A stretch of DNA of 64,000 nucleotides, taken from Lactobacillales bacterium (lineage in GTDB: Bacteria; Bacillota_I; Bacilli_A; RF39; UBA660). Where the stretch lies: the NCBI GenBank assembly GCA_015059545.1, contig SVAG01000004.1:90361-154360 (forward strand), written 5' to 3'. The notes beneath the pieces were generated by a model. The model was not told the DNA's origin and ran no database searches. It saw nothing but the letters and a program-made list of their open reading frames with translations. The translations under genes and the position numbers were made by a program. Shown piece after piece: positions 1 through 64,000 of this stretch (its first letter is position 1; every line of letters begins with the position of its first letter).

Positions 1-704
1 GTTTGATGTTCAGAGTGTCCTGGTCTTGCTGCAACACTATCTGCCCATTTTTCTCCTTTATTGTTAGAATAAGAATTCCATAATTTTTCTTGATAATCAT
101 AAGTTCTATATGCTGATGTAATAATAAGACTTAAATCTTCTTTTTTTGCATCAGTCCACATTTCAATAAATTTTTCATAAACTTCTTTTTTTATTTGATT
201 TTCTCCATATGCATATAAGTTTTTAACATCAACTAAATCTGTAGGAGTATATTCTTTAGTAAGATTATTGTATTTATTTACTAACATTAAATTGCCATCT
301 TCTACTTTTGTTTTAGTAACTGCTTTTTCATCATAAAATTTGTAATTTGCTTTAGTATTAATCATGCTTATAGTATATGATAAATCATCATTTTCACTTT
401 TTTTATAATATTCTATATATTTATCTAAATTAGAAAATATAAAATATTTTTGTTTCATAAATTTAACTATTAATTTATTATATTTTTTATTAAGTAGTTT
501 ATTTATTTGTTTGTTATCTAATTTCTTTATCTCTTTTATTTCTTTTTCTGAATATCCGATTTGTAATAATTTATAGTCATAACTGTTTTTATAATCAATT
601 CTTTCTTTAATATTTGAAATTCCCGCAATCAAAGCAATTATAATAAGTAGTGAAAGTACAAACAATTTTATGACTTTCTTTTTAATTCTTCTTCTTTTTT
701 TCAT
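1..704 (-). CDS. VanY-type D-alanyl-D-alanine carboxypeptidase (M15B), C-terminus beyond window
   Basis: Not closed at its 3' end: the minus-strand frame runs off the window start after about 234 codons. The ATG at 704 follows AGGTGATACT, a normal ribosome site here. A lysine/arginine-rich start and one hydrophobic segment (about residues 12-30) predict a membrane-anchored protein facing the cell wall. Near residue 195 it has SAYRTYDYQ and at the visible end RPGHSEHQ; these are the S-x-Y-R and PG-x-S-x-H motifs of the M15B zinc carboxypeptidases that trim the terminal D-Ala of peptidoglycan stem peptides. The second half of the zinc site (HxxD and the later His) lies outside the window. Likely a housekeeping wall enzyme rather than vancomycin resistance, since no van genes are nearby. 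Confidence 0.85.
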   Translation of the reverse strand, partial: MKKRRRIKKKVIKLFVLSLLIIIALIAGISNIKERIDYKNSYDYKLLQIGYSEKEIKEIKKLDNKQINKLLNKKYNKLIVKFMKQKYFIFSNLDKYIEYYKKSENDDLSYTISMINTKANYKFYDEKAVTKTKVEDGNLMLVNKYNNLTKEYTPTDLVDVKNLYAYGENQIKKEVYEKFIEMWTDAKKEDLSLIITSAYRTYDYQEKLWNSYSNNKGEKWADSVAARPGHSEHQ

Positions 705-802
705 AGTATCACCTAGTTTAATTATAACATGTTTTATAAAAAAGTAAATGTATATATTTAAATATTTAAAACATTATAATAATAAGAAAATAGAGGTGTA
801 TT

Positions 803-1315
803 ATGGAACTTTTTTTATTATGTTTGAAAATATTTTTTGTTCGAATAATAGATGTATCATTAGGTACTATTAGAACAATAGTTACAGTTAAAGATAGAAG
901 AATTATTGCTTCTTTAATAGGTTTTATAGAAGTATTTGTATGGTTTGTTATTGTAAAAGAAGCTTTAAATACAGATGAAACAAGTTTATTTGTCGCAATT
1001 TCTTATGCTTTAGGTTTTTCAACTGGTACATATATAGGTTCTTATTTATCTAACAAATATATAAAAGGAAATTTTGGAGTACAAGTAATAACTAGTAAAG
1101 AAATTTTAATTAAAAAATTAAGAAGTGTTGGGTATGCTGTATCAGTAATAGATGTTAAAGGTCATTATGAAGATATAGAAAAATTTATGTTATTTATAGA
1201 AATAGATAAACATGATTTTAACCATTTAAAAGATTTTATAAAATTATATGATAAAAAAGCTTTTATTGTTGTAAATGAAACTAAGTATGTACAAAATGGA
1301 TATTTTCAAAAATAA
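803..1315 (+). CDS. UPF0316 / DUF2179 membrane protein
   Basis: 170 aa with three hydrophobic segments in the first 95 residues followed by a small soluble alpha/beta domain. The N-terminus with RIIDVSLGTIRTI and the later GYAVSVIDVKG and FIEIDKHDF pattern match the UPF0316 family (N-terminal membrane part, C-terminal DUF2179). The function of the family is unknown; DUF2179 domains are thought to sense or bind small ligands. The start ATG follows GAGGTG at ideal distance. It is divergent from the VanY-like gene and 27 bases upstream of the transglutaminase-like gene, so the two may be cotranscribed. Confidence 0.8.
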   Translation: MELFLLCLKIFFVRIIDVSLGTIRTIVTVKDRRIIASLIGFIEVFVWFVIVKEALNTDETSLFVAISYALGFSTGTYIGSYLSNKYIKGNFGVQVITSKEILIKKLRSVGYAVSVIDVKGHYEDIEKFMLFIEIDKHDFNHLKDFIKLYDKKAFIVVNETKYVQNGYFQK

Positions 1316-1342
1316 TATGTTATAATTATACTAGGTGTTAGT

Positions 1343-2446
1343 ATGAAGAAAATATTTAAAATATTAATTTTCGTTTGTGTTGTTTTTTTTATAATAGGTT
1401 TTGTTAGATATAAAAAGAATAATAAAATATATAATATGTTAACAGATGATTATAAACAAAAATATTATATAAATGAATTATATGAATCTAAAGAAATAAA
1501 TTATAGATTAATATTAAATAAAAGAGAAAAAAAACTATATGATTTTTATATTAATAAAATTATTAATTTTGAAAATAATTTTTCATTTGATTTAAGTGAA
1601 TATGATTATACTTATAGTCATGAATATTTTGAAAAAATATCAAAAATTAATAGAGCTGTAATGATGGATCATCCAGAACTTATTTATTTTGGTTATCCAG
1701 AAATGAGTAAACAAAAAAATTCGAAAATAGTTACTATAAAAATACATTATATAATGAATAAAGAAGAATACTTAAAAAATATTAAAATGATAAAAAATCA
1801 AATTGAAAATATTAAAAATGAAACTATAAATATGGATGAATATTCAAAAGTTAAATATGTTTATGAATATTTAGGAAATAAAAATAATTATGGAAATCAA
1901 TCTGATCCAGTTAGTCAATCAGCATATGCAGCATTTAATGATAATTTATCTCCTGTGTGTGCTGGATATGGTAGGGCTTCACAAATTATTTTTAATAATA
2001 TAGGTGTTACTTCTATGTTAATATCTGGTGATTTAAAATCTACATGGCTTACAGGAGATAGTCATGAATGGAATGTAGTAAAAATAAAAAATCAATATTA
2101 TATATATGATGTAACACAAAGTAGTATTTTAAAAGGTACTACTGGAAAAATATCGTATGTAGGATTTTTAACTAAAAATAAAAGTATTTATTCAGCAGAG
2201 TATAAGAAAAGTAATCCTTATATAAATGGAAAAGAATATGACTATTATGAGATGAATAACTTAGTTTATTCATATAATAGAAAAAAAACAAATGAATTAA
2301 AATCATTATTAAAAAATAAATATACAGAATTAAAAATGAAAAATATAAGTGAATTTAAAAATGATTATTCCGATATAAAAATGGAATTAAATTTAAAAAC
2401 ATATTATGTTATAGATGATATTGTTGTTTTAGAAAAGAATAATTAA
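1343..2446 (+). CDS. Membrane-anchored transglutaminase-like protein
   Basis: 367 aa with an N-terminal signal anchor (about residues 5-22). The middle holds the transglutaminase-like catalytic triad order: Cys in SPVCAGYGRASQ, His in GDSHEWNVV and Asp in YIYDVTQSS. This papain-like fold in bacteria usually acts as an extracytoplasmic peptidase or crosslinking enzyme, often on cell-wall or surface proteins. The setting between two D-Ala-D-Ala carboxypeptidases fits an envelope role. The stop codon lies inside a palindromic terminator. The substrate cannot be told from sequence. Confidence 0.75.
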   Translation: MKKIFKILIFVCVVFFIIGFVRYKKNNKIYNMLTDDYKQKYYINELYESKEINYRLILNKREKKLYDFYINKIINFENNFSFDLSEYDYTYSHEYFEKISKINRAVMMDHPELIYFGYPEMSKQKNSKIVTIKIHYIMNKEEYLKNIKMIKNQIENIKNETINMDEYSKVKYVYEYLGNKNNYGNQSDPVSQSAYAAFNDNLSPVCAGYGRASQIIFNNIGVTSMLISGDLKSTWLTGDSHEWNVVKIKNQYYIYDVTQSSILKGTTGKISYVGFLTKNKSIYSAEYKKSNPYINGKEYDYYEMNNLVYSYNRKKTNELKSLLKNKYTELKMKNISEFKNDYSDIKMELNLKTYYVIDDIVVLEKNN

Positions 2447-2460
2447 TTATTCTTTTTTTT
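2434..2460 (+). terminator. Rho-independent terminator overlapping the transglutaminase stop
   Basis: Self-complementary AAAGAATAATTAATTATTCT with a following run of eight T. The stop codon TAA is in the loop region. Confidence 0.75.
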
Positions 2461-2493
2461 ATTTAATTTCATAATCTTTATTAGAGGTGAATT

Positions 2494-3672
2494 ATGAAGA
2501 AATTTGTAGGTATGTTTTTAATATTATTATTTGTATTTCCTAGTATCGTATTAGCTAGTGATACAATAAGTGTTAATAAGGAAGTTGCAGATATAGCTGG
2601 AAATGCTAAAAGTGCTATTTTAATAGAAGCAACAACTGGTAAAATTATATTTGAAAAGAATTCGCATGAAAAATTAGCTCCTGCTTCTATGACTAAAATT
2701 ATGAGTATGTTACTTATCATGGAAAACATTGATAAAGGAGTTATTAGTTGGGATGATACAGTAACAACAAGTGAAAATGCATCTAGTATGGGTGGAAGTC
2801 AAATACTTCTTGAAACTGGAGAACAAATGAGTGTTTATGATATGTTTAAAGGTATAGCTGTAGCAAGTGGAAATGATGCTGTAGTAGCTTTAGCTGAATA
2901 TATTGCAGGATCAGAAGAAGAATTCGTTAATATGATGAACAAAAAAGCTAAAGAGTTAGGATTAAAAGATACAGTGTTTAAAAATCCTCATGGTCTTGAT
3001 ACAGCAAATCACTATTCAAGTGCATATGATATGGCTTTTATTGCTAAAGAATTAGTTAAATATGAAAAAGTATTTGAATTTACTTCCATTTATGAAGATT
3101 ATTTAAGAAAAGGTACAGATAGAGAATTATGGTTAGTAAATACAAATAAATTAGTTAGATTTAACCCAATAGTAGATGGACTTAAAACTGGATTTACTAG
3201 TGAAGCAGGGTATTGTTTAACTGCAACAGCTAAGAAAAATAATATGAGACTTATATCAGTTGTAATGGGAGAACCTGATACTAAAACAAGAAATAGTGAA
3301 ACAACAAGTTTACTTGATTATGGATTTGCTAAATATAAAGCAGAAAATATAGTAACAAAAGATACAGTAATAGATAAATTAAAAATAGAAAAAGCTTCTA
3401 ATAAAAGTGTGGATATTACACCAATTAATGACTATTCAGTGATTTTAGAAAAAACAGATAAAATAGGTAAAATAACTTATGATTTAAAATTAAAAAATAT
3501 AAAGCTTCCTATTAAAAAAGGAGATAAAATAGGTACACTAATAATAAAAGAAGATAATAAAAAAATAAGTGAAGTAGATGTTACTGTAAAACAAAATTTA
3601 AAGAAAGCTAATATGTTAGAATTATATGGAACTTATTTAAAAAGTATATTAAATGGAAATATTAATTTTTAG
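2494..3672 (+). CDS. D-alanyl-D-alanine carboxypeptidase, S11 family (DacF/PBP5-like)
   Basis: 392 aa with a signal peptide ending near FPSIVLAS (residues 15-22). All three active-site motifs of low-molecular-weight penicillin-binding proteins are present: SMTK (Ser65/Lys68), SGN (125-127) and KTG (231-233). A beta-rich C-terminal domain of about 110 residues follows, as in PBP5/DacF, with a final helix that could associate with the membrane. The enzyme removes the terminal D-Ala from peptidoglycan pentapeptides outside the membrane. AGAGGTG lies seven bases before the ATG. Length is normal for DacF-type proteins. Confidence 0.93.
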   Translation: MKKFVGMFLILLFVFPSIVLASDTISVNKEVADIAGNAKSAILIEATTGKIIFEKNSHEKLAPASMTKIMSMLLIMENIDKGVISWDDTVTTSENASSMGGSQILLETGEQMSVYDMFKGIAVASGNDAVVALAEYIAGSEEEFVNMMNKKAKELGLKDTVFKNPHGLDTANHYSSAYDMAFIAKELVKYEKVFEFTSIYEDYLRKGTDRELWLVNTNKLVRFNPIVDGLKTGFTSEAGYCLTATAKKNNMRLISVVMGEPDTKTRNSETTSLLDYGFAKYKAENIVTKDTVIDKLKIEKASNKSVDITPINDYSVILEKTDKIGKITYDLKLKNIKLPIKKGDKIGTLIIKEDNKKISEVDVTVKQNLKKANMLELYGTYLKSILNGNINF

Positions 3673-3692
3673 AACATTTTATATGTTCTTTT
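3671..3692 (+). terminator. Terminator after the S11 carboxypeptidase
   Basis: AGAACAT and ATGTTCT arms around a five-base loop, followed by TTTTATT. The stop codon TAG overlaps the first base of the stem. Confidence 0.75.
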
Positions 3693-3693
3693 A

Positions 3694-3722
3694 TTGTTTA
3701 ACAAACAAATGTATGGTATAAT
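3694..3722 (+). promoter_or_regulatory. Promoter with LexA-like box for the Bro-N/polymerase unit
   Basis: TTGTTT (3694-3699) and TATAAT (3717-3722) with a 17-base spacer. The spacer contains CAAACAAATGTATG (3702-3715), which matches the Gram-positive LexA consensus CGAAC-N4-GTTCG at 7 of 10 fixed positions. The core CAAACAAATGTA recurs upstream of dinD. The downstream Y-family polymerase is a typical SOS gene, which supports the reading. Confidence 0.55.
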
Positions 3723-3810
3723 TAAATAGAAAAGAAGACAAAATATAAAGAGATAGAATAAAGAAGATTTGTAGTAATATTTATACTTAGTATAAGAGGA
3801 GGAAACAAAA

Positions 3811-4659
3811 TTGAAAGAAAATAAAATAGATACTATTACAAATTTATTTGAAGGTAGTGAAATAAGAAGCATATGGGATAGTGAGAAAGAAGATTACTAT
3901 TTTAGTGTGGTTGATGTTATTGGTGTATTGACTGAAAGTAGTGATCCTTCACATTATTGGAGAACCTTAAAATCAAGAATGATTAAAGAAGGAAATGAAA
4001 CCGTCACAAATTGTGACAGGTTCAAATTAAAAGCAAAAGATGGTAAAATGCGTATAACTGATATGCTAGATACTGAAGGAATATTTAGATTAATTGAATC
4101 TGTACCTAGCCCTAAAGCAGAACCATTTAAAATGTGGTTAGCGTCTTTAGGAAAAGAAAGAATTGATGAAGTTTTTGATCCAGAAAAAGCAATTGATAGA
4201 GCTATTGATTATTATCGTAAAAAAGGTTATTCAGATATCTGGATTGAAGTTAGATTAAAAGGTATACTTAATCGTAAAAAATTAACAGATGTATGGAAAG
4301 AAAATGGTATAACTGAAAATTATGAATATGCAATGTTAACAAATGAAATATATAAAAATTGGTCTGGTATGAAAGCTCAAGAATATAAAGATTTTAAAGG
4401 TATTAGAAAAGAATCATTAAGAGATAATATGACAGATATAGAAGTAATACTTACTGACTTAGGTGAAGTAACTGCAAGAGATATAGCTAAACAAGAACGT
4501 CCTCAAGGTTTGAAAGATAATTTGGCTGTTGCTAAAAGAGGTGGAGAAGTATCTAAAATAGCAAGAGAATCTTATGAGTTACAAACTGGTCATAGTGCTA
4601 TAACTAATAAGAATTCTATTGGTGGAAGATATATTGATACTAGTAAACAATTAAATTAA
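3811..4659 (+). CDS. Bro-N domain protein (phage antirepressor / DinD-like)
   Basis: 282 aa, TTG start at 3811 preceded by AGAGGAGG at eight-base spacing; no in-frame ATG competes. Residues 10-115 match the Bro-N domain: SVVDVIGVLTESSDPSHYW, then DTEGIFRLIESVPSPKAEPF, the signature seen in phage antirepressors and BRO proteins that bind DNA. The C-terminal half (DIWIEVRLKGILNRKKLTD onward) is shared with chromosomal antirepressor-like proteins of gut Firmicutes. It sits 26 bases before a Y-family DNA polymerase behind a LexA-like box, so it is probably SOS-induced with it. No phage genes surround it. A long inverted repeat lies within its Bro-N coding region. Confidence 0.75.
   Translation: MKENKIDTITNLFEGSEIRSIWDSEKEDYYFSVVDVIGVLTESSDPSHYWRTLKSRMIKEGNETVTNCDRFKLKAKDGKMRITDMLDTEGIFRLIESVPSPKAEPFKMWLASLGKERIDEVFDPEKAIDRAIDYYRKKGYSDIWIEVRLKGILNRKKLTDVWKENGITENYEYAMLTNEIYKNWSGMKAQEYKDFKGIRKESLRDNMTDIEVILTDLGEVTARDIAKQERPQGLKDNLAVAKRGGEVSKIARESYELQTGHSAITNKNSIGGRYIDTSKQLN
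3997..4023. repeat. Intragenic inverted repeat in the Bro-N coding region
   Basis: Arms of 13 bases around a one-base centre, with 11 of 13 pairs matching; the inner 15 bases GTCACAAATTGTGAC are perfect. It encodes the residues around TVTNCDRF and uses codons ACC, GTC, GAC, AGG and TTC, all uncommon in this AT-rich genome. Confidence 0.8.
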
Positions 4660-4685
4660 AATATATAATTAAGGAAGGTGATAAG

Positions 4686-5891
4686 ATGGATAAAATAATA
4701 ATGCATATAGATGTTAATAATGCCTTCTTATCATGGAGTGCACTTGATTTACTTAATAAAGGTTATAAATATGATATTAGAAATAGTTATGCAGTAATAG
4801 GTGGAGATGAAAGTAGAAGAAGTGGAATAGTACTTGCTAAAAGTAATAGTGCTAAAAAATTAGGAATAGTAACAGGAGAAACTTTATATAGTGCAAGACG
4901 TAAATGTAAGGTTCTTAGAACTTATTATCCTAATTATCATTTCTATCAAAAAATGTCTAAAAGTTTATTTGAATTACTTAGTAAATATACTGATGATATA
5001 GAAGTAGCTTCTATAGATGAATGTTATATGGATTACACAAAAATAAAACATTTATATGGGGATGAAGTAGAATTTGCACATAAACTAAAAAAAGAAGTAT
5101 ATGATACTTTAGGATTTACTGTTAATATAGGAATAGCTAATAATAAATTATGTGCTAAAATGGCTAGTGATTTTTCTAAACCATATAAAGTACATACTTT
5201 ATATGATAGTGAAGTTAAAGAAAAAATGTATCCTTTAAAAGTAGGGGAATTATTTGGAATTGGAAGAAAAACAGTTCCTAAATTAGAACAATTAGGAATA
5301 AATACTATTGAAGATTTAGCTAATTTTGATCCACTTGAACTTTCTAAATATTTTAAAAATCAAGCTATTAAAATGATCGAAAGTGCTAGAGGTATAAATA
5401 ATGATCCAGTAAAAAATATAAGAGATGAAAGAAAATGTTTAAGTAATGAAACAACATTAGAAAAAGATTTTACAGATAAAAATGAAATATTAGTTATTTT
5501 AAGAGAAATAAGTAATAATTTAGCTAAAATACTTAGAAGTGAAAACAAATATTGTAATGTAGTAGAAGTACATTTAAAAGATAATATGTTTAAAACAATA
5601 TCACATCAAAAGAAATTAAATAATGCGACTAATTTAACAAATGAAATATTTGAAGCTACTAAAGTACTTTTAAATGAAATGTATAATGGTGAACCTATTA
5701 GATTAATAGGTATAAGATTAGATAAATTAGTTAGTAAAAGTAATCATCAAGTATCTTTATTTGAAGAAATAAAGGTGAGAGATAAAGATATTAAATTAGA
5801 AGAAACTATTGATTCATTACAAAATAGATTTGGTGATAAAATAATAGGCAGTGCTAATAAAAGTAATAGAAATATAAAAAAGAAATACTAG
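4686..5891 (+). CDS. Y-family DNA polymerase (DNA polymerase IV / UmuC-like)
   Basis: 401 aa. The catalytic palm motifs are present: HIDVNNAF near the start (metal-binding Asp9) and ASIDECYMDYT around residue 107. The helix-hairpin-helix thumb region reads VGELFGIGRKTVPKLEQLGI near residue 180, and a little-finger domain follows. Such enzymes copy past damaged bases with low fidelity. It ends near residue 400 without a recognisable beta-clamp QLxLF box at the extreme end, but HQVSLFEEI about 50 residues before the end is a good clamp-binding candidate. AGGAAGGTG precedes the ATG. It is cotranscribed with the Bro-N gene and its stop overlaps the convergent AAA+ gene by four bases. Confidence 0.92.
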   Translation: MDKIIMHIDVNNAFLSWSALDLLNKGYKYDIRNSYAVIGGDESRRSGIVLAKSNSAKKLGIVTGETLYSARRKCKVLRTYYPNYHFYQKMSKSLFELLSKYTDDIEVASIDECYMDYTKIKHLYGDEVEFAHKLKKEVYDTLGFTVNIGIANNKLCAKMASDFSKPYKVHTLYDSEVKEKMYPLKVGELFGIGRKTVPKLEQLGINTIEDLANFDPLELSKYFKNQAIKMIESARGINNDPVKNIRDERKCLSNETTLEKDFTDKNEILVILREISNNLAKILRSENKYCNVVEVHLKDNMFKTISHQKKLNNATNLTNEIFEATKVLLNEMYNGEPIRLIGIRLDKLVSKSNHQVSLFEEIKVRDKDIKLEETIDSLQNRFGDKIIGSANKSNRNIKKKY

Positions 5892-5909
5892 TTTTTAGTA
5901 TTTCTTTTC
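5877..5909. terminator. Bidirectional terminator between the polymerase and ClpX-like genes
   Basis: AGAAATACTA and TAGTATTTCT arms around a five-base loop with A-tract on one side and T-tract on the other. Both stop codons lie in the hairpin, so it serves both convergent genes. Confidence 0.8.
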
Positions 5910-7336
5910 TTTCTTAATATATAAGGTGGTACTTGGTCTAATGATCTTTTAGTAACATTTATACTTTCATATACATCTTTATCATCAGATACTTCAAATA
6001 AAGCATCATCTAAAATTTCATTTAAAGTATTTTTAATACCGCTAGCACCAATACCTTTTTTATGTGCTATTTCTGCAATTTTTTTAATAGCTGCATCAGA
6101 TACATTTAATTTAACATTTTTTTCTTTAGCTAAATTTTTAAATTCGTCTAAACAATTGTTTCTTGAATGTCTAATAATATTTTCAATATCTTCTACAGTT
6201 AATTTTTCAACATTTATTAAACTAATTCTTCTTAAAAAATCATCTATAAGGCCATATTTTTTTAAATCATCTAATGTTATTTCTGAAAATTCTTTTTCAG
6301 AATTTGTAATATCACTACAAAAACCTATATTTTTTTTCTTTTTTACTATGTCTGTGAAAGCTCCTAATAATATAACAGTTAAATTATTTGTACTAAAATT
6401 AACATAATGTTCTTTTTCAAAAGAACCAACATTTATTCTAAAACTTGTTCCTTCCATTAAAGATAGTAAAGAATTTAAAAATCTCTTTCCAGATACATCA
6501 TCATCAGATGTGTTAACTTTTTTATCTATTTCATCGATAACTAATATTCCTTTTTCAGCAAGTGCTAAATTATTACCAGCTATATTATATAATTTTATAA
6601 GCATTTCTGATACTGAAGCTCCTTGGTATCCTGCTACTGAATATTGTTCAGAATCTTCGACAATTATTGGAATATTTGCTTTTTCTGCTATACTTCTAAA
6701 TATTTCTGTTTTACCGCATCCACTAGGACCAATAACAAGTAAATCTGTTTTGTTTCTATAATTTTTAATTTTAGTATTTTTATCGATTGTTATTATTGCT
6801 TTTTTTATTGCTTTATCTTGTCCAAAAACGCTTCCTTTTAAATAATTGTATACTTCTTTAACATCAAATTCAATATTTACTTCTTCTTCAGAAACCTCAT
6901 ATTTTTGTGAAAAATCTTTTATAACACTTTCATTTTCATTAAATGTATTATGTTCACAAGTTGCTATAATTATTTTTTCATCAGTATCTGGTTCAATTTT
7001 ATAAGTACTTGTTATATCTTTTTCTTTATCATATTCTTGGATATAATCGTAATCAGTTATATCATCTCTATATTCAATTGTAGCATCTTCTAATGAATAA
7101 CCTGCATATATATTTGTTAACTCTTTAATAGGCAAAGCAAATCCAATTCCAAGTTCTTCTTCTGACATTGTACCTTCATATAAATTTCCAATATTTTCTT
7201 CAAATCCATCTACTTTAAAAGAAAATTGATTAATAGGTATACATTTTACTACGTTAAGTGGTGTTAAAGTAGTAATATTTTCTTTTTCATAGTTTTGAAG
7301 TTGAAAAACGATTCCAATATGTGTATATTTTTCCAT
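5888..7336 (-). CDS. ClpX-like AAA+ ATPase with an unfamiliar N-terminal domain
   Basis: 482 aa. The C-terminal two thirds form a ClpX/HslU-type AAA+ module: Walker A GPSGCGKTE near residue 205, Walker B GILVIDEIDK near 265, LLSLMEGT, a FLRRIS sensor-2 region arginine motif and the small domain with GASGIKNTLNEIL. The first about 160 residues are acidic and contain no Cys4 zinc finger, so this is not canonical ClpX. By analogy it would unfold proteins, perhaps for ClpP or alone; the partner is unknown. Whether the ClpP-contacting IGF-type loop exists cannot be seen: GFCSDITNSE occupies the expected stretch. GGGGTGG precedes the ATG. Monocistronic. Confidence 0.75.
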   Translation of the reverse strand: MEKYTHIGIVFQLQNYEKENITTLTPLNVVKCIPINQFSFKVDGFEENIGNLYEGTMSEEELGIGFALPIKELTNIYAGYSLEDATIEYRDDITDYDYIQEYDKEKDITSTYKIEPDTDEKIIIATCEHNTFNENESVIKDFSQKYEVSEEEVNIEFDVKEVYNYLKGSVFGQDKAIKKAIITIDKNTKIKNYRNKTDLLVIGPSGCGKTEIFRSIAEKANIPIIVEDSEQYSVAGYQGASVSEMLIKLYNIAGNNLALAEKGILVIDEIDKKVNTSDDDVSGKRFLNSLLSLMEGTSFRINVGSFEKEHYVNFSTNNLTVILLGAFTDIVKKKKNIGFCSDITNSEKEFSEITLDDLKKYGLIDDFLRRISLINVEKLTVEDIENIIRHSRNNCLDEFKNLAKEKNVKLNVSDAAIKKIAEIAHKKGIGASGIKNTLNEILDDALFEVSDDKDVYESINVTKRSLDQVPPYILRKKRNTKN

Positions 7337-7427
7337 AAAACCACCCCGATTAGTTTTCTATTCTAACATATTTAAGATTTAAAAACAATCATTTTTATGA
7401 TATAATTTTTATGGAAAGTAGGTTATT

Positions 7428-9581
7428 ATGAATAAAGAGATAATAAAAAGTATAAGTAATGATTTAAATATAAAAGAAATACAAGTAGAAAAAACATTAG
7501 AACTTTTAATGGAAGGTAATACTATTCCTTTTATTGCACGTTATAGAAAAGAAGTAACAGGTGCTTTAGATGAAGAAAAAATTAAAAGTATAAACGAAGT
7601 ATATGAGTATCAAGTTAATTTATTAAGTAGAAAAGAAGATGTTATTAGATTAATAGATGAAAAAGGTTTAATGACTGATGAATTAAGAGAAAAAATAATG
7701 AGTGCTACTAAATTAGTAGAAGTAGAAGATTTATATAGACCATATAAAGAAAAGAAAAAAACAAAAGCTACAGATGCAATTAATAATGGACTTGAACCAC
7801 TTGCTAAAATGATTATGTCATTTAAAGTAACAGATTTGGATTCTACTGCATCTAAATATATAAATGATAAAGTTAAATCAGTAGAAGAGGCTATACAAGG
7901 TGCATCTTATATAATAGCTGAATGGATAAGTGATAATGCATATTACCGTAAATGGATAAGAAATTTTACATATAGAAATGGTATTATTGTATGTAAAGTA
8001 AAAAAAGATCATGAAGATACAAATAAAGTATATGAAATGTATTATGATTATAATGAAAAGGTAAGAGAAATTAAACCTCATAGAGTACTTGCTATAAATA
8101 GAGCAGAGAAAGAAAAAGTAATTACTGTAAGTATTAGTGTAGATAAAGATGAAATATTTAACTTTCTAGAAAGTAAAAATATTAAAGATGAAAAAAATGT
8201 AGCTTGTAACATTGTAAAAGAAGCTATTAAAGATAGTTATAAAAGATTAATAGAACCGTCTATTGAAAGAGAAATAAGAAGTGAATTAAAAGAAAAAGCA
8301 GAAGTAGTTGCTATTGATAACTTTGGTAAAAATTTAGAAGGTTTATTATTACAACCTCCTATAAAAGAAAAAATAGTTTTAGCGTTTGATCCAGGATTTG
8401 TTAATGGATGTAAAATAGCAGTTGTAGATAAAAATGGTAAATACCTAGATTCAACAGTTATTAAACCATTCTTAAAAAATATAAGTGAAACTAGTATTAA
8501 ATCTTGTAAAGAAGAAATAGTAAGATTAGTAAAAAAATATAATGTTGATATTATAGCTATAGGAAATGGTACAGCATCACGTGAAAGTGAAAAATTCTGT
8601 AGTGAATTAATTAAAGAATATAATTTAGATACAAAATATGTAATTGTATCAGAAGCAGGAGCATCCATCTACAGTGCATCTAAACTTGCTATTGAAGAAT
8701 TTCCTGATTTAGAAGTAGAAAAAAGAAGTGCTGTTAGTATTGGTAGAAGACTTCAAGATCCATTATCAGAACTTGTTAAAATACCACCAGATGGTATAGG
8801 TGTAGGTCTTTATCAACACGATGTATCTGCAAAAGATTTAAAAGAAAATTTAGATTTCGTTGTTACTAAAACAGTTAATAATGTAGGAGTTAATATAAAT
8901 ACAGCTTCAACATCTTTATTAAAATATGTTTCTGGTATAACAAGTAAAAATATAGAAAAAATTATTAGTTATAGAGAATCAAAAGGTAGAATTAATTCAA
9001 GAGAAGAAATCAAAAAACAAAAACTATTAAGTGATAAAGTATATGAACAAGCTATTGGTTTCTTAAGAATAACTGAAGGTGTTAATATTTTAGATGAAAC
9101 TAGTATTCACCCTGAAAGTTATGATATTACATTAAAATTATTAGAATCATTAGATTTAAAATTAACTGATATTGGTAGTGAAATATTAAAAGAAAAATTA
9201 GAAAATATAAATTTAGAAGAATACACTACTAAATTAAATACAGATATTTATACATTAGAAGATATCGTTAAATCACTTATTACACCTAATAGAGATCCTA
9301 GAGATGAAATGCCACAACCAATATTAAAAAGTGATGTTTTAAATATAGAAGATTTAAGTGTTGGTATGAAACTTCAAGGTACAGTTAGAAATGTAGTAGA
9401 TTTTGGAGCTTTTATAGATATAGGACTTCATAATGATGGATTAGTTCATATATCAAAAATAACTGATAAGTATATAAAACATCCTAGTGAAGTATTAAGT
9501 GTTGGAGATATAGTTGATTGCTATGTAGATCAAATAAATGTCGAAAAAGAAAAAGTGAATTTAAGATTAACAGAAAAATAG
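7428..9581 (+). CDS. tex: Tex family RNA-binding transcription accessory protein
   Basis: 717 aa, the normal length for Tex. Order: helical N-terminal domain (NTIPFIARYRKEVTGALDEE), YqgF/RuvX-like domain (VLAFDPGFVNGCKIAVVD near residue 320), helix-hairpin-helix repeats (NTASTSLLKYVSGI onward) and a C-terminal S1 domain (GTVRNVVDFGAFIDIGLHNDGLVHIS). Tex binds nucleic acid and influences transcription elongation and RNA turnover. The start follows a weak AAAGTAGGT site. It has its own promoter region and terminator and seems monocistronic. Confidence 0.95.
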   Translation: MNKEIIKSISNDLNIKEIQVEKTLELLMEGNTIPFIARYRKEVTGALDEEKIKSINEVYEYQVNLLSRKEDVIRLIDEKGLMTDELREKIMSATKLVEVEDLYRPYKEKKKTKATDAINNGLEPLAKMIMSFKVTDLDSTASKYINDKVKSVEEAIQGASYIIAEWISDNAYYRKWIRNFTYRNGIIVCKVKKDHEDTNKVYEMYYDYNEKVREIKPHRVLAINRAEKEKVITVSISVDKDEIFNFLESKNIKDEKNVACNIVKEAIKDSYKRLIEPSIEREIRSELKEKAEVVAIDNFGKNLEGLLLQPPIKEKIVLAFDPGFVNGCKIAVVDKNGKYLDSTVIKPFLKNISETSIKSCKEEIVRLVKKYNVDIIAIGNGTASRESEKFCSELIKEYNLDTKYVIVSEAGASIYSASKLAIEEFPDLEVEKRSAVSIGRRLQDPLSELVKIPPDGIGVGLYQHDVSAKDLKENLDFVVTKTVNNVGVNINTASTSLLKYVSGITSKNIEKIISYRESKGRINSREEIKKQKLLSDKVYEQAIGFLRITEGVNILDETSIHPESYDITLKLLESLDLKLTDIGSEILKEKLENINLEEYTTKLNTDIYTLEDIVKSLITPNRDPRDEMPQPILKSDVLNIEDLSVGMKLQGTVRNVVDFGAFIDIGLHNDGLVHISKITDKYIKHPSEVLSVGDIVDCYVDQINVEKEKVNLRLTEK

Positions 9582-9600
9582 ATTTTTATCTATTTTTTTT
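9573..9600 (+). terminator. Terminator after tex
   Basis: AAAATAGA and TCTATTTT arms around a short T/A loop followed by a T run; the tex stop is inside the stem. Confidence 0.8.
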
Positions 9601-9655
9601 CTTGACTGAAATTATATAAAAAGATATAATTTTTATAGTAAAGGAAGTGTAAAGA

Positions 9656-12520
9656 ATGAGACACAAAAATAAAAAGGGATTTACACTAATAGAACTTTTA
9701 GCCGTAATAATAATTATAGGAATAATTGCTCTTATTGCAGTTCCAAAAATGGCTAATGTAATAAAAGATTCTAAAAAGAAAACTTTTGAAAGTAGTGCAA
9801 ATGGACTAGTAGAAAGTGCTAAAATATATTATTCTTCAAAAACAGATGATGTAGATTTTGAAGGTAAAGTTTTTAAATTTGGAAAAAATGGAGATATAAG
9901 CGGATTAAAATTTAAAGGGGAAAAACCAACAGATGGTGAACTGGTAGTAAATTCATCTGGTGAAATAAAAATGTACATAACAGATGGTGAATATTGTGCC
10001 TTTAAAGATTTCAAAAGCAATGTTATAACTATAACTGAAGGAAAAGAATGTGTTCTTAAATCTGAAACACCTATAATTAGTTTAGCAGTAAACAAAGTTA
10101 CAACAAATAGAATTTCTTTAGTAGCAGAATGTAGTTATGAATCTGGAAAAGAAATTAATATAGATAAATATGAATTTAGTAAAGATGGTGGAAAAACTTG
10201 GAATTCAACATCTGATAAAAATTATTATACATATAGTAATCTAGAACAAAAAGAATATACATTTGCAGCAAGATGTATAACAACAGCAGGAACATCTGCT
10301 TCAAAACAAATAGTAACAAGTACAACAAAAATAGATGAAGTGATAATTAATGTACCAGAAGGATGGGCAAGAGAAAAAGAAATAACAATTTCTTATCCAA
10401 AAGGTAGATATGAATATCAATATCAAGAATTAGATAATGATAGTACAATAAGTGAAGATAAATGGGTAACTGTAGAAGAAACAGAAAACGGAAGTACACA
10501 TAATGTATTTAAGAAAACATATACTGAAAATAAATATATAATAGCTAGAGTGTTAGATAATACAGGTAATTATGTTGATTCAGCAAGTACAGCTATTCAA
10601 AAAATTGATAGAACTCCACCAGTATGTGGTAATTGGACAGGTAATTCTGAATGGACAAATAAAAATGTTACAGTAAAAGTATCATGTAATGAAACACAAG
10701 ATGAAACTAACAATATAAGTGGATGTTCATCAAGTAGTTATGATGTAAAAACATATTCAACAACAACAAAAACAGAAGCATTATCATATACAATAAAAGA
10801 TAATGCAGGTAATGAAACAACATGTTCAGATACAGTAGATGTTTATGTTGATAAAACAGCTCCGTCAATACCTACTATAGTTAACTCAAGTAGTGGTAAT
10901 TGGACGAAAGATGATGTAACAATTACAGCATCATCAACAGATACACATTCAGGTATAGATCAAATATATTATGGTTATGCAGATTCACCAACATTAACTA
11001 ATTGGGGAACTGATTATGTAGAAATTACGAATGGTAAAAAAATAAGTGGTACTTGGACATACGCAACAAATACTACAGTATATATTAGAGCATGTGATGT
11101 TGCAGGTAATTGTTCAGCTAGTACAACAACACCATTAAAAATTGATCATACAGCACCAGATGCAATAACAATAAGTAGTGTAGATAATAATGCAACCAGT
11201 ATAAAAATAAATTATACTGGTGGAGCTGATTCACAATCGGGTATTTTAAAATATGTATGTCACTATGGTACAAGTACTTCATTAGGTTCAACAAAGGATT
11301 TATCATCAACTGCTACAAGTTGTACGATAACAACAAATACAGGAACAAAATATTATTATAAAATATGTGCAATAAATAATGCTGGATTAGAAACATGTAG
11401 TAGTGTTGGAAATGTAACAACATGGATAGGAATACCAAGTGATACATATACTACAGGTGATGAAATTACATATGGTGGAAAAACATGGTTAGTTGTAAAA
11501 GATAATGGTTCTACTACAACATTGATAAGTAAATCAAATATAGCTACAGGAGCATATACAAGTGCAACAACTTCAATAGATAGTTATATAAGTGGAAATA
11601 CAACATTTGCATTAGATAAATCATTATTGGCATTAACAGGAGCAGGATTACCAACAAGAACAGCAATGCCAGCTAATTCAAGTGGAACACCATTCTGGAC
11701 AAAAACAACAGGTGGAGATGGATATTATATTTTAAATAGTAATGGAGCTACAACATATACAAAATATTCACGATCATCAACATCAAAATATACCTCTACA
11801 GTAACAGATGGTAATGTAACAACAGGAACAACTACAACGATATATAATGGTTTAAGTAGTAGTACAGCAGCTTTAAGTGCAGAATCAAGTGCAACAAATA
11901 TAACTTTAACGAATGGAGGATATAGTAATTCTCCAATATATGCATCAACTGATCGAACATCGGCAAGTTATACAGCAAGTAGTAATATTTCTACATATAC
12001 AAAATATATTACAGCAATAACAGCACTTCAACCTACTGATGCATATAGTGGACAAATTTATGGTTATGCTGTAGACATATTTACGGCTACTCCAGGTACT
12101 GCTAGAACTTCTAGTTCAACTAAAACTGTATCATACTGTAATAAAACAAGTGGTGTAGCAAGTGGAACTGTTAAAATAAATTCAACGATGGCAAGCAACA
12201 CCTCTATAACAGGTAATGAATGTGCAACATGTAAACTTAATTGTATGGATGTAGCAACTATACGTTATGGATGTTCTGGATCAGGATGTCAAAGTTATTG
12301 TGACACTACTGCTGAAGTTAAAAATCAATTGTTATGGTATTATAATCAAGAAGTTGGATCTACACAAACTGTTACATTAACAGCATCTTCTAGTAAATGG
12401 AAAGCAGGAACAGTTAACGTTGCAGATTCAGCTAGTTGTACTAAATATAATAATTATACATTATCAAGTCCAACTAAAAATATAGGTATAAGAACTGTGA
12501 TAACAGTAAAAGAAAGATAA
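9656..12520 (+). CDS. Very large type IV pilin-like protein with Ig-like domains
   Basis: 954 aa, far longer than normal pilins (about 140-200). The N-terminus is a classic class III signal: KKG^FTLIELLAVIIIIG, with the prepilin peptidase site after Gly8 and a hydrophobic helix. Residues about 120-600 hold tandem Ig/FN3-like domains separated by DRTPPVCG, DKTAPSIP and DHTAPDAI linkers. From about 600 onward a different domain starts (GDEITYGGKTWLVVKDNG), rich in Ser/Thr and containing clustered Cys (CATCKLNC, CSGSGCQSYC) that may form disulfides outside the cell. Likely a minor pilin or tip adhesin incorporated into a pilus. No assembly genes are in the window. AGGAAGTG precedes the ATG; own terminator follows. 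Confidence 0.85.
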   Translation: MRHKNKKGFTLIELLAVIIIIGIIALIAVPKMANVIKDSKKKTFESSANGLVESAKIYYSSKTDDVDFEGKVFKFGKNGDISGLKFKGEKPTDGELVVNSSGEIKMYITDGEYCAFKDFKSNVITITEGKECVLKSETPIISLAVNKVTTNRISLVAECSYESGKEINIDKYEFSKDGGKTWNSTSDKNYYTYSNLEQKEYTFAARCITTAGTSASKQIVTSTTKIDEVIINVPEGWAREKEITISYPKGRYEYQYQELDNDSTISEDKWVTVEETENGSTHNVFKKTYTENKYIIARVLDNTGNYVDSASTAIQKIDRTPPVCGNWTGNSEWTNKNVTVKVSCNETQDETNNISGCSSSSYDVKTYSTTTKTEALSYTIKDNAGNETTCSDTVDVYVDKTAPSIPTIVNSSSGNWTKDDVTITASSTDTHSGIDQIYYGYADSPTLTNWGTDYVEITNGKKISGTWTYATNTTVYIRACDVAGNCSASTTTPLKIDHTAPDAITISSVDNNATSIKINYTGGADSQSGILKYVCHYGTSTSLGSTKDLSSTATSCTITTNTGTKYYYKICAINNAGLETCSSVGNVTTWIGIPSDTYTTGDEITYGGKTWLVVKDNGSTTTLISKSNIATGAYTSATTSIDSYISGNTTFALDKSLLALTGAGLPTRTAMPANSSGTPFWTKTTGGDGYYILNSNGATTYTKYSRSSTSKYTSTVTDGNVTTGTTTTIYNGLSSSTAALSAESSATNITLTNGGYSNSPIYASTDRTSASYTASSNISTYTKYITAITALQPTDAYSGQIYGYAVDIFTATPGTARTSSSTKTVSYCNKTSGVASGTVKINSTMASNTSITGNECATCKLNCMDVATIRYGCSGSGCQSYCDTTAEVKNQLLWYYNQEVGSTQTVTLTASSSKWKAGTVNVADSASCTKYNNYTLSSPTKNIGIRTVITVKER

Positions 12521-12551
12521 AAAAATATCAGATTATTCTGATATTTTTTTT
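12520..12551. terminator. Bidirectional terminator between the large pilin and radical SAM genes
   Basis: AATATCAGA and TCTGATATT arms around TTAT, flanked by A and T runs; serves both convergent genes. Confidence 0.8.
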
Positions 12552-13465
12552 CCTTGATAAGAGTCTCTTCTAACTAATTCTTTATCTATTTCATTTAATA
12601 CAGTAAATTTTTTAGGTAACCAATTAGGTTCTATTAAATCTTCTAATTTAGGATCACCAGTAATTCTATTTATAACTATTTCTGGTCTTAAATATTCTAA
12701 TTGATCACATACAATGTCTACATATGCTTCTTTAGTTAAAATATGGAATGGTTTTTCTTTGTAAATTTTTTCTAATTTTGTGTTTTTTAAAATACTTAAC
12801 ATGTGTATTTTAATTCCTTGAATATCTAATTTATTTAAATATTTAATTGTTTCAATCATCATATCTTTTGTTTCATAAGGAAGTCCATTTATAACATGAA
12901 CTACAACATTAATATTTCTTTTTCTAAGTTCATTAACACAGTTTTCAAAACAATCTAAAGAATGACATCTATTTATAAAATTAGATGTTTCTTCATGTAT
13001 AGTTTGTAAGCCTAATTCTATTGTTAAATATGTTTTTTTAGATAATTCTTCTAAATAATCCATGCATTCATTTGTTATAGAATCGGGTCTAGTTGCTATA
13101 TTAAGACCTATAACATTATTAAGTTTTAATATAGTTTCATATTTTTCTATTAAAATATCTAGTGGAGCATATGTATTAGTGTGAGCTTGAAAATATCCAA
13201 TATATTTACCATCTTTCCATTTTTTCTCCATTATTTCTTTTACTTCATTAAATTGAGTTACTAAATCTTTATCTTTATCTCCTGCATATTCACCACTACC
13301 TAAATTAGAACAATAAATACATCCACCATATCCAACAGTTCCATCTATATTAGGACAAGTAAATCCAGCATTTAAACTTATTTTAAATACTTTAGAATTA
13401 AATTTATTTTTATAAAAATAATCAAGTGTATGATATCTTTTATTATTATAAGAATATTTAAACAT
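12533..13465 (-). CDS. TIGR01212 family radical SAM protein (YtqA-like)
   Basis: 310 aa. GFTCPNIDGTVGYGGCIYCS near residue 35 carries the spaced cysteines of this radical SAM subgroup (C-x14-C-x2-C variant), and YFQAHTNTYAP, GLNIATRPDS and ELGLQTIHEET follow as in YtqA/YhcC. The enzyme should bind a 4Fe-4S cluster and S-adenosylmethionine; related proteins have been tied to RNA or small-molecule modification, but the substrate is not established here. GGTGATTTT precedes the ATG on the minus strand. Monocistronic, convergent with the large pilin gene. Confidence 0.88.
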   Translation of the reverse strand: MFKYSYNNKRYHTLDYFYKNKFNSKVFKISLNAGFTCPNIDGTVGYGGCIYCSNLGSGEYAGDKDKDLVTQFNEVKEIMEKKWKDGKYIGYFQAHTNTYAPLDILIEKYETILKLNNVIGLNIATRPDSITNECMDYLEELSKKTYLTIELGLQTIHEETSNFINRCHSLDCFENCVNELRKRNINVVVHVINGLPYETKDMMIETIKYLNKLDIQGIKIHMLSILKNTKLEKIYKEKPFHILTKEAYVDIVCDQLEYLRPEIVINRITGDPKLEDLIEPNWLPKKFTVLNEIDKELVRRDSYQGKKISE

Positions 13466-13585
13466 AAAATCACCAATTCTATTATACCTATAAAATAATT
13501 GAAAATATAGTGAAAATTACTAAATTTTAACAAAAAACTTTATAAATTAATATATTTTTGATATAATTATTATGGAGGTTATAAT

Positions 13586-15052
13586 ATGAAAAAGAATAGT
13601 GTTATTAAAGCCATATTATTTGCATTTTTGGCATACGTGGTTTTAAGTTGGATTATTCCAGGTGGAGCATTCTCTCAAGGTTCTTTTACTAAAGGAGATA
13701 CAAATCCTATTGGAATAGGGGATATAGTTATTTATCCTATAACAACTTCTATTACATCAGTATTTGCTCTTATCGGTATAGTAGTTTTATTAATCGGTGG
13801 ACTTTATGGTGTAATGAATAAAACAGGTGTATACCAAAAAATGGTAGAAGGAACAGTTAAAAAATTTAATGGAAAAGAAAAAGCATTCTTAATTACTTCA
13901 ATATTAGTATTTGCTATTTTAGCTTCATTAACAACTTTAACACTTCCATTAATAATTATGGTACCATTCTTTGTAGCTGTAATTTTATCATTAGGTTACA
14001 ATAGAATGACAGCATTATTATCAACTTTTGGTGCTATTTTAGTTGGTAATATGGGAACTATAGTAGGTTACAATGCTAGTGGATATAATTATGTTAATTA
14101 TTTCTTCCAATTAAAAGTAACTGATAATATAGGTGCAAAAATAGCGTTATTAGTTTTATTAGTAATTATTTTAACATTGTTTGTTATTAAAACTAGTAAA
14201 CTACAAAAAGTGGAAACTAAAAAAGGTAGAAAATCTTCTAAAAAAGAAGAAGTTGCTACTGAAAGCTTAGAAATACCTTTATATAAAAAGGTAGAAGAAA
14301 GCAAAAAAAGCAGTATTCCATTAGTTGTTATTTTAGTTTTAACACTTATCGTTGCTTTAGTAGCAATGTTTGATTGGGCTGGAGCATTAGGTGTTGAAAA
14401 GACAATCTTTACTGAATGGTATAATGATATTATGGCAGTTAAATTAAATGGATATCCATTATTTAAAAATTTAATTGGTTCAGTAAATCCATTTGGTTAT
14501 TGGTCAAATTTTGAATTATCAATGTTATTAATTATAGTAATTATAATAATAGGATTTGTTTATAATTTAAAAGTAAAAGAAACATATGAAGCAGTGGTAG
14601 AAGGTATGAAAGAAATGCTACCAGTTGCTGTAGTAGCTGTTTTAGCTAATGTATTATTATTTGTAGATGTTACATTATTAAATAATTCATCACAAACAAT
14701 AGTAGCAACAATATATAATGTATTCTTTGAAATGTCAGAATCATTTAATTTTGCAATAGTAAGTATTGTTTCAGCTATTGGTTCATTAGTTAATAATGAT
14801 GTATATTATTTAATAAATAGCTTATATGATCCAGCAACAGCATTATATGCAAAAAATTTAAAAGAATTTACATATATTATGCAAGTTATTTATGGATTTG
14901 TTATGATGGTTGTACCTACAAGTGTAGGATTAGTAATAGGTTTAAAATATTTAAATGTTTCATTTAAAGAATGGTTTAAAGAAAACTGGAAATTATTATT
15001 AAGCTTATTAGTTGCAGCATTATTAGTAATTGCTATAGTAGCGTTAATTTAA
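13586..15052 (+). CDS. YfcC / C4-dicarboxylate-carrier-like membrane transporter
   Basis: 488 aa with about 12 hydrophobic segments. The start AILFAFLAYVVLSWIIPGGAFSQG and the glycine-rich repeat region (STFGAILVGNMGTIVGYNASGYN) resemble the YfcC/DcuC group of the ion-transporter superfamily, which carry dicarboxylates or amino acids. A lysine-rich cytoplasmic loop (about residues 205-240) separates the halves, which is usual for this fold. TATAAT at 13562 and TATGGAGG before the ATG give it its own promoter with a very short leader. Substrate unknown. Confidence 0.75.
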   Translation: MKKNSVIKAILFAFLAYVVLSWIIPGGAFSQGSFTKGDTNPIGIGDIVIYPITTSITSVFALIGIVVLLIGGLYGVMNKTGVYQKMVEGTVKKFNGKEKAFLITSILVFAILASLTTLTLPLIIMVPFFVAVILSLGYNRMTALLSTFGAILVGNMGTIVGYNASGYNYVNYFFQLKVTDNIGAKIALLVLLVIILTLFVIKTSKLQKVETKKGRKSSKKEEVATESLEIPLYKKVEESKKSSIPLVVILVLTLIVALVAMFDWAGALGVEKTIFTEWYNDIMAVKLNGYPLFKNLIGSVNPFGYWSNFELSMLLIIVIIIIGFVYNLKVKETYEAVVEGMKEMLPVAVVAVLANVLLFVDVTLLNNSSQTIVATIYNVFFEMSESFNFAIVSIVSAIGSLVNNDVYYLINSLYDPATALYAKNLKEFTYIMQVIYGFVMMVVPTSVGLVIGLKYLNVSFKEWFKENWKLLLSLLVAALLVIAIVALI

Positions 15053-15070
15053 GGGTTAAAACCCTTTTTC
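15051..15070 (+). terminator. Terminator after the YfcC-like gene
   Basis: AAGGGTT-AA-AACCCTT followed by T-rich sequence, starting at the stop codon. Confidence 0.75.
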
Positions 15071-15107
15071 TTTTTGTAAAAAAATGATAAAATAGTTATG
15101 TGATAGT

Positions 15108-15740
15108 ATGAAATATAGTATAAATGGTATAGAATGTAATGTTGTAGTAGAAAAAAAGAATAATAAAAATACTTATTTAAGAGTAAAAGAAAATAATCAA
15201 ATTTTAATAACAACTAATTATTTTACAAGTAAGAAACAAATATTAAAAATATTAGAATCAAATGAAAAATTTATATTAAAAAATTTAGAAAGATTAGAAA
15301 AAAAACAAGAAAAAAACGATAAATTTTATTTATTAGGTAAAGAATATAATATTATATTACTTCCTAATTCTAAAGTAGAAATTATTGATAATAATATATA
15401 TGTTGATAATTATAGAAAATTAGAATTATGGTTAAATAAAGAAATGAAAAAATTATTTTTATCTAGGTTAGATTATATATATAATAAATTTGAAGAAGAT
15501 ATACCATATCCTAGTTTAAGAATTAGAAAGATGAAAACTAGATGGGGAGTATGTAATAAAAATGCTAAAGTAGTTACACTAAATAGTGAATTATTAAGAT
15601 ATGATTTAGAAAAATTAGATTATGTAATAACACATGAATTATCTCATTTTATATACTTTGATCATTCTAAATCATTTTGGACATTAGTAGAAAAGTATTG
15701 TCCAAATTATAAAAAAATAAGAAAAGAATTAAGGGATTAA
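15108..15740 (+). CDS. YgjP-type zinc metallopeptidase domain protein (DUF45)
   Basis: 210 aa. The family signature is present: MKTRWGVCNKNAKVVTLNSEL followed by VITHELSHFIYFDHSKSFW, where HELSH and a later His/Glu bind zinc. YgjP proteins are widespread; a hydrolase role is assumed from the HExxH motif and the substrate is unknown. The ATG has a weak upstream site (GTGATAG), and the gene overlaps closely with the HD gene that follows (one base gap), so translation of the pair is probably coupled. Confidence 0.85.
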   Translation: MKYSINGIECNVVVEKKNNKNTYLRVKENNQILITTNYFTSKKQILKILESNEKFILKNLERLEKKQEKNDKFYLLGKEYNIILLPNSKVEIIDNNIYVDNYRKLELWLNKEMKKLFLSRLDYIYNKFEEDIPYPSLRIRKMKTRWGVCNKNAKVVTLNSELLRYDLEKLDYVITHELSHFIYFDHSKSFWTLVEKYCPNYKKIRKELRD

Positions 15741-15741
15741 T

Positions 15742-16470
15742 ATGGAAGATTTAAAAAATGAATTTAGTTTATATATCAAAAATAACTATGATATGAGTAA
15801 TGATAATATAATAAGAAAATATTATCATTCATATAGAGTTATGGATTTATGTAGAATAATTGCTAAAAGTGAAAATATGAATAATAATGATATAGAAATA
15901 GCTTCATATATGGGTTTATTGCATGATATAGGAAGATTTGAACAATGGAAATTATATAATACTTATAATGATTTAAAATCTATAGATCATGCTGACTTAG
16001 GTATTAAAATATTATTTGATTATCAAAAAATAAAAAGATTTTATTTACTTAAAGATAATTATGATGAAATATATGATGCTATAAGATATCATAATAAATT
16101 AGAAATACCTAATAGTTTATCAGAACATAATAAAAGAATGTGTAAGGTACTTAGAGATGCAGATAAATTAGATATACTTTATTTAATATCAATAAAGGCA
16201 ATTAAAACAGAAGAATCAAACGAAGAAATATCTTCTAAAGTAAAAGAAGCATTTTTAAATAAAAAATCAATTGATAAAAAAGATGTTAAAAATCCAAATG
16301 ATAGTATATTACTTAGATTTGCTTTTATATTTGATTTAAACTATAAAAGTTCATTTTGGTATTTAAAACAATATAAGTTAATAGATAGAATATATGATAA
16401 TTTAACTAATAAAGAAATGTTTAAACCATATTTTGAATTGGTAAAAAATTATATTGACAATTATAAATAA
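15742..16470 (+). CDS. HD-domain phosphohydrolase, first of two paralogues
   Basis: 242 aa. HSYRVMDLC supplies the first His, [12 protein letters not shown] the HD pair, HADLG and YHNK later metal-ligand positions and DADKLDIL the final Asp. This is the family of small HD proteins that hydrolyse nucleotides or signalling nucleotides. It is followed, past a T-box leader, by a paralogue of equal length and motif order (16722), which indicates local duplication. It starts one base after the YgjP-type gene, in the same operon. The last codons contain the -35 box of the T-box promoter. Substrate unknown. Confidence 0.8.
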   Translation: MEDLKNEFSLYIKNNYDMSNDNIIRKYYHSYRVMDLCRIIAKSENMNNNDIEIASYMGLLHDIGRFEQWKLYNTYNDLKSIDHADLGIKILFDYQKIKRFYLLKDNYDEIYDAIRYHNKLEIPNSLSEHNKRMCKVLRDADKLDILYLISIKAIKTEESNEEISSKVKEAFLNKKSIDKKDVKNPNDSILLRFAFIFDLNYKSSFWYLKQYKLIDRIYDNLTNKEMFKPYFELVKNYIDNYK

Positions 16471-16482
16471 AATTAATATAAT
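16454..16482 (+). promoter_or_regulatory. Promoter of the valine T-box operon
   Basis: TTGACA (16454-16459), 17-base spacer, TATAAT (16477-16482): a perfect consensus promoter. The -35 box is within the last codons of the upstream HD gene. Confidence 0.85.
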
Positions 16483-16489
16483 TAGATAG

Positions 16490-16712
16490 TAAATACAAAG
16501 AAAAAGAGGAGTAATTATAGGCGTTTTATAGAGAGTTAGTGGTAGGTGTAAACTAATAAACAAATATAATGAAGGTAGCTTTGGAGTAGAATATCTGAAT
16601 ATTTAGGATATTACGTAATTATGCGTTAAATAAAAGAGGTAATTATTTAATTACAAATTAAGGTGGTACCACGTATAATCACGTCCTTATATAGGATGTG
16701 ATTTTTTATTTG
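16490..16712 (+). promoter_or_regulatory. T-box leader, probably tRNA-Val responsive
   Basis: The T-box sequence AAGGTGGTACCACG is at 16660-16673. Stem I begins with GAGAGTTAGTGGTAGGTG near 16532 and contains GAAGGTAGC (16571-16579), in which GTA (16575-16577) would be the specifier codon for valine. An intrinsic terminator follows: ATCACGTCC and GGATGTGAT arms (16678-16702) with a T run. Uncharged tRNA would stabilise the antiterminator and allow transcription of the HD paralogue and valS. The specifier is inferred from position and from valS downstream. Confidence 0.93.
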
Positions 16713-16721
16713 GAGGTTAGT

Positions 16722-17438
16722 ATGAAAGAAATATTTGATAAATATGTTAGTAATTATAATTTAGAAAATGAAAAAATCAGATCTAGATATAAACATTGTC
16801 TTAGAGTAATGGAATTGAGTAGAAAATATTCTAAATTATTAGGATTTAGTGATTATGATGTAGAACTTGCTACATTAATTGGATTAATACATGATATAGG
16901 AAGATTTGAACAAATAAAAATATATGATAGCTTTGATGATTCTAAAACAGTAGATCATGCTCATTTTGGTGTTAAAATCTTATTTGAAGAAGGAATGATT
17001 AAATCATTTTGGAAAAATGAAGAAGATTATGAATTAATAAGATTTGCTATAGAAAATCATAATAAATTTAAAATACCTAATATAGATGATGAAAGAATAA
17101 TGAAACATGCAAAACTAATTAGAGATATGGATAAATTAGATATTGTTTATTTATTAGGATATTTAAAAGATTTTAATACAAAAGCAACTAATGATGATAT
17201 ATCAGAAGAGTTTGTAAATGGTATTAAAAATCATCATTCATTACTATATAAATATAGAAAAAATCCTAATGATGATATAGTTATAAAATTTGGATATGTA
17301 TTTGATATATATAATGATATTTGTTTAATTGAAATGAAAGATAATTTAAATCATTATTATGAACAAATAGGAAATAAAGAAAAATTTGAAAAAATATATT
17401 TAGAAGTTATGAAATATATAGATGAAAGGACTTGTTAA
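16722..17438 (+). CDS. HD-domain phosphohydrolase, second paralogue, in the valS operon
   Basis: 238 aa from the ATG at 16722, which follows TTGGAGGTT at correct spacing; the in-frame ATG at 16698 lies in the T-box terminator and is rejected. The motif order is the same as in the gene at 15742: [36 protein letters not shown] and [10 protein letters not shown]. It is the first gene behind the valine T-box and its stop is one base before the valS start, so it is under tRNA-Val charging control. Why a nucleotide hydrolase-like protein is tied to valine starvation is unknown; (p)ppGpp-like signalling or tRNA repair are only guesses. Confidence 0.82.
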
Positions 17439-17439
17439 T

Positions 17440-19962
17440 ATGTTAGAAACAAAATATAATCATTTAGAAGTAGAAAAAGGAAAATATGAAAATTGGAAAG
17501 ATAAAGGTTATTTTAATTCTGGAGATTTATCTAAGAAACCATACTGTATAGTTATTCCACCTCCTAATGTAACAGGTAAATTACATTTAGGACATGCTTG
17601 GAATACAACATTACAAGATATAATAATCCGTTATAAAAGAATGGATGGATATGATGCATTATGGTTACCAGGAATGGATCATGCTGGTATAGCTACACAA
17701 GCTAAAGTTGATAGAAAACTAAAAGATGAAGGTATTGATCCTAGAAGTATGACTCGTGAAGAATGGTTAGAACATGCTTGGAATTGGAAGCATGAATACG
17801 CTAAAAATATCCATGAACAATGGGCTAAAATGGGATTAAGTCTAGATTATACTAAAGAAAGATTTACATTAGATGAAGGACTATCTGATGCTGTTAAAAA
17901 AGTATTTGTTGATTTATATAATGAAGGATTAATCTATAGAGGAGAAAGAATCATTAACTGGGATCCAGAAGCAATGACTGCTTTATCAAATGAAGAAGTT
18001 ATTTATAAAGATGATGAAGGAGCATTTTATCATTTAAAATACTTTGTAGAAGGGACAAATGATTATTTAGAAGTTGCTACAACTCGCCCTGAAACATTAT
18101 TTGGAGATACTGCAGTTGCTGTAAATCCTGAAGACTCTAGATACAAAGATTTAATAGGAAAAAATGTTATTTTACCTATTGTAAATAAAGCAATTCCAAT
18201 TGTTGGAGATCTTCATGCTGATCCAGAATTTGGAACAGGTGTGGTTAAAATAACTCCAGCTCATGATCCTAATGACTTTGAAGTAGGAAATAGACATAAC
18301 TTAGAAAGAGTAGTAGTAATGAATCCAGATGCTACTATGAATCAAAATGCAGGTAAATATGAAGGAATGAGTCGTGAAGAATGTAGAGAAGAATTAATTA
18401 AAGATTTAAAAGAACGAGATCTACTTATTAAAATAGAAACTATGGTACATAGTGTAGGACATTCAGAAAGAACTGATACTGTAGTAGAACCATATTTATC
18501 TAAACAATGGTTTGTTAAAATGAGACCATTAGCTGATAGAGTATTAGAAAATCAAAAAAATAAAGATACAAAAGTTAATTTTGTACCAGAAAGATATGAA
18601 AAAACAATGAATCACTGGATGGAAATAACATATGATTGGTGTATTTCTAGACAATTATGGTGGGGGCATAGAATACCTGCATGGTATAAAGGTGAAAAAG
18701 TATATGTAGGAATAAATCCTCCAGAAGGAGAAGGTTGGGTTCAAGATAATGATGTTCTTGATACTTGGTTTTCAAGTGCTTTATGGCCATTTTCAACATT
18801 AAATTGGCCTAACACTGATGATGAATTATTAAATAGATATTATCCAAATAATTGTTTAGTAACAGGTTATGATATTATTCCATTCTGGGTTAATAGAATG
18901 ACTTTCCAAGGATTACATTTTACAGATAAAAGACCTTTTAAAGATTGTTTAATTCATGGATTAATTAGAGATAAACAAGGTAGAAAAATGTCTAAATCAT
19001 TAGGTAATGGAGTAGATCCTATGGATGTTATTGAAAAATATGGATGTGATTCATTACGTTATTTCTTATCAACAAGTTCTGCAGCAGGTATGGATTTAAG
19101 ATATGATGAAGAAAAAGTTTCATCAACATGGAACTTCATTAATAAATTATGGAATGCTTCAAGATTTGTTTTAATGAATTTAGAAGGATTTAATGAATCA
19201 GATTATACATTAGATAATTTATCTATTAGTGACAAGTGGATACTAACTAAAATGAATAATTTAATAGAAAATGTAAGAAATCATATGGAAAAATATGAAT
19301 TCAATGTAGTAGGTAGTGAATTATATAGTTTCATATGGAATGATTATTGTGATTGGTATATTGAACTTTCTAAAGGAGATATGTCTAATACAAATAAAAG
19401 TGTACTTTTAAAAATTTTAACAAATATTTTAAAAATGTTACATCCTTTTATGCCATATGTTACAGAAGAAATATATTCAATGTTACCTATTAAAGATAGT
19501 GAATCTATTATGATAAGCAAATATCCAGAAAAAGAAAATCATATTTATGAAGAAAAAGAAATAATGGATAAAATAATAGAAGATATAGTATCTATTCGTA
19601 ATTTAAAAGCAACTAATAATATTACAAAAGCTGCGTATGTTAATTATGAAATAGAAGAAGCTTATAAAAATATCTATGTAAAACAATTAAAATTAGATAA
19701 ACATGAATATGTAGATAGTTCTGATTTACAAAATATTAATTATAAATCTAAATATATTACTATTAATTATTATGAGCAAAAAGAAAGTAATAATGAATCT
19801 AATTTAGAAGAAATTAATAAATTAAAAGCTTCAATAGAAAGAAGAGAAAAACTATTAAGTAATGAAAATTATGTTAATAAAGCTCCAGTTAATATAGTAG
19901 AAATGGATAGAAAGAAATTAGCTGAAGAAAAAGAAAAATTAGCACTTTTAGAAAATAAGTAG
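17440..19962 (+). CDS. valS: Valyl-tRNA synthetase
   Basis: 840 aa class I synthetase. [15 protein letters not shown] near residue 40 is the HIGH region, [11 protein letters not shown] near 515 the KMSKS loop, and the inserted CP1 editing domain contains [16 protein letters not shown] and [18 protein letters not shown]-terminal coiled coil ([15 protein letters not shown] to the end) is typical of ValRS. The start at 17440 follows AAGGA at nine bases; an upstream in-frame ATG at 17422 sits inside the HD gene without a ribosome site. It charges tRNA-Val and is controlled by the T-box 0.7 kb upstream. Confidence 0.97.
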
Positions 19963-19979
19963 AAATACTTATTTTTTTT
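19953..19979 (+). terminator. Terminator after valS
   Basis: AAATAAGTA and TACTTATTT arms around GAAA, then a T run; the stop codon is in the stem. Confidence 0.8.
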
Positions 19980-20086
19980 ACAAAAATTACCATATTTTCT
20001 ATGTATATATAATAAATAAAAGTAAAAAATAATAATGTGATTAATGTCAATAATTTACAAAATTCAACAAAAAATTTTTAAACTAC

Positions 20087-20116
20087 TTGACTATATCAGT
20101 TGCATTATGATATTAT
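20087..20116 (+). promoter_or_regulatory. Promoter of the small pilin gene
   Basis: TTGACT (20087-20092) and TATTAT (20111-20116) with an 18-base spacer. A strong GAGGAGGA ribosome site follows at 20133, which suggests high expression. Confidence 0.6.
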
Positions 20117-20149
20117 AGTAATGTAAAAAATAGAGGAGGAATAAAAAGT

Positions 20150-20581
20150 ATGAAACAAAACAAAAAAGGTTTCACATTAATCGAATTATTAGCTGTTATC
20201 GTAATTTTAGCTATCATAGCATTAATTGCTACTCCAATCATCTTAAACATGATTAACGATGCTAGAGAATCAGCTGCAAAAGACAGTGCTTATGCATATT
20301 TAGATGCTGCTGAAACTTATGTAGCAATGAATATGATGTTTACTACAAGTAATGGATCAGTAGCTACTGAATATAATGTAACACCAGCATATGTTGAAGG
20401 TGGTTGTGATGTTAAAACTACATTAAAAGAAGGAAGTTGTGGTTGGGTTGCTGCTTTAAACGATACAGTTAAAGGTACTAAACCAACAGCAGGAACAATT
20501 ACATATAAAGATGGTGCAATAGCTGACATGTCTTTAGAATATGGTGAATATAAATTCACTTTAGCTCAATTACAAAGCTAA
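20150..20581 (+). CDS. Type IV pilin / pseudopilin, small major-type
   Basis: 143 aa. The class III signal KKG^FTLIELLAVIVILAIIALIATPII (cleavage after Gly7) leads into a hydrophobic helix with Glu5 of the mature protein conserved, then a short globular domain with two cysteines (GGCDVKT and GSCGWVA) that can form one disulfide. Strong ribosome site, own promoter and terminator point to a highly expressed structural subunit. It shares the N-terminal signal with the 954-aa protein at 9656. The neighbouring O-antigen-ligase-like gene may glycosylate it. Pilus assembly ATPases and prepilin peptidase are not in the window. Confidence 0.9.
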   Translation: MKQNKKGFTLIELLAVIVILAIIALIATPIILNMINDARESAAKDSAYAYLDAAETYVAMNMMFTTSNGSVATEYNVTPAYVEGGCDVKTTLKEGSCGWVAALNDTVKGTKPTAGTITYKDGAIADMSLEYGEYKFTLAQLQS

Positions 20582-20603
20582 TAACAAATAAATTCGATTA
20601 ACT

Positions 20604-20631
20604 TAAAAACTAGTTTTGCTAGTTTTTTTTA
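20604..20631 (+). terminator. Terminator after the small pilin
   Basis: AAAACTAG and CTAGTTTT arms around a short loop, followed by T run. Confidence 0.8.
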
Positions 20632-20665
20632 TTTATGTTTGCTATAATTAATAATAGGTGAAAGT

Positions 20666-22048
20666 ATGAAAAATATTGTATTTAAAACAAAATTTGATGA
20701 ATGTAAAACATTAAAAGAAATACTAGATAAAATAAATGATACTTTCTTTGAAAAATCATCATATTATTTACTTAATTTATGGATATTATATCCATTACTT
20801 ATGATGTTTATAACTTATAGAATTAGTAATGTTTTAGCTAGAAATATAATGTATTATATTTTAATAATAGTTGGTATGTCTGGGATATTAATTGGAACAA
20901 TATATACTTTAAAAAAATTTTATAAAAAAGAAAAATTTAATATAAAAAAATATTTACCTATTATATTTGGAATTGTTTTATTGATATGGTGTATATTTAC
21001 TAGTTTTTTTTCAGAAAGAATAAGCTTGTCATTATTTGGCGAAGGTTATAGAAGAGAAGGATTATTTACTTATTTCTTGTATTCAGGTGTTTTATTATTA
21101 GGAATAATGTTAAAAAATAAAAAATTATTATTAAAAACATTTAATAATTTCTTATTTGTACAAATAATAGTAGCTATAATAGCTTTAATAAATAATTCAT
21201 TTACGTATTCATTAATGAATAATCAAGAACCTTATACAGGAATATTTTCTCAGTTTAATCATTATGGTTATTATTTAATGTTTGGTGTATTATTATCTAT
21301 ATTCATGTTTTTAGATAATAATAAATTATATAAAAAAATATTGTATTTAATTATTTATGGATTATTATTGTATACTTTGATTATGAATGATACATTTGGA
21401 AGTTTTTTAGCTATTTTTGTAACATTTATATTAATAATTATTTATTATATTTTTATTAAGAAAAAGATTAAAATATTAATACCAATAATATCTATATTTA
21501 TTTTAGTTTCTATGTGTACTTATAAGTATAATCAAAATGTTGTTTGTAGAAATATAAAAGGATTATTGGTAGATTTAAAAATAGTAAATGAAGTTGTAAA
21601 AGAAACAAAAAAAGTTGATAAAAAGAATAAAAATAAAAAATTATATAAAATTAATTATATTGGTACTACTAGAGGTACTTTATGGAGATATGGTTTTAAA
21701 TATATTGGAAATAGTCCTATCGTAGGAAAAGGTATAGAATCAACATATTATTTATATCCAAAAGATAATATTAATCAATCTAGACCTCACAATATTTTAA
21801 TTCAATTTGGTATATTTACTGGTATACCAGGTATAATACTTTATATTTTATTTATAGGATCAATATTAATTAGGAACCTTAAGAAAATAAAAATATTAGA
21901 TAATTTAAATATATTTAGCTTATTTATAGTAGTGTGCTATTTAATATCATCTATGTTTGGTAATTCTATGTTTTATACATCACCATATTTCTTAATTTTC
22001 TTAGGAATAATTTGTAAAAATGCATTTTATAAAAAAGAATTAACTTAA
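20666..22048 (+). CDS. O-antigen ligase / Wzy family membrane protein
   Basis: 460 aa with about 10-12 hydrophobic segments. SLFGEGYRREGLFTY in the first periplasmic-type loop and GKGIESTYYLYP with SRPHNILIQFGIFTG near residue 375 are signatures of the Wzy_C superfamily (polysaccharide polymerases, WaaL ligases and PglL/PilO pilin oligosaccharyltransferases). No glycan synthesis cluster is adjacent, whereas a pilin gene is 85 bases upstream, so pilin glycosylation is a reasonable guess. AGGTGAAAG precedes the ATG; own terminator follows. Confidence 0.8.
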   Translation: MKNIVFKTKFDECKTLKEILDKINDTFFEKSSYYLLNLWILYPLLMMFITYRISNVLARNIMYYILIIVGMSGILIGTIYTLKKFYKKEKFNIKKYLPIIFGIVLLIWCIFTSFFSERISLSLFGEGYRREGLFTYFLYSGVLLLGIMLKNKKLLLKTFNNFLFVQIIVAIIALINNSFTYSLMNNQEPYTGIFSQFNHYGYYLMFGVLLSIFMFLDNNKLYKKILYLIIYGLLLYTLIMNDTFGSFLAIFVTFILIIIYYIFIKKKIKILIPIISIFILVSMCTYKYNQNVVCRNIKGLLVDLKIVNEVVKETKKVDKKNKNKKLYKINYIGTTRGTLWRYGFKYIGNSPIVGKGIESTYYLYPKDNINQSRPHNILIQFGIFTGIPGIILYILFIGSILIRNLKKIKILDNLNIFSLFIVVCYLISSMFGNSMFYTSPYFLIFLGIICKNAFYKKELT

Positions 22049-22059
22049 ATTCTTTTTTT
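22031..22059 (+). terminator. Terminator after the O-antigen-ligase-like gene
   Basis: AAAGAATT and AATTCTTT arms around the stop codon region, followed by T run. Confidence 0.75.
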
Positions 22060-22102
22060 GTTTAAAAAAATGTGTTAATATTATTATTAAGGAGGTATAG
22101 CT

Positions 22103-23383
22103 ATGTTAAAAGAAAAATTATTACCAGCTGATACATTTGTTGTTGTAAATAAAACTGTATTAAATGATCAAGATAGAAAAATTTTAACGATGTTATATCA
22201 ACCTATTATAGGATCAAATTCTATTAGTTTATTTTTTACATTGTGGTCTTATTTAGATAAATTAGAGTTAATGAGTATAGAGTGTACACATCATCATTTA
22301 ATGATGAGTATGAGAAATAGATTAGAAGAAATAATAGAATCAAGAGAAAAATTAGAAGCAATTGGTCTTATTAGAACTTATGTAAAAAAAGATAATATAA
22401 ATAATTATATATATGAATTATATTCACCTTTAAATCCATATGAATTTTTAAACAACCCAATTTTAAGTGTATCTTTATATAATAATGTGGGTAAAGTAGA
22501 ATATGAAAAAATAAAAGAGTATTTTAAAATACCTAGATTTAATTTAAGAGATTATGAAGATATATCTTGTAATTTTTCAGATGTATTTGAAGTATCAAAT
22601 ATTAGTTCATTTGAAAATATGACTAATGATTTAAAAAGAGTAAATATAAATAAATTAAGTTTAGTATCTAAAATAGATTTAGAAAATGTTATATCTTTAA
22701 TACCAGATGAAATGCTAAATATTAGAAGTATAACAAGAGATACAAAAGATTTAATCTATAAATTATCTTTTATATATAATTTAGATGATGAACAAATGAG
22801 TGAATTAATAAGAAATTCATTAAGTGATAAAAAAACAATAGATAAAAATCTATTAAGAGAAAATTCTCGTAAATTCTATCAATTTGAAAATAGTGGTAAA
22901 TTACCATCTATTGTATATAGAAATCAACCAGAATATTTAAGAAAACCAGTTGGAGATACATCTAATAGAGCAAAAATGATATATCAATTTGAAACAACTA
23001 GTCCTTATGATTTCTTAGTAAGTAAACATAGTGGATCAACACCAACTAAAAATGAATATAAAATATTGGAATATTTACTTATAGATATGAATTTAAAACC
23101 AGGTGTTGTAAATGTACTTATAGATTATGTTTTAAAAATTAATAATAATAAACTAGTTAAAAATTTTATAGAATTAATTGCAGAACAATGGTCAAGAAGT
23201 AAAATAGAAACAGTAGAAGATGCGATGAATTTTGCTGAAAAAGAATATAAGAAAACAAAAAATATAAAACAAACTACTAAAAAGATAGAACAAAAACCTG
23301 ATTGGTTCAATAAAGAAATTAAAAGTAGTGAAGCAACAGATTCAGAAATAGATGAAATAAATAAAATGTTAAGTGAATATTAG
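22103..23383 (+). CDS. dnaB: Replication initiation and membrane attachment protein DnaB (Bacillus-type)
   Basis: 426 aa. N-terminal DnaB2-like winged-helix domain (LLPADTFVVVNKTVLNDQDRK, then LYQPIIGSNSISLFFTLWS) and a C-terminal DnaD/DnaB domain ending in KPDWFNKEI, the conserved tail. In Bacillus this primosome protein acts with DnaD and DnaI to load the replicative helicase at origin and restart sites; it is not the DnaB helicase of E. coli. dnaI follows 81 bases downstream. AAGGAGGT is an excellent ribosome site. A stem-loop follows the stop, but some read-through into dnaI is likely given the conserved pair. Confidence 0.92.
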   Translation: MLKEKLLPADTFVVVNKTVLNDQDRKILTMLYQPIIGSNSISLFFTLWSYLDKLELMSIECTHHHLMMSMRNRLEEIIESREKLEAIGLIRTYVKKDNINNYIYELYSPLNPYEFLNNPILSVSLYNNVGKVEYEKIKEYFKIPRFNLRDYEDISCNFSDVFEVSNISSFENMTNDLKRVNINKLSLVSKIDLENVISLIPDEMLNIRSITRDTKDLIYKLSFIYNLDDEQMSELIRNSLSDKKTIDKNLLRENSRKFYQFENSGKLPSIVYRNQPEYLRKPVGDTSNRAKMIYQFETTSPYDFLVSKHSGSTPTKNEYKILEYLLIDMNLKPGVVNVLIDYVLKINNNKLVKNFIELIAEQWSRSKIETVEDAMNFAEKEYKKTKNIKQTTKKIEQKPDWFNKEIKSSEATDSEIDEINKMLSEY

Positions 23384-23405
23384 ATTAATTTCTAATATTT
23401 TTTTA
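23376..23405 (+). terminator. Stem-loop terminator after dnaB
   Basis: AATATTAGA and TCTAATATT arms (23376-23384 and 23391-23399) followed by T run. It lies between dnaB and dnaI. Confidence 0.7.
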
Positions 23406-23464
23406 TAAATTCTATTAATTTAGTAAATAAAATGTTATAATTGATTTAGTTAGTAGGTGGGAAT

Positions 23465-24379
23465 ATGCAAAAACTTAAAGATAGTATTAAATTAGAAAAA
23501 AGTAATGATTTTGATTTATTAGGAGCATTTAATGAAGCATTAAAGGATCCTAAATTTAAAACATTAATTGATAAATTAAAATTACCATATGAAGAACTTT
23601 CTAAATATACAACAGTATTAGAAGATTGTAGTATTGAATATAATCATTGTCTAAATTGTAAAAATATATTAGATTGTAAAAACAAAATAAAAGGTTATGC
23701 ATATTTACCTGAAATAGAAAATAAAAAAATAAAATTTGGATATAAAATGTGTAAGAAAAATGAAAAAATAACTAAAGAAAATAAACATTTAGAAAATGTA
23801 TATTGTTATAATATTCCAGCACAAGTTAGAAGTGCTAAAATGAAAGAAATAATTACAGATGATAAAAATAGATTTGCTACTATAAAATGGCTAAATAATT
23901 TTATTAAGAATTATGATTCTAAAAAGCCAGGTAAAGGACTATATTTATACGGTTCATTTGGTAGTGGTAAAACTTATTTAATATCAGCAATGTTTAATGA
24001 ACTTGCTAAAGAAGGAGTTAAAAGTGCTATTATCTTTTGGCCTGAATATTTAGTAAATTTAAAAAGTTCATTTGGACAAAGTGATTATCAAGAAAAAATA
24101 GATAAAATAAAAAAAGTTTCATTATTATTAATAGATGATATAGGAGCAGAAACTACTACTGCATGGAGTAGAGATGAAGTGTTATGTCCTATAATGCAAT
24201 ATAGAATGCAAGAAGGCTTACCAACATTTTTTACATCAAATTTAGATATTAATATGTTAGAACAACATCTAGCAACTTCTAAAAATGGAATAGAAGAAGT
24301 TAAAGCAAGAAGAGTTATTGAACGTATTGATTATTTAACAGAAAAAATAGAAATGGTTAGTAAAAACTATCGTAAATAA
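23465..24379 (+). CDS. dnaI: Primosomal helicase loader DnaI
   Basis: 304 aa. N-terminal domain with a cysteine cluster (HCLNCKNILDCKNK near residues 60-75) that resembles the zinc-binding region of DnaI, and a C-terminal AAA+ domain with Walker A GSFGSGKT near 162, Walker B LLLIDDIGAE and ITSNLD-like sensor 1 (FFTSNLDI). DnaI loads the replicative helicase. Start ATG follows TAGGTGGG. Gene order dnaB-dnaI and, one gene later, thrS corresponds to the dnaB-dnaI-ytxB-ytxC-thrS order of Bacillus. Confidence 0.92.
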   Translation: MQKLKDSIKLEKSNDFDLLGAFNEALKDPKFKTLIDKLKLPYEELSKYTTVLEDCSIEYNHCLNCKNILDCKNKIKGYAYLPEIENKKIKFGYKMCKKNEKITKENKHLENVYCYNIPAQVRSAKMKEIITDDKNRFATIKWLNNFIKNYDSKKPGKGLYLYGSFGSGKTYLISAMFNELAKEGVKSAIIFWPEYLVNLKSSFGQSDYQEKIDKIKKVSLLLIDDIGAETTTAWSRDEVLCPIMQYRMQEGLPTFFTSNLDINMLEQHLATSKNGIEEVKARRVIERIDYLTEKIEMVSKNYRK

Positions 24380-24398
24380 GTAATTGGGGGATTTTGGT

Positions 24399-26768
24399 AT
24401 GTATAGTTTAGAAAAGAAAATAAAAAGAATTGATAAAATTAAATCTTTAGAAGAAAAGAAAATATATATTTTAAATTTAATTAAGAATTTTAATAATAAT
24501 AAAAAAATTATTACAATTGATTATATCTATACTACTTATCAAGGTAAATATAATAGATTATTACAAGCAAAACGTTTTTATAGTGAAAATAATAAGGAAA
24601 AGAAACTATTTAAATTAAATAAAGAATTAGAAGAAGTACAAGAAGTATGTGATATGTTATCTAGTATTAAGAATTCAATATCTAAAGAACATAAACATTC
24701 AATAAAACTCCTTTTATCAGAAAAACAAATTAAAGATGTAGATTGTGCTATTAATCATGATACATATAGTTTGATAAAAAAATTAAATGAATCAGATAGT
24801 TCTACTATGAGATTAGAAATTTTAGATGAATTAAAAGAAATATATAATGCTTCTTTAAAAGAATTAAGAAAACAAGATAAATCAAGAATATATGAAAAAA
24901 TAAAATTGATTAAAATATTAATTAATTTTGTTAATGATTCTATAAGAGCAGAACATAAAAAAGTATCTAAACAAAAAAGAGAAAATATAAAATTAGATGA
25001 AGAAAAAGAAACTTCTACTTTAAGTAGAAGACAGATGCAAATAATTAATGATATGAAATGTGGTAAAGAATTAATATCATATGATATCAAAGATATTTTA
25101 GCGGCATATAAAGAATTTATTACTAGTTTTGTTAATGTGTATCCTAAATATGTATTAATGTATGCTAGAGATATAACTGATAGGATAGTAAATGATACTA
25201 TTAATTATGATGAAGTGATTATTTTAATTGGATCTATCAAAGACACTATTAAAAATCGTTTATTACAAATAAATAAAGAAAATGAACAAGAAAGAGCTAT
25301 ATTAAAAGAAATAAGAATAGTTTTTGATTTTATATGTAAAAATTATTCAGAAGATAAAACTAAGACAAAACATCATTATGGTTATGATGTAATATATCAT
25401 TTTTTACAATCTGAAGAAGGTTATCCATATTTAAAGAAAATAGCGCACCATATGCCTAGTTTAGTAAATGTAAGAAGTAATGGTGAACATATATTAATTA
25501 CAATATTAAAAGAATTTATTTATAATCAAAAATTAATGTTAAAAGATAAAAATAGTGATTATATAAATCCGGATTATTTAAAACAAGTATATATATTATT
25601 TAGTCATTCAGAATATTTAAAAATAACTAAGGATGAAAAAATAGAAATAGATCATTTAATTAATAAGTATATAGATTATCTAAAGAGTAATATCGATAAA
25701 TTAGATAGACATAAAGAGATGAAAGCTGAAATATGTGCTTTAAAAACTAAAAATTATTTTATGAATAAATCAGCCAAATTAAAGAGCATAAATGATGGTC
25801 AATTATTATGGCAAGCTAATTATATACCACATAATAGAGAAAATGCTTTAAATAGACACGATAGAATAGATATATCAGATGAAAAACCAATTTGTTTTAA
25901 TGATAATACTTGTTATTCTGTAATAGAAAATGATAATGAAAAAATATTAAAAATTAGTGTTTTAGATTTAGCTTGTATGATTCCAAATAATGCTACTATA
26001 GATAGTCAAATGTATAATGATATGATTGAACATAATGATATTCATTTTCAAATATTAAGACATTTAAGATTTGATTATAGTAAGTTGAATCCTACAATTA
26101 CATATGAACTTTCTTTTGATAAAATAAATTCAACTGTTAAATTTAGAATTTATAGAAGTAAGACAAGTGTTACAAAATGTGATGATAAAGATTTATTCTA
26201 TGAAAGTAATGAAACATTAAATAAATTATCTAAATTAACACATAAACTAGGACTTGCTAATAATATACCATGTGATTATATGAATATTCCAACAATTGAA
26301 ATAATTGCAAAACAATTATTAAATATTCAATTAATTGAATATTTAGATAATAATAATATTCCTTTTATATATGGTGGAATAGAATATATTAATGATTATA
26401 TTAATAATATGAATAATTTAAATACTATTTTTTCTAGATTAGATAGAGATGAATTTAAAGAAATTTATAATTTAATAAATAGTAATGTAGGTGAATTTGG
26501 TTATTCAAAAGAAAAATTTGAAACAGATGGAATATATGAATTAAGTTTATTAAATAATGTAAATTATTTAATGTTATTTAATCAAAGATTAATAATTGAT
26601 TTAATTTTAAAACAAGAAGAATTAAAATCAAAAGAAGAATATCAAAAAGAAATAGATGATTTAGAACATAATTTAAATTTAAGTATAGATCATATTAGAC
26701 CAAATGATATGAAATTTAAAAATAAAAGAAAAAGAAATAAGTTAAAAGAATATAATTTTGGTTATTGA
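24399..26768 (+). CDS. Large unknown protein with possible degenerate RNB (RNase II-like) domain
   Basis: 789 aa from the ATG at 24399, eight bases after GGGGG; an upstream in-frame TTG at 24384 has no ribosome site. The N-terminal 300 residues are charged and helical, probably coiled coil. About residues 480-620 resemble the RNB ribonuclease fold in order and spacing: RHDRIDISDE, then a strand, LKISVLDLACMIPNNATID (like the VHIADVS segment), then KLNPTITYELSFD and VKFRIYRSKTSV. The catalytic aspartates normally in DPxDAKDxDD are replaced (CFNDNTCY), so it would be inactive. It occupies the ytxB/ytxC position before thrS. Function unknown; the RNB reading is by eye. Confidence 0.55.
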   Translation: MYSLEKKIKRIDKIKSLEEKKIYILNLIKNFNNNKKIITIDYIYTTYQGKYNRLLQAKRFYSENNKEKKLFKLNKELEEVQEVCDMLSSIKNSISKEHKHSIKLLLSEKQIKDVDCAINHDTYSLIKKLNESDSSTMRLEILDELKEIYNASLKELRKQDKSRIYEKIKLIKILINFVNDSIRAEHKKVSKQKRENIKLDEEKETSTLSRRQMQIINDMKCGKELISYDIKDILAAYKEFITSFVNVYPKYVLMYARDITDRIVNDTINYDEVIILIGSIKDTIKNRLLQINKENEQERAILKEIRIVFDFICKNYSEDKTKTKHHYGYDVIYHFLQSEEGYPYLKKIAHHMPSLVNVRSNGEHILITILKEFIYNQKLMLKDKNSDYINPDYLKQVYILFSHSEYLKITKDEKIEIDHLINKYIDYLKSNIDKLDRHKEMKAEICALKTKNYFMNKSAKLKSINDGQLLWQANYIPHNRENALNRHDRIDISDEKPICFNDNTCYSVIENDNEKILKISVLDLACMIPNNATIDSQMYNDMIEHNDIHFQILRHLRFDYSKLNPTITYELSFDKINSTVKFRIYRSKTSVTKCDDKDLFYESNETLNKLSKLTHKLGLANNIPCDYMNIPTIEIIAKQLLNIQLIEYLDNNNIPFIYGGIEYINDYINNMNNLNTIFSRLDRDEFKEIYNLINSNVGEFGYSKEKFETDGIYELSLLNNVNYLMLFNQRLIIDLILKQEELKSKEEYQKEIDDLEHNLNLSIDHIRPNDMKFKNKRKRNKLKEYNFGY

Positions 26769-26792
26769 CAAAATGATTATAAATGGTAAAAT
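26765..26792 (+). promoter_or_regulatory. Promoter of the threonine T-box operon
   Basis: TTGACA (26765-26770) overlapping the stop codon of the preceding gene, 16-base spacer, TAAAAT (26787-26792). Confidence 0.75.
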
Positions 26793-26799
26793 TAGTTTA

Positions 26800-27003
26800 T
26801 AAAGATTTTGATTAGGACACGTTTATTAGATGATATTTTAAGAGAGTTATCGGTTGGTGTAAGATAATAATTAGTTTAATAAATACTACCTATGAATTGA
26901 GCTCGAAAGAGATTTCCGGTTAATACCGTTATACAATTAAGCAACAAGGTAGGATGGTACCGCGTTTATACGCTCCTTAAATTATTTTAAGGAGTTTTTT
27001 ATT
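26800..27003 (+). promoter_or_regulatory. T-box leader, probably tRNA-Thr responsive
   Basis: The T-box sequence AGGATGGTACCGCG is at 26951-26964. Stem I starts with GAGAGTTATCGGTTGGTG near 26842; AATACTACCTATG (26883-26895) holds ACT and ACC, both threonine codons, at the specifier position. The terminator is CTCCTTAA (26973-26980) with TTAAGGAG (26987-26994) and nine T. Controls the unknown gene at 27022 and thrS. Confidence 0.93.
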
Positions 27004-27021
27004 TAGGAGGGGAATAAATTT

Positions 27022-27603
27022 ATGGAAGAGAATTTTGCAGATTTATTAGAACAGTATTTAGATGAAGAAGAAATAGAACTGAAAAAAAGAGAAGATGAAT
27101 TAGAATTAGTTAAGGAAACAGTACAAATTCAAACAGAATCGAATTTTAGTAAAGAGGATTCTATAACGATTGATAGATATGTTAATGAATTTTTAGGTAT
27201 ACCAGGTGATTGTTCAAATTTATTACATTGTGGGCTTAAAGATTTAGAATGTGAATATGTTATGGGAGTTGATAATAATTTTGCTAATAAAAATCCTGAA
27301 TTAGTACATCAAGGATATTTATTGTTAGTAATAGATGCTCATAATAAAAGAGGTACTTATATAAATCCTTATCATTTAAGAAAATATATAGATAATGATG
27401 CTGAAAAAGAATTGAAAGCTTTTTATAAAAAAAGTGTACAGGATTTTAAGAAAATCGATTTATTATATAATGAATATCAAATGTTAGTAAAACAAGTAAG
27501 AAATAATGAAAAATTTTATAATTTAATTGTTGAAGCACATAAAAGAAGACAATTAAGAGAATTAGAAATGAGGGAAAATGATGATCAACATAAAAGAAAA
27601 TGA
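27022..27603 (+). CDS. Unknown acidic protein behind the threonine T-box
   Basis: 193 aa. I do not recognise a family. The first 45 residues are very acidic and probably helical; the middle is globular (FLGIPGDCSNLLHCGLKDLECEYV); the last 60 residues are a charged helix ending in Lys/Arg. GGAGGGGAAT precedes the ATG at normal distance. It is the first gene after the tRNA-Thr responsive leader and overlaps thrS by 26 bases, so the two are translationally coupled and both rise on threonine starvation. This placement suggests a role linked to threonyl-tRNA or translation, but that is only inference. Confidence 0.7.
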   Translation: MEENFADLLEQYLDEEEIELKKREDELELVKETVQIQTESNFSKEDSITIDRYVNEFLGIPGDCSNLLHCGLKDLECEYVMGVDNNFANKNPELVHQGYLLLVIDAHNKRGTYINPYHLRKYIDNDAEKELKAFYKKSVQDFKKIDLLYNEYQMLVKQVRNNEKFYNLIVEAHKRRQLRELEMRENDDQHKRK

Positions 27604-29320
27604 AAATTTAAGTATAATGAATCATAGTTGTGCTCACTTAATGGCACAAGCTATCAAACATTTATATCCAAATGCTAAATTTTGGGTAGGACCAGTAATA
27701 TCTGAAGGATTTTACTATGATATAGATTTAGAAGATGAAGTATTAACAGAAGAAGATTTACCAAAGATTGAAAAAGAAATGAAAAAATTAAGTAAAGATG
27801 GTAAAAGAATAGTTAGAAATGAATTAAGTAAAGAAGAAGCTTTAGAAATGTTTAAAGATGATCCATATAAAGTAGATTTAATATCTAGAATGGACGAAGA
27901 AGAAAATGTTATTTCTTGTTATACACAAGGAGATTTCACTGATTTATGTAGAGGACCACATGTTGATACTGTAAAAGTATTAAAAAACTTTAAATTACTT
28001 AAAGTATCAGGTGCTTACTGGAAAGGTGATGCAAATAACAAAATGCTTCAAAGAATATATGGTGTTTGTTTTGAAACAGAAGAAGATTTACAAGCACATT
28101 TAAATGAACTTGAAGAAGCTAAAAAAAGAGATCATAAACGTTTAGGTAAAGAATTAGAATTATTTATGATTAGTGAATATGGACCAGGATTTCCATTCTT
28201 TCTACATAAAGGAATGATTGTTAGAAATTTATTAGAAAACTATTGGTATGATGAACATACAAAAGAAGGGTATGAATTTATTAAAACACCTATAATGCTT
28301 AATAAAGAATTATGGGAATTATCAGGACATTGGTTTAACTATAGAGAAAATATGTATACTTCAGAAATTGATGATAGAACATTTGCAGTTAAACCTATGA
28401 ACTGTCCAGGTGGAATGTTAGTATATAAAAATTCATTACATTCATATAAAGATCTTCCATTAAGAATTGGAGAATTAGGACAAGTACATAGACATGAAGC
28501 AAGTGGAGCTTTAAATGGTTTATTTAGAGTTAGAACTTTTACTCAAGATGATGCTCATATATTTATGACTGAATCACAAATTGAAGAAGAAGTAGTAAGA
28601 CTTATTAATTTTATTGATAGAGTTTATGCAATGTTTGATTTAACATATGATATAGAATTATCTACAAGACCAGAAGAAAAATATATAGGTGATATAGAAA
28701 TATGGAATAAGTCAGAAAAAGCACTTCAAGATGCATGTACTAAAGCAGGGCATGAATGTAAAATAAATCCAGGTGATGGTGCATTCTATGGACCAAAACT
28801 TGATTTCCATATTAAAGATTCATTAGGTAGAGTATGGCAATGTGGAACTATTCAATTAGATATGAATTTACCAGAAAGATTTGATTTAACATACATAGAC
28901 AAAGATGGATCTAAGAAAAGACCAGTTATGTTACATAGAGTAATATTTGGTTCAATAGAAAGATTTATAGGTATTTTAATTGAACATTATGCAGGTGCTT
29001 TCCCAACTTGGCTTTCACCAGTACAAGTTAATATAATTCCAGTTAATAATGAATATCATTTAGAATATGCTCGTGAAGTAAAACAATTATTACTTGATAA
29101 TAATATAAGAGTAGAACTAGATGATAGAGATGAAAAACTAGGATATAAAATGAGAGAAAGTCAAACTAAGAAAATACCATTTACTTTAATATTAGGACAA
29201 AATGAAGTAGATAATAAAACAATTAGTTATCGTAAATTTGGTACACAAGAAACAATTACTTTAAATAGTCAAGAATTTATAGATATGTTAAATTATGTAA
29301 TAAAAAATAAAGAAAGATAA
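27578..29320 (+). CDS. thrS: Threonyl-tRNA synthetase lacking the TGS domain
   Basis: 580 aa class II synthetase. It begins directly with the second editing domain (MNHSCAHLMAQAIKHLYP; the HxxxH pair) and lacks the N-terminal TGS domain that makes canonical ThrRS about 640 aa. Catalytic motifs are intact: MNCPGGMLVYK (zinc Cys), QVHRHEASGALNGLFRVRTFTQDDAHIF (motif 2) and HRVIFGSIERF (motif 3), then the anticodon-binding domain. Two ATGs (27578, 27581) share the GAGGGA ribosome site within the upstream gene. A short form without TGS is known in some bacteria. Controlled by the T-box. Confidence 0.96.
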   Translation: MMINIKENENLSIMNHSCAHLMAQAIKHLYPNAKFWVGPVISEGFYYDIDLEDEVLTEEDLPKIEKEMKKLSKDGKRIVRNELSKEEALEMFKDDPYKVDLISRMDEEENVISCYTQGDFTDLCRGPHVDTVKVLKNFKLLKVSGAYWKGDANNKMLQRIYGVCFETEEDLQAHLNELEEAKKRDHKRLGKELELFMISEYGPGFPFFLHKGMIVRNLLENYWYDEHTKEGYEFIKTPIMLNKELWELSGHWFNYRENMYTSEIDDRTFAVKPMNCPGGMLVYKNSLHSYKDLPLRIGELGQVHRHEASGALNGLFRVRTFTQDDAHIFMTESQIEEEVVRLINFIDRVYAMFDLTYDIELSTRPEEKYIGDIEIWNKSEKALQDACTKAGHECKINPGDGAFYGPKLDFHIKDSLGRVWQCGTIQLDMNLPERFDLTYIDKDGSKKRPVMLHRVIFGSIERFIGILIEHYAGAFPTWLSPVQVNIIPVNNEYHLEYAREVKQLLLDNNIRVELDDRDEKLGYKMRESQTKKIPFTLILGQNEVDNKTISYRKFGTQETITLNSQEFIDMLNYVIKNKER

Positions 29321-29334
29321 TATTATCTTTCTTT
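29309..29334 (+). terminator. Terminator after thrS
   Basis: AAAGAAAGATAA and its complement, centred on the stop codon, ending in CTTT; T content is modest. Confidence 0.65.
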
Positions 29335-29377
29335 AATATTTTAAATTATTTTTTATATAATTAATAAAGGTGATATT

Positions 29378-30025
29378 ATGAAAGAAAAAAATGTATTAAA
29401 ATTTTATGTACTAGCAACCACTTTAAAAAATAAAGTAAGAAGTGGATTATTACTTTGGAAAGTAGATAAAGATAGATTAGAAAGTGTTGCTGAACATATA
29501 TATGGAACTTGTATATTAGCTATTGGAATAGATAGTGAATATGATTTGGATATTGATTTAAATAAAGTATTAAAGATGTTAGTATTACATGAACTTGAAG
29601 AAGTAATAATAGGTGATTTAACACCTTTTGATGAAGTAACAAAAGAAGAAAAATTAAATAGTGGTAAAGAAGCTGTATCTAAAATATTAAAAGATTTAGT
29701 TAAAAAAGAAGAATATGAAATCTTATTAGATGAATTTAATTCTCATATTACAAATGAATCTATATTCGCATATATGTGTGATAAAATGGAATGTGATATT
29801 CAAATGAAATTATATGAAGATTTAGGATGTAATGATTTAAATAAAGAAGATTTAAAACCATTAAAAAATAAAAAAATACAAGAATTAATAGATAATGGTT
29901 CTAATACTATTGCGGATATATTTATTGAATATGATAAAGAATTATATAAAGATAATAAAGTATTTTTAAGTATATTAGATTATATAAAGAAAAATAATTT
30001 AAAAGATTTATTAGAAATAGAATAA
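29378..30025 (+). CDS. HD-domain hydrolase, YfbR/HDDC2-like
   Basis: 215 aa. KVRSGLLLWKVDKDRLESVAEHIYG gives the first histidine, and VLHELEEVIIGDLTPFDE aligns with the LxHDxxExxxGD motif of the YfbR/HDDC2 5'-deoxynucleotidases. The metal-ligand Asp of the HD pair is replaced by Glu (HE). The later CDKMECDIQ supplies the final Asp. Members dephosphorylate deoxynucleoside monophosphates. AAGGTGATATT precedes the ATG. It stands alone between terminators. The HE change could still bind metal, but activity is uncertain. Confidence 0.78.
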   Translation: MKEKNVLKFYVLATTLKNKVRSGLLLWKVDKDRLESVAEHIYGTCILAIGIDSEYDLDIDLNKVLKMLVLHELEEVIIGDLTPFDEVTKEEKLNSGKEAVSKILKDLVKKEEYEILLDEFNSHITNESIFAYMCDKMECDIQMKLYEDLGCNDLNKEDLKPLKNKKIQELIDNGSNTIADIFIEYDKELYKDNKVFLSILDYIKKNNLKDLLEIE

Positions 30026-30050
30026 TTAATAATTTAATGTTTATAATATT

Positions 30051-30086
30051 AATGCCTAGATAATTTTCTCTCTAGGCATTTTTTTA
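30051..30086 (+). terminator. Terminator after the HD hydrolase (first hairpin)
   Basis: AATGCCTAGA and TCTAGGCATT arms with a perfect 10-base stem, then seven T. Confidence 0.85.
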
Positions 30087-30120
30087 GTATATATTTTAAT
30101 TTAAAGGTTATAATAAAAAT

Positions 30121-30149
30121 ACCTAGGCGATATTATCCCTAGGTTTTTA
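30121..30149 (+). terminator. Second hairpin with related stem
   Basis: ACCTAGG and CCTAGGT arms followed by T run. The stem core CCTAG is shared with the hairpin 35 bases upstream, which suggests duplication. Confidence 0.6.
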
Positions 30150-30212
30150 TTTTTTAAGTATATAAATCTACAAATTTTATGGTATAATAGATTATATAAT
30201 AGGAGGGGTAGA

Positions 30213-31685
30213 ATGAATAATTCTAATAATGAGATGGACTGGGCAGGAAGTATTTTTAATCAACAACCAGTAAATCCAATAAATAATGTAGGAACACCAC
30301 AAACAAATAGTATTCCTCAAGTAGAAAATAAAATACAACCACAACAAGTGAATCCAACAAGTAATGTAGGAATAGCTCAAACAAATAGTATTCCTCAAGT
30401 AGAAAATAAAGTACAACCACAATCAATAAATTCAACAAGTAATGTAGGAATGGCACAAACAAATAGTATTCCTCAAGTAGAAAATAAAGTACAACCACAA
30501 TCAGTAAATTCAACAAATAATGTAGGAATAGCTCAAACAAATAATATTGCTCAAGTAGAAAATAAAATACAACCACAACCAGTGAATTCAACAAGTAATG
30601 TAGGAATAGCTCAAACTAATAGTGTTTCACAAGTAGAAAATAAAGTACAACCACAACCAGTGAATTCAACAAGTAATGTAGGAATAGCTCAAACAAATAA
30701 TATTCCTCAAGTAGAAAATAATATGAATCAACAAACTAATAGTTCTCTAAATACTCAAAGTGATAATGAAAATTTATTAAGAGCTTTTATTGGAAAAAAT
30801 TATGAAAAAATAACGACAAGAGTATTTAATTTTGCAGGTTTCTTTTTTACAACGTTATATATGTTTTATAGAAAAATGTTTTTATATGGATTAATTGTAT
30901 TTATATTAAATTTAATTATTATTAATGTTATAAAAAATATGTTTGTTACATTAGCATTTAATATTTTTGTTGGTTTATTTGTTAATAGAATATATTTAAT
31001 GTATGCTAAGAAAAAAATTAAAAATATTGAAAATGCAAATCCACAAAAAAGTGAAAGTGAAAAAGCTGTTTTATGTGAAGTTAAAGGTGGAACAAGTGTA
31101 GGTAATGTTATTTTAGGATTGATTGTTGAATTTGTAATTGCAGTTGTTATTGTTATTATCATGTCTCTTGTAGGTATTGCATCTATTTTTGGTAGCTTAT
31201 TTAAATCACCAATGGATAACTATGAAAAAAATTATACGGTTGATGGTCCTTATGATGGTTCAATGAGTTATAGTACAACAGTTAAACTTAAAGATGAATT
31301 TGATATGGATGTACCTGATGACTTTGTAGAAGGATTTATGCATGATGAAGCTAGTTATAAATATGAATATAGTGAAAGTGAAGGTTCAACAAGCATATGT
31401 AGTTTTTCATTTGCTAAAGTACTAGGATATTCATCAGCTTCTAAATTAGCTAATGAAATGTCTAGTTATTATAGTAATAGTGAAGCAACACCTGTAGCAG
31501 TTAAAATAGTTAATGATATTAATTGGTATCATTTCTCATTTGATGGAATGATGGATATGGATGAAATGTATTTAATGAATAAAGGAAAAGATGTATATTT
31601 ATTACACTTTGAAATAGATGATGATCGTTTAACAGAATGTAATAAGTATAAAAATGAAGTTATTAATTCAATAAATGTAAAATAA
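30213..31685 (+). CDS. Repeat-rich membrane protein with DUF2628-like segment
   Basis: 490 aa. Residues about 15-175 are six near-identical 26-residue units rich in Gln, Asn, Val and Pro, with NSIPQVENK and TSNVGIAQ in each. After a linker, FNFAGFFFTTLYMFYRKM followed by hydrophobic segments resembles the DUF2628 membrane module (about residues 205-270), and a third segment lies near 305-330. The C-terminal 130 residues (VDGPYDGSMSYSTTVKLKD onward) form a soluble domain, likely extracytoplasmic. Function unknown. The tail suggests a cell-surface or stress role and the repeats a flexible spacer in the cytoplasm. GGAGGGG ribosome site. Confidence 0.7.
   Translation: MNNSNNEMDWAGSIFNQQPVNPINNVGTPQTNSIPQVENKIQPQQVNPTSNVGIAQTNSIPQVENKVQPQSINSTSNVGMAQTNSIPQVENKVQPQSVNSTNNVGIAQTNNIAQVENKIQPQPVNSTSNVGIAQTNSVSQVENKVQPQPVNSTSNVGIAQTNNIPQVENNMNQQTNSSLNTQSDNENLLRAFIGKNYEKITTRVFNFAGFFFTTLYMFYRKMFLYGLIVFILNLIIINVIKNMFVTLAFNIFVGLFVNRIYLMYAKKKIKNIENANPQKSESEKAVLCEVKGGTSVGNVILGLIVEFVIAVVIVIIMSLVGIASIFGSLFKSPMDNYEKNYTVDGPYDGSMSYSTTVKLKDEFDMDVPDDFVEGFMHDEASYKYEYSESEGSTSICSFSFAKVLGYSSASKLANEMSSYYSNSEATPVAVKIVNDINWYHFSFDGMMDMDEMYLMNKGKDVYLLHFEIDDDRLTECNKYKNEVINSINVK
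30255..30722 (+). repeat. Six tandem 78-base coding repeats
   Basis: Units start at 30300 and every 78 bases, with CAAACAAATAGTATTCCTC at each start. They differ by only a few substitutions, mostly third position. In frame, 26 codons per unit, so copy-number change by slippage keeps the gene open. Confidence 0.9.
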
Positions 31686-31712
31686 AACTATACAATTATG
31701 TATAGTTTTATT
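31679..31712 (+). terminator. Terminator after the repeat protein
   Basis: AAATAAAACTATACA and TGTATAGTTTTATTT arms with short loop around the stop codon. Confidence 0.8.
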
Positions 31713-31747
31713 TGTTATGAATATGTTATAATTAATATGGTGATAGT

Positions 31748-32311
31748 ATGAAATATAACGAAATAAAAACACCAGAAGATTTACTAAAATTTATGGAAGA
31801 AAATATTATTTATGGATTTGTATCTAGAGATAATAAAATATATGATGATCCTAATTCAGAAGAATGGAATAATGATTGGTATCATGAATGTATAGTTCAG
31901 GATGGCGAAGGGTTGTTAGAAACAAAATATGGTACGTGCTTTGATCAAGTTGAATTAGAAAGAAAATGGTTTAGTGAAAATAACTACAATTTTAAAACAA
32001 TATTTTTATGGTTTGAAGTAAATAAACCTAATAACTTACCAACACATACATTTTTAATATATGAAAAAGATAATAAATATTATTGGTTTGAACATGCTTA
32101 TTTTAATTATAAAGGAATACATGAATTTAATAGTGAAGAAGAATTAATGGAATATGTAAAAGATAAACAATTAGAATATGCAATAGAAACAAAAAGAGCA
32201 ACTTTAGAAGATAAGAAATATATAAATATTTATGAATATGATAAACCATTAAAGAATTTAAATATGGAAGATTATATAAATTATGTAATAAGTAGTGATT
32301 TAATAAAATAA
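31748..32311 (+). CDS. Transglutaminase-like cysteine-protease-fold protein
   Basis: 187 aa, no signal peptide. TKYGTCFDQVELERKWF (Cys near residue 60), LPTHTFLIYEKDNKYYWFEHAYFN (His near 101, and a strand-turn with Glu/His) fit the Cys-His order of the transglutaminase/NlpC-like fold seen in small Firmicute proteins. A cytoplasmic location makes a cell-wall role unlikely. GGTGATAGT precedes the ATG. It ends four bases before the dinD LexA-like box. Confidence 0.6.
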   Translation: MKYNEIKTPEDLLKFMEENIIYGFVSRDNKIYDDPNSEEWNNDWYHECIVQDGEGLLETKYGTCFDQVELERKWFSENNYNFKTIFLWFEVNKPNNLPTHTFLIYEKDNKYYWFEHAYFNYKGIHEFNSEEELMEYVKDKQLEYAIETKRATLEDKKYINIYEYDKPLKNLNMEDYINYVISSDLIK

Positions 32312-32314
32312 AAA

Positions 32315-32366
32315 CAAACAAATGTACGCAAAATTATTGACTTTGAACTTATACTTTTAGTATAAT
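32315..32366 (+). promoter_or_regulatory. LexA-like box and promoter of dinD
   Basis: CAAACAAATGTACG (32315-32328) matches CGAAC-N4-GTTCG at 8 of 10 fixed positions. TTGACT (32337-32342), an 18-base spacer and TATAAT (32361-32366) form the promoter. The box lies just upstream of the -35, a position where LexA can still repress. Confidence 0.6.
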
Positions 32367-32398
32367 ATTGTTGAAAAAATATTAATCTGGAGGTATAA

Positions 32399-33238
32399 AT
32401 GAATAAAGTAATTGATTATAATGAAAAGATATTTGAAAACATAAAACATTTTGATGAGTATGGAAATGAGTATTGGAGTGCTAGAGAGTTAATGCCATTA
32501 CTTGAATATAGTAAATGGGAAAATTTTAATAAAGTTATAAAAAGTGCGATGATTGCTTGTGAAACTAGTAAAAATGATCTTTATGACCATTTTCCTGAGT
32601 TCAGGAAAATGGTTGATATAGGTTCAAAAACAAAAAGAGAAATCATAGATTATCACTTATCAAGATATGCATGTTATTTAATAGTACAAAATGCTAATCC
32701 CAAAAAGAAATCAGTAGCTTTAGGACAAACATATTTTGCTATTCAAACTAGAAAACAAGAAATAACTGAATTAGAATATTCACGTCTTTCAGAAGATGAA
32801 AAAAGATTATATAGAAGAAAACAAACAAAAGATGGTAATAAAACATTATATAAAATTGCTAAAGAAAAAGGTGTTAAAAATTTTGATAAATTTACTAATG
32901 CTGGATATAAAGGGTTATATAATGGTGAAACTGCAAATGATATTGCAAAAAGAAAAGGTTTACGTTATAGAGAAGATATATTAGATAATATGGGAAGTGT
33001 AGAATTAGGTGCTAATATTTTTAGAATAACTCAGACAGAAGCTTTATTAGAAAAACAAAAAATTCCTAGTGAACAGACTGCAACTAATACACATTATAAA
33101 GTTGGAAAAGCTGTTAGAGATACTATAAAAAAACTTGGTGGTACTATGCCAGAAGATTTACCAACTCCAGAAAAATCTATAAAAGAATTAGAACGTGAAG
33201 AAATATTAAAACTAGAAAATAATAATTTGACAAAATGA
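32399..33238 (+). CDS. dinD: DNA damage-inducible protein D
   Basis: 279 aa, colinear with E. coli DinD (274 aa): EYWSARELMPLLEYSKW, VDIGSKTKREIIDYHLSRYACYLIVQNANP, LGQTYFAIQTRKQE, NMGSVELGANIFRITQTEALL and a C-terminal LGGTMPEDLPTPEKSIKELE. DinD is an SOS protein that in E. coli inhibits RecA-filament activities in vitro. The N-terminal part is a Bro-N-type domain. GGAGGTATAA precedes the ATG. LexA-like box upstream supports damage control. A perfect 13-base-arm inverted repeat lies within the gene at the site corresponding to that in the Bro-N gene at 3811. Confidence 0.95.
   Translation: MNKVIDYNEKIFENIKHFDEYGNEYWSARELMPLLEYSKWENFNKVIKSAMIACETSKNDLYDHFPEFRKMVDIGSKTKREIIDYHLSRYACYLIVQNANPKKKSVALGQTYFAIQTRKQEITELEYSRLSEDEKRLYRRKQTKDGNKTLYKIAKEKGVKNFDKFTNAGYKGLYNGETANDIAKRKGLRYREDILDNMGSVELGANIFRITQTEALLEKQKIPSEQTATNTHYKVGKAVRDTIKKLGGTMPEDLPTPEKSIKELEREEILKLENNNLTK
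32586..32613. repeat. Intragenic perfect inverted repeat in dinD
   Basis: ACCATTTTCCTGA and TCAGGAAAATGGT arms (13 of 13) around a two-base centre. It encodes the residues around HFPEFRKM with codons GAG, TTC and AGG, which are rare here next to GAA, TTT and AGA. Confidence 0.9.
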
Positions 33239-33245
33239 AAAATAC

Positions 33246-33274
33246 TTGACAAAAAAAGTTTAATATTATAAAAT
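33246..33274 (+). promoter_or_regulatory. Promoter of the first riboswitch unit
   Basis: TTGACA (33246-33251), 17-base spacer, TAAAAT (33269-33274). Transcription would start near 33281, at the first base of the conserved RNA element. Confidence 0.7.
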
Positions 33275-33280
33275 AACATA

Positions 33281-33388
33281 GCAAGTGAGGAGATATAAGC
33301 AATTTATGTGAGCTATCTCGGGTTAATAGCCTACACAATTATTAAAGTAATTGGAGTCACGAATAATAATTTATTCGTGGCTTTTTTG
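33281..33388 (+). ncRNA. Riboswitch copy 1 (candidate guanidine-IV / mepA motif) with terminator
   Basis: GCAAGTGAG, then a six-pair stem GAGATA (33290-33295) with TATCTC (33314-33319) closing an 18-base loop that ends TGTGAGC; then GGGTTAATAGCCTACAC, a hairpin CAATTA/TAATTG, and GGAGTCAC (33353-33360). The last bases also form the 5' arm of a terminator: AGTCACGAATAA with TTATTCGTGGCT and a T run to 33388. Folding of the conserved part would thus compete with the terminator, an ON-switch design. A second copy with compensatory stem changes is at 34028. Naming as guanidine-IV is from recollection of that class (two hairpins, ON switch, ABC-2 and MATE exporters) and was not searched. Confidence 0.75.
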
Positions 33389-33421
33389 TATTTTTTTACA
33401 CGAATAAGAAGGAGGGATAGT

Positions 33422-34045
33422 ATGATAAAAAATTTGGAAACATTATCTGATAAGGAAAAATTAAAAATGATATTGAATGGATCTAGTTATGCAATGCATG
33501 TAGCTTATTCAGATAAAGAAATGTATGAAAAATCTAAAGAAGGAAAATTAGAAAATATAGAAGAGTATCAAAAACGTGATATAAATATTCTTTCATTATT
33601 AGAAGGATTAGGATATCCAATGGATGAATTAGGAACATATTTATATAAAGATGTTATTGTAGAAGTGTATGAAATTGTAAAAGATGTTTCTAAAAGAACT
33701 GATATGGATAAATGTAGAGATTTAATGAAAGAATTAAATGATGCTTATTCTAATTTTTATAGATGGATTGCACGTGATGATAAAGAAATGGGAATTGCAT
33801 CATTTCATTTATATATAGAACAAGCTATATCAAAAATAGATGAAGAAGCTATTGATCAAGAATTAGCTATTAAAGTATTTGGATCAAATCCAGAAGATAT
33901 GAATTATGGATTACAAGCATTCCAATTAGCGTCTTATGTAGCTAATCATTATTCAATGAAACCAGAATTTAACAAACAAAAAATAATGAGTTTATCAAAT
34001 TTACAAAAAAACATTAAATTAAAAAATGCAAGTGAGTGTGTATAA
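33422..34045 (+). CDS. Spo0A C-terminal-domain-like protein
   Basis: 207 aa from the ATG at 33422 after AGGAGGGATAG; the open frame from 33308 is the riboswitch and is not translated. Middle part INILSLLEGLGYPMDELGTYLYKDVI resembles the start of the Spo0A DNA-binding domain (IxxIIHEIGxPxHxKGYxYLxxAI), and later IARDDKEMGIASFHLYIEQAI and KVFGSNPEDMNYGLQAFQLASYVANH fit its remaining helices loosely. No receiver domain is present. It could be a small transcription regulator or a DNA-free relative. It sits alone between two copies of the same riboswitch. Assignment is tentative. Confidence 0.45.
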   Translation: MIKNLETLSDKEKLKMILNGSSYAMHVAYSDKEMYEKSKEGKLENIEEYQKRDINILSLLEGLGYPMDELGTYLYKDVIVEVYEIVKDVSKRTDMDKCRDLMKELNDAYSNFYRWIARDDKEMGIASFHLYIEQAISKIDEEAIDQELAIKVFGSNPEDMNYGLQAFQLASYVANHYSMKPEFNKQKIMSLSNLQKNIKLKNASECV

Positions 34046-34135
34046 GTATTTAATGCGAGCTACACAGGGATAAAATCCTACACGTGAAAACACGGAGTCA
34101 CAATCTATTTAATAGATATGATTCTGTGTTTTTTT
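34028..34135 (+). ncRNA. Riboswitch copy 2 (candidate guanidine-IV / mepA motif) with terminator
   Basis: Same layout as copy 1: GCAAGTGAG (34028-34036), stem TGTGTA (34037-34042) with TACACA (34061-34066) around an 18-base loop ending TGCGAGC, AGGGATAAAATCCTACAC, hairpin CGTG-AAAA-CACG and GGAGTCAC (34094-34101). All six pairs of the first stem are kept although five of the six base pairs differ from copy 1. Terminator: AACACGGAGTC (34089-34099) with GATTCTGTGTT (34120-34130) and T run. It begins inside the last codons of the preceding gene and leads into the ABC-2 exporter operon. Confidence 0.78.
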
Positions 34136-34178
34136 GTATTCTAATATGTTATAATTATTATAATAGGGAAGTGATAGT

Positions 34179-35159
34179 ATGAAGATTATAGAAGTAAAAA
34201 AATTATTAAAAGAATATAAATATAAAGTAAAAGATGAAAAAAAAGGATTCTTTTATAATTTATTTAATGAAAAAGAAAAAGTATTAAAAGCTGTAAATAA
34301 TATTTCTTTTGATATTGAAGAAGGAGAAACTGTAGCTTTTATTGGACCAAATGGTGCTGGTAAATCAACTACAATAAAAATGTTAACAGGTATTTTATAT
34401 CCAACAAAAGGTGAAATAAAAATATGTGGATTAACACCTATTAAAGATAGGAATGAATTAGCTTATAATATTGGAACTGTATTCGGACAAAGAAGTCAAT
34501 TATTACCAAATTTACCATTAACAGAAAGTATGGAAATGTTTGGAACTATGTATGATATGGATAAAAATCAAATAAAAAAAAGAACTAAAGAATTAGTAGC
34601 GTTATTTGAATTAGAAGAATTTATAAATCAACCTGTTAGAAAGTTATCTTTAGGGCAAAGAATGAGAGCTGAAATCGCAGTTTCATTAATTCATAGCCCT
34701 AAAATTATCTTTTTAGATGAGCCTACAATTGGATTAGATGTAGTCTCAAAAAAGAATCTAAGAGATTTATTAATCAAAATTAATAAAGAAGAAAAAGTCA
34801 CAATCTTTTTAACAAGTCATGATACTGAAGATATTCAAAGTATATGTGATAGATGTATAATCATAAATCATGGAAAAATAATTATTGATACTTCTACAAA
34901 ACAATTAATGAAAGATTATGTAAAAAATAAAAATATTATTATAACTCCTAATACAGTATTTGAAGAATTTCCTGAATTAATAAATGGAGTAAAATATGAA
35001 AAGAAAAGTAAAAACCAAATAATTGTTAATGTAGATACTGAAGTAGTAAGTACTCAAAAAGCTTTACAAGATTTAATTAAAAAATTAGACATAGATGATA
35101 TTAATATTGAAAATGAATCACTTGAAAACATTATTAGAGGTATTTATGAAGAAAATTAA
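34179..35159 (+). CDS. ABC transporter ATP-binding protein of an ABC-2 exporter
   Basis: 326 aa. Walker A GPNGAGKST near residue 56, signature LSLGQRMR near 157, Walker B IIFLDEP near 177 and the H-loop TSHD. The N-terminal insert KKGFFYNLFNEKEKVLKAV is typical of ATPases paired with DUF990-type permeases (viologen-exporter-like). First gene of a three-gene exporter operon directly under riboswitch copy 2. Overlaps the first permease gene by 14 bases, so stoichiometry is coupled. Confidence 0.92.
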   Translation: MKIIEVKKLLKEYKYKVKDEKKGFFYNLFNEKEKVLKAVNNISFDIEEGETVAFIGPNGAGKSTTIKMLTGILYPTKGEIKICGLTPIKDRNELAYNIGTVFGQRSQLLPNLPLTESMEMFGTMYDMDKNQIKKRTKELVALFELEEFINQPVRKLSLGQRMRAEIAVSLIHSPKIIFLDEPTIGLDVVSKKNLRDLLIKINKEEKVTIFLTSHDTEDIQSICDRCIIINHGKIIIDTSTKQLMKDYVKNKNIIITPNTVFEEFPELINGVKYEKKSKNQIIVNVDTEVVSTQKALQDLIKKLDIDDINIENESLENIIRGIYEEN

Positions 35160-35943
35160 ATTTGCAATTACAGTCATAAAAATATTTATGAAGAATCAAA
35201 TACAAGATAAAACAAATTTAATATTAGATGTTTTCAATATGGTTTCAAGATGTTTAATAGTATTCTTACTATATGCATATATATTTAAGCTAAATAATGG
35301 AACTATAAATGGAGTAGATTATAAAACTACAATGTGGAGTATGTTTATATATTTTGGTCTAATGATATTAAATATAAGAAGATTAGATAATATTATTATG
35401 ACAGAAGTTAAAAGTGGTAATGTAGAAATGTTTATGAATAAACCAACTAGTTATTTATTAATTTCTTTTTATAAAGTTTTAGGACAAGGATTATTTTCGT
35501 TTTTATTTATTAGTTTATTGGGTTCTATAATTATGGCATTATTTGTTGGAATACCAAATTTAAATTTATCTATATTTATTCCAACATTTATAATTACATT
35601 ATTTTTAGGACAAATATTAGGATTAATGATATATGCAATAATAGGTTTAATGGCATTCTTTATTCAAGATATAAGACCTATACATTGGATAGTAGATAAA
35701 TTTGTAATGATTTTAGGAGGTAGTTATTTACCAATTTCAATGTTTCCACCTTTTATGAAGGCAATTGCTTTTTTAAGTCCATTTGGAGCTATTAATTTTG
35801 CTTCAAGTACTGTATATGAAACATGGAATAATGAATTTATTATAAGAATTGCTATACAAATAATATGGATAATAATATTTTATATATTATTAAAATTTGT
35901 TTATAACAAAACAAAAGAAAAAGCAATGATAAATGGAGGTTAG
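35146..35943 (+). CDS. ABC-2 family permease (DUF990-like), first
   Basis: 265 aa from the ATG at 35146, preceded by AGAGGT inside the ATPase gene; an upstream in-frame ATG at 35095 lies deeper in that gene and lacks a ribosome site. Six hydrophobic segments. AIIGLMAFFIQDIRPIHWIVDKFVMILGGSYLPISMFP is the conserved region of this permease group. With the next gene it forms the membrane channel of the exporter. Substrate possibly guanidine or a related cation if the riboswitch call is right. Confidence 0.85.
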   Translation: MKKIKFAITVIKIFMKNQIQDKTNLILDVFNMVSRCLIVFLLYAYIFKLNNGTINGVDYKTTMWSMFIYFGLMILNIRRLDNIIMTEVKSGNVEMFMNKPTSYLLISFYKVLGQGLFSFLFISLLGSIIMALFVGIPNLNLSIFIPTFIITLFLGQILGLMIYAIIGLMAFFIQDIRPIHWIVDKFVMILGGSYLPISMFPPFMKAIAFLSPFGAINFASSTVYETWNNEFIIRIAIQIIWIIIFYILLKFVYNKTKEKAMINGG

Positions 35944-35945
35944 TT

Positions 35946-36737
35946 ATGGGAAGTTTAAAATTAGCGATGTTAAATATTAAGAAAAATTTTAAAAATGAAA
36001 AAGAATTAAAAAGCTCGTTTATTATTTCTGTTGTTGGTATGGCAATAAATAATATAGCATTCTTAATTTTATGGTATTATTTTGGAAAAACAGTGGGAGA
36101 AATAAATGGATGGAAACCACTTGATATATTTGGTTTATATGGATTTACATCAACAACATTTGGATTAGTAGATTCTTTGTTTAATGGGTTATATAAAATT
36201 CCTGAATATATAACTACGGGTAATTTTGATAAATACTTATTAACTCCTAAAAATATATTATTAAAAGTATCAACATCTAAAATATCTACAAGTGCATTAG
36301 GAGATTTATTGTTTGGAATTGTATGTTTTATTATATTTGCTTTCTTTAATAAGTTAACAATAATTCAATTAATGTTATCATTATTATTGATTATTTTATC
36401 ATCAATAATTTTCTATTCATTTTCACTTATATGTATGAGTATTTCATTTTATTTAATGGATGGTCATAATGTTTCAACTGGATTGTATGGTACATTTGTA
36501 AGTAATTCACTATATCATGGTGGTGCATTTACAGGGGTTTTAAGAGCTATATTTATATTTATAATACCTTCGTTATTAGTAGGAGCAGTTCCTGTTGAAA
36601 TAGTAAAAGGTTTATCTTTAGATGGTTTAATAGTTGTTATCTTTTTAGCAACATTTTGGTTTTTATTTTCTGTTTTCTTTTTCTATAAATCATTAAGAAA
36701 ATATGAAAGTAATAATTTCTTTGGATTTGGTGGATAA
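35946..36737 (+). CDS. ABC-2 family permease (DUF990 / ABC2_membrane_6-like), second
   Basis: 263 aa, six hydrophobic segments. KSSFIISVVGMAINNIAFLILWYYFGK and FLTFTSTTFGL-type start, YITTGNFDKYLLTPKNIL and ISFYLMDGHNVSTG match the DUF990 group. It starts two bases after the first permease stop with GGAGGTTAGTT as ribosome site. Heterodimer partner of the first permease. Confidence 0.87.
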   Translation: MGSLKLAMLNIKKNFKNEKELKSSFIISVVGMAINNIAFLILWYYFGKTVGEINGWKPLDIFGLYGFTSTTFGLVDSLFNGLYKIPEYITTGNFDKYLLTPKNILLKVSTSKISTSALGDLLFGIVCFIIFAFFNKLTIIQLMLSLLLIILSSIIFYSFSLICMSISFYLMDGHNVSTGLYGTFVSNSLYHGGAFTGVLRAIFIFIIPSLLVGAVPVEIVKGLSLDGLIVVIFLATFWFLFSVFFFYKSLRKYESNNFFGFGG

Positions 36738-36763
36738 GTTATTATAAAAAAGGAAGTGGTAAT

Positions 36764-37366
36764 ATGAAATTTTATTTAGAAGAACCAACGATTGAAAGAA
36801 AAGAAGATGTTATAGATTATTTAAATGAACATGTTAAATATAATTCTAATATCAATGGAACAGGATCATTTGATAAAATATTAGATGGTTTTACTTATGA
36901 AGAATGCTTAGATAGAATAAAAAAACTAACTAATAGAGAATATGCTAAAAGTATTAATAGATGTCCAGGTAAAACATTTTTCTTAGTTAGAGAAGAAGAT
37001 AATAAAATAGTTGGTATGATAAATATTAGATATGATTTAAATGAAGAAATGCTTAAGTTTGGTGGACATATTGGATATGGTATAAGACCAACTGAAAGAA
37101 GAAAAGGATATAATAAAATTAATTTATATTTAGGACTACACAAAGCATATGAAGAATTTAATTTAGATAAAGTAATGATAGATTGTTCTGCAACAAATAT
37201 AGGTAGTGATAATACAATTAAATCATTAGGTGGAATATTAGAAAGATCAGAAGTAGATCCATCAGATGACACATTAACAAATGTTTATTGGATTAATGTA
37301 AAAGAATCATTAGAAAAATATAAAGATATTTATGAACCATTAATAAAAAAAGAAAAAACATATTAA
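36764..37366 (+). CDS. GNAT family N-acetyltransferase
   Basis: 200 aa. KIVGMINIRYDLNEEML and GGHIGYGIRPTERRKGYN carry the acetyl-CoA pyrophosphate loop (R/Q-x-x-G-x-G/A variant, RPTERRKGY). Forms a paralogous pair with the next gene (same GGHIGYG motif). AGGAAGTG precedes the ATG. The substrate is unknown. Confidence 0.88.
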   Translation: MKFYLEEPTIERKEDVIDYLNEHVKYNSNINGTGSFDKILDGFTYEECLDRIKKLTNREYAKSINRCPGKTFFLVREEDNKIVGMINIRYDLNEEMLKFGGHIGYGIRPTERRKGYNKINLYLGLHKAYEEFNLDKVMIDCSATNIGSDNTIKSLGGILERSEVDPSDDTLTNVYWINVKESLEKYKDIYEPLIKKEKTY

Positions 37367-37377
37367 GAGGTGATAGT

Positions 37378-37929
37378 ATGGAAAATATTTATTTAAAATT
37401 TCCAACAATTGAAGAAAAAGATAAATGGATTGAATACTTAAAAGAATATAGATTGGATAATTCAAAAGCAAAACCTTTAAGTTGTACAGAAGATTTAAAT
37501 TATGAAGAATGGTTAGAAAAAATAAATAAAGAAAGCAAAGGTATAGATTTAGAAGAAGGAAGAGTTCCATCAACAGTATATTTTTTAATGGATGAAGAAA
37601 GAATTGTTGGTAATTTATCTATAAGACATAATATTGATAATGATTTTTTATCTAAATATGGTGGACATATTGGATATGGAGTAAGACCTAGTGAAAGAAG
37701 AAAAGGTTATGCTACTAAGATGTTATATCTAGCATTAGAAAAATGTTCTGAATTAGGTATAGAAGATGTAATGGTTTCTTGTAAAGAAGATAATATTGGA
37801 TCAGCTAAAACAATAGAAAATAATGGTGGTATATTAAGAGAAGAAATTTTTATACCAGAAGAAAATACAAATTTTAAAAAATATTGGATTAATGTAAAAG
37901 AATCATTAATTGAAAAAAAGAAAAGGTGA
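37378..37929 (+). CDS. GNAT family N-acetyltransferase (paralogue of the preceding gene)
   Basis: 183 aa. RIVGNLSIRHNIDNDFLSKYGGHIGYGVRPSERRKGYATKMLYLAL is the GNAT core, almost the same as in the preceding gene. Both end with a similar YWINVKESL strand. AGAGGTGATAGT precedes the ATG, 11 bases after the preceding stop. TGA stop. Substrate unknown. Confidence 0.9.
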   Translation: MENIYLKFPTIEEKDKWIEYLKEYRLDNSKAKPLSCTEDLNYEEWLEKINKESKGIDLEEGRVPSTVYFLMDEERIVGNLSIRHNIDNDFLSKYGGHIGYGVRPSERRKGYATKMLYLALEKCSELGIEDVMVSCKEDNIGSAKTIENNGGILREEIFIPEENTNFKKYWINVKESLIEKKKR

Positions 37930-37933
37930 TTAT

Positions 37934-38692
37934 ATGATAATTAATACGTTTGATAATAAATCAGAAGCGATCATTAATCCTAAAAGAAAGGATAATGCAA
38001 TTAAAGTAGATGTTTGTATTGTTACATTTTCAAATATTATTGAACAATATATTTTAGATAATTATAATTGTGAAAAAATCGCAGAATATAAATTTGTAAC
38101 AGGAATAACACCAATTTATGGTTTTGAATATAATAATCATAAATTTGCTTTTTTTAAAACTTATGTAGGTGGACCTGCATGTGTTGGATCAATTGAAGAT
38201 GCTATATCTGAACTTGAAGTAGATAAATTTGTTTTATTTGGAGGAGCTGGATGTTTAAATAAAGAAATTTCAAAAGGTAAAATTATGATTCCTACAGAAG
38301 CATATAGAGATGAAGGTACATCTTATCACTATGCTCCAGCTTCTGATTATATTAATATTAAAAATAGTAATGTAGTTGCTGAATTTATGAAAGAATTTAA
38401 TATTCCTTATGTTTTAGGTAAAACTTGGACAACTGATTCATTTTATAGAGAAACTAAAAATAATTTTGAAAAACACAAAGCTGATGGTTGTATATCTGTT
38501 GAGATGGAATGTGCATCAGTAGAAGCTATGTGTCAATTTAGGAATTTAGATGTTTATATATTTTTTATGAGTGGAGATTTATTAGATGCACCAGAGTGGG
38601 ATGAAAGAAAAGTTCCAGGTGAAATAAAAGGAACACAACATGATGGTAGATATTTTGATATTGCTTTAAAATTAGCTAATTATATATTATAA
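37934..38692 (+). CDS. Nucleoside phosphorylase (PNP/UDP family)
   Basis: 252 aa from the ATG at 37934 after AAAGGTGATTAT; the ATG at 37910 lies inside the previous gene. FKTYVGGPACVGSIEDAISE, FVLFGGAGCLNKEISKGKIMIP and the EMECASVEAMC motif (Glu-Met-Glu binds the ribose) identify the uridine/purine nucleoside phosphorylase superfamily. It would split nucleosides with phosphate to base and ribose-1-phosphate. Base specificity cannot be told. Part of the acetyltransferase run. Confidence 0.88.
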   Translation: MIINTFDNKSEAIINPKRKDNAIKVDVCIVTFSNIIEQYILDNYNCEKIAEYKFVTGITPIYGFEYNNHKFAFFKTYVGGPACVGSIEDAISELEVDKFVLFGGAGCLNKEISKGKIMIPTEAYRDEGTSYHYAPASDYINIKNSNVVAEFMKEFNIPYVLGKTWTTDSFYRETKNNFEKHKADGCISVEMECASVEAMCQFRNLDVYIFFMSGDLLDAPEWDERKVPGEIKGTQHDGRYFDIALKLANYIL

Positions 38693-38714
38693 AGATAATT
38701 AAGGATGTGGTAAT

Positions 38715-39275
38715 ATGAAATATATAGGAACAAAAGAATTAGAAACAGAAAGATTAATACTTAGGAAACTAACAAAAGAAGATGCAGAACAAGCATATTT
38801 AAATTGGTGTAGTAGTGATGAAGTATCTAAATATGTTATGTGGGAAAAACATAGTAATATGGATGTAACTAAAAAATTATATGAATTATGGGAAAAAGAA
38901 TATGATAATTTAGATACTTATAGATGGATTGTTCAAATTAAAGATACAAATGAATTAATTGGAACTATTGATGTAGCTTCTAAAAAATTTATTAAATATG
39001 GTGCTTGTGAAATAGGATATTGTTATGGAGAAAAGTATTGGGGCATGGGATATGCTACTGAAGCATTAAAAGCTGTAATAAAATTTTTATTTGAAGAATG
39101 TGATACAAACGTTGTATTTGCAGAACATATGAGTAATAATATTGCAAGTGGTAAAGTAATGCAAAAAGCAGGTATGAAATATGAAGGTGTTCTTAGAAAT
39201 AGAATAATTGATAAAGATAATAATTTAAATGATTTAATTAGTTATTCAATAACAAAAGAAGAATATTTTAAATAA
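38715..39275 (+). CDS. GNAT N-acetyltransferase, RimJ/RimL-like
   Basis: 186 aa. Starts with ELETERLILRKLTKEDAEQAYLNWCSSDEV, the usual RimJ/RimL-type N-terminus, then GACEIGYCYGEKYWGMGYATEALKAVIKFLFE as the acetyl-CoA loop. AGGATGTGG precedes the ATG. Substrate unknown; may modify protein N-termini or small molecules. Confidence 0.9.
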   Translation: MKYIGTKELETERLILRKLTKEDAEQAYLNWCSSDEVSKYVMWEKHSNMDVTKKLYELWEKEYDNLDTYRWIVQIKDTNELIGTIDVASKKFIKYGACEIGYCYGEKYWGMGYATEALKAVIKFLFEECDTNVVFAEHMSNNIASGKVMQKAGMKYEGVLRNRIIDKDNNLNDLISYSITKEEYFK

Positions 39276-39286
39276 TAGGTGATAGT

Positions 39287-39781
39287 ATGAACTATGTAAT
39301 AAGAAAAAGAAAAAAGGAAGATTGCAAATATATTCAAAAAATAATAACAAGATGTTGGCAGGATACTTATAGAGGAATAATTAATGATGAATATTTGGAT
39401 TCATTAAGTGATAATGAAGAAGAAAGAATAAAAAATTCAGAAAATAATTTTGATGAAAATAGTACTTATTTAGTAATAGAAATAGATAATAAAGTAGTTG
39501 GATTTACAAAATATGGAGTATCAATAAAAGAAGGATATGGTGAAATATTTGCTTTATATCTATTAAAAGAATATCAAGGGAATGGTTATGGTAAAAAATT
39601 AGTTGCTAGTGCTATAGAAGAACTAAGAAAAATGAATTTTAATAAAATTTTAATAGGTTGTTTAAAAGATAATCCTTCCAATAAGTTTTATGAACATCTT
39701 GGAGGAAAAGTAGTTGATACTAGAATATTTGAAAGATCAGGACAAAAACTATTAGAGAATGTTTATTGTTATGATATATAA
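39287..39781 (+). CDS. GNAT family N-acetyltransferase
   Basis: 164 aa. EIFALYLLKEYQGNGYGKKLVASAIEEL is the acetyl-CoA site; NKFYEHLGGKVVDTRIF is the C-terminal strand. CWQDTYRGIINDEYLDSLS near the start is common in GNATs related to the one in the next gene, so these two are paralogues. AGGTGATAGT ribosome site. Confidence 0.9.
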   Translation: MNYVIRKRKKEDCKYIQKIITRCWQDTYRGIINDEYLDSLSDNEEERIKNSENNFDENSTYLVIEIDNKVVGFTKYGVSIKEGYGEIFALYLLKEYQGNGYGKKLVASAIEELRKMNFNKILIGCLKDNPSNKFYEHLGGKVVDTRIFERSGQKLLENVYCYDI

Positions 39782-39792
39782 GAGGTGACTAT

Positions 39793-40344
39793 ATGAATAT
39801 AAATTATAGAAAAACAACTATAGATGATGCATATGGAGTAGAATATGTATCCGCACATAGTTGGAAAGAAACATATACAGGATTTATGCCAGATGATTAT
39901 TTAAATAATAGAATTGCTAATATAGAAAATAAATTAGAAATAACAAAAAAATTTTTACAAGATAAAGATACTTATTATGTTGCTACTGTAGATGATAGAG
40001 TAGTAGGTATTTGTTATTATAATAAATCAGAAAATGAAAAGTATCATGATTATGGATTATTAGGAGCAATCTATGTATTAAAAGATTATCAAAAATTAGG
40101 TATAGGGAAAGAATTATTTAAAATAGCTATAAAAGGATTAATAGATATGGGATATAATAAAATGTATCTTGAATGTTTAGAAGGTAATCCAACTATTGAT
40201 TTCTATAAACACTTTGATGGTGAAATAGTTGAAACAATTGATTATCAAATAAAAGATTTTAGTGTTAAAGCTGATATAGTTTTATTTAATGATTTAGAAA
40301 ATATATTAAATTATTTTAATGAAGAAAAAAATATTAAAAGATAG
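39793..40344 (+). CDS. GNAT family N-acetyltransferase
   Basis: 183 aa. HSWKETYTGFMPDDYL near the start and LGAIYVLKDYQKLGIGKELFKIAIKGL as acetyl-CoA loop; TIDFYKHFDGEIVETIDY at the end. Paralogue of the preceding gene. AGAGGTGACTAT precedes the ATG. It ends eight bases before mutM and is probably cotranscribed with it. Confidence 0.9.
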   Translation: MNINYRKTTIDDAYGVEYVSAHSWKETYTGFMPDDYLNNRIANIENKLEITKKFLQDKDTYYVATVDDRVVGICYYNKSENEKYHDYGLLGAIYVLKDYQKLGIGKELFKIAIKGLIDMGYNKMYLECLEGNPTIDFYKHFDGEIVETIDYQIKDFSVKADIVLFNDLENILNYFNEEKNIKR

Positions 40345-40352
40345 GTGATAAT

Positions 40353-41165
40353 ATGCCAGAACTACCAGAAGTAGAAACAGTAAAAAATAAATTAAAAGGA
40401 AGATTATTAAATAAAAGAATATTAGATATAAATATTCTTTATAATAATATAATAGAATATCCTAGTGTTATAGATTTTAAAAAAGAAATAATTAATCAAA
40501 AAATAAATGATATAACAAGAAGAGGTAAATGGCTTATTTTTGAACTAGATGATTATTATTTACTAAGTCATTTAAGAATGGAAGGTAAATATATATTTAG
40601 AGAAAAAAATGAATCAATAGATAAACATGAACATGTAATATTTATATTAGAAGATGAAGAATTAAGATATAAAGATACTAGAAAATTTGGTAAGATGCAT
40701 CTAATAAAAAAAGACGAATTATTATCTCGTAAACCTATAAGTGAATTAGGATTAGAACCATGGGATAATAATTTAAATAATAAATATTTAAAAGAAAAAT
40801 ACAAAAACAAAAAATTACCCATTAAAACTGTTATACTAGATCAAAGTATAATAGTAGGAATAGGTAATATATATGCTGATGAAGTATTATTCTTAAGTAA
40901 AATAAATCCTTTAAAAAAAGCTTGTGAATTAAATGATTTAGAATTAGATAGTATAATAGATAATACTAAATTGGTATTAGAGCGTGCTATTAAATTAGGA
41001 GGTACTACTATTAGAAGTTATGAATCTAGTGAAGGAGTACATGGTAATTTTCAAGATGAATTATTAGTTCATAATAAAGAGATATGTCCTAATTGTAATA
41101 TTAAATTAGATAAGATAAGAGTAGGTGGAAGAGGAACTTACTATTGTCCTAATTGTCAAAAATAA
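40353..41165 (+). CDS. mutM: Formamidopyrimidine-DNA glycosylase
   Basis: 270 aa, normal length. MPELPEVETVKNKL gives the catalytic Pro2 and Glu3, LRMEGKYIF the conserved region, ILDQSIIVGIGNIYADEVLF the helix-two-turn-helix, and CPNCNIKLDKIRVGGRGTYYCPNC the C-terminal zinc finger. It removes oxidised purines such as 8-oxoguanine and nicks the site. AGGTGATA ribosome site. Last gene of the acetyltransferase run, followed by a terminator. Confidence 0.97.
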   Translation: MPELPEVETVKNKLKGRLLNKRILDINILYNNIIEYPSVIDFKKEIINQKINDITRRGKWLIFELDDYYLLSHLRMEGKYIFREKNESIDKHEHVIFILEDEELRYKDTRKFGKMHLIKKDELLSRKPISELGLEPWDNNLNNKYLKEKYKNKKLPIKTVILDQSIIVGIGNIYADEVLFLSKINPLKKACELNDLELDSIIDNTKLVLERAIKLGGTTIRSYESSEGVHGNFQDELLVHNKEICPNCNIKLDKIRVGGRGTYYCPNCQK

Positions 41166-41193
41166 TGTAAAGTTGTGTCAATTTACACATAAA

Positions 41194-41225
41194 TAAAAAA
41201 AATACTATTTACAGTATTTTTTTTA
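41194..41225 (+). terminator. Terminator after mutM
   Basis: AAAATACT and AGTATTTT arms around ATTTAC, followed by T run. Confidence 0.8.
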
Positions 41226-41264
41226 CTTGTTATACTAAATTTGTAAAAGCATACAATATAATAT

Positions 41265-41441
41265 GTTTTTACTAGTCAACATTTCATAAAAGAATAAAAA
41301 AAGGAAACTGTCCCCCTGAAGAACAGTTTCATAAAAGAATAAAAAGGGGTTGGCTAGTGTGATACTAGCACTAATCCGGGAATTCCGAATTAGTGCTTTC
41401 TATGATAATCTAAAATGCTTCATAAGTCAAGCATTTTTTTA
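41265..41441 (+). ncRNA. Unassigned structured small RNA candidate
   Basis: TATAAT at 41257-41262 could be a -10 box, although no good -35 is seen. Hairpin 1: GAAACTGT (41304-41311) with ACAGTTTC (41323-41330); its loop CCCCC (41312-41316) can pair with GGGG at 41346-41349 as a pseudoknot. Hairpin 2: GCTAGT/ACTAGC (41353-41369). Hairpin 3: GCACTAAT/ATTAGTGC (41368-41396). A terminator AATGCTT/AAGCATT with T run ends it at 41440. GC content is clearly higher than in the surroundings. Not tRNA, SRP RNA, tmRNA or T-box by motif. Confidence 0.55.
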
Positions 41442-41470
41442 TTATTTTTAAAACTTTTTTTCTTTTTTAA

Positions 41471-41499
41471 TTGACATACGAACATGTGTTTTATATAAT
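41471..41499 (+). promoter_or_regulatory. recG promoter with strong LexA box
   Basis: TTGACA (41471-41476), 17-base spacer, TATAAT (41494-41499). CGAACATGTGTTTT (41479-41492) fills the spacer and fits the Bacillus box CGAACRNRYGTTYC at all fixed positions except the last. Bound LexA would block polymerase. Confidence 0.75.
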
Positions 41500-41517
41500 G
41501 ATGATGGTAGGTGTTAT

Positions 41518-43503
41518 ATGACATTAGAAAGTATTAAAGGACTAGGACCTAAGAATTTAAAATTATTAAATAAACTTGGAATAAATACTATAGAAGATTT
41601 AGTTAGCTTTTATCCATTTAGATATGATGTTATAAAAAGAAGTAATCTAAATGAATTAGAAGATCAAGATAAAATTATAATAGATGGTATAGTAGAGACA
41701 ATACCTAGTATATTTTATTTTAGTCGTAAAAGAGATAAAATGACTTTTAAATTAAATACAGGAGAAAATATATTTAACATAAATATATTTAATCGAGGAT
41801 TTTTAAAATCAAGACTTAAAGTAGGAACTTCTATTACTGTAATAGGTAAACTAGATAAAAAACATAATTTAATAGTAGTAAGTGATATTAAATTTGGTAG
41901 TATCTTAAAAACAACTATAGAACCTATTTATCATACAACATATGGTATAGGAATAAATACAATAAAAAAATATATAAATGAAGGACTTAAAGATTTTAAT
42001 ACTATAGATTATATTCCATCATATTTAATAGATAAATATAAATTTATAGATAAAGAAAATTCTATTAAAATAGTACATAATCCAACCGATTTAAAAGTTT
42101 TAAAGAATGCTTTAAATAGACTTAAATATGAAGAATTATTTTTATTTATGTGTAAAATGAATTATTTAAAAAATAATGATAGAAATAAAGTAGGACTTAA
42201 AAGAGTAGTGGATAAAAAAGAAGTAGATAAATTTATAGAAAGTTTACCATTTAAATTAACTACTGATCAATTAAATTCTATAGAAGATATATATACTGAT
42301 TTAATAGAAGATTATAGAATGAATAGATTATTACAAGGTGATGTAGGTAGTGGTAAAACAATAGTTTCTATAGTAAGTATGTATATAAATTATTTAAGTG
42401 GTTATCAAAGTGCTTTAATGGCACCAACAGAAGTATTAGCAACTCAACATTATCAAAATATAAAAAATATATTTAAAGATTATAATATAAATGTAGAATT
42501 ACTTACAGGTAAAACAACTACTAAAGAAAAAAATAAAATATATAAAGAATTAAAAGAAGGTACTATAGATATAATAGTAGGTACGCATGCTTTATTTACA
42601 GAAAAAGTAGATTATAAAAATTTAGGATTAGTTATAACAGATGAACAACATAGATTTGGTGTTAATCAAAGAGCTAATTTAAAGAATAAAGGTATAACAC
42701 CAGATGTACTTTATATGAGTGCTACACCTATACCTAGAACTTATGCATTAACACTTTATGGTGATATGGAAATATCTAATATTAAAACATTACCTAGTGG
42801 TAAAAAAGATATAATAACAACTGTTAAAAAAGATAATGAAATAAAAGATGTATTAGAAAGTATGTATATAGAACTTAAAAATAATCATCAAATATATGTA
42901 ATTGCTCCATTAGTAGAAGAAAGTGATAAAGTAGATTTTACTAATGTATATGAATTAGAAGAAAAGATGAATAAAGCATTTGGTAAATTATATAAAGTAG
43001 GAGTATTACATGGTAAAATGACTTCAAGTGAAAAAGAAGAAGTTATGACTAAATTTAAAAACAATGAAATACAAATACTTATTAGTACAACTGTTATAGA
43101 AGTAGGTGTAGATGTTAAGAATGCTACTATGATAGTTATATTTGATGCATATATGTTTGGACTATCATCACTTCATCAATTAAGAGGAAGAGTAGGTAGA
43201 AATGATTTACAATCATATTGTATTTTAATAAGTAATAATGAAACTGAAAGACTTAATATTTTAACACAAACTAATGATGGATTTAAAATAAGTGAAGAAG
43301 ATTTTAAATTAAGAGGTAGTGGAGATTTATTTGGTGTTAAACAAAGTGGTGATATGGTATTTTCAGTAGCAGATTTAAAAAGAGATTACAATATTCTTTT
43401 AAAAGCTAAAGAAGATAGTATGTATTTTTTAGAAAATGAAATAGAAAAAGAAGATAATAAAAATATACTAGAATTAATAAAAAATAATTTTGGTCTAGAT
43501 TAA
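41518..43503 (+). CDS. recG: ATP-dependent DNA helicase RecG
   Basis: 661 aa. N-terminal wedge/OB domain (LKLLNKLGINTIEDLVSFYPFRYD), Walker A LLQGDVGSGKT near residue 275, DEQH box VITDEQHRFGVNQR, MSATPIPRT, and C-terminal helicase motifs with HQLRGRVGRND. RecG remodels stalled forks and branched DNA. AGGTG lies seven bases before the ATG. Upstream promoter carries a LexA box, unusual in model Bacilli for recG. Monocistronic in this window. Confidence 0.96.
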   Translation: MTLESIKGLGPKNLKLLNKLGINTIEDLVSFYPFRYDVIKRSNLNELEDQDKIIIDGIVETIPSIFYFSRKRDKMTFKLNTGENIFNINIFNRGFLKSRLKVGTSITVIGKLDKKHNLIVVSDIKFGSILKTTIEPIYHTTYGIGINTIKKYINEGLKDFNTIDYIPSYLIDKYKFIDKENSIKIVHNPTDLKVLKNALNRLKYEELFLFMCKMNYLKNNDRNKVGLKRVVDKKEVDKFIESLPFKLTTDQLNSIEDIYTDLIEDYRMNRLLQGDVGSGKTIVSIVSMYINYLSGYQSALMAPTEVLATQHYQNIKNIFKDYNINVELLTGKTTTKEKNKIYKELKEGTIDIIVGTHALFTEKVDYKNLGLVITDEQHRFGVNQRANLKNKGITPDVLYMSATPIPRTYALTLYGDMEISNIKTLPSGKKDIITTVKKDNEIKDVLESMYIELKNNHQIYVIAPLVEESDKVDFTNVYELEEKMNKAFGKLYKVGVLHGKMTSSEKEEVMTKFKNNEIQILISTTVIEVGVDVKNATMIVIFDAYMFGLSSLHQLRGRVGRNDLQSYCILISNNETERLNILTQTNDGFKISEEDFKLRGSGDLFGVKQSGDMVFSVADLKRDYNILLKAKEDSMYFLENEIEKEDNKNILELIKNNFGLD

Positions 43504-43505
43504 TA

Positions 43506-43534
43506 TTGACAATTTAAAAATTTCAATTTATAAT
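43506..43534 (+). promoter_or_regulatory. Consensus promoter of a small RNA
   Basis: TTGACA (43506-43511), exactly 17 bases, TATAAT (43529-43534), just after the recG stop. No coding region follows for more than 400 bases. Confidence 0.75.
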
Positions 43535-43540
43535 TATAAT

Positions 43541-43640
43541 AGCGTGATAGTATTCACGCCGACGCTCTTACGGTCTAAAGTGTGAGAGTGTAACCAAAAC
43601 CCCCTGAAATTCCAGCCTATATGGCTGGATATTTTTTTTA
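43541..43640 (+). ncRNA. Unassigned structured small RNA, about 100 nt, with terminator
   Basis: Starts a few bases after a perfect promoter. Hairpin 1: GCGTGA (43542-43547) with TCACGC (43554-43559). Hairpin 2: ten pairs, ACGCTCTTAC (43562-43571) with GTGTGAGAGTGT-type strand (43582-43591), two G-U pairs. Then AACCAAAACCCCCTG and a terminator TCCAGCC/GGCTGGA (43611-43629) with T run. GC content far above background. No motif of SRP RNA, 6S, tmRNA, RNase P, T-box or c-di-GMP riboswitch was seen. A degenerate copy of its 3' part lies at 46084. Confidence 0.6.
43604..43630 (+). repeat. Left direct repeat of the RloAB module
   Basis: 27-base segment, CTGAAATTCCAGCC then TATATGGCTGGAT, identical at 25 of 27 positions to 46084-46110. 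It is the 3' end of the small RNA at 43541. Confidence 0.8.
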
Positions 43641-43942
43641 TTTAGAATGTTCAGTTTATTCAATACTTGATGATATTGAAATGTAAAAAAATATATAATC
43701 TTAGTGTAATGACAATATTACAGTTGTTTGAGACACCATCATCACTATTGTCATCTTGTCATAAAAAGTAGTTGAAAAAAATGACTATCTTTTTAAATTC
43801 TAAAAATTTAATTTAAAATAAATATTCTTATATAATATTTAGTATACATATAATAAAAAAAACTGCATAAAATACTAAAAAATATGTATTTTAGGAGAAA
43901 ATGTCTCCTAAAATGTTGTAAAAATAGAAGAAAGGTGATAAA
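43641..43942. other. Gap upstream of the RloA gene
   Basis: AT-rich, no gene. Contains an eight-base inverted repeat TGACAATA/TATTGTCA (43710-43753), a weaker AAAAGTAGT/ACTATCTTTT stem near 43765-43795 that resembles the terminator behind RloB (both contain GTAGTTGAAAAA), TATAAT at 43831, and a perfect hairpin at 43889. Confidence 0.6.
43889..43913 (+). promoter_or_regulatory. Perfect hairpin in the RloA leader
   Basis: TTTTAGGAGA and TCTCCTAAAA, ten pairs around a five-base loop. No T run follows, so it is not a terminator. It hides an AGGAG sequence. It lies 30-57 bases before the possible starts of the RloA gene and could be an operator or an RNA control element. Confidence 0.6.
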
Positions 43943-43969
43943 ATGTATTCAGAGGGAAGGTGTTATATT

Positions 43970-45178
43970 ATGTTATTGCAATTTAAATTTAAAAACCATA
44001 AATGTTTTTATGATGAAACAATTTTAGATTTAATGGCAACTCAAGAAAAACGACACATTAATTCTACGATTGATATCAATGGGAACAAAATTTTACCAGT
44101 TATAGAAATTCATGGTGCTAACGCATCTGGTAAAAGTAGTACACTTGAAGCATTACATTTTATGTTTGAAATGATTAGAATGTCAAGCAGAATAGATATT
44201 AATAAAGATTTACCTACAGTTCCATTTGCATTTAGTGATAATACTAGAAAAGAAAATAGCGAATACGAAATTTCTATTTCTCTTAATGATTATGAATATA
44301 GATATGGCTTTTCAATGAATAAAAATGGATTTGAAGAAGAATGGTTATATAAAAAGAAATTTTCGTCATCAACTAAAGCGAATCAAAAAATAATTTTTGA
44401 AAGAATTAACGACAAAGTTGATTTTGGCAAATCTTATGAAAAATATAAAAAAACTTGGGAGCTTTTTGGAGATAGTACAAATTTAATAACAAATAAATTG
44501 CTAGTTTTAAGTAATGTAGCAATTAAAGAAGAAAAAGGAATTTTAAGAGATATTTATAATTATATTAATAAATTTAATTTTAGAATAGAAAGTGTTTTTC
44601 AACAACAAGTTAGTATTGATCTTCTAAATCAAAATAATTTGTTATATAAAAAATTTCAGAAAATAATTAACGAATTTGATCCTTGCTTGTTAGGTATCAA
44701 AATTGATGAATTAAATGATGATGCAGGTAATAAATCTTATAAAATTAGTGGTGTGCACAAAAATATAGATAATAATAAAATTCACACATTAATTCCTCTG
44801 CAACGTGAATCAGATGGTACAGTAAAAATTTTTAATATTATGCCAACAATTCTAATGAATTTGGAAATTGGAGGTTTATTGTGTATTGATGAGTTAGATG
44901 TTAAACTACATCCTTTATTATTTAAAAAAATTGTTAATATGTATAAAGATAAAAATATAAATAAAAATAATGCACAATTAATTTATACAGCACATTCGAC
45001 ATTTTTATTTAATAGTGATGATTTGAGAAGAGATCAATTGTATTTAGTTGAAAAAGACTCATTTGGAAAATCTAGATTATATTCATTATCAGAATTTAGA
45101 AATTTAAGAGTTGATGCAGATTATGAAAAAAAATATTTAACGGGGCAATTTGGCGCTATCCCATATGAAAATAAGTAG
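43970..45178 (+). CDS. RloA-type AAA ATPase (AAA15/ABC-like), defence module
   Basis: 402 aa from ATG 43970, which follows AAGGTG at seven bases and gives the family-like start MLLQFKFKNHKCFYDE; an in-frame ATG at 43943 also has AGGTG (411 aa). Walker A GANASGKSS near residue 49, then a long insertion, signature-like IPLQRESDGTVKIF, Walker B GLLCIDELDVKLH near 302, and ARYTAHST-type switch (IYTAHSTF). This is the OLD/RloA ATPase group. RloA is paired with RloB in defence loci; AAA plus TOPRIM-like pairs (OLD, PARIS) abort phage infection. RloB follows eight bases downstream. Confidence 0.85.
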   Translation: MLLQFKFKNHKCFYDETILDLMATQEKRHINSTIDINGNKILPVIEIHGANASGKSSTLEALHFMFEMIRMSSRIDINKDLPTVPFAFSDNTRKENSEYEISISLNDYEYRYGFSMNKNGFEEEWLYKKKFSSSTKANQKIIFERINDKVDFGKSYEKYKKTWELFGDSTNLITNKLLVLSNVAIKEEKGILRDIYNYINKFNFRIESVFQQQVSIDLLNQNNLLYKKFQKIINEFDPCLLGIKIDELNDDAGNKSYKISGVHKNIDNNKIHTLIPLQRESDGTVKIFNIMPTILMNLEIGGLLCIDELDVKLHPLLFKKIVNMYKDKNINKNNAQLIYTAHSTFLFNSDDLRRDQLYLVEKDSFGKSRLYSLSEFRNLRVDADYEKKYLTGQFGAIPYENK

Positions 45179-45186
45179 GTGAAAAT

Positions 45187-45879
45187 ATGGGTAGTGATAA
45201 CTTTTTTAATAAGCATAGAGAAGAAAGAAGAAAAAGGAAAGAAAACGTAGAAAGACAAAGATCTAGTAATTGGCTTGTAGTGTGTGAAGGTGCACAAACA
45301 GAACCCAACTATTTTAGGGGTGCCGTTTCAGCTATAAATGAAGGGCTAGAGGATAAATATAAATTAAAAGTTAAAATAGTTGGTAAAGGTATGAATACAA
45401 TATCTTTAGTAAAATCCGTTGAAGATTTATTAAATGATATCGATGAATATAAAACTTCTACAATACCTTATGGAAAAATATTTGTCGTTTTTGATAAAGA
45501 TAGTTTTAGTCCAGAATCTTTTGATAAAGCTGTATCTATGTGTGAAAAAAATGGGTATATTCCTTTATGGTCAAATCAAGCCATTGAATATTGGTTTTTA
45601 TTACATTTCAATTATATAGAAGCTAGAATGGATAGAACTTTATACGAAAGTAAAATAAATGAATATTTTAAAATAGCAGGATTAAAATATAAATATAGGA
45701 AAAATGATGAAGAAATTTATTCCAAATTATCTAAATATGGTTCTTTAGGACAAGCACGAAAAAATGCTTCTCGTATTCATTTAAATCATGATAAAGATAC
45801 ACCATCAAATTCAGAAAGTTGCACAACAGTTTATAAATTTTTTGAAGAGGTAGACGAAAGATTAAAAGAATTGGAATAA
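45187..45879 (+). CDS. RloB family protein (TOPRIM-like)
   Basis: 230 aa. WLVVCEGAQTEPNYFRG near residue 29 supplies the acidic E-G-x-x-TE motif and KIFVVFDKDSF near 97 the D-x-D motif of TOPRIM-like nuclease folds; SNQAIEYWFLLHF is a conserved RloB block. It is likely the effector nuclease switched by RloA. AGGTGAAAAT precedes the ATG. A strong terminator follows. Codon use has more CGA, GGG and GCC than the neighbours, which fits horizontal gain. Confidence 0.87.
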   Translation: MGSDNFFNKHREERRKRKENVERQRSSNWLVVCEGAQTEPNYFRGAVSAINEGLEDKYKLKVKIVGKGMNTISLVKSVEDLLNDIDEYKTSTIPYGKIFVVFDKDSFSPESFDKAVSMCEKNGYIPLWSNQAIEYWFLLHFNYIEARMDRTLYESKINEYFKIAGLKYKYRKNDEEIYSKLSKYGSLGQARKNASRIHLNHDKDTPSNSESCTTVYKFFEEVDERLKELE

Positions 45880-45931
45880 TTTATTATTAATGTGATATAG
45901 CTGATTTATATTTCAAGTTAAGACAATTCAT

Positions 45932-45965
45932 AAAGGTAGTTGAAAAATTAATTCAACTACCTTTT
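45932..45965 (+). terminator. Terminator of the RloAB operon
   Basis: AAAGGTAGTTGAA and TTCAACTACCTTT, 13 perfect pairs with a seven-base loop. A third copy of TTCAACTACC follows at once. Confidence 0.85.
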
Positions 45966-46083
45966 CAACTACCAAAATTTTAAATTTGATATATTTATTA
46001 ATTGAAATAAATATTTTTAAATGTAATAAAATAAAGGGAAAAGTATTTATATAAACTTTGAAGTGCATGAATGCTAACCGCCA

Positions 46084-46110
46084 CTGAAATTCTAGCTTAT
46101 ATGGCTGGAT
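46084..46110 (+). repeat. Right direct repeat of the RloAB module
   Basis: 27-base near copy of 43604-43630. The two changes turn C-G into U-G pairs, so the terminator-type hairpin is kept. Upstream bases (AAGTGCATGAATGCTAACC) also resemble the RNA at 43541. Confidence 0.8.
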
Positions 46111-46268
46111 GTTTTTTAAAATTAGGAACATAAATACTTAATTATATTTTTATAAGTTTGATAAAGTTTACTAATTTGGTATTTAAAGTCTTTTATTTTT
46201 AACTAAAATACCACAATCGATTGTTTTTTGTGGTAAAATACTTTAAAATTATATTAGGAGGTAATAAC

Positions 46269-47009
46269 ATGAGATTACTATTAAATGGTGGAGGTAGTGG
46301 AGAACAAATAGTATCTGCTATAGAAAAATTAAATGAAATAATAGATCATAATAAGCCATTATTATATGTACCACTTGCTATGGATGAAAGTGAACATCCT
46401 AATTATGATGATTGTTATGAATGGATTAGTGGTCAACTTAGAAATATATCTATTCCAAGTATTGATATGACTAGAACATTTGAAGAATTAGCTTTTAAAA
46501 ATATGGATGATTATAGTGCTATATTTATAGGTGGTGGAAATACATATAAATTATTAAAAGGTTTAAAAGAAAGTGGAGCTTTTGATAAAATAAAAGAATA
46601 TGTTATTAACGATGGTGTTGTATTTGGTGGAAGTGCAGGTTCAGTAATATTTGGTAAAGATATCAATATAATTGCAACTATGGATCCAAATGATGTAGAA
46701 CTAAATGATACTATAGGTTTTAATTGTTTAAATGGAGTCTCAATATTTCCGCATTATACTAATAAAAAATCAAGTTTAACAGAAGAACAAAATATTGAAA
46801 GACATAATAAATTTACTAAATCAATTATAGATTTTTCATTATCAGTTGGTCCAGTAATCGCATATCCAGAAGAAGATACATTATTTATTAATGGTGATAG
46901 TGTAGAAATGATAGGAGATAGAGATTATTTTCTTATAAATGAAGGCAATATTGTTAATTATCAATCAACGGATAATAAAGAAATGGATAATTTAAAAATA
47001 ATCAAATAA
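46269..47009 (+). CDS. S51 family peptidase-like protein (dipeptidase E / class I glutamine amidotransferase-like)
   Basis: 246 aa from ATG 46269 after AGGAGGTAATAAC; the upstream ATG at 46221 lies in the promoter. FIGGGNTYKLLKGLKESG and VFGGSAGSVIFG near residue 120 give the nucleophile Ser of the S51 group in the GxSAG context. These serine peptidases cleave dipeptides such as Asp-X or cyanophycin products. Specificity unknown. The promoter region has an inverted repeat that may bind a regulator. Strong terminator after. Confidence 0.85.
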   Translation: MRLLLNGGGSGEQIVSAIEKLNEIIDHNKPLLYVPLAMDESEHPNYDDCYEWISGQLRNISIPSIDMTRTFEELAFKNMDDYSAIFIGGGNTYKLLKGLKESGAFDKIKEYVINDGVVFGGSAGSVIFGKDINIIATMDPNDVELNDTIGFNCLNGVSIFPHYTNKKSSLTEEQNIERHNKFTKSIIDFSLSVGPVIAYPEEDTLFINGDSVEMIGDRDYFLINEGNIVNYQSTDNKEMDNLKIIK

Positions 47010-47037
47010 TATCTAGTTTATACTAGATATTTTTTTA
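47008..47037 (+). terminator. Terminator after the S51-like gene
   Basis: ATATCTAGT and ACTAGATAT arms around TTAT, then T run. The same stem recurs at 48778 and 51400. Confidence 0.85.
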
Positions 47038-47117
47038 TGAAAATACATAAATTACCATAAAATAATTGCAAAAATATAGATACATGATATAATAAATAAG
47101 CAAAAGGACGTTTTATT

Positions 47118-48779
47118 ATGAGGATTGAAGAGAAAATTAAGTGTTTAAATGAATTAACACAATTAATTACAACAAATGTATTTAGTTTAGCTGATATAAG
47201 AAGAGTATCAGATAGTTTTTTTTCAAAGTATGTTGATTTATTGCATATTGGAAGAATTGAAATAGTTTCAAATACTCCAAAATCTATATATGATCGACAA
47301 TTAGTTGAAAATAAAATAATTGCGTATTCTAGTAATAATGTATCGGACGAATTTATTGTGAAAAGAAATGAAGTTGTTAATGCAGAAAATAAAGGAACTT
47401 CAAATGTATTAGTGTATCCAATAAAAGGTTATACATTTAAAGAAGATGAAATTGAATTTATACTTAATGTAGTTTCATTATTTCATTTATATTTTGCTAA
47501 AAAAAGATTAGAATTTTTAATTGAAGAAACAAGATATAAAGATTCATTAACAAATGTATTAAATGTTGCGGGTTTAAATAAGTTTTTTAGTGCTATAAAT
47601 AATTCAAATGAATATGTATATATTTTTAGTAATATTAAAAACTTTAAATATATAAATACTATATACAGTAGAGAAGATGCAGATAAAATATTAATTGCAT
47701 ATACACAAAAACTATCATCACTATTGGAAGATTCTGAAGCACTATGTAGACAGGGTGGAGATAGTTTTATATCTTTAGTAAAACAAGAAAATTTAAAAAA
47801 ATATTTAAAAAAATTAGAACATGTTAGTATTAAATTTAAAGAAGATAATTTAGATTTATCTTCAACGATAGGATACTATGAAAATAAAGAAGGTTTACCT
47901 TTAAGTGATTCTATTGAACTTGCTAATACAGCATATGCAATCGCAAAAAGAAAAAATGTAAGTATCTTTAAATGTACAGAAGAATTAAATCAAAAAATGA
48001 TAAGAGAAAAAATTGTTAAAGCTGAAATAGTAAATGCACTTAAAAATGGAGAATTTATTAATCATTATCAACCAAAAGTAGATTCTTCTAAAGATGAATT
48101 ATGTGGTGCAGAAGCACTTGTAAGATGGAATAAAAATGGTAATTTAGTCTTCCCAAAAGATTTTATTCCAATATTAGAAAAAGAAGATAGTATAATTGAT
48201 TTAGATTATTATGTATTAACTAAAGCATGTCATGATATAAAAGAGTGGGAAAGCTTAGGATTAGAACCAGTAAAAGTAAGTGTTAACTTTTCTATGAAAC
48301 ATCTAGATGATAATAATGCTGCTAAAAAAATAATTAAAATAATAAACCAATATGGTGTAGATCCTAAATATATAGAAATAGAATTAACAGAATTAACAAA
48401 TATAGAAAATATTACAAAAATGAATAAGTTTATGAGTTCACTTCAAAAAAATAATATATCAGTTTCAATGGATGATTTTGGGTCAGGATATTCTTCAATT
48501 AGATTATTAAAAGAACTAAATTATGATATTGTTAAATTAGATAGAGGTTTAATTGATAGTTTACACAATGATCAAAAGAAATTAATTATCTTAAGAAATA
48601 TAATAACAATGTTAAATGAAATAGATATTGATGTTATTGCTGAAGGTGTTGAAACTAAAGAACAAATAGATGTATTAATTGAATATGGTTGTAAAAGAGT
48701 ACAAGGATACTATTATGATAAACCACTTGAAGTTAAAGAATTTGTAAAAAGATTAGAATCTAAAAATTATAAAAAATAA
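47118..48779 (+). CDS. Degenerate-GGDEF plus EAL cyclic-di-GMP phosphodiesterase
   Basis: 553 aa, no membrane segment. Residues 1-135 form a GAF-like sensor part. The GGDEF domain has RQGGDSF near residue 210 instead of GGDEF, so it probably does not make c-di-GMP. The EAL domain is intact: GAEALVRW near 330, SVNFSMKHL (Asn), IELTELT, SMDDFGSGYSSI, VKLDRGLI and IAEGVETKEQ, with all metal ligands and the catalytic Lys-Glu context. It should hydrolyse c-di-GMP to pGpG in the cytosol. The partner cyclase may be the gene at 51527. Confidence 0.88.
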   Translation: MRIEEKIKCLNELTQLITTNVFSLADIRRVSDSFFSKYVDLLHIGRIEIVSNTPKSIYDRQLVENKIIAYSSNNVSDEFIVKRNEVVNAENKGTSNVLVYPIKGYTFKEDEIEFILNVVSLFHLYFAKKRLEFLIEETRYKDSLTNVLNVAGLNKFFSAINNSNEYVYIFSNIKNFKYINTIYSREDADKILIAYTQKLSSLLEDSEALCRQGGDSFISLVKQENLKKYLKKLEHVSIKFKEDNLDLSSTIGYYENKEGLPLSDSIELANTAYAIAKRKNVSIFKCTEELNQKMIREKIVKAEIVNALKNGEFINHYQPKVDSSKDELCGAEALVRWNKNGNLVFPKDFIPILEKEDSIIDLDYYVLTKACHDIKEWESLGLEPVKVSVNFSMKHLDDNNAAKKIIKIINQYGVDPKYIEIELTELTNIENITKMNKFMSSLQKNNISVSMDDFGSGYSSIRLLKELNYDIVKLDRGLIDSLHNDQKKLIILRNIITMLNEIDIDVIAEGVETKEQIDVLIEYGCKRVQGYYYDKPLEVKEFVKRLESKNYKK

Positions 48780-48804
48780 TATCTAGTTATGACTAGATTT
48801 TTTT
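48778..48804 (+). terminator. Terminator after the EAL gene
   Basis: ATCTAGT and ACTAGAT arms with TATG loop, T run. Confidence 0.8.
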
Positions 48805-48862
48805 ATTAATTTACTTTTAAATAAATTTATTGTATTATAGAATTAATAAGGATGGTGTAAAT

Positions 48863-51394
48863 ATGATAGAACTTTTAAATGTGTCTAAAACTTATAAATC
48901 TAAAAAAAGTAAAAATACTAAAGCTTTAGATAATGTTTCAATCACATTTGATGATAAGGGTATAACTTTTATATTAGGTAAAAGTGGTAGTGGTAAATCA
49001 ACATTACTTAATATTATAGGTGGACTTGATAAATATGATTCAGGAGATATGGTAATTCTTGGAAAAAGTAGTAAAGATTTTACACAAGCAGATTTTGATT
49101 CTTATAGAAATACTTATGTAGGTTTCATATTTCAAGAATTTAATATTTTAGAAGATTATGATGTATATGAAAATATAGTACTTGCACTACAACTTCAAAA
49201 AAAGGAAGTAAATGAAAGTGAAGTAGATGAATTATTAGATAGATTAGAATTAAAAGAATTAAAGAAAAGAAAAGTAAATGAATTATCAGGAGGACAAAAA
49301 CAAAGAGTTGCGATAGCACGTGCTTTAATTAAAAATCCTAAAATAATTTTAGCTGATGAACCAACTGGAAACTTAGACAGTAAAACTGGAAATCAAGTAA
49401 TGGAACTTTTAAAAGAAATAGCTAAAGAAAAACTAGTAGTTATTGTATCTCATGATGAAGAATATGCTAAAACATATGGAGATAGAATAATAGAAATAAA
49501 AGATGGTCAAATTATAAACGATACTAAAGAAGTAAAGAAAAGTAATACTAATCAAAATACATATAAAACTATTAAATCATATCTTCCATTTAAAGATGGA
49601 TTTAAATTAGGAGCAGGAAGTTTAAAACATAAAAAAGTAAAACTATTATTTACTATTTTTCTTACAGTAGCAACACTTGGATTTTTAAGTTGTGCTGATA
49701 CATTATCAAGTTATAAATTTAGTGTAGGACATGCTAAATATGTAAGTGAAAAAAAAGAACAATTTATTCAAATAGAAAAAAAACATATTTTTAAAGACAA
49801 ATATGGTTATAACAATATAACTCTTCTTTCAATGGATGATGAATCAATAAAGGAAATAAAAAATAAAATAAATAAAGAAAGTTATGATGTTTATAAATAT
49901 AATGATACATATGACGGAGAAGCAGTTAGTATAGGTAGAATTTTACATATTGAAAATGATACATCATATGATCCTGCTGAAATAGTTGTTACAACAGATA
50001 TATCTAAAATAATAAAAGAAAATGTAAAAGGTAGAATGCCTAGTGCTAGTAACGAAATTGTTATTTCTAATCATGTAGCAAATCAAATAATTAAAAATGG
50101 CGTAGAAGTACATGAATATGTAGTAAAAAATGAATTTAAACAATCTAAAATATTTAAACCAAATACATTTGATGAAATATTAAATTCAAAATATAATTAT
50201 TATTTTGGAAACAAAACAAAAGTTAAAATTGTAGGTATTATAGATTATAATTTAAATAAAAGTGATAGAGAATATAAAAATAATGTACTTAATAAAATAT
50301 ATGTATCTCCAAATTTTATAAAAGATTTTAAACAAGATGATTTAATTACTTTAACGTCTTCACTACAGGCACAAGTAATAGTAGAAGGTATAAGTGTTAA
50401 TAAAAATAATCAAATAGGAGCTTACAGAGAATCAACTATATTAAATCATCAAGTAGAATATTTTGATGGTACAAAATGGAAAAAGACAAGTAGTTTAAAA
50501 GATAATGAAGTAATACTTCATGTTGATCAAATTGCTAATGGATATAATTATCATGAAGATTTAAATAACTATATTAATAGAAGTAATGGTGATTATTCAG
50601 TTTTAACAAAAAAATTTATGGCTAATTATATAAAAGAAAAAAATCTTATAGGTAAAAAAGCAGATTTAAAACTTTATTATGATAGTTATGAAGGAGACTT
50701 ATTAAAAGAATTTAAAGACTTTACTATAATTGGAGTTTATTATGATGATATGCATTGTAATAGTGGTCAAAATGGTAATGATTGTATAAATTATTCAGTA
50801 AATTATTTTTCTAAAAATATATTAGGTGAATATATTCAAAAACAATTAGATAGAACAAGTATATTATATCCAATGACTAATAGAAGTGACTTTAAAAAGA
50901 CAACAGATATGTTTCCTGTAGAAAGTGAATTAGCAATTAAATCAACTTATAGTGAAAAATTATATGATGAAAAATTAGTGCTTGATTCAATAAAGAAATT
51001 AGCTTTCTATGCAAGTTTAGTTTTCTTAGTATTTACAATTTTCTTAATTATTAATTTTATGCTTACTAGTATAAGTTATCGTAAAAAAGAAATTGGTGTT
51101 TTAAGAGCACTTGGTTCTAGAAGTAGAGACGTTATGAAAATATTCCTATGGGAAGGAGTTGTACTTTCATTAATATCTGGTACAATTGCTTCGATATTAC
51201 TAGTTATAGTATCTGATATAATGAATTCATTTATTATGAATACAACAGGTATGTTAACAACACCATTTATAGTAGGTATCAGACAATTTGTTGTTATATA
51301 CTTCTTAGTATTTGCAGTTACTATTATATCTAGTATTTTACCAATATTTAGAATTTCTAAAATGAAACCAATAGATGCTATTTTAAATAAATAA
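48863..51394 (+). CDS. ABC transporter, ATPase and FtsX-like permease fused
   Basis: 843 aa from ATG 48863 after GGATGGTGTAAAT; an in-frame ATG at 48830 is in the promoter. N-terminal ATPase: Walker A GKSGSGKST near residue 38, LSGGQKQR near 140, ILADEP near 160, H-loop VSHDEE. A membrane segment near 270 begins the permease, followed by a 430-residue extracytoplasmic region with a Cys pair (MHCNSGQNGNDC), and three more segments at 710-830 with IGVLRALGSRSRDVMKIFLWEG, the FtsX signature. This MacB/LolCDE-like type moves peptides, lipids or drives envelope enzymes by mechanotransmission. Substrate unknown. Confidence 0.9.
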   Translation: MIELLNVSKTYKSKKSKNTKALDNVSITFDDKGITFILGKSGSGKSTLLNIIGGLDKYDSGDMVILGKSSKDFTQADFDSYRNTYVGFIFQEFNILEDYDVYENIVLALQLQKKEVNESEVDELLDRLELKELKKRKVNELSGGQKQRVAIARALIKNPKIILADEPTGNLDSKTGNQVMELLKEIAKEKLVVIVSHDEEYAKTYGDRIIEIKDGQIINDTKEVKKSNTNQNTYKTIKSYLPFKDGFKLGAGSLKHKKVKLLFTIFLTVATLGFLSCADTLSSYKFSVGHAKYVSEKKEQFIQIEKKHIFKDKYGYNNITLLSMDDESIKEIKNKINKESYDVYKYNDTYDGEAVSIGRILHIENDTSYDPAEIVVTTDISKIIKENVKGRMPSASNEIVISNHVANQIIKNGVEVHEYVVKNEFKQSKIFKPNTFDEILNSKYNYYFGNKTKVKIVGIIDYNLNKSDREYKNNVLNKIYVSPNFIKDFKQDDLITLTSSLQAQVIVEGISVNKNNQIGAYRESTILNHQVEYFDGTKWKKTSSLKDNEVILHVDQIANGYNYHEDLNNYINRSNGDYSVLTKKFMANYIKEKNLIGKKADLKLYYDSYEGDLLKEFKDFTIIGVYYDDMHCNSGQNGNDCINYSVNYFSKNILGEYIQKQLDRTSILYPMTNRSDFKKTTDMFPVESELAIKSTYSEKLYDEKLVLDSIKKLAFYASLVFLVFTIFLIINFMLTSISYRKKEIGVLRALGSRSRDVMKIFLWEGVVLSLISGTIASILLVIVSDIMNSFIMNTTGMLTTPFIVGIRQFVVIYFLVFAVTIISSILPIFRISKMKPIDAILNK

Positions 51395-51399
51395 TAAAA

Positions 51400-51428
51400 A
51401 TATCTAGTTTATACTAGATTTTTTTTAT
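51400..51428 (+). terminator. Terminator after the fused ABC transporter
   Basis: ATCTAGT and ACTAGAT arms around TTAT, T run; same stem as at 47008. Confidence 0.8.
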
Positions 51429-51526
51429 AAATTGTTTAATTTTACTTTAAAAAAAACTCAATTTGTTTTATACTTGAATATATAGAAGGTGATATTATCA
51501 AAAAGGCTATTAAAAGAAATAAATTT

Positions 51527-53113
51527 ATGTTTATATATATTTTTCTTTTAATAATATCAATTATTACAGTTTGTATAGGTTTAAAAGATGAAAAGTTTAC
51601 TAAACAAAATAAATATAAGAATTTTGAAGATAATTGGTATTCAGAAAAAGAAGAAGTAAATTTAGAAGAAATATATAAATATAAAGAAGTAACTAAAAAA
51701 CTTCCTAAAATGGAAAAAGATGAACATTTATATATATTTGTAAAAAGTATAATGGTAGATGTTTATGTAGAAAATGAAAAAATTTATAGTTATAAAGATT
51801 ATAATAAAAATCTGTTTGGTAAAACACCTGGTTCTTATTTTATAGATTTACATATTAATAGAAATTATTCAGAAAAAGAAATAAAATTAAAAATAGATAA
51901 TGTGTATAATGATAAAAGTGGTAAAATATCAAGTGTTTATTTTGGTAACTCTGGAAATATAGTATCAGAATTTGTATTTAAACACTTATCAGGAATAATA
52001 TTATCAGTAGTTATTATATTTATAGGTATTATTTATTTCTCATTATATTTTATCTTAAGAATGCATAAACTTACTAGTATGAGATTATTTAATTTAGGAG
52101 TATTCGCAATATTTATGGGACTATTTATGTTAACAGACTCTAAATGTTTACAAATATTAAGTGGTAATGAATATGCATATCATATGGTAGCAGAAATATG
52201 TATGCTACTAATAGTAGTACCTATAATGCAATTTTTAGGTAGAGCATATCAAAGTAGTAGTAATAAAAAAATAATAAATGCTTTATCTATATTAGGAATA
52301 ATGAATTTTGTAATATGTTATATATTAAATTTAATTAATATATGTGATTTTCATGAAACAATATTTATAACACATGGAACATATATATTATGTGTTATAT
52401 ATATACTATATCTATGTATTAAATCATTAATACATAAAAATAAAAGTGAAAAAATACATAATATAGGATTACTATTTATATGTATTGGATCAATAGTTGA
52501 TATTATATTATTTTATTTCTTTGCTGTTGTAGAATCATCTTTCTTTACTAGATTAGGAGTATTAATATTCCTATGTTTAGAAGGATATCAATTCTCACAA
52601 GATTTCTTATATTTATATAGAAATCAACAAAGAACATCACTATTACAAAAATTAGCATATGAAGATGGATTAACAAGTTTATTAAATAGAACATCATATA
52701 TAAATGATGTAGAAAAATTAAAAAATAATGATAAAGGATTAATAGCTATATTTGATGTTAATGATCTTAAAAAAGTAAATGATAAATATGGTCATACAGA
52801 AGGAGATAATTTAATATTAACAGTCTCATCTGCTATTAATGAATATTTCTCTAAAATAGGGAAGTGCTACCGTATAGGTGGAGATGAATTTGTCTTTATA
52901 TCAGAAGAAAATATAGAAAATGAATTTAATAAAGCATATAAAAAAATTATAAACTATTTAAATAGATATAATAAAAATAGTGATAAAAAATATAATATAG
53001 GTATTGCTATGGGATATTCTTTAATTACTAAAAATAATAAAATAGAAAATGCTTATACATTAGCAGATAAGAATATGTATAAAAATAAAAAGCAAATGAA
53101 AAAAAATAAATAA
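51527..53113 (+). CDS. Membrane GGDEF diguanylate cyclase (7TM-type sensor)
   Basis: 528 aa from the ATG at 51527. One N-terminal membrane segment, a 110-residue extracytoplasmic beta domain, seven membrane segments (about 155-365) like 7TMR-DISM sensors, then a GGDEF domain: YEDGLTSLLNRTSY, AIFDVNDLKKVNDKYGHTEGDN and RIGGDEFVFIS near residue 448, fully intact. It should make c-di-GMP. The only good ribosome site (AGAAGGTGATATT) stands 30 bases upstream in frame before ATC, and adding those ten residues (IKKAIKRNKF) gives the expected positive N-terminus, so translation may begin at 51497 with a non-AUG codon. Confidence 0.88.
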   Translation: MFIYIFLLIISIITVCIGLKDEKFTKQNKYKNFEDNWYSEKEEVNLEEIYKYKEVTKKLPKMEKDEHLYIFVKSIMVDVYVENEKIYSYKDYNKNLFGKTPGSYFIDLHINRNYSEKEIKLKIDNVYNDKSGKISSVYFGNSGNIVSEFVFKHLSGIILSVVIIFIGIIYFSLYFILRMHKLTSMRLFNLGVFAIFMGLFMLTDSKCLQILSGNEYAYHMVAEICMLLIVVPIMQFLGRAYQSSSNKKIINALSILGIMNFVICYILNLINICDFHETIFITHGTYILCVIYILYLCIKSLIHKNKSEKIHNIGLLFICIGSIVDIILFYFFAVVESSFFTRLGVLIFLCLEGYQFSQDFLYLYRNQQRTSLLQKLAYEDGLTSLLNRTSYINDVEKLKNNDKGLIAIFDVNDLKKVNDKYGHTEGDNLILTVSSAINEYFSKIGKCYRIGGDEFVFISEENIENEFNKAYKKIINYLNRYNKNSDKKYNIGIAMGYSLITKNNKIENAYTLADKNMYKNKKQMKKNK

Positions 53114-53137
53114 ATCTCTTTTAATAGAGATTTTTTA
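53112..53137 (+). terminator. Terminator after the GGDEF gene
   Basis: AAATCTCT and AGAGATTT arms around TTTAAT, T run. The same hairpin recurs at 55226. Confidence 0.8.
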
Positions 53138-53222
53138 TTAGGAATATAAACAAATTAAAATCTTTTAATTCATTTTAATTTATGGTATATTATTTATATA
53201 ATATAAACATTGAGGTGTTAAA

Positions 53223-55199
53223 ATGATTGATTTTGATAAAAAAATGGATGATATAATTAGTGATTATTATAGTACTATAGGTAAATTTGATAATGTTTCA
53301 AATTTAATGTCATTAAGAAATTATACAATAAATGAAAATGATGATGATGAAACAAAAAGAATAAAAGAAGCTAGAAAAAATGAGTTATTAATAGATTTAG
53401 GAAGAGTTGCAGAGCTAGCTTTTAAATATCTTATAAAAATAAGAAGAGCAAATTTGTTTCCAAATGAACCATATTCAGATACCATCATTAATGGAAATAA
53501 AGTTAAAGGGTTTAAAGAAAAAGAAACTTTGTCAGCTGGTGTAATAAGAGAGCTTGGTACTAAAGCTAAAGCTTCAAATGATGATATTAATTTTCTCATA
53601 AACTTTGAAGGTATGAAGCCACATTCGCATAATTTTTATTATTTATATTTAATAATAGATAAATTTATGCCTGATATTAAGGATAAAATTAATGAAATAG
53701 TTGGTTTAAAATTAAAATCTGATTATGTTGATGAAAATTCTGATAAATTTTATAGTGAAGCATTAATGTATTTTCTTTTTCCAAATTGTGAAGTAATAAA
53801 AAGTGACATAGAAAATGAAGGATTAGCAGAAAAAATACGAAATGAAACACAAAAAATGAAAGAAACAATTTCGTATAGTGGAGATATATTTACAAGATTA
53901 AGATATTATGCAAATAATACATTTGATAAGAGTTTTAGTGTTGAAGAATTATATACTATGGTATCAAAAATAATCTTTTTTATAAAAATAGTTCATTTTT
54001 TTAATGAAAAATTGGATTTTGATCCAGAAGTTGCATTCTCTTATTATTTGTTAAAAAATGATGATAGAATATGTAAATTTGATAATAATATAACACTTAG
54101 TGATGATAATATAAAAGAAATTTATGCACATAATAAATATAGCAAAAATGCTGATATTATTATGATAAGTTTATTTTGTACATCTTTATCAGCGGATGAA
54201 ATAATTGAAATTTTTAATAGTAATGAAATAAATGAAAATGATTGTTTTAGTATTTTAGCAAGAGATTTAAATTTAGAAACAGTATTATATTTTAGGAGTA
54301 TAGGAATAAATAATTATGATGATATGGATTATGAATTAATAAAAAAATCTATTACACCTGAAGAAAGAATGCTAAATGCAGTGTTTGGTCAAAGATATAC
54401 TTTAGAAGAATATAAAGTTTTACGTGAACGACATGATGCTAATCAATTTCCTGGAATATTAGATTTACTATATTGGATGTCACCAGCTGAAATTGATGAA
54501 TTAAGAAAATATCCTACTAGTTTAAAATTTTTTATAAATGAATTTGATTTTTTTAGAGCTAATGAAATATATAAAAAAAATATCTTTAAAAAATTATTGA
54601 ATATGTCAGAATTTGATGAAAATCCTGATGCATGGTATGGTGTAAATCCGAAAAAATGGCAGATATATTCTAATATCTCAAAACTTTTGATGAAAGATCC
54701 TTTAAATAGTGGAATAATTAATAATCTAAATTTTGATATAGATAGAAATCTAGAAAACATAAAAGAAAATATAAAATTTTTTAAAAATAATAAAAAATTG
54801 TTGAGAGTTATGCCTTTAATGTTAGATTTTGAAGATAACAAATATATTTTAAATATACTAATAAATAATGGCTTAGATATCAATAATTTAGAAGAATTTG
54901 ATTCTACAATTCTATGTTTTCCAGTAAAATTGGTGGAATTTATAGAAAGATTATTTTCAATTAATAATATACCTTTAATTGTAGATAATAATGTTAATCC
55001 ATTAGTTTTAAATGTTATTTCTTTAATAAGTAATAATATGACAAAAAATCCAGTAATAGATAATTTGGTATGTAAGAAGACAGGAATGGATAAAGAAGAA
55101 TTACTTAAAGGAAATAAAAAACTTGAAAGTTTACTTAAAAACAGAAATGTTTTGATGGATTATGTAAATAATAATAGTACAAATTTTTCAAAGAAATAA
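53223..55199 (+). CDS. Unknown 658-aa helical protein
   Basis: No family recognised. No signal peptide or membrane segment; mostly charged helices. GRVAELAFKYLIKIRRANLFPNEPYSD and a later MKPHSHNFYYLYLIIDKF in the first 160 residues look like a conserved helical unit, distantly like HEPN-type folds, but I see no R-x4-H motif. The last 300 residues (from NAVFGQRYTLEEYKVLRERH) have leucine-rich helical repeats such as LLRVMPLMLDFEDNKYILNILINNGLDINNL, reminiscent of transcription-terminator-like or ankyrin-type repeats. Monocistronic, ATG after TTGAGGTG. A defence or interaction protein is possible. Confidence 0.6.
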   Translation: MIDFDKKMDDIISDYYSTIGKFDNVSNLMSLRNYTINENDDDETKRIKEARKNELLIDLGRVAELAFKYLIKIRRANLFPNEPYSDTIINGNKVKGFKEKETLSAGVIRELGTKAKASNDDINFLINFEGMKPHSHNFYYLYLIIDKFMPDIKDKINEIVGLKLKSDYVDENSDKFYSEALMYFLFPNCEVIKSDIENEGLAEKIRNETQKMKETISYSGDIFTRLRYYANNTFDKSFSVEELYTMVSKIIFFIKIVHFFNEKLDFDPEVAFSYYLLKNDDRICKFDNNITLSDDNIKEIYAHNKYSKNADIIMISLFCTSLSADEIIEIFNSNEINENDCFSILARDLNLETVLYFRSIGINNYDDMDYELIKKSITPEERMLNAVFGQRYTLEEYKVLRERHDANQFPGILDLLYWMSPAEIDELRKYPTSLKFFINEFDFFRANEIYKKNIFKKLLNMSEFDENPDAWYGVNPKKWQIYSNISKLLMKDPLNSGIINNLNFDIDRNLENIKENIKFFKNNKKLLRVMPLMLDFEDNKYILNILINNGLDINNLEEFDSTILCFPVKLVEFIERLFSINNIPLIVDNNVNPLVLNVISLISNNMTKNPVIDNLVCKKTGMDKEELLKGNKKLESLLKNRNVLMDYVNNNSTNFSKK

Positions 55200-55225
55200 A
55201 GAAATATATCATTATTTAAATAATT

Positions 55226-55255
55226 AAAATCTCTTTTAATAGAGATTTTTTTTTA
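55226..55255 (+). terminator. Terminator after the 658-aa protein
   Basis: AAATCTCT and AGAGATTT arms, nine T; near copy of the hairpin at 53112. Confidence 0.85.
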
Positions 55256-55288
55256 GGATGTGCTATAATTTAGTTAGAAGGAGGATTT

Positions 55289-56293
55289 ATGATAAATAAG
55301 TATAGTATAAGTAAAGATGATAAATATTATAGAGCATTTCCTGATTTAATATTAGTAAACGATACATTAATATGTGTTTTCTCTGAAATGTGTGATGAAG
55401 AAAATGTATATAATATATGTATAACTAAATCACTTGATAGAGGTAAAACATGGAGTGATAGAAAAATATTAGTATCTAAATTAGATGATAATGGTAGATG
55501 GGATGCTCCAAGAATTAACAAGATGAAAGACGGAAATATTATTGTTACTAGTTCATGGTATTTAAATGGAGATAAAGATAAAAAAAGTAGTTATATTTAT
55601 ATGTTTTATTTAGATAATGAATTAAATGTAAGCAAAAAAATAAAAACAACTATGACAGGAATAGTACCAGATAAAATACTTGAATTAGAAGATAAATGGA
55701 TATTAATAACACATGAAAGAAACAATAATTTAGATGTAATTATTTATTATAGTTATGATAAAGGAAATACATGGACAGATAAAAAAATAATCGCATCAGA
55801 TTCAAATTATAATTTATGTGAAACATCAGCATTTAAAATAGATGATAAAATAGTTGCTGTTATGAGAGAAAATTCAGATAAAGGAATAGATGCATTAAAA
55901 ATAATATCGGATGATAATGGAAATACTTGGAGTCCAATATATAAAATGCCTATACCAGCTTGTCATAGACCAGTAATTACTAAATTAAAAGATTATTATT
56001 TAATAACATATAGATTTAATCAAGGTAAATTTATAGGTAGAGGAGTACATGGTCATAATGTAATGGGATGTTTACTTAAAAAAGAAGATATGTTAGAAAC
56101 TAATAGAGATAATATACAATCTAGAATATTTCCAATAGATTATGATAGAAATATAAATTCAAATTGCGGTTATACAGGAGTAGTAGAATTTGATGATGAA
56201 ATGATATATGTTGTATCACATATAGTAGATGATAATAAAGTAGGACAAATTAGAGGATATAGTTTTTATATAAAAGATATAGTTATTAATTAG
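55289..56293 (+). CDS. Sialidase-fold (Asp-box / BNR repeat) protein, cytoplasmic
   Basis: 334 aa, no signal peptide. Three Asp-box repeats are clear: SLDRGKTWSD, SYDKGNTWTD and SDDNGNTWSP. RWDAPRINKMKDGNIIVTSSWY, ACHRPVITKLKDYYLITYRF and GHNVMGCLLK complete a six-bladed propeller. Related to exo-alpha-sialidases and other glycoside hydrolases; the arginine triad cannot be assigned by eye. Lack of export suggests action on an imported sugar. AGAAGGAGG ribosome site. Starts a cluster with a nucleotidyltransferase-like gene and two GNATs at short spacing. Confidence 0.75.
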   Translation: MINKYSISKDDKYYRAFPDLILVNDTLICVFSEMCDEENVYNICITKSLDRGKTWSDRKILVSKLDDNGRWDAPRINKMKDGNIIVTSSWYLNGDKDKKSSYIYMFYLDNELNVSKKIKTTMTGIVPDKILELEDKWILITHERNNNLDVIIYYSYDKGNTWTDKKIIASDSNYNLCETSAFKIDDKIVAVMRENSDKGIDALKIISDDNGNTWSPIYKMPIPACHRPVITKLKDYYLITYRFNQGKFIGRGVHGHNVMGCLLKKEDMLETNRDNIQSRIFPIDYDRNINSNCGYTGVVEFDDEMIYVVSHIVDDNKVGQIRGYSFYIKDIVIN

Positions 56294-56303
56294 AGGTGAT
56301 AAT

Positions 56304-56702
56304 ATGGAAAAAAGAATGAATAAAGAAGAAATATTAGAATTAGTAGAAAGTTTAAAAGTAGATAAAAATGAATTTTTTATATTATCTACATCAGCACTTG
56401 TAATAAGAGATTTATTTTCTGATGCAGGTGATTTAGATATTGCTATTACTGAAAAAGGATTAGAACAATTAAAAGTTAATTTTGATTTAAAACCAAAAGG
56501 TAATGGTTGGTATATAGTAAGTGATAAAATAGAATGTATTGTAGATACTATGGACGATGATAAAGTAGAAAAATATGGTGATTACTATTTACAAAGTTTA
56601 ACTAAATATTTTGAATTCTTAGAAGAAAGCAATAGAGAAAAAGATAAAGAAAAATATAAAATAATAAAAAAAGAATTAGAAAAGAGAAATATAGATAAAT
56701 AA
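56304..56702 (+). CDS. Small nucleotidyltransferase-fold protein
   Basis: 132 aa. STSALVIRDLFSDAGDLDIAIT fits the G-S-x10-D-x-D-type metal motif of minimal nucleotidyltransferases (AbiEii/MNT-like), with DLDI as D-x-D. CIVDTMDDDKV may supply the third Asp. It is short and has a charged C-terminal helix. Activity and partner unknown. AGGTGATAAT precedes the ATG, 10 bases after the sialidase-fold gene. Confidence 0.55.
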   Translation: MEKRMNKEEILELVESLKVDKNEFFILSTSALVIRDLFSDAGDLDIAITEKGLEQLKVNFDLKPKGNGWYIVSDKIECIVDTMDDDKVEKYGDYYLQSLTKYFEFLEESNREKDKEKYKIIKKELEKRNIDK

Positions 56703-56718
56703 TATTGGATGTGATAAT

Positions 56719-57258
56719 GTGAATAATAAAAATTTAATATTAGTAGAACCTAAATTAGAAGAATACTCTTATGAACAAAAACTATTAAGTGATCCAGATA
56801 CAATGAGTTATAATGCTGGATATGATGTATCATATGATGGATATCATTATGATACAGGGTGTATAGATTTTCCTGAATCAAAATGGATAAATGATTTTGA
56901 AAAAAGAAAAGAAAAAGATAGATTTTTTGCATACATAAAAGATATAGAATTAAATGAATATGTTGGATATGTAAATTATCATTATAATAAAAATGATAAT
57001 AGATATGAATGTGGTATTGTAATAGAAGGAAAACATAGAAATAAAGGATATTCTAAAATAGGATTAAAACTATTATGTGAAGAAGCATTTAAAAATGGAA
57101 TAAATGAATTATATGACAACTTTGAAAAAGATAGAGAAAATACATTAAAAGTATTTGAAAGTATTGGATTTAAAATAATAGAAGAAACTAAATGGAAAAA
57201 ATTTGGTGAATATGTAGATGGAGTAGTTGTTTGTATAAAGAAAGAAGATTTAATATGA
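56719..57258 (+). CDS. GNAT family N-acetyltransferase, GTG start
   Basis: 179 aa. YECGIVIEGKHRNKGYSKIGLKLLCEEAF is the acetyl-CoA loop, and TLKVFESIGFKIIEET the C-terminal part. GTG start at 56719 after GGATGTGATAAT; no upstream ATG. Overlaps the next GNAT by four bases (ATGA), which indicates coupling. Substrate unknown. Confidence 0.88.
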   Translation: MNNKNLILVEPKLEEYSYEQKLLSDPDTMSYNAGYDVSYDGYHYDTGCIDFPESKWINDFEKRKEKDRFFAYIKDIELNEYVGYVNYHYNKNDNRYECGIVIEGKHRNKGYSKIGLKLLCEEAFKNGINELYDNFEKDRENTLKVFESIGFKIIEETKWKKFGEYVDGVVVCIKKEDLI

Positions 57259-57743
57259 AAATAGTAGAATATGAAGAAAAATATATAGAAGATGTTAAAG
57301 ACTTACTTGTTGAATTAGAAGAATATATTATCTCTATAGATGAAGATGAATTAGATCAACTTCATCCTGAATATAGAGAAAAAATGGCAATACTAGATTT
57401 AGAAGAAGTAGAAAACTATAATGGTAAGTGCTATTTAGCTATAGAAGAAGATAAAGTAATAGGGCTAATAATGGGATGTATTTATCCATATGATGAATAT
57501 GATTATTTAGATTATAAATGTCCTAAAAAAGGAGAAATAACTGAACTTATTGTAACTAATAAAGTAAGAAGTAATGGTGTAGGAAATGCTTTAATTAATA
57601 AAATGGAAGAATATTTTAAATCATTAGGATGTGAATATATTAAAGTAGATGTATTTGCTTATAATAAGAATGCTATTAATTTTTATGATAAAAAAGGATA
57701 TCATCCAAGAATGTTAGATATGATTAAGAAAATAGGGGATTAA
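57255..57743 (+). CDS. GNAT family N-acetyltransferase
   Basis: 162 aa from the ATG at 57255, which overlaps the preceding stop. KGEITELIVTNKVRSNGVGNALINKMEEYF is the acetyl-CoA binding loop, and NKNAINFYDKKGYHPRML the C-terminal helix-strand. Classical RimI-like length. The alternative upstream ATG at 57231 is inside the previous gene. Followed by a terminator. Confidence 0.9.
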   Translation: MKIVEYEEKYIEDVKDLLVELEEYIISIDEDELDQLHPEYREKMAILDLEEVENYNGKCYLAIEEDKVIGLIMGCIYPYDEYDYLDYKCPKKGEITELIVTNKVRSNGVGNALINKMEEYFKSLGCEYIKVDVFAYNKNAINFYDKKGYHPRMLDMIKKIGD

Positions 57744-57754
57744 TAAAAATAAAT

Positions 57755-57779
57755 GAAGAGATGAAATCTCTCTTTTTTT
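57755..57779 (+). terminator. Terminator after the GNAT pair
   Basis: AGAGAT and ATCTCT arms around GAA, followed by T run. Confidence 0.8.
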
Positions 57780-57834
57780 GTTGCTAAAAATTTGAAATTT
57801 GTTTGAAATAATAGGGAATTTTGTCTATTTATGG

Positions 57835-57840
57835 TATAAT
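57835..57840 (+). promoter_or_regulatory. -10 box of the type I RM operon
   Basis: TATAAT in TATGGTATAAT. It lies 34 bases before the inferred start codon of the first gene and inside the longer open frame, which rules out a TTG start at 57821. Confidence 0.65.
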
Positions 57841-57868
57841 TATTATTGAAATAGCGAGGTGTATATAT

Positions 57869-58576
57869 ATTAAAGAATTAGATGGAGAAAACAAGGAACA
57901 ATTGATATATTCACTATCTAATATTTTTGAATTACCTTCAAAAAATTTAATAAATATTTTGAGTGAATTACCAGATAATATAACTAAAGTAGAAGTATAT
58001 AACCAAGTTACTAAATTTGCTAAAAATAAGGAATACGATGTCATATATGTATTTCATTATACTAGATGTAGTGAAGAAATTAAAAAAAATATAGAGAAAT
58101 ATGGATTAGTTAATGCTATGGATGCAATGGATTACGTTTTTAGTGATATATATTTACATTTTCAGAAAAATATTTCAAACTATGATTACAAAAAATTAGT
58201 AAATAAAATTAGAAATAATTATTCTAATATAACTAGAAACCCAATAGGAGATAATTGTATAAATGGTCTTTTGTTAAATGTCTTACCTTATAATAAACCT
58301 CATTTTTTAATTAAGGGACAGGGACCAGAATTAGTATGTGATGTTATTAATGAAATGTCAAAGGAATATAATTTTTTTCAAAAATATCATGATTGTTTAA
58401 AACCATACATTATAAAAGTAAAAATAATAGATCAATGTAAAGAAAAATATTTAATTGAATTAACATACTATTTATATTTATTAGTAAAGAATGGCGATGA
58501 TTATTCAGGACTTGAATATACTCTTACATTTGGTGATACTCAAAATATAGTATATATAAAGGAAGTGGATGAATAA
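57869..58576 (+). CDS. Unknown protein heading the type I RM operon, probable ATT start
   Basis: 235 aa when read from ATT at 57869, seven bases after AGGTG (57857-57861); a TTG at 57821 would lie upstream of the -10 box, and no ATG or usable GTG is in frame near the ribosome site. I do not recognise a family. DVIYVFHYTRCSEEIKKNIEKYGL near residue 58 looks like the H-Y-T motif and following helix of ADP-ribosyltransferase-fold proteins, but other motifs are not clear. It ends one base before hsdM. Could be a regulator, antirestriction or toxin-like companion. Confidence 0.6.
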   Translation: MKELDGENKEQLIYSLSNIFELPSKNLINILSELPDNITKVEVYNQVTKFAKNKEYDVIYVFHYTRCSEEIKKNIEKYGLVNAMDAMDYVFSDIYLHFQKNISNYDYKKLVNKIRNNYSNITRNPIGDNCINGLLLNVLPYNKPHFLIKGQGPELVCDVINEMSKEYNFFQKYHDCLKPYIIKVKIIDQCKEKYLIELTYYLYLLVKNGDDYSGLEYTLTFGDTQNIVYIKEVDE

Positions 58577-58577
58577 A

Positions 58578-60146
58578 ATGAATAATAAAAAAGAATATGA
58601 AAGAGAAGAACTACATAAAACAATATGGAAAATAGCAAATGAACTTAGGGGTTCTGTTGATGGATGGGATTTTAAACAATATGTTTTAGGATTGTTATTT
58701 TATAGATTTATTTCAGAAAATATAGAACATTATGTTAATGAAAATCAAAGAAAAGCAGGGATTGAAAATTTTGAATATAGAAATATCAGTGATGAACAAG
58801 CATTAATGGGAAAATCACAAATATTAGAAGAAAAAGGATTTTTTATATTACCTAGTGAATTATTTTGTAATGTGAGAAAAAATGCAGATAAAAATGAAAA
58901 CTTGAATGTAGTTATTTCTAATATATTTAATAATATTGAAGCATCAGCTAGAGGAACAGCGTCTGAAAATGATGTTAAAGGATTATTTGATGATTTTACA
59001 ATTGATAATAAATTAGGTAATACAGTTGACGAAAGAAATGAAAAACTTGTTAAAATGCTTAATGCTATTGGAAATTTAAAACTAGGAGATTATTATGATA
59101 ATAATATAGATTTATTTGGTGATGCTTATGAGTTTCTAATGACTATGTATGCTTCTTCTGCAGGTAAATCAGGAGGAGAATTTTTTACTCCCCAAGAAGT
59201 AGGTGAATTACTTGCAAGAATAGTAATTCAAGATAAAACTTCAGTTAATAAAGTATATGATCCAGCTTGTGGTTCTGGAGGACTATTGTTAAAGTTTGCT
59301 AAGATATTAGGAAAAGAAAATGTAAAAGAAGGATTCTTTGGTCAAGAAATAAACTTAACAACGTATAACTTGGCTAGAATTAATATGTTTTTACATAATA
59401 TAAATTATAATAATTTCCATATTGCTAGAGGAGATACATTAGTTCATCCAGAACATTGGGATGATGAGCCTTTTGATGCAATTGTATCTAATCCTCCATA
59501 TTCAATTAAATGGGCAGGAAAAGAAAATCCAATATTAATAAATGATGAAAGATTTGCTGCTGCTGGTGTATTAGCACCTTCATCAAAAGCGGATTTAGCA
59601 TTTACAATGCATATGTTATCATGGTTAAGTCCAAAAGGTACTGCTGCAATAGTTGAGTTTCCTGGTGTACTTTATAGGGGTGGAGCAGAGCAAAAGATAA
59701 GACAATATATGATTGATAATAACTTTGTAGAAGCAGTTATTCAATTACCATCTGATTTATTCTTTGGAACATCAATTGCTACATGTATATTAGTATTAAA
59801 GAAAAATAAAACAGACAATAATATATTATTTGTAGATGCTAGCGAAGAATTTGTTAGAAATACAAATAAAAATAAATTATCAGATGAAAATATAAATAAC
59901 ATTGTTAATTTGTTAAAAGAAAGGGTATCAATAGATAATAAAGCTTATTTAGCAACTTATGATGAAATAAAAGAAAATGATTATAATATATCAGTAAATT
60001 CATATTTAAAAACAAATACCGGAGAAGTAGAAATAGATATAGAAGAAGTAAATAAAAAATTAGCAGAAATAGTTCCAAGACAACAACAAATAAGAAATGA
60101 ACTTGAAGAAATAATCAGAGAATTGGAGTCTGATTATTATGAGTAA
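58578..60146 (+). CDS. hsdM: Type I restriction-modification system methyltransferase subunit
   Basis: 522 aa from ATG 58578, eight bases after GGAAGTGG; an ATG at 58569 is too close to that site. N-terminal HsdM domain (TIWKIANELRGSVDGWDFKQYVLGLLFYRFIS), then SAGKSGGEFFTPQEVGELLARI, AdoMet motif YDPACGSGGLLLKF near 228 and catalytic NPPYSIKW near 305. It methylates adenine in the site chosen by HsdS. Overlaps hsdS by eight bases. Confidence 0.97.
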   Translation: MNNKKEYEREELHKTIWKIANELRGSVDGWDFKQYVLGLLFYRFISENIEHYVNENQRKAGIENFEYRNISDEQALMGKSQILEEKGFFILPSELFCNVRKNADKNENLNVVISNIFNNIEASARGTASENDVKGLFDDFTIDNKLGNTVDERNEKLVKMLNAIGNLKLGDYYDNNIDLFGDAYEFLMTMYASSAGKSGGEFFTPQEVGELLARIVIQDKTSVNKVYDPACGSGGLLLKFAKILGKENVKEGFFGQEINLTTYNLARINMFLHNINYNNFHIARGDTLVHPEHWDDEPFDAIVSNPPYSIKWAGKENPILINDERFAAAGVLAPSSKADLAFTMHMLSWLSPKGTAAIVEFPGVLYRGGAEQKIRQYMIDNNFVEAVIQLPSDLFFGTSIATCILVLKKNKTDNNILFVDASEEFVRNTNKNKLSDENINNIVNLLKERVSIDNKAYLATYDEIKENDYNISVNSYLKTNTGEVEIDIEEVNKKLAEIVPRQQQIRNELEEIIRELESDYYE

Positions 60147-61335
60147 GATAAATGATTTAATTAAAAAGTTGTGCCCTAATGGAGTTGAATATAAAAATAT
60201 AAAGGATTTATGTTTAGAAAATTTTTGGGTAATGCCTTCTACACCCAAATATCAAACTGAAGGTATACCGTACATAACATCTAAAAATATTAGAAATGGA
60301 ATTGTTATGTTTAATGATGTTAAATATATTACTGAAGACGATTACAAATCAATTTCAAATAATAGACCTATTAAAGAAAATGATTTTTTGGTAAGTATGA
60401 TTGGTACTATAGGTGAGGTTGGTATTGTTAAGTCAGATGATTTGCCTTTTTATGGTCAAAATATGTATTTGTTAAGATTAAATACTGAATTAGTAAGTAT
60501 TAAATTCTTTTATCATTATTTTACATCTGATAAAGTTAGAAATATATTACTTGGTGAGAAGAATAATGGTAATCAGGGATATTTAAAAACAAAGAATATA
60601 GAAATGTTAAAAATTCCTTGTCCCCCATTAGAAATACAAGAAGAAATAGTTAGAATTCTTGATAAATTTGGTGAGCTAGAAGCGAAGTTAGAAGCAGAAT
60701 TAGAAGCAAGAAAGAGTCAATACGAGTTTTGGCACGGAAAACTTTTAAATACTGAAAATTCAAATCAACAATATATAACTTTAGGTGATATTGGAAAAGT
60801 ATGTATGTGTAAAAGAATTATGAAAAATGATACATCTGATTCAGGTGATATTCCATTTTATAAAATTGGTACTTTTGGTAAGCAAGCTGATGCATATATT
60901 TCTTATGATATTTTTAATGATTATAAAAACAGATTTTCTTATCCTAAGAAAGGTGAAATATTAGTTTCGTGTTCAGGAACTATTGGTAGATCTGTAGTAT
61001 TTGATGGGGAAGATGCTTATTTTCAAGATTCAAATATTGTATGGCTAAGTAATGATGAAAGTAAAGTATTAAATAAGTTTTTATATTATTTTTATCAAAC
61101 ATCTCCTTGGAATATATCCGATGGTGGAACTATTAAGAGATTATATAATAATCAATTCATATCAGTCAAAGTTCCATTGTATTCTTTGGAAGAACAAAAA
61201 AAGATTGTTAATATATTAGAACGTTTTGATAAATTGATTAATGATATATCTGTTGGTCTTCCTGCAGAAATAGAGTTAAGAAGAAAGCAATATGAGTATT
61301 ATAGAAATAAATTATTAAGTTTTGAGGAGATATAA
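60139..61335 (+). CDS. hsdS: Type I restriction-modification specificity subunit
   Basis: 398 aa with two target-recognition domains (about 15-150 and 215-350), each followed by a conserved helix (PPLEIQEEIVRILDKFGELEAKLEAELEARKSQYEFW and YSLEEQKKIVNILERFDKLINDI). Helix spacing sets the gap in the bipartite DNA target. Both halves have the GTIGEVGIV / GTIGRSVVF motif. Starts inside the hsdM end. No invertible or partial hsdS copies are visible in the window. Confidence 0.96.
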   Translation: MSKINDLIKKLCPNGVEYKNIKDLCLENFWVMPSTPKYQTEGIPYITSKNIRNGIVMFNDVKYITEDDYKSISNNRPIKENDFLVSMIGTIGEVGIVKSDDLPFYGQNMYLLRLNTELVSIKFFYHYFTSDKVRNILLGEKNNGNQGYLKTKNIEMLKIPCPPLEIQEEIVRILDKFGELEAKLEAELEARKSQYEFWHGKLLNTENSNQQYITLGDIGKVCMCKRIMKNDTSDSGDIPFYKIGTFGKQADAYISYDIFNDYKNRFSYPKKGEILVSCSGTIGRSVVFDGEDAYFQDSNIVWLSNDESKVLNKFLYYFYQTSPWNISDGGTIKRLYNNQFISVKVPLYSLEEQKKIVNILERFDKLINDISVGLPAEIELRRKQYEYYRNKLLSFEEI

Positions 61336-61336
61336 C

Positions 61337-61990
61337 ATGACAGAACAAGAGTTTTATAAATTGTATTGGAATCCGTATAAGCAAATTGAAGATGAATTTA
61401 TTGAAACATTTAAATATGTAGATTTTTCGGAAAATAATTATAATGTTTATTCATCAAAATTTTTAAAATTGATTTTACAAATTGGTAGTGAAATAGATAT
61501 TTGTTTAAAATTGTATGTGAATATGTTGCATTCAGGAAGTTATAATAATATTAATGAATATAGAAATATTATAGAAGAATATGATAATGAACTTGTGGAA
61601 GAAAAGGTATTAATTAAAAATTTTGAAGTAAATTTACAACCTTGGTTAGGATTAACAAACGAAAATAATGATGTAATTTGGTGGAAAATATATAATAGTA
61701 TTAAACATGATAGAACTAAAGAAGTCTCAATAAATGGAATTAATCAAAAGGCATATATGTTTGCAACTTTGTATAATGTTCTTATTTCTTTGGGAGGATT
61801 ATATGTTGTATTAATGAACATTTTTTCAAATGTAAAAAATAGTAGAGATGATTCCCCATTACCCAATTCAAAAATTTTTAAATTGATTAGTGATAGATGG
61901 AGTAACTGTAGATGGTATTCCATAGGATATGTTAGTATTGGTGCGGATGGGTATCTATATATGGATAATACAAAGGAATTTTGGTTTTGA
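61337..61990 (+). CDS. Unknown protein between hsdS and hsdR, possibly HEPN-like
   Basis: 217 aa from ATG 61337 after GAGGAGATATAAC, directly behind hsdS. Helical. DVIWWKIYNSIKHDRTKEV near residue 120 resembles the N-x-IKH-x-R segment of HEPN-like proteins, and KLILQIGSEIDICLKLYVNML the preceding helix. HEPN proteins are often RNases or toxins in defence loci. It could serve as an alternative effector when restriction fails, but this is inference from position. No catalytic proof. Confidence 0.6.
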   Translation: MTEQEFYKLYWNPYKQIEDEFIETFKYVDFSENNYNVYSSKFLKLILQIGSEIDICLKLYVNMLHSGSYNNINEYRNIIEEYDNELVEEKVLIKNFEVNLQPWLGLTNENNDVIWWKIYNSIKHDRTKEVSINGINQKAYMFATLYNVLISLGGLYVVLMNIFSNVKNSRDDSPLPNSKIFKLISDRWSNCRWYSIGYVSIGADGYLYMDNTKEFWF

Positions 61991-62004
61991 AGAGGTGAGT
62001 GTTA

Positions 62005-64000
62005 GTGAGTAGTATAGGTTTAATAAGTGAAAATGATAATTCTACTGTATTAGCTGAATATACAGGATTAAATAGAGTATCTACATCTTTTCAAAGTGAA
62101 GATGCTTTAGAAAAAGAATTAATTAATACTTTAATTGAACAAGGGTATGAAAGATTAACTATTAATAGTGAAGATGAATTAATTCTTAATTTAAGAAAAC
62201 AATTAGAAAAACTTAATAATTATCATTTTACTGATGGAGAATGGGATTATTTCTTTACTAAAATTATTGCTAATAAGAATGATTATATTATTGAGAAAAC
62301 CAGATTAATACAAGAAGATTATAAACAAGAATTAACTTTAGATTCTGGTGAAAAAAGAAATATATATTTAATTGATAAAAATAATATCCATAACAATAGT
62401 GTTCAAGTATTAAATCAATATGTTAATAATGATGGTAATTATGATAACAGATATGATGTTACTATTTTAGTTAATGGTCTTCCTTTAGTTCATGTTGAAT
62501 TAAAGAAAAGAGGAGTAGATTTAAGAGAAGCGTTTAATCAAATAGAAAGATACCAAAGAGATTCTTTCTGGGCTGGGTCTGGATTATATAATTTTGTTCA
62601 AATATTTGTTATTTCAAATGGTACATTAACTAAGTATTATTCTAATACTACTAGAGAATTCCATATTAATAATCAAAAGAAAAAGAAATCTAATTCATTT
62701 GAATTTACTTCTTATTGGGCTGACCAAAAGAATAATGGAATTACTGATTTAATTGATTTTGCTAAAACTTTCTTTACTAAACATACTTTATTAAATATAT
62801 TAACTAAGTATTGTGTATTTACTAGTGAAGAAGATTTATTAGTAATGAGACCATACCAAATAGTTGCTACTGAAAAAATATTAAATAGAATTAAAGTTGC
62901 TTATAATAATAAATTCTACGGAAAAATTAATGCTGGTGGTTATATTTGGCATACAACAGGTTCAGGTAAAACATTAACTTCATTTAAGACGTCTCAACTA
63001 GCTAGTAAATTAGATTTTATTGATAAAGTATTATTTGTTGTTGATAGAAAAGACTTAGACTATCAAACAATGAAAGAATATGATCGTTTTAAAGAAGGTG
63101 CAGCAAACTCTAATACATCTGCTAAAGTATTAGAAGAACAATTAAATGATCCTAATGCTAAGATAATAATTACTACAATTCAAAAGCTATCACAATTTAT
63201 TAAAAAGAATGCTGATAGTGAAGTGTTTAATAAACATGTAGTATTTATATTTGATGAATGCCATAGATCACAATTTGGTGAGATGCATAAATCAATTATT
63301 AAGAAGTTTAATAAATATTATATATTTGGATTCACTGGTACTCCAATATTCCCAGAAAACGCTAGAACTATTAAAGGTATATCTGAAACAACGGAACAAG
63401 TATTTGGTGAAAGATTACATACTTATACAATTGTAAATGCAATAGCTGATAAGAATGTATTACCGTTTAGATATGAGTATGTTGGTAGGGTAGATGTATC
63501 TGAAGATGTAAAAGATGAAAAAGTTTATAGTATAGATGAAGAAAAATTATTTGATAATCAAATAAGAATTAGTTTAATTACTGAATATATTATTGAACAT
63601 TTTAGCACTAAAACAAAAACTAGTGAATCATATGTTTATTCAACCTTAGATAATGTAATTGAAGTTGCTAAAAGACAAGATACAGAAGAAATAAAATCTA
63701 AAAAGAATATTAATGGATTTAATTCTATATTTGCAGTATCTAATATTAAAATGGCTAAAGAGTATTATGCAGAATTTAAGAAAGCTTTAGCCCTTAAAAA
63801 TAGCAATTTAAAAGTAGCTTTAATATATTCATATGGTGTTAATGGAGAAGATGGAGTTATTGATGAAAATTCAGAATCAACAGAAGCACTAAGTACTGAT
63901 GATAGAACATTCTTAGATAATGCCATTAAAGATTATAATAAGATGTTTGGAACTAGTTATGATACATCATCGGAAAGATTTCAAAACTATTATAAAGATG
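62005..64000 (+). CDS. hsdR: Type I restriction subunit R, C-terminus beyond window
   Basis: GTG start at 62005, seven bases after AGGTG; 665 codons visible and the frame is still open at the window end. N-terminal nuclease domain: RYDVTILVNGLPLVHVELKKRG holds D and E-x-K near residues 151-170. Helicase: Walker A WHTTGSGKTLTS near 319, DECH box VFIFDECHRSQFG near 417, and FGFTGTPIF. It translocates and cuts unmodified DNA with HsdM and HsdS. A normal HsdR is about 1000 aa, so a third is missing here. No frameshift in the visible part. Confidence 0.96.
   Translation, partial: MSSIGLISENDNSTVLAEYTGLNRVSTSFQSEDALEKELINTLIEQGYERLTINSEDELILNLRKQLEKLNNYHFTDGEWDYFFTKIIANKNDYIIEKTRLIQEDYKQELTLDSGEKRNIYLIDKNNIHNNSVQVLNQYVNNDGNYDNRYDVTILVNGLPLVHVELKKRGVDLREAFNQIERYQRDSFWAGSGLYNFVQIFVISNGTLTKYYSNTTREFHINNQKKKKSNSFEFTSYWADQKNNGITDLIDFAKTFFTKHTLLNILTKYCVFTSEEDLLVMRPYQIVATEKILNRIKVAYNNKFYGKINAGGYIWHTTGSGKTLTSFKTSQLASKLDFIDKVLFVVDRKDLDYQTMKEYDRFKEGAANSNTSAKVLEEQLNDPNAKIIITTIQKLSQFIKKNADSEVFNKHVVFIFDECHRSQFGEMHKSIIKKFNKYYIFGFTGTPIFPENARTIKGISETTEQVFGERLHTYTIVNAIADKNVLPFRYEYVGRVDVSEDVKDEKVYSIDEEKLFDNQIRISLITEYIIEHFSTKTKTSESYVYSTLDNVIEVAKRQDTEEIKSKKNINGFNSIFAVSNIKMAKEYYAEFKKALALKNSNLKVALIYSYGVNGEDGVIDENSESTEALSTDDRTFLDNAIKDYNKMFGTSYDTSSERFQNYYKD

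Follow-up and report, generated by a model that had tools for sequence, protein, structure and literature searches.

A structured RNA outside the Rfam 15 cut-offs occurs twice before an exporter operon in uncultured Bacilli and is likely a transcriptional ON switch

Results

The RNA brackets a Spo0A-like gene and leads into an exporter operon

The DNA analyzed here, termed the window, is a 64,000-nucleotide stretch of a genome of 1.19 Mb in 11 contigs. An original prediction had proposed that two copies of one structured, riboswitch-like RNA bracket a gene in the window and lead into an exporter operon. This arrangement was confirmed at the positions given in Table 1. The sequence blocks said to be common to both copies were all present: GCAAGTGAG (at 33281 and 34028), an 18-base loop ending in GAGC, GGG-TAA--CCTACAC, a short hairpin, and GGAGTCAC (at 33353-33360 and 34094-34101). 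The first stem (P1) reads GAGATA/TATCTC in copy 1 and TGTGTA/TACACA in copy 2, and four of its six pairs differ between them, not five as initially counted; the last two pairs, U-A and A-U, are identical in both. The full-length copies folded better than 200/200 dinucleotide shuffles (z of -4.83 and -4.84), and the folds were weaker relative to such shuffles when the copies were ended at GGAGTCAC (z of -1.23 and -1.72).

Table 1. Features of the locus, in positions of the window
Feature	Position	Strand	Basis or remarks
Sigma-70-type promoter TTGACA-17-TAAAAT	33246-33274	+	11/12 consensus matches
RNA copy 1, GAGATA subtype	33279-33360	+	Model matches of 78.8 bits (R1) and 74.3 bits (R2); covariation
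RNA copy 1 helices	P0 5' strand GUGA 33285-33288; P1 33290-33295/33314-33319; P2 33320-33332; P3 about 33337-33352; GGAGUCAC 33353-33360	+	
Predicted intrinsic terminator 1	33353-33384 plus T run (to 33388)	+	5' arm starts with GGAGUCAC; fold; consensus scan
Bracketed gene, 207 aa, predicted Spo0A C-terminal-domain-like DNA-binding protein	33422-34045	+	
RNA copy 2, TGTGTA subtype	34026-34101	+	Model matches of 82.4 bits (R1) and 81.3 bits (R2)
RNA copy 2 helices	P0 5' strand GUGA 34032-34035; P1 34037-34042/34061-34066; P2 34067-34079; P3 34084-34093; GGAGUCAC 34094-34101	+	
Predicted intrinsic terminator 2	34090-34129 plus T run (to 34136)	+	5' arm is P3 3' strand plus GGAGUC; MFE -34.3 kcal/mol
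ABC transporter ATPase of ABC-2 exporter	34179-35159	+	PF00005, E 7.2e-31
Exporter membrane subunit 1	35140-35943	+	PF06182 (ABC2_membrane_6), E 3.2e-4, 21.0 bits, just below the cut-off of 22
Exporter membrane subunit 2	35946-36737	+	PF06182, E 2e-29
GNAT-family N-acetyltransferase, likely in the same operon as the exporter	36764-37366	+	PF13302, PF00583

The product of the bracketed gene had no Pfam match and is predicted to fold like the DNA-binding domain of Spo0A. Small unnamed proteins similar to it by eye follow the RNA at other loci, among them L028, L077, L093, and L106. Behind the exporter, a row of five GNAT-like ORFs and a nucleoside-phosphorylase-like ORF occupies 36764-40344, two of the GNATs being labeled by profiles and the rest by eye. 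The gene directly upstream of the locus (32399-33238) corresponds to the equivalog of DNA-damage-inducible protein D (DinD; NF008573). The N-terminal part of another ORF (30213-30700) is made up, by eye, of NSTSNVGIAQTNSIPQVENKVQPQ-like repeats of about 24 residues.

Distribution of the RNA and the genes that follow it

A covariance model (R1) was built on 19 copies of the RNA, including both from the window. Among 193 sampled genomes of the window's family, R1 gave 40 matches in 26 genomes, two of them in the window's own genome, and none in the remaining 167. Given these matches, the two-copy pattern is, at the sequence level, far beyond chance. A sequence pattern was found in 14 of the 193 genomes; one of these matches (L010) probably arose by chance; by eye it looked like coding sequence, and it was dropped. 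In samples of the class and of the phylum, 7/395 and 2/392 genomes matched, all within the same family, under stricter filters by which weak relatives may be missed. With model R2, 20 of 341 genomes of a Clostridia-type class around a Caloramator record matched, three of which (G675, G676, and G679) were already known from the pattern scan.

The pattern scan of named genomes returned at least 112 stretches (L054 to L165). Among the stretches listed, 111/112 were also matched by the models (79/80 with R1 and R2 and 32/32 with R2); L056, from Bacteroidaceae, matched neither R1 nor R2 and was dropped. The labels of the listed stretches were mostly those of uncultured Bacilli, including "Candidatus Coprovivens" and Onthousia (Bacilli incertae sedis), with others labeled Clostridia, and one was the isolate Caloramator australicus RC3. 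At its locus (L161, 5139-5219), the RNA is followed by a GNAT gene and then by an ABC ATPase and a membrane subunit, an exporter of the same kind as that of the window. Viral contigs contained no exact match to the pattern.

The tallies below are based on 152 RNAs made distinct by exact sequence only, so that close relatives remain in them; a few degenerate copies (L115 twice, L042, and L043) are included, the coordinates at L111 are those of the R2 match, and 45 model matches in L134 to L165 were left out of all of them. The genes after the RNA chiefly encode ABC-2 exporters and GNAT acetyltransferases: within the first four ORFs after 149 RNAs, an exporter ATPase was found in 75 cases, a GNAT in 56, and either in 115. 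Further types were the Spo0A-like protein, nucleotidyl- and methyltransferases, peptidases, and a glutaminyl-tRNA synthetase. For 130 gene-proximal RNAs, the first ORF belonged to the BLAST cluster of the window ATPase in 38 cases and to the Spo0A-like cluster in 17, and 31 first genes had no family name (12 classed as "other" and 19 in three unnamed clusters).

Individual loci add to this range. One Clostridia-type genome (G795; L189 and L195 to L199) carries six copies, which precede GNATs, a methyltransferase, a ferredoxin-like/GNAT fusion, an HD protein, and a metal-uptake-like lipoprotein gene; the copy before this last gene (L199) is weak, and the nearest ORF start is 287 nt away. At L191, the RNA (1501-1595) is followed after 56 nt by a gene for a class I (E/Q) tRNA synthetase (PF00749), which can be read as a glutaminyl-tRNA synthetase and continues past the end of the locus. 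It is possibly a spare resistant enzyme.

Consensus structure and covariation

Sequence comparison gave an RNA of four helices, in which P0 (GUGA/UCAC), a short helix of 4 bp, encloses a junction of P1, P2, and P3. P1 has 6 bp with an inner 3-bp stem, and P2 opens with a G-U pair. Fourteen unpaired core bases were nearly invariant in a mutual-information analysis, some of them fixed by the patterns used for collection. In the alignment of 19 sequences, 93.5% of the cells were paired; with 111 distinct aligned rows, the proportion was 93.8%, and 17 of the 21 pairs were changed on both sides. The covariation score of the 111 rows was 0.506, whereas shuffles gave 0.197 and slid versions of the structure did not exceed 0.113.

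Five measures were compared with shuffles for each alignment. The cells paired, the cells changed on both sides, and the covariation score lay above 500/500 shuffles and every slid version. Two measures for the 19 sequences and one for the 111 rows did not clearly exceed the shuffles: further pair types in both alignments (415/500 and 101/500, respectively) and the pairs changed in the 19-sequence alignment (48/500). When the 111 rows were examined helix by helix, P0 and P1 were paired in at least 99.8% of the cells and the remaining stems in about 88%. The top column pairs in the mutual-information scan were those of P1, the inner P1 stem, P2, and P3, mixed with cross-terms within P1, and a noncanonical covariation was found beside the UAA/AGC internal loop (columns 25 and 116).

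The collection patterns fixed certain letters (AAGTGAG/GAGC/CCTACA in one and AGCT/GGG/CCTACAC/GGAGTCAC in the other), so that the invariance of these letters in alignments A2 and A3, the latter fitted to the structure of the model, is partly by construction. The 53 of the 152 RNAs without either pattern were therefore examined separately. All four P0 pairs were present in 50 of them, two being truncated L115 copies in which the pairing is due to chance. The six P1 pairs were found in 45 of the 53 and GGAGTCAC in 42. Among these pattern-free RNAs, GUGA/UCAC was replaced by GCGA/UCGC at L027 and L031 and by ACGA/UCGU at L072, and P0 was broken in three copies (L041, L042, and L193). These compensatory changes provide the best evidence, from sequence comparison, that the putative switching helix P0 is real. 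Covariation of the stems, which had been proposed from the two window copies, is thus supported by the 19- and 111-row alignments and by the pattern-free copies, as expected of a conserved cis-regulatory RNA.

P0 and an overlapping terminator are predicted to be mutually exclusive

The final GGAGTC had been proposed to form the 5' arm of a terminator as well, and folding gave a terminator-like hairpin with this arm in both window copies. Terminator 1 was the one terminator-like match within 33180-34200 in a consensus scan (mean of 0.0 in shuffles). Terminator 2 was missing from the output of this simple scan; it passed the strict terminator test and was supported by folding of the growing transcript. 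By the strict test, a terminator with GAGTC in its 5' arm was found after 126/151 RNAs, compared with 22/151 when the downstream DNA was shuffled. A looser test gave 148/151, compared with 56.8 for shuffled DNA, and discriminated less because it is so loose. The three RNAs without a terminator even by the loose test were the two degenerate L115 copies and L042. The L042 element (1501-1581) is a weak copy (34 bits) with GGAGGAAT at its end and an ATG soon after, an arrangement that looks like sequestration of a ribosome-binding site.

The terminator hairpin pairs the same UCAC that P0 needs. When the growing transcript was folded, the probability of P0 reached up to 0.93 in both window copies and was 0.00 once the terminator was complete. 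The covariation, the terminator tests, and the folding of growing transcripts are all computational, and together they bear out the ON-switch anatomy that had been suggested, with a closing helix and a terminator that exclude each other. A transcriptional ON switch is built on such an exclusion, and we infer that a ligand drives it.

A small structured element overlapping a terminator is the anatomy of protein-controlled antiterminators too. The RNA could thus be a site of the BglG/LicT type, at which a bound protein, not a small molecule held in an aptamer, blocks the terminator; this overlap fits such a site, as does the DNA-binding-like protein encoded between the copies. However, the Spo0A-like cluster comes first after just the 17 of 130 RNAs given above and has no member among the downstream ORFs of the Clostridia-type loci L178 to L199. 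Furthermore, no gene cluster was common to all loci in a comparison of the downstream ORFs, and the RNA has a multihelix core with the 14 nearly invariant unpaired bases, some of them pattern fixed. We judge a protein-bound antiterminator to be unlikely.

The RNA falls outside Rfam 15 cut-offs and differs in layout from guanidine-IV

At its cut-offs, Rfam 15 placed no family at the RNA in the window, in 12 named records, or in 19 RNA-bearing loci. The working controls were found (T-box, tRNA, tmRNA, and Guanidine-I, with one sugE control locus run beside the 19 loci), and the sole cut-off match in the window was a T-box leader (RF00230) at 16489-16691 with 135.8 bits. Overlaps in permissive searches were far below threshold, including those with sau-41 (18.5 versus 80 bits), rli56 (17.6 versus 47), STnc480 (20.5 versus 72), mir-186 (23.7 versus 70; E of 0.012), and the trpB motif (15.2 versus 59), among others. 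A permissive search of ten loci gave no match at the RNA, and none of the sub-threshold families recurred. Nothing recognized as this RNA was found in the literature, in a search that had subscription papers, preprints, and supplementary alignments outside its scope, so that absence from print is unproven.

The RNA had been tentatively named guanidine-IV. That class (GGAM-1, mepA motif) shares with it the logic of a transcriptional ON switch acting through an overlapping intrinsic terminator, as well as exporters and GNATs among the genes controlled. Its variant Gd4v (PMC9788692) is likewise an orphan ON-switch candidate, with GNAT genes and enrichment in gut hosts. The RNA could therefore belong to guanidine-IV or to Gd4v and respond to guanidine or one of its derivatives. 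The layout argues against this. In PMC9788692, PMC7736828, and PMC11611296, guanidine-IV and Gd4v are described as two hairpins joined by a pseudoknot, the second conserved loop lying inside the terminator hairpin. The RNA studied here, in contrast, has three hairpins inside the closing helix P0 and is fitted by a nested structure of 21 pairs. All of its conserved core, up to the final GGAGUCAC, precedes the terminator, and the terminator loop varies between copies. The guanidine-IV layout was rejected on these grounds, and so was that of Gd4v, which keeps it and adds an extra hairpin on the terminator.

Gene associations also differ. Guanidine-IV is associated with sugE, whereas PF00893 (SMR/sugE) was found in 0/61 genomes of the phylum, the window's own included, and R2 gave no full copy in 20 sugE loci, the one fragment (E of 0.42) being due to chance. 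In an Rfam search of these 20 loci, Guanidine-I was found in 10; as a source of a guanidine-IV reference, sugE loci yielded only Guanidine-I or no known RNA. According to PMC9788692, a PLP transaminase follows over half of the Gd4v RNAs; none was present among the labeled first genes here, 31/130 first genes being without a family name. Layout, the absence of a link to sugE, and the lack of an Rfam match at cut-off, in a library that may not include a guanidine-IV model, thus speak against the guanidine-IV label, and we consider this the least probable of the accounts weighed here. The Guanidine-I riboswitch (RF00442) resembles the RNA in its efflux and detoxification regulon, but its model gave no match at the RNA, and the sugE loci bearing Guanidine-I contained no full copy of the RNA.

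Promoters and copies in series

The -10 box of the window promoter ends 10 nt before GTGAG; therefore, the predicted transcript would start at the RNA. Promoters with at least 10/12 consensus matches and placed to start transcription at the RNA were found for 102 of 115 single or first copies, compared with 1.8 expected from shuffles. This position bears on a ribosome-mediated attenuator, in which a leader peptide stalled by translation inhibitors would let the polymerase through. Antibiotic-resistance leaders of this type are common, and the genes after the RNA resemble an antibiotic-resistance set. Against such an attenuator, only about 10 nt separate the end of the -10 box from GUGAG, both in the window and in many relatives, so that a ribosome-binding site could not be accommodated before the sole conserved start-like codon (GUG). 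Moreover, no reading frame is preserved in the P1 loop, whose length modulo 3 was 0, 1, or 2 in 49, 56, and 41 of the 146 RNAs parsed. Attenuation by a ribosome therefore appears very improbable.

Such promoters were present at only 3/33 second copies (1/11 of those behind a gene and 2/22 in closer pairs). Among 34 neighboring pairs of RNAs on the same strand, 15 were 113 to 159 nt apart, 7 were 244 to 263 nt apart, 11 were 401 to 1,039 nt apart, and 1 was 4,697 nt apart; degenerate copies figure in two L115 pairs and one L118 pair. The 11 pairs at 401 to 1,039 nt have space for a gene, or a gene remnant, between the switches. In 7 of the 11 second copies at such a distance, including that of the window, the stop codon of the upstream gene ends within a stretch that reaches from 4 nt ahead of the first base of GTGAG to 14 nt beyond it. 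The rarity of promoters at second copies and the stop codons at the start of the RNA indicate that the second gate lies mostly in the read-through transcript of the first. The window copies are thus probably gates in series. Copy 2 does show a weak promoter-like match (9 of 12), such as chance alone would produce, which leaves some doubt about the arrangement there. The UAA stop of the bracketed gene (34043-34045) falls within copy 2, and a ribosome terminating there could interfere with P0/P1 of the second gate.

Complete switches of the same class in series, each with its own terminator, are described as pseudo-cooperative in PMC9481103 (TPP, c-di-GMP, and others). The pairs described here resemble them in these respects, but belong to no assigned class and, in the 11 pairs, have room for a gene or remnant between the switches.

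Discussion

We think it likely, on the whole of this evidence, that both segments represent one structured RNA outside the Rfam 15 cut-offs and that they act as two ligand-controlled transcriptional ON switches in series. A new orphan ON-riboswitch class for a putative detoxification regulon is the most likely interpretation of the models and gene contents. According to the computed folds, P0 would dominate before the terminator is synthesized, and the terminator would win afterward. Without ligand, the terminator would form and transcription would stop; a small molecule bound in the core would hold P0 shut, allowing the polymerase to pass. In the window, the first gate would admit the gene of the Spo0A-like protein, and transcription of the exporter and acetyltransferase genes would require the second to open as well. 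If the second gate lacks a strong promoter of its own, a higher ligand level would be needed for the exporter to respond, or its response would be steeper.

The downstream genes likely protect the cell. With its exporters, acetyltransferases, and other modifying enzymes, the regulon suggests as ligand a toxic compound, perhaps an antibiotic or another natural product, or else a metabolite signaling its action. The chemical diversity of these genes would be equally compatible with one ligand, with a stress signal, or with a protein. Natural antibiotic-sensing riboswitches are themselves disputed (PMC9410878, on the aminoglycoside leader claim; PMC7266159). A further-reaching proposal, which we offer tentatively and hold to be somewhat doubtful, is that the new class directly senses an antibiotic or toxic natural product of neighbors in gut and anaerobic communities and drives a mixed resistance regulon, with two switches giving a graded alarm. 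If true, the mixed regulon would comprise ABC exporters, acetyltransferases, nucleotidyl- and methyltransferases, peptidases, and a spare GlnRS, and the graded alarm around the Spo0A-like gene would bring on the regulator first and the exporter second.

These results add a well-supported, apparently uncatalogued class of RNA regulator found in Clostridia and in uncultured Bacilli, one carrier of which, C. australicus RC3, is a named isolate. The presence of one gene between two switches of the same class offers a natural two-threshold circuit to test, and the class provides a direct route to asking which compound these bacteria guard against.
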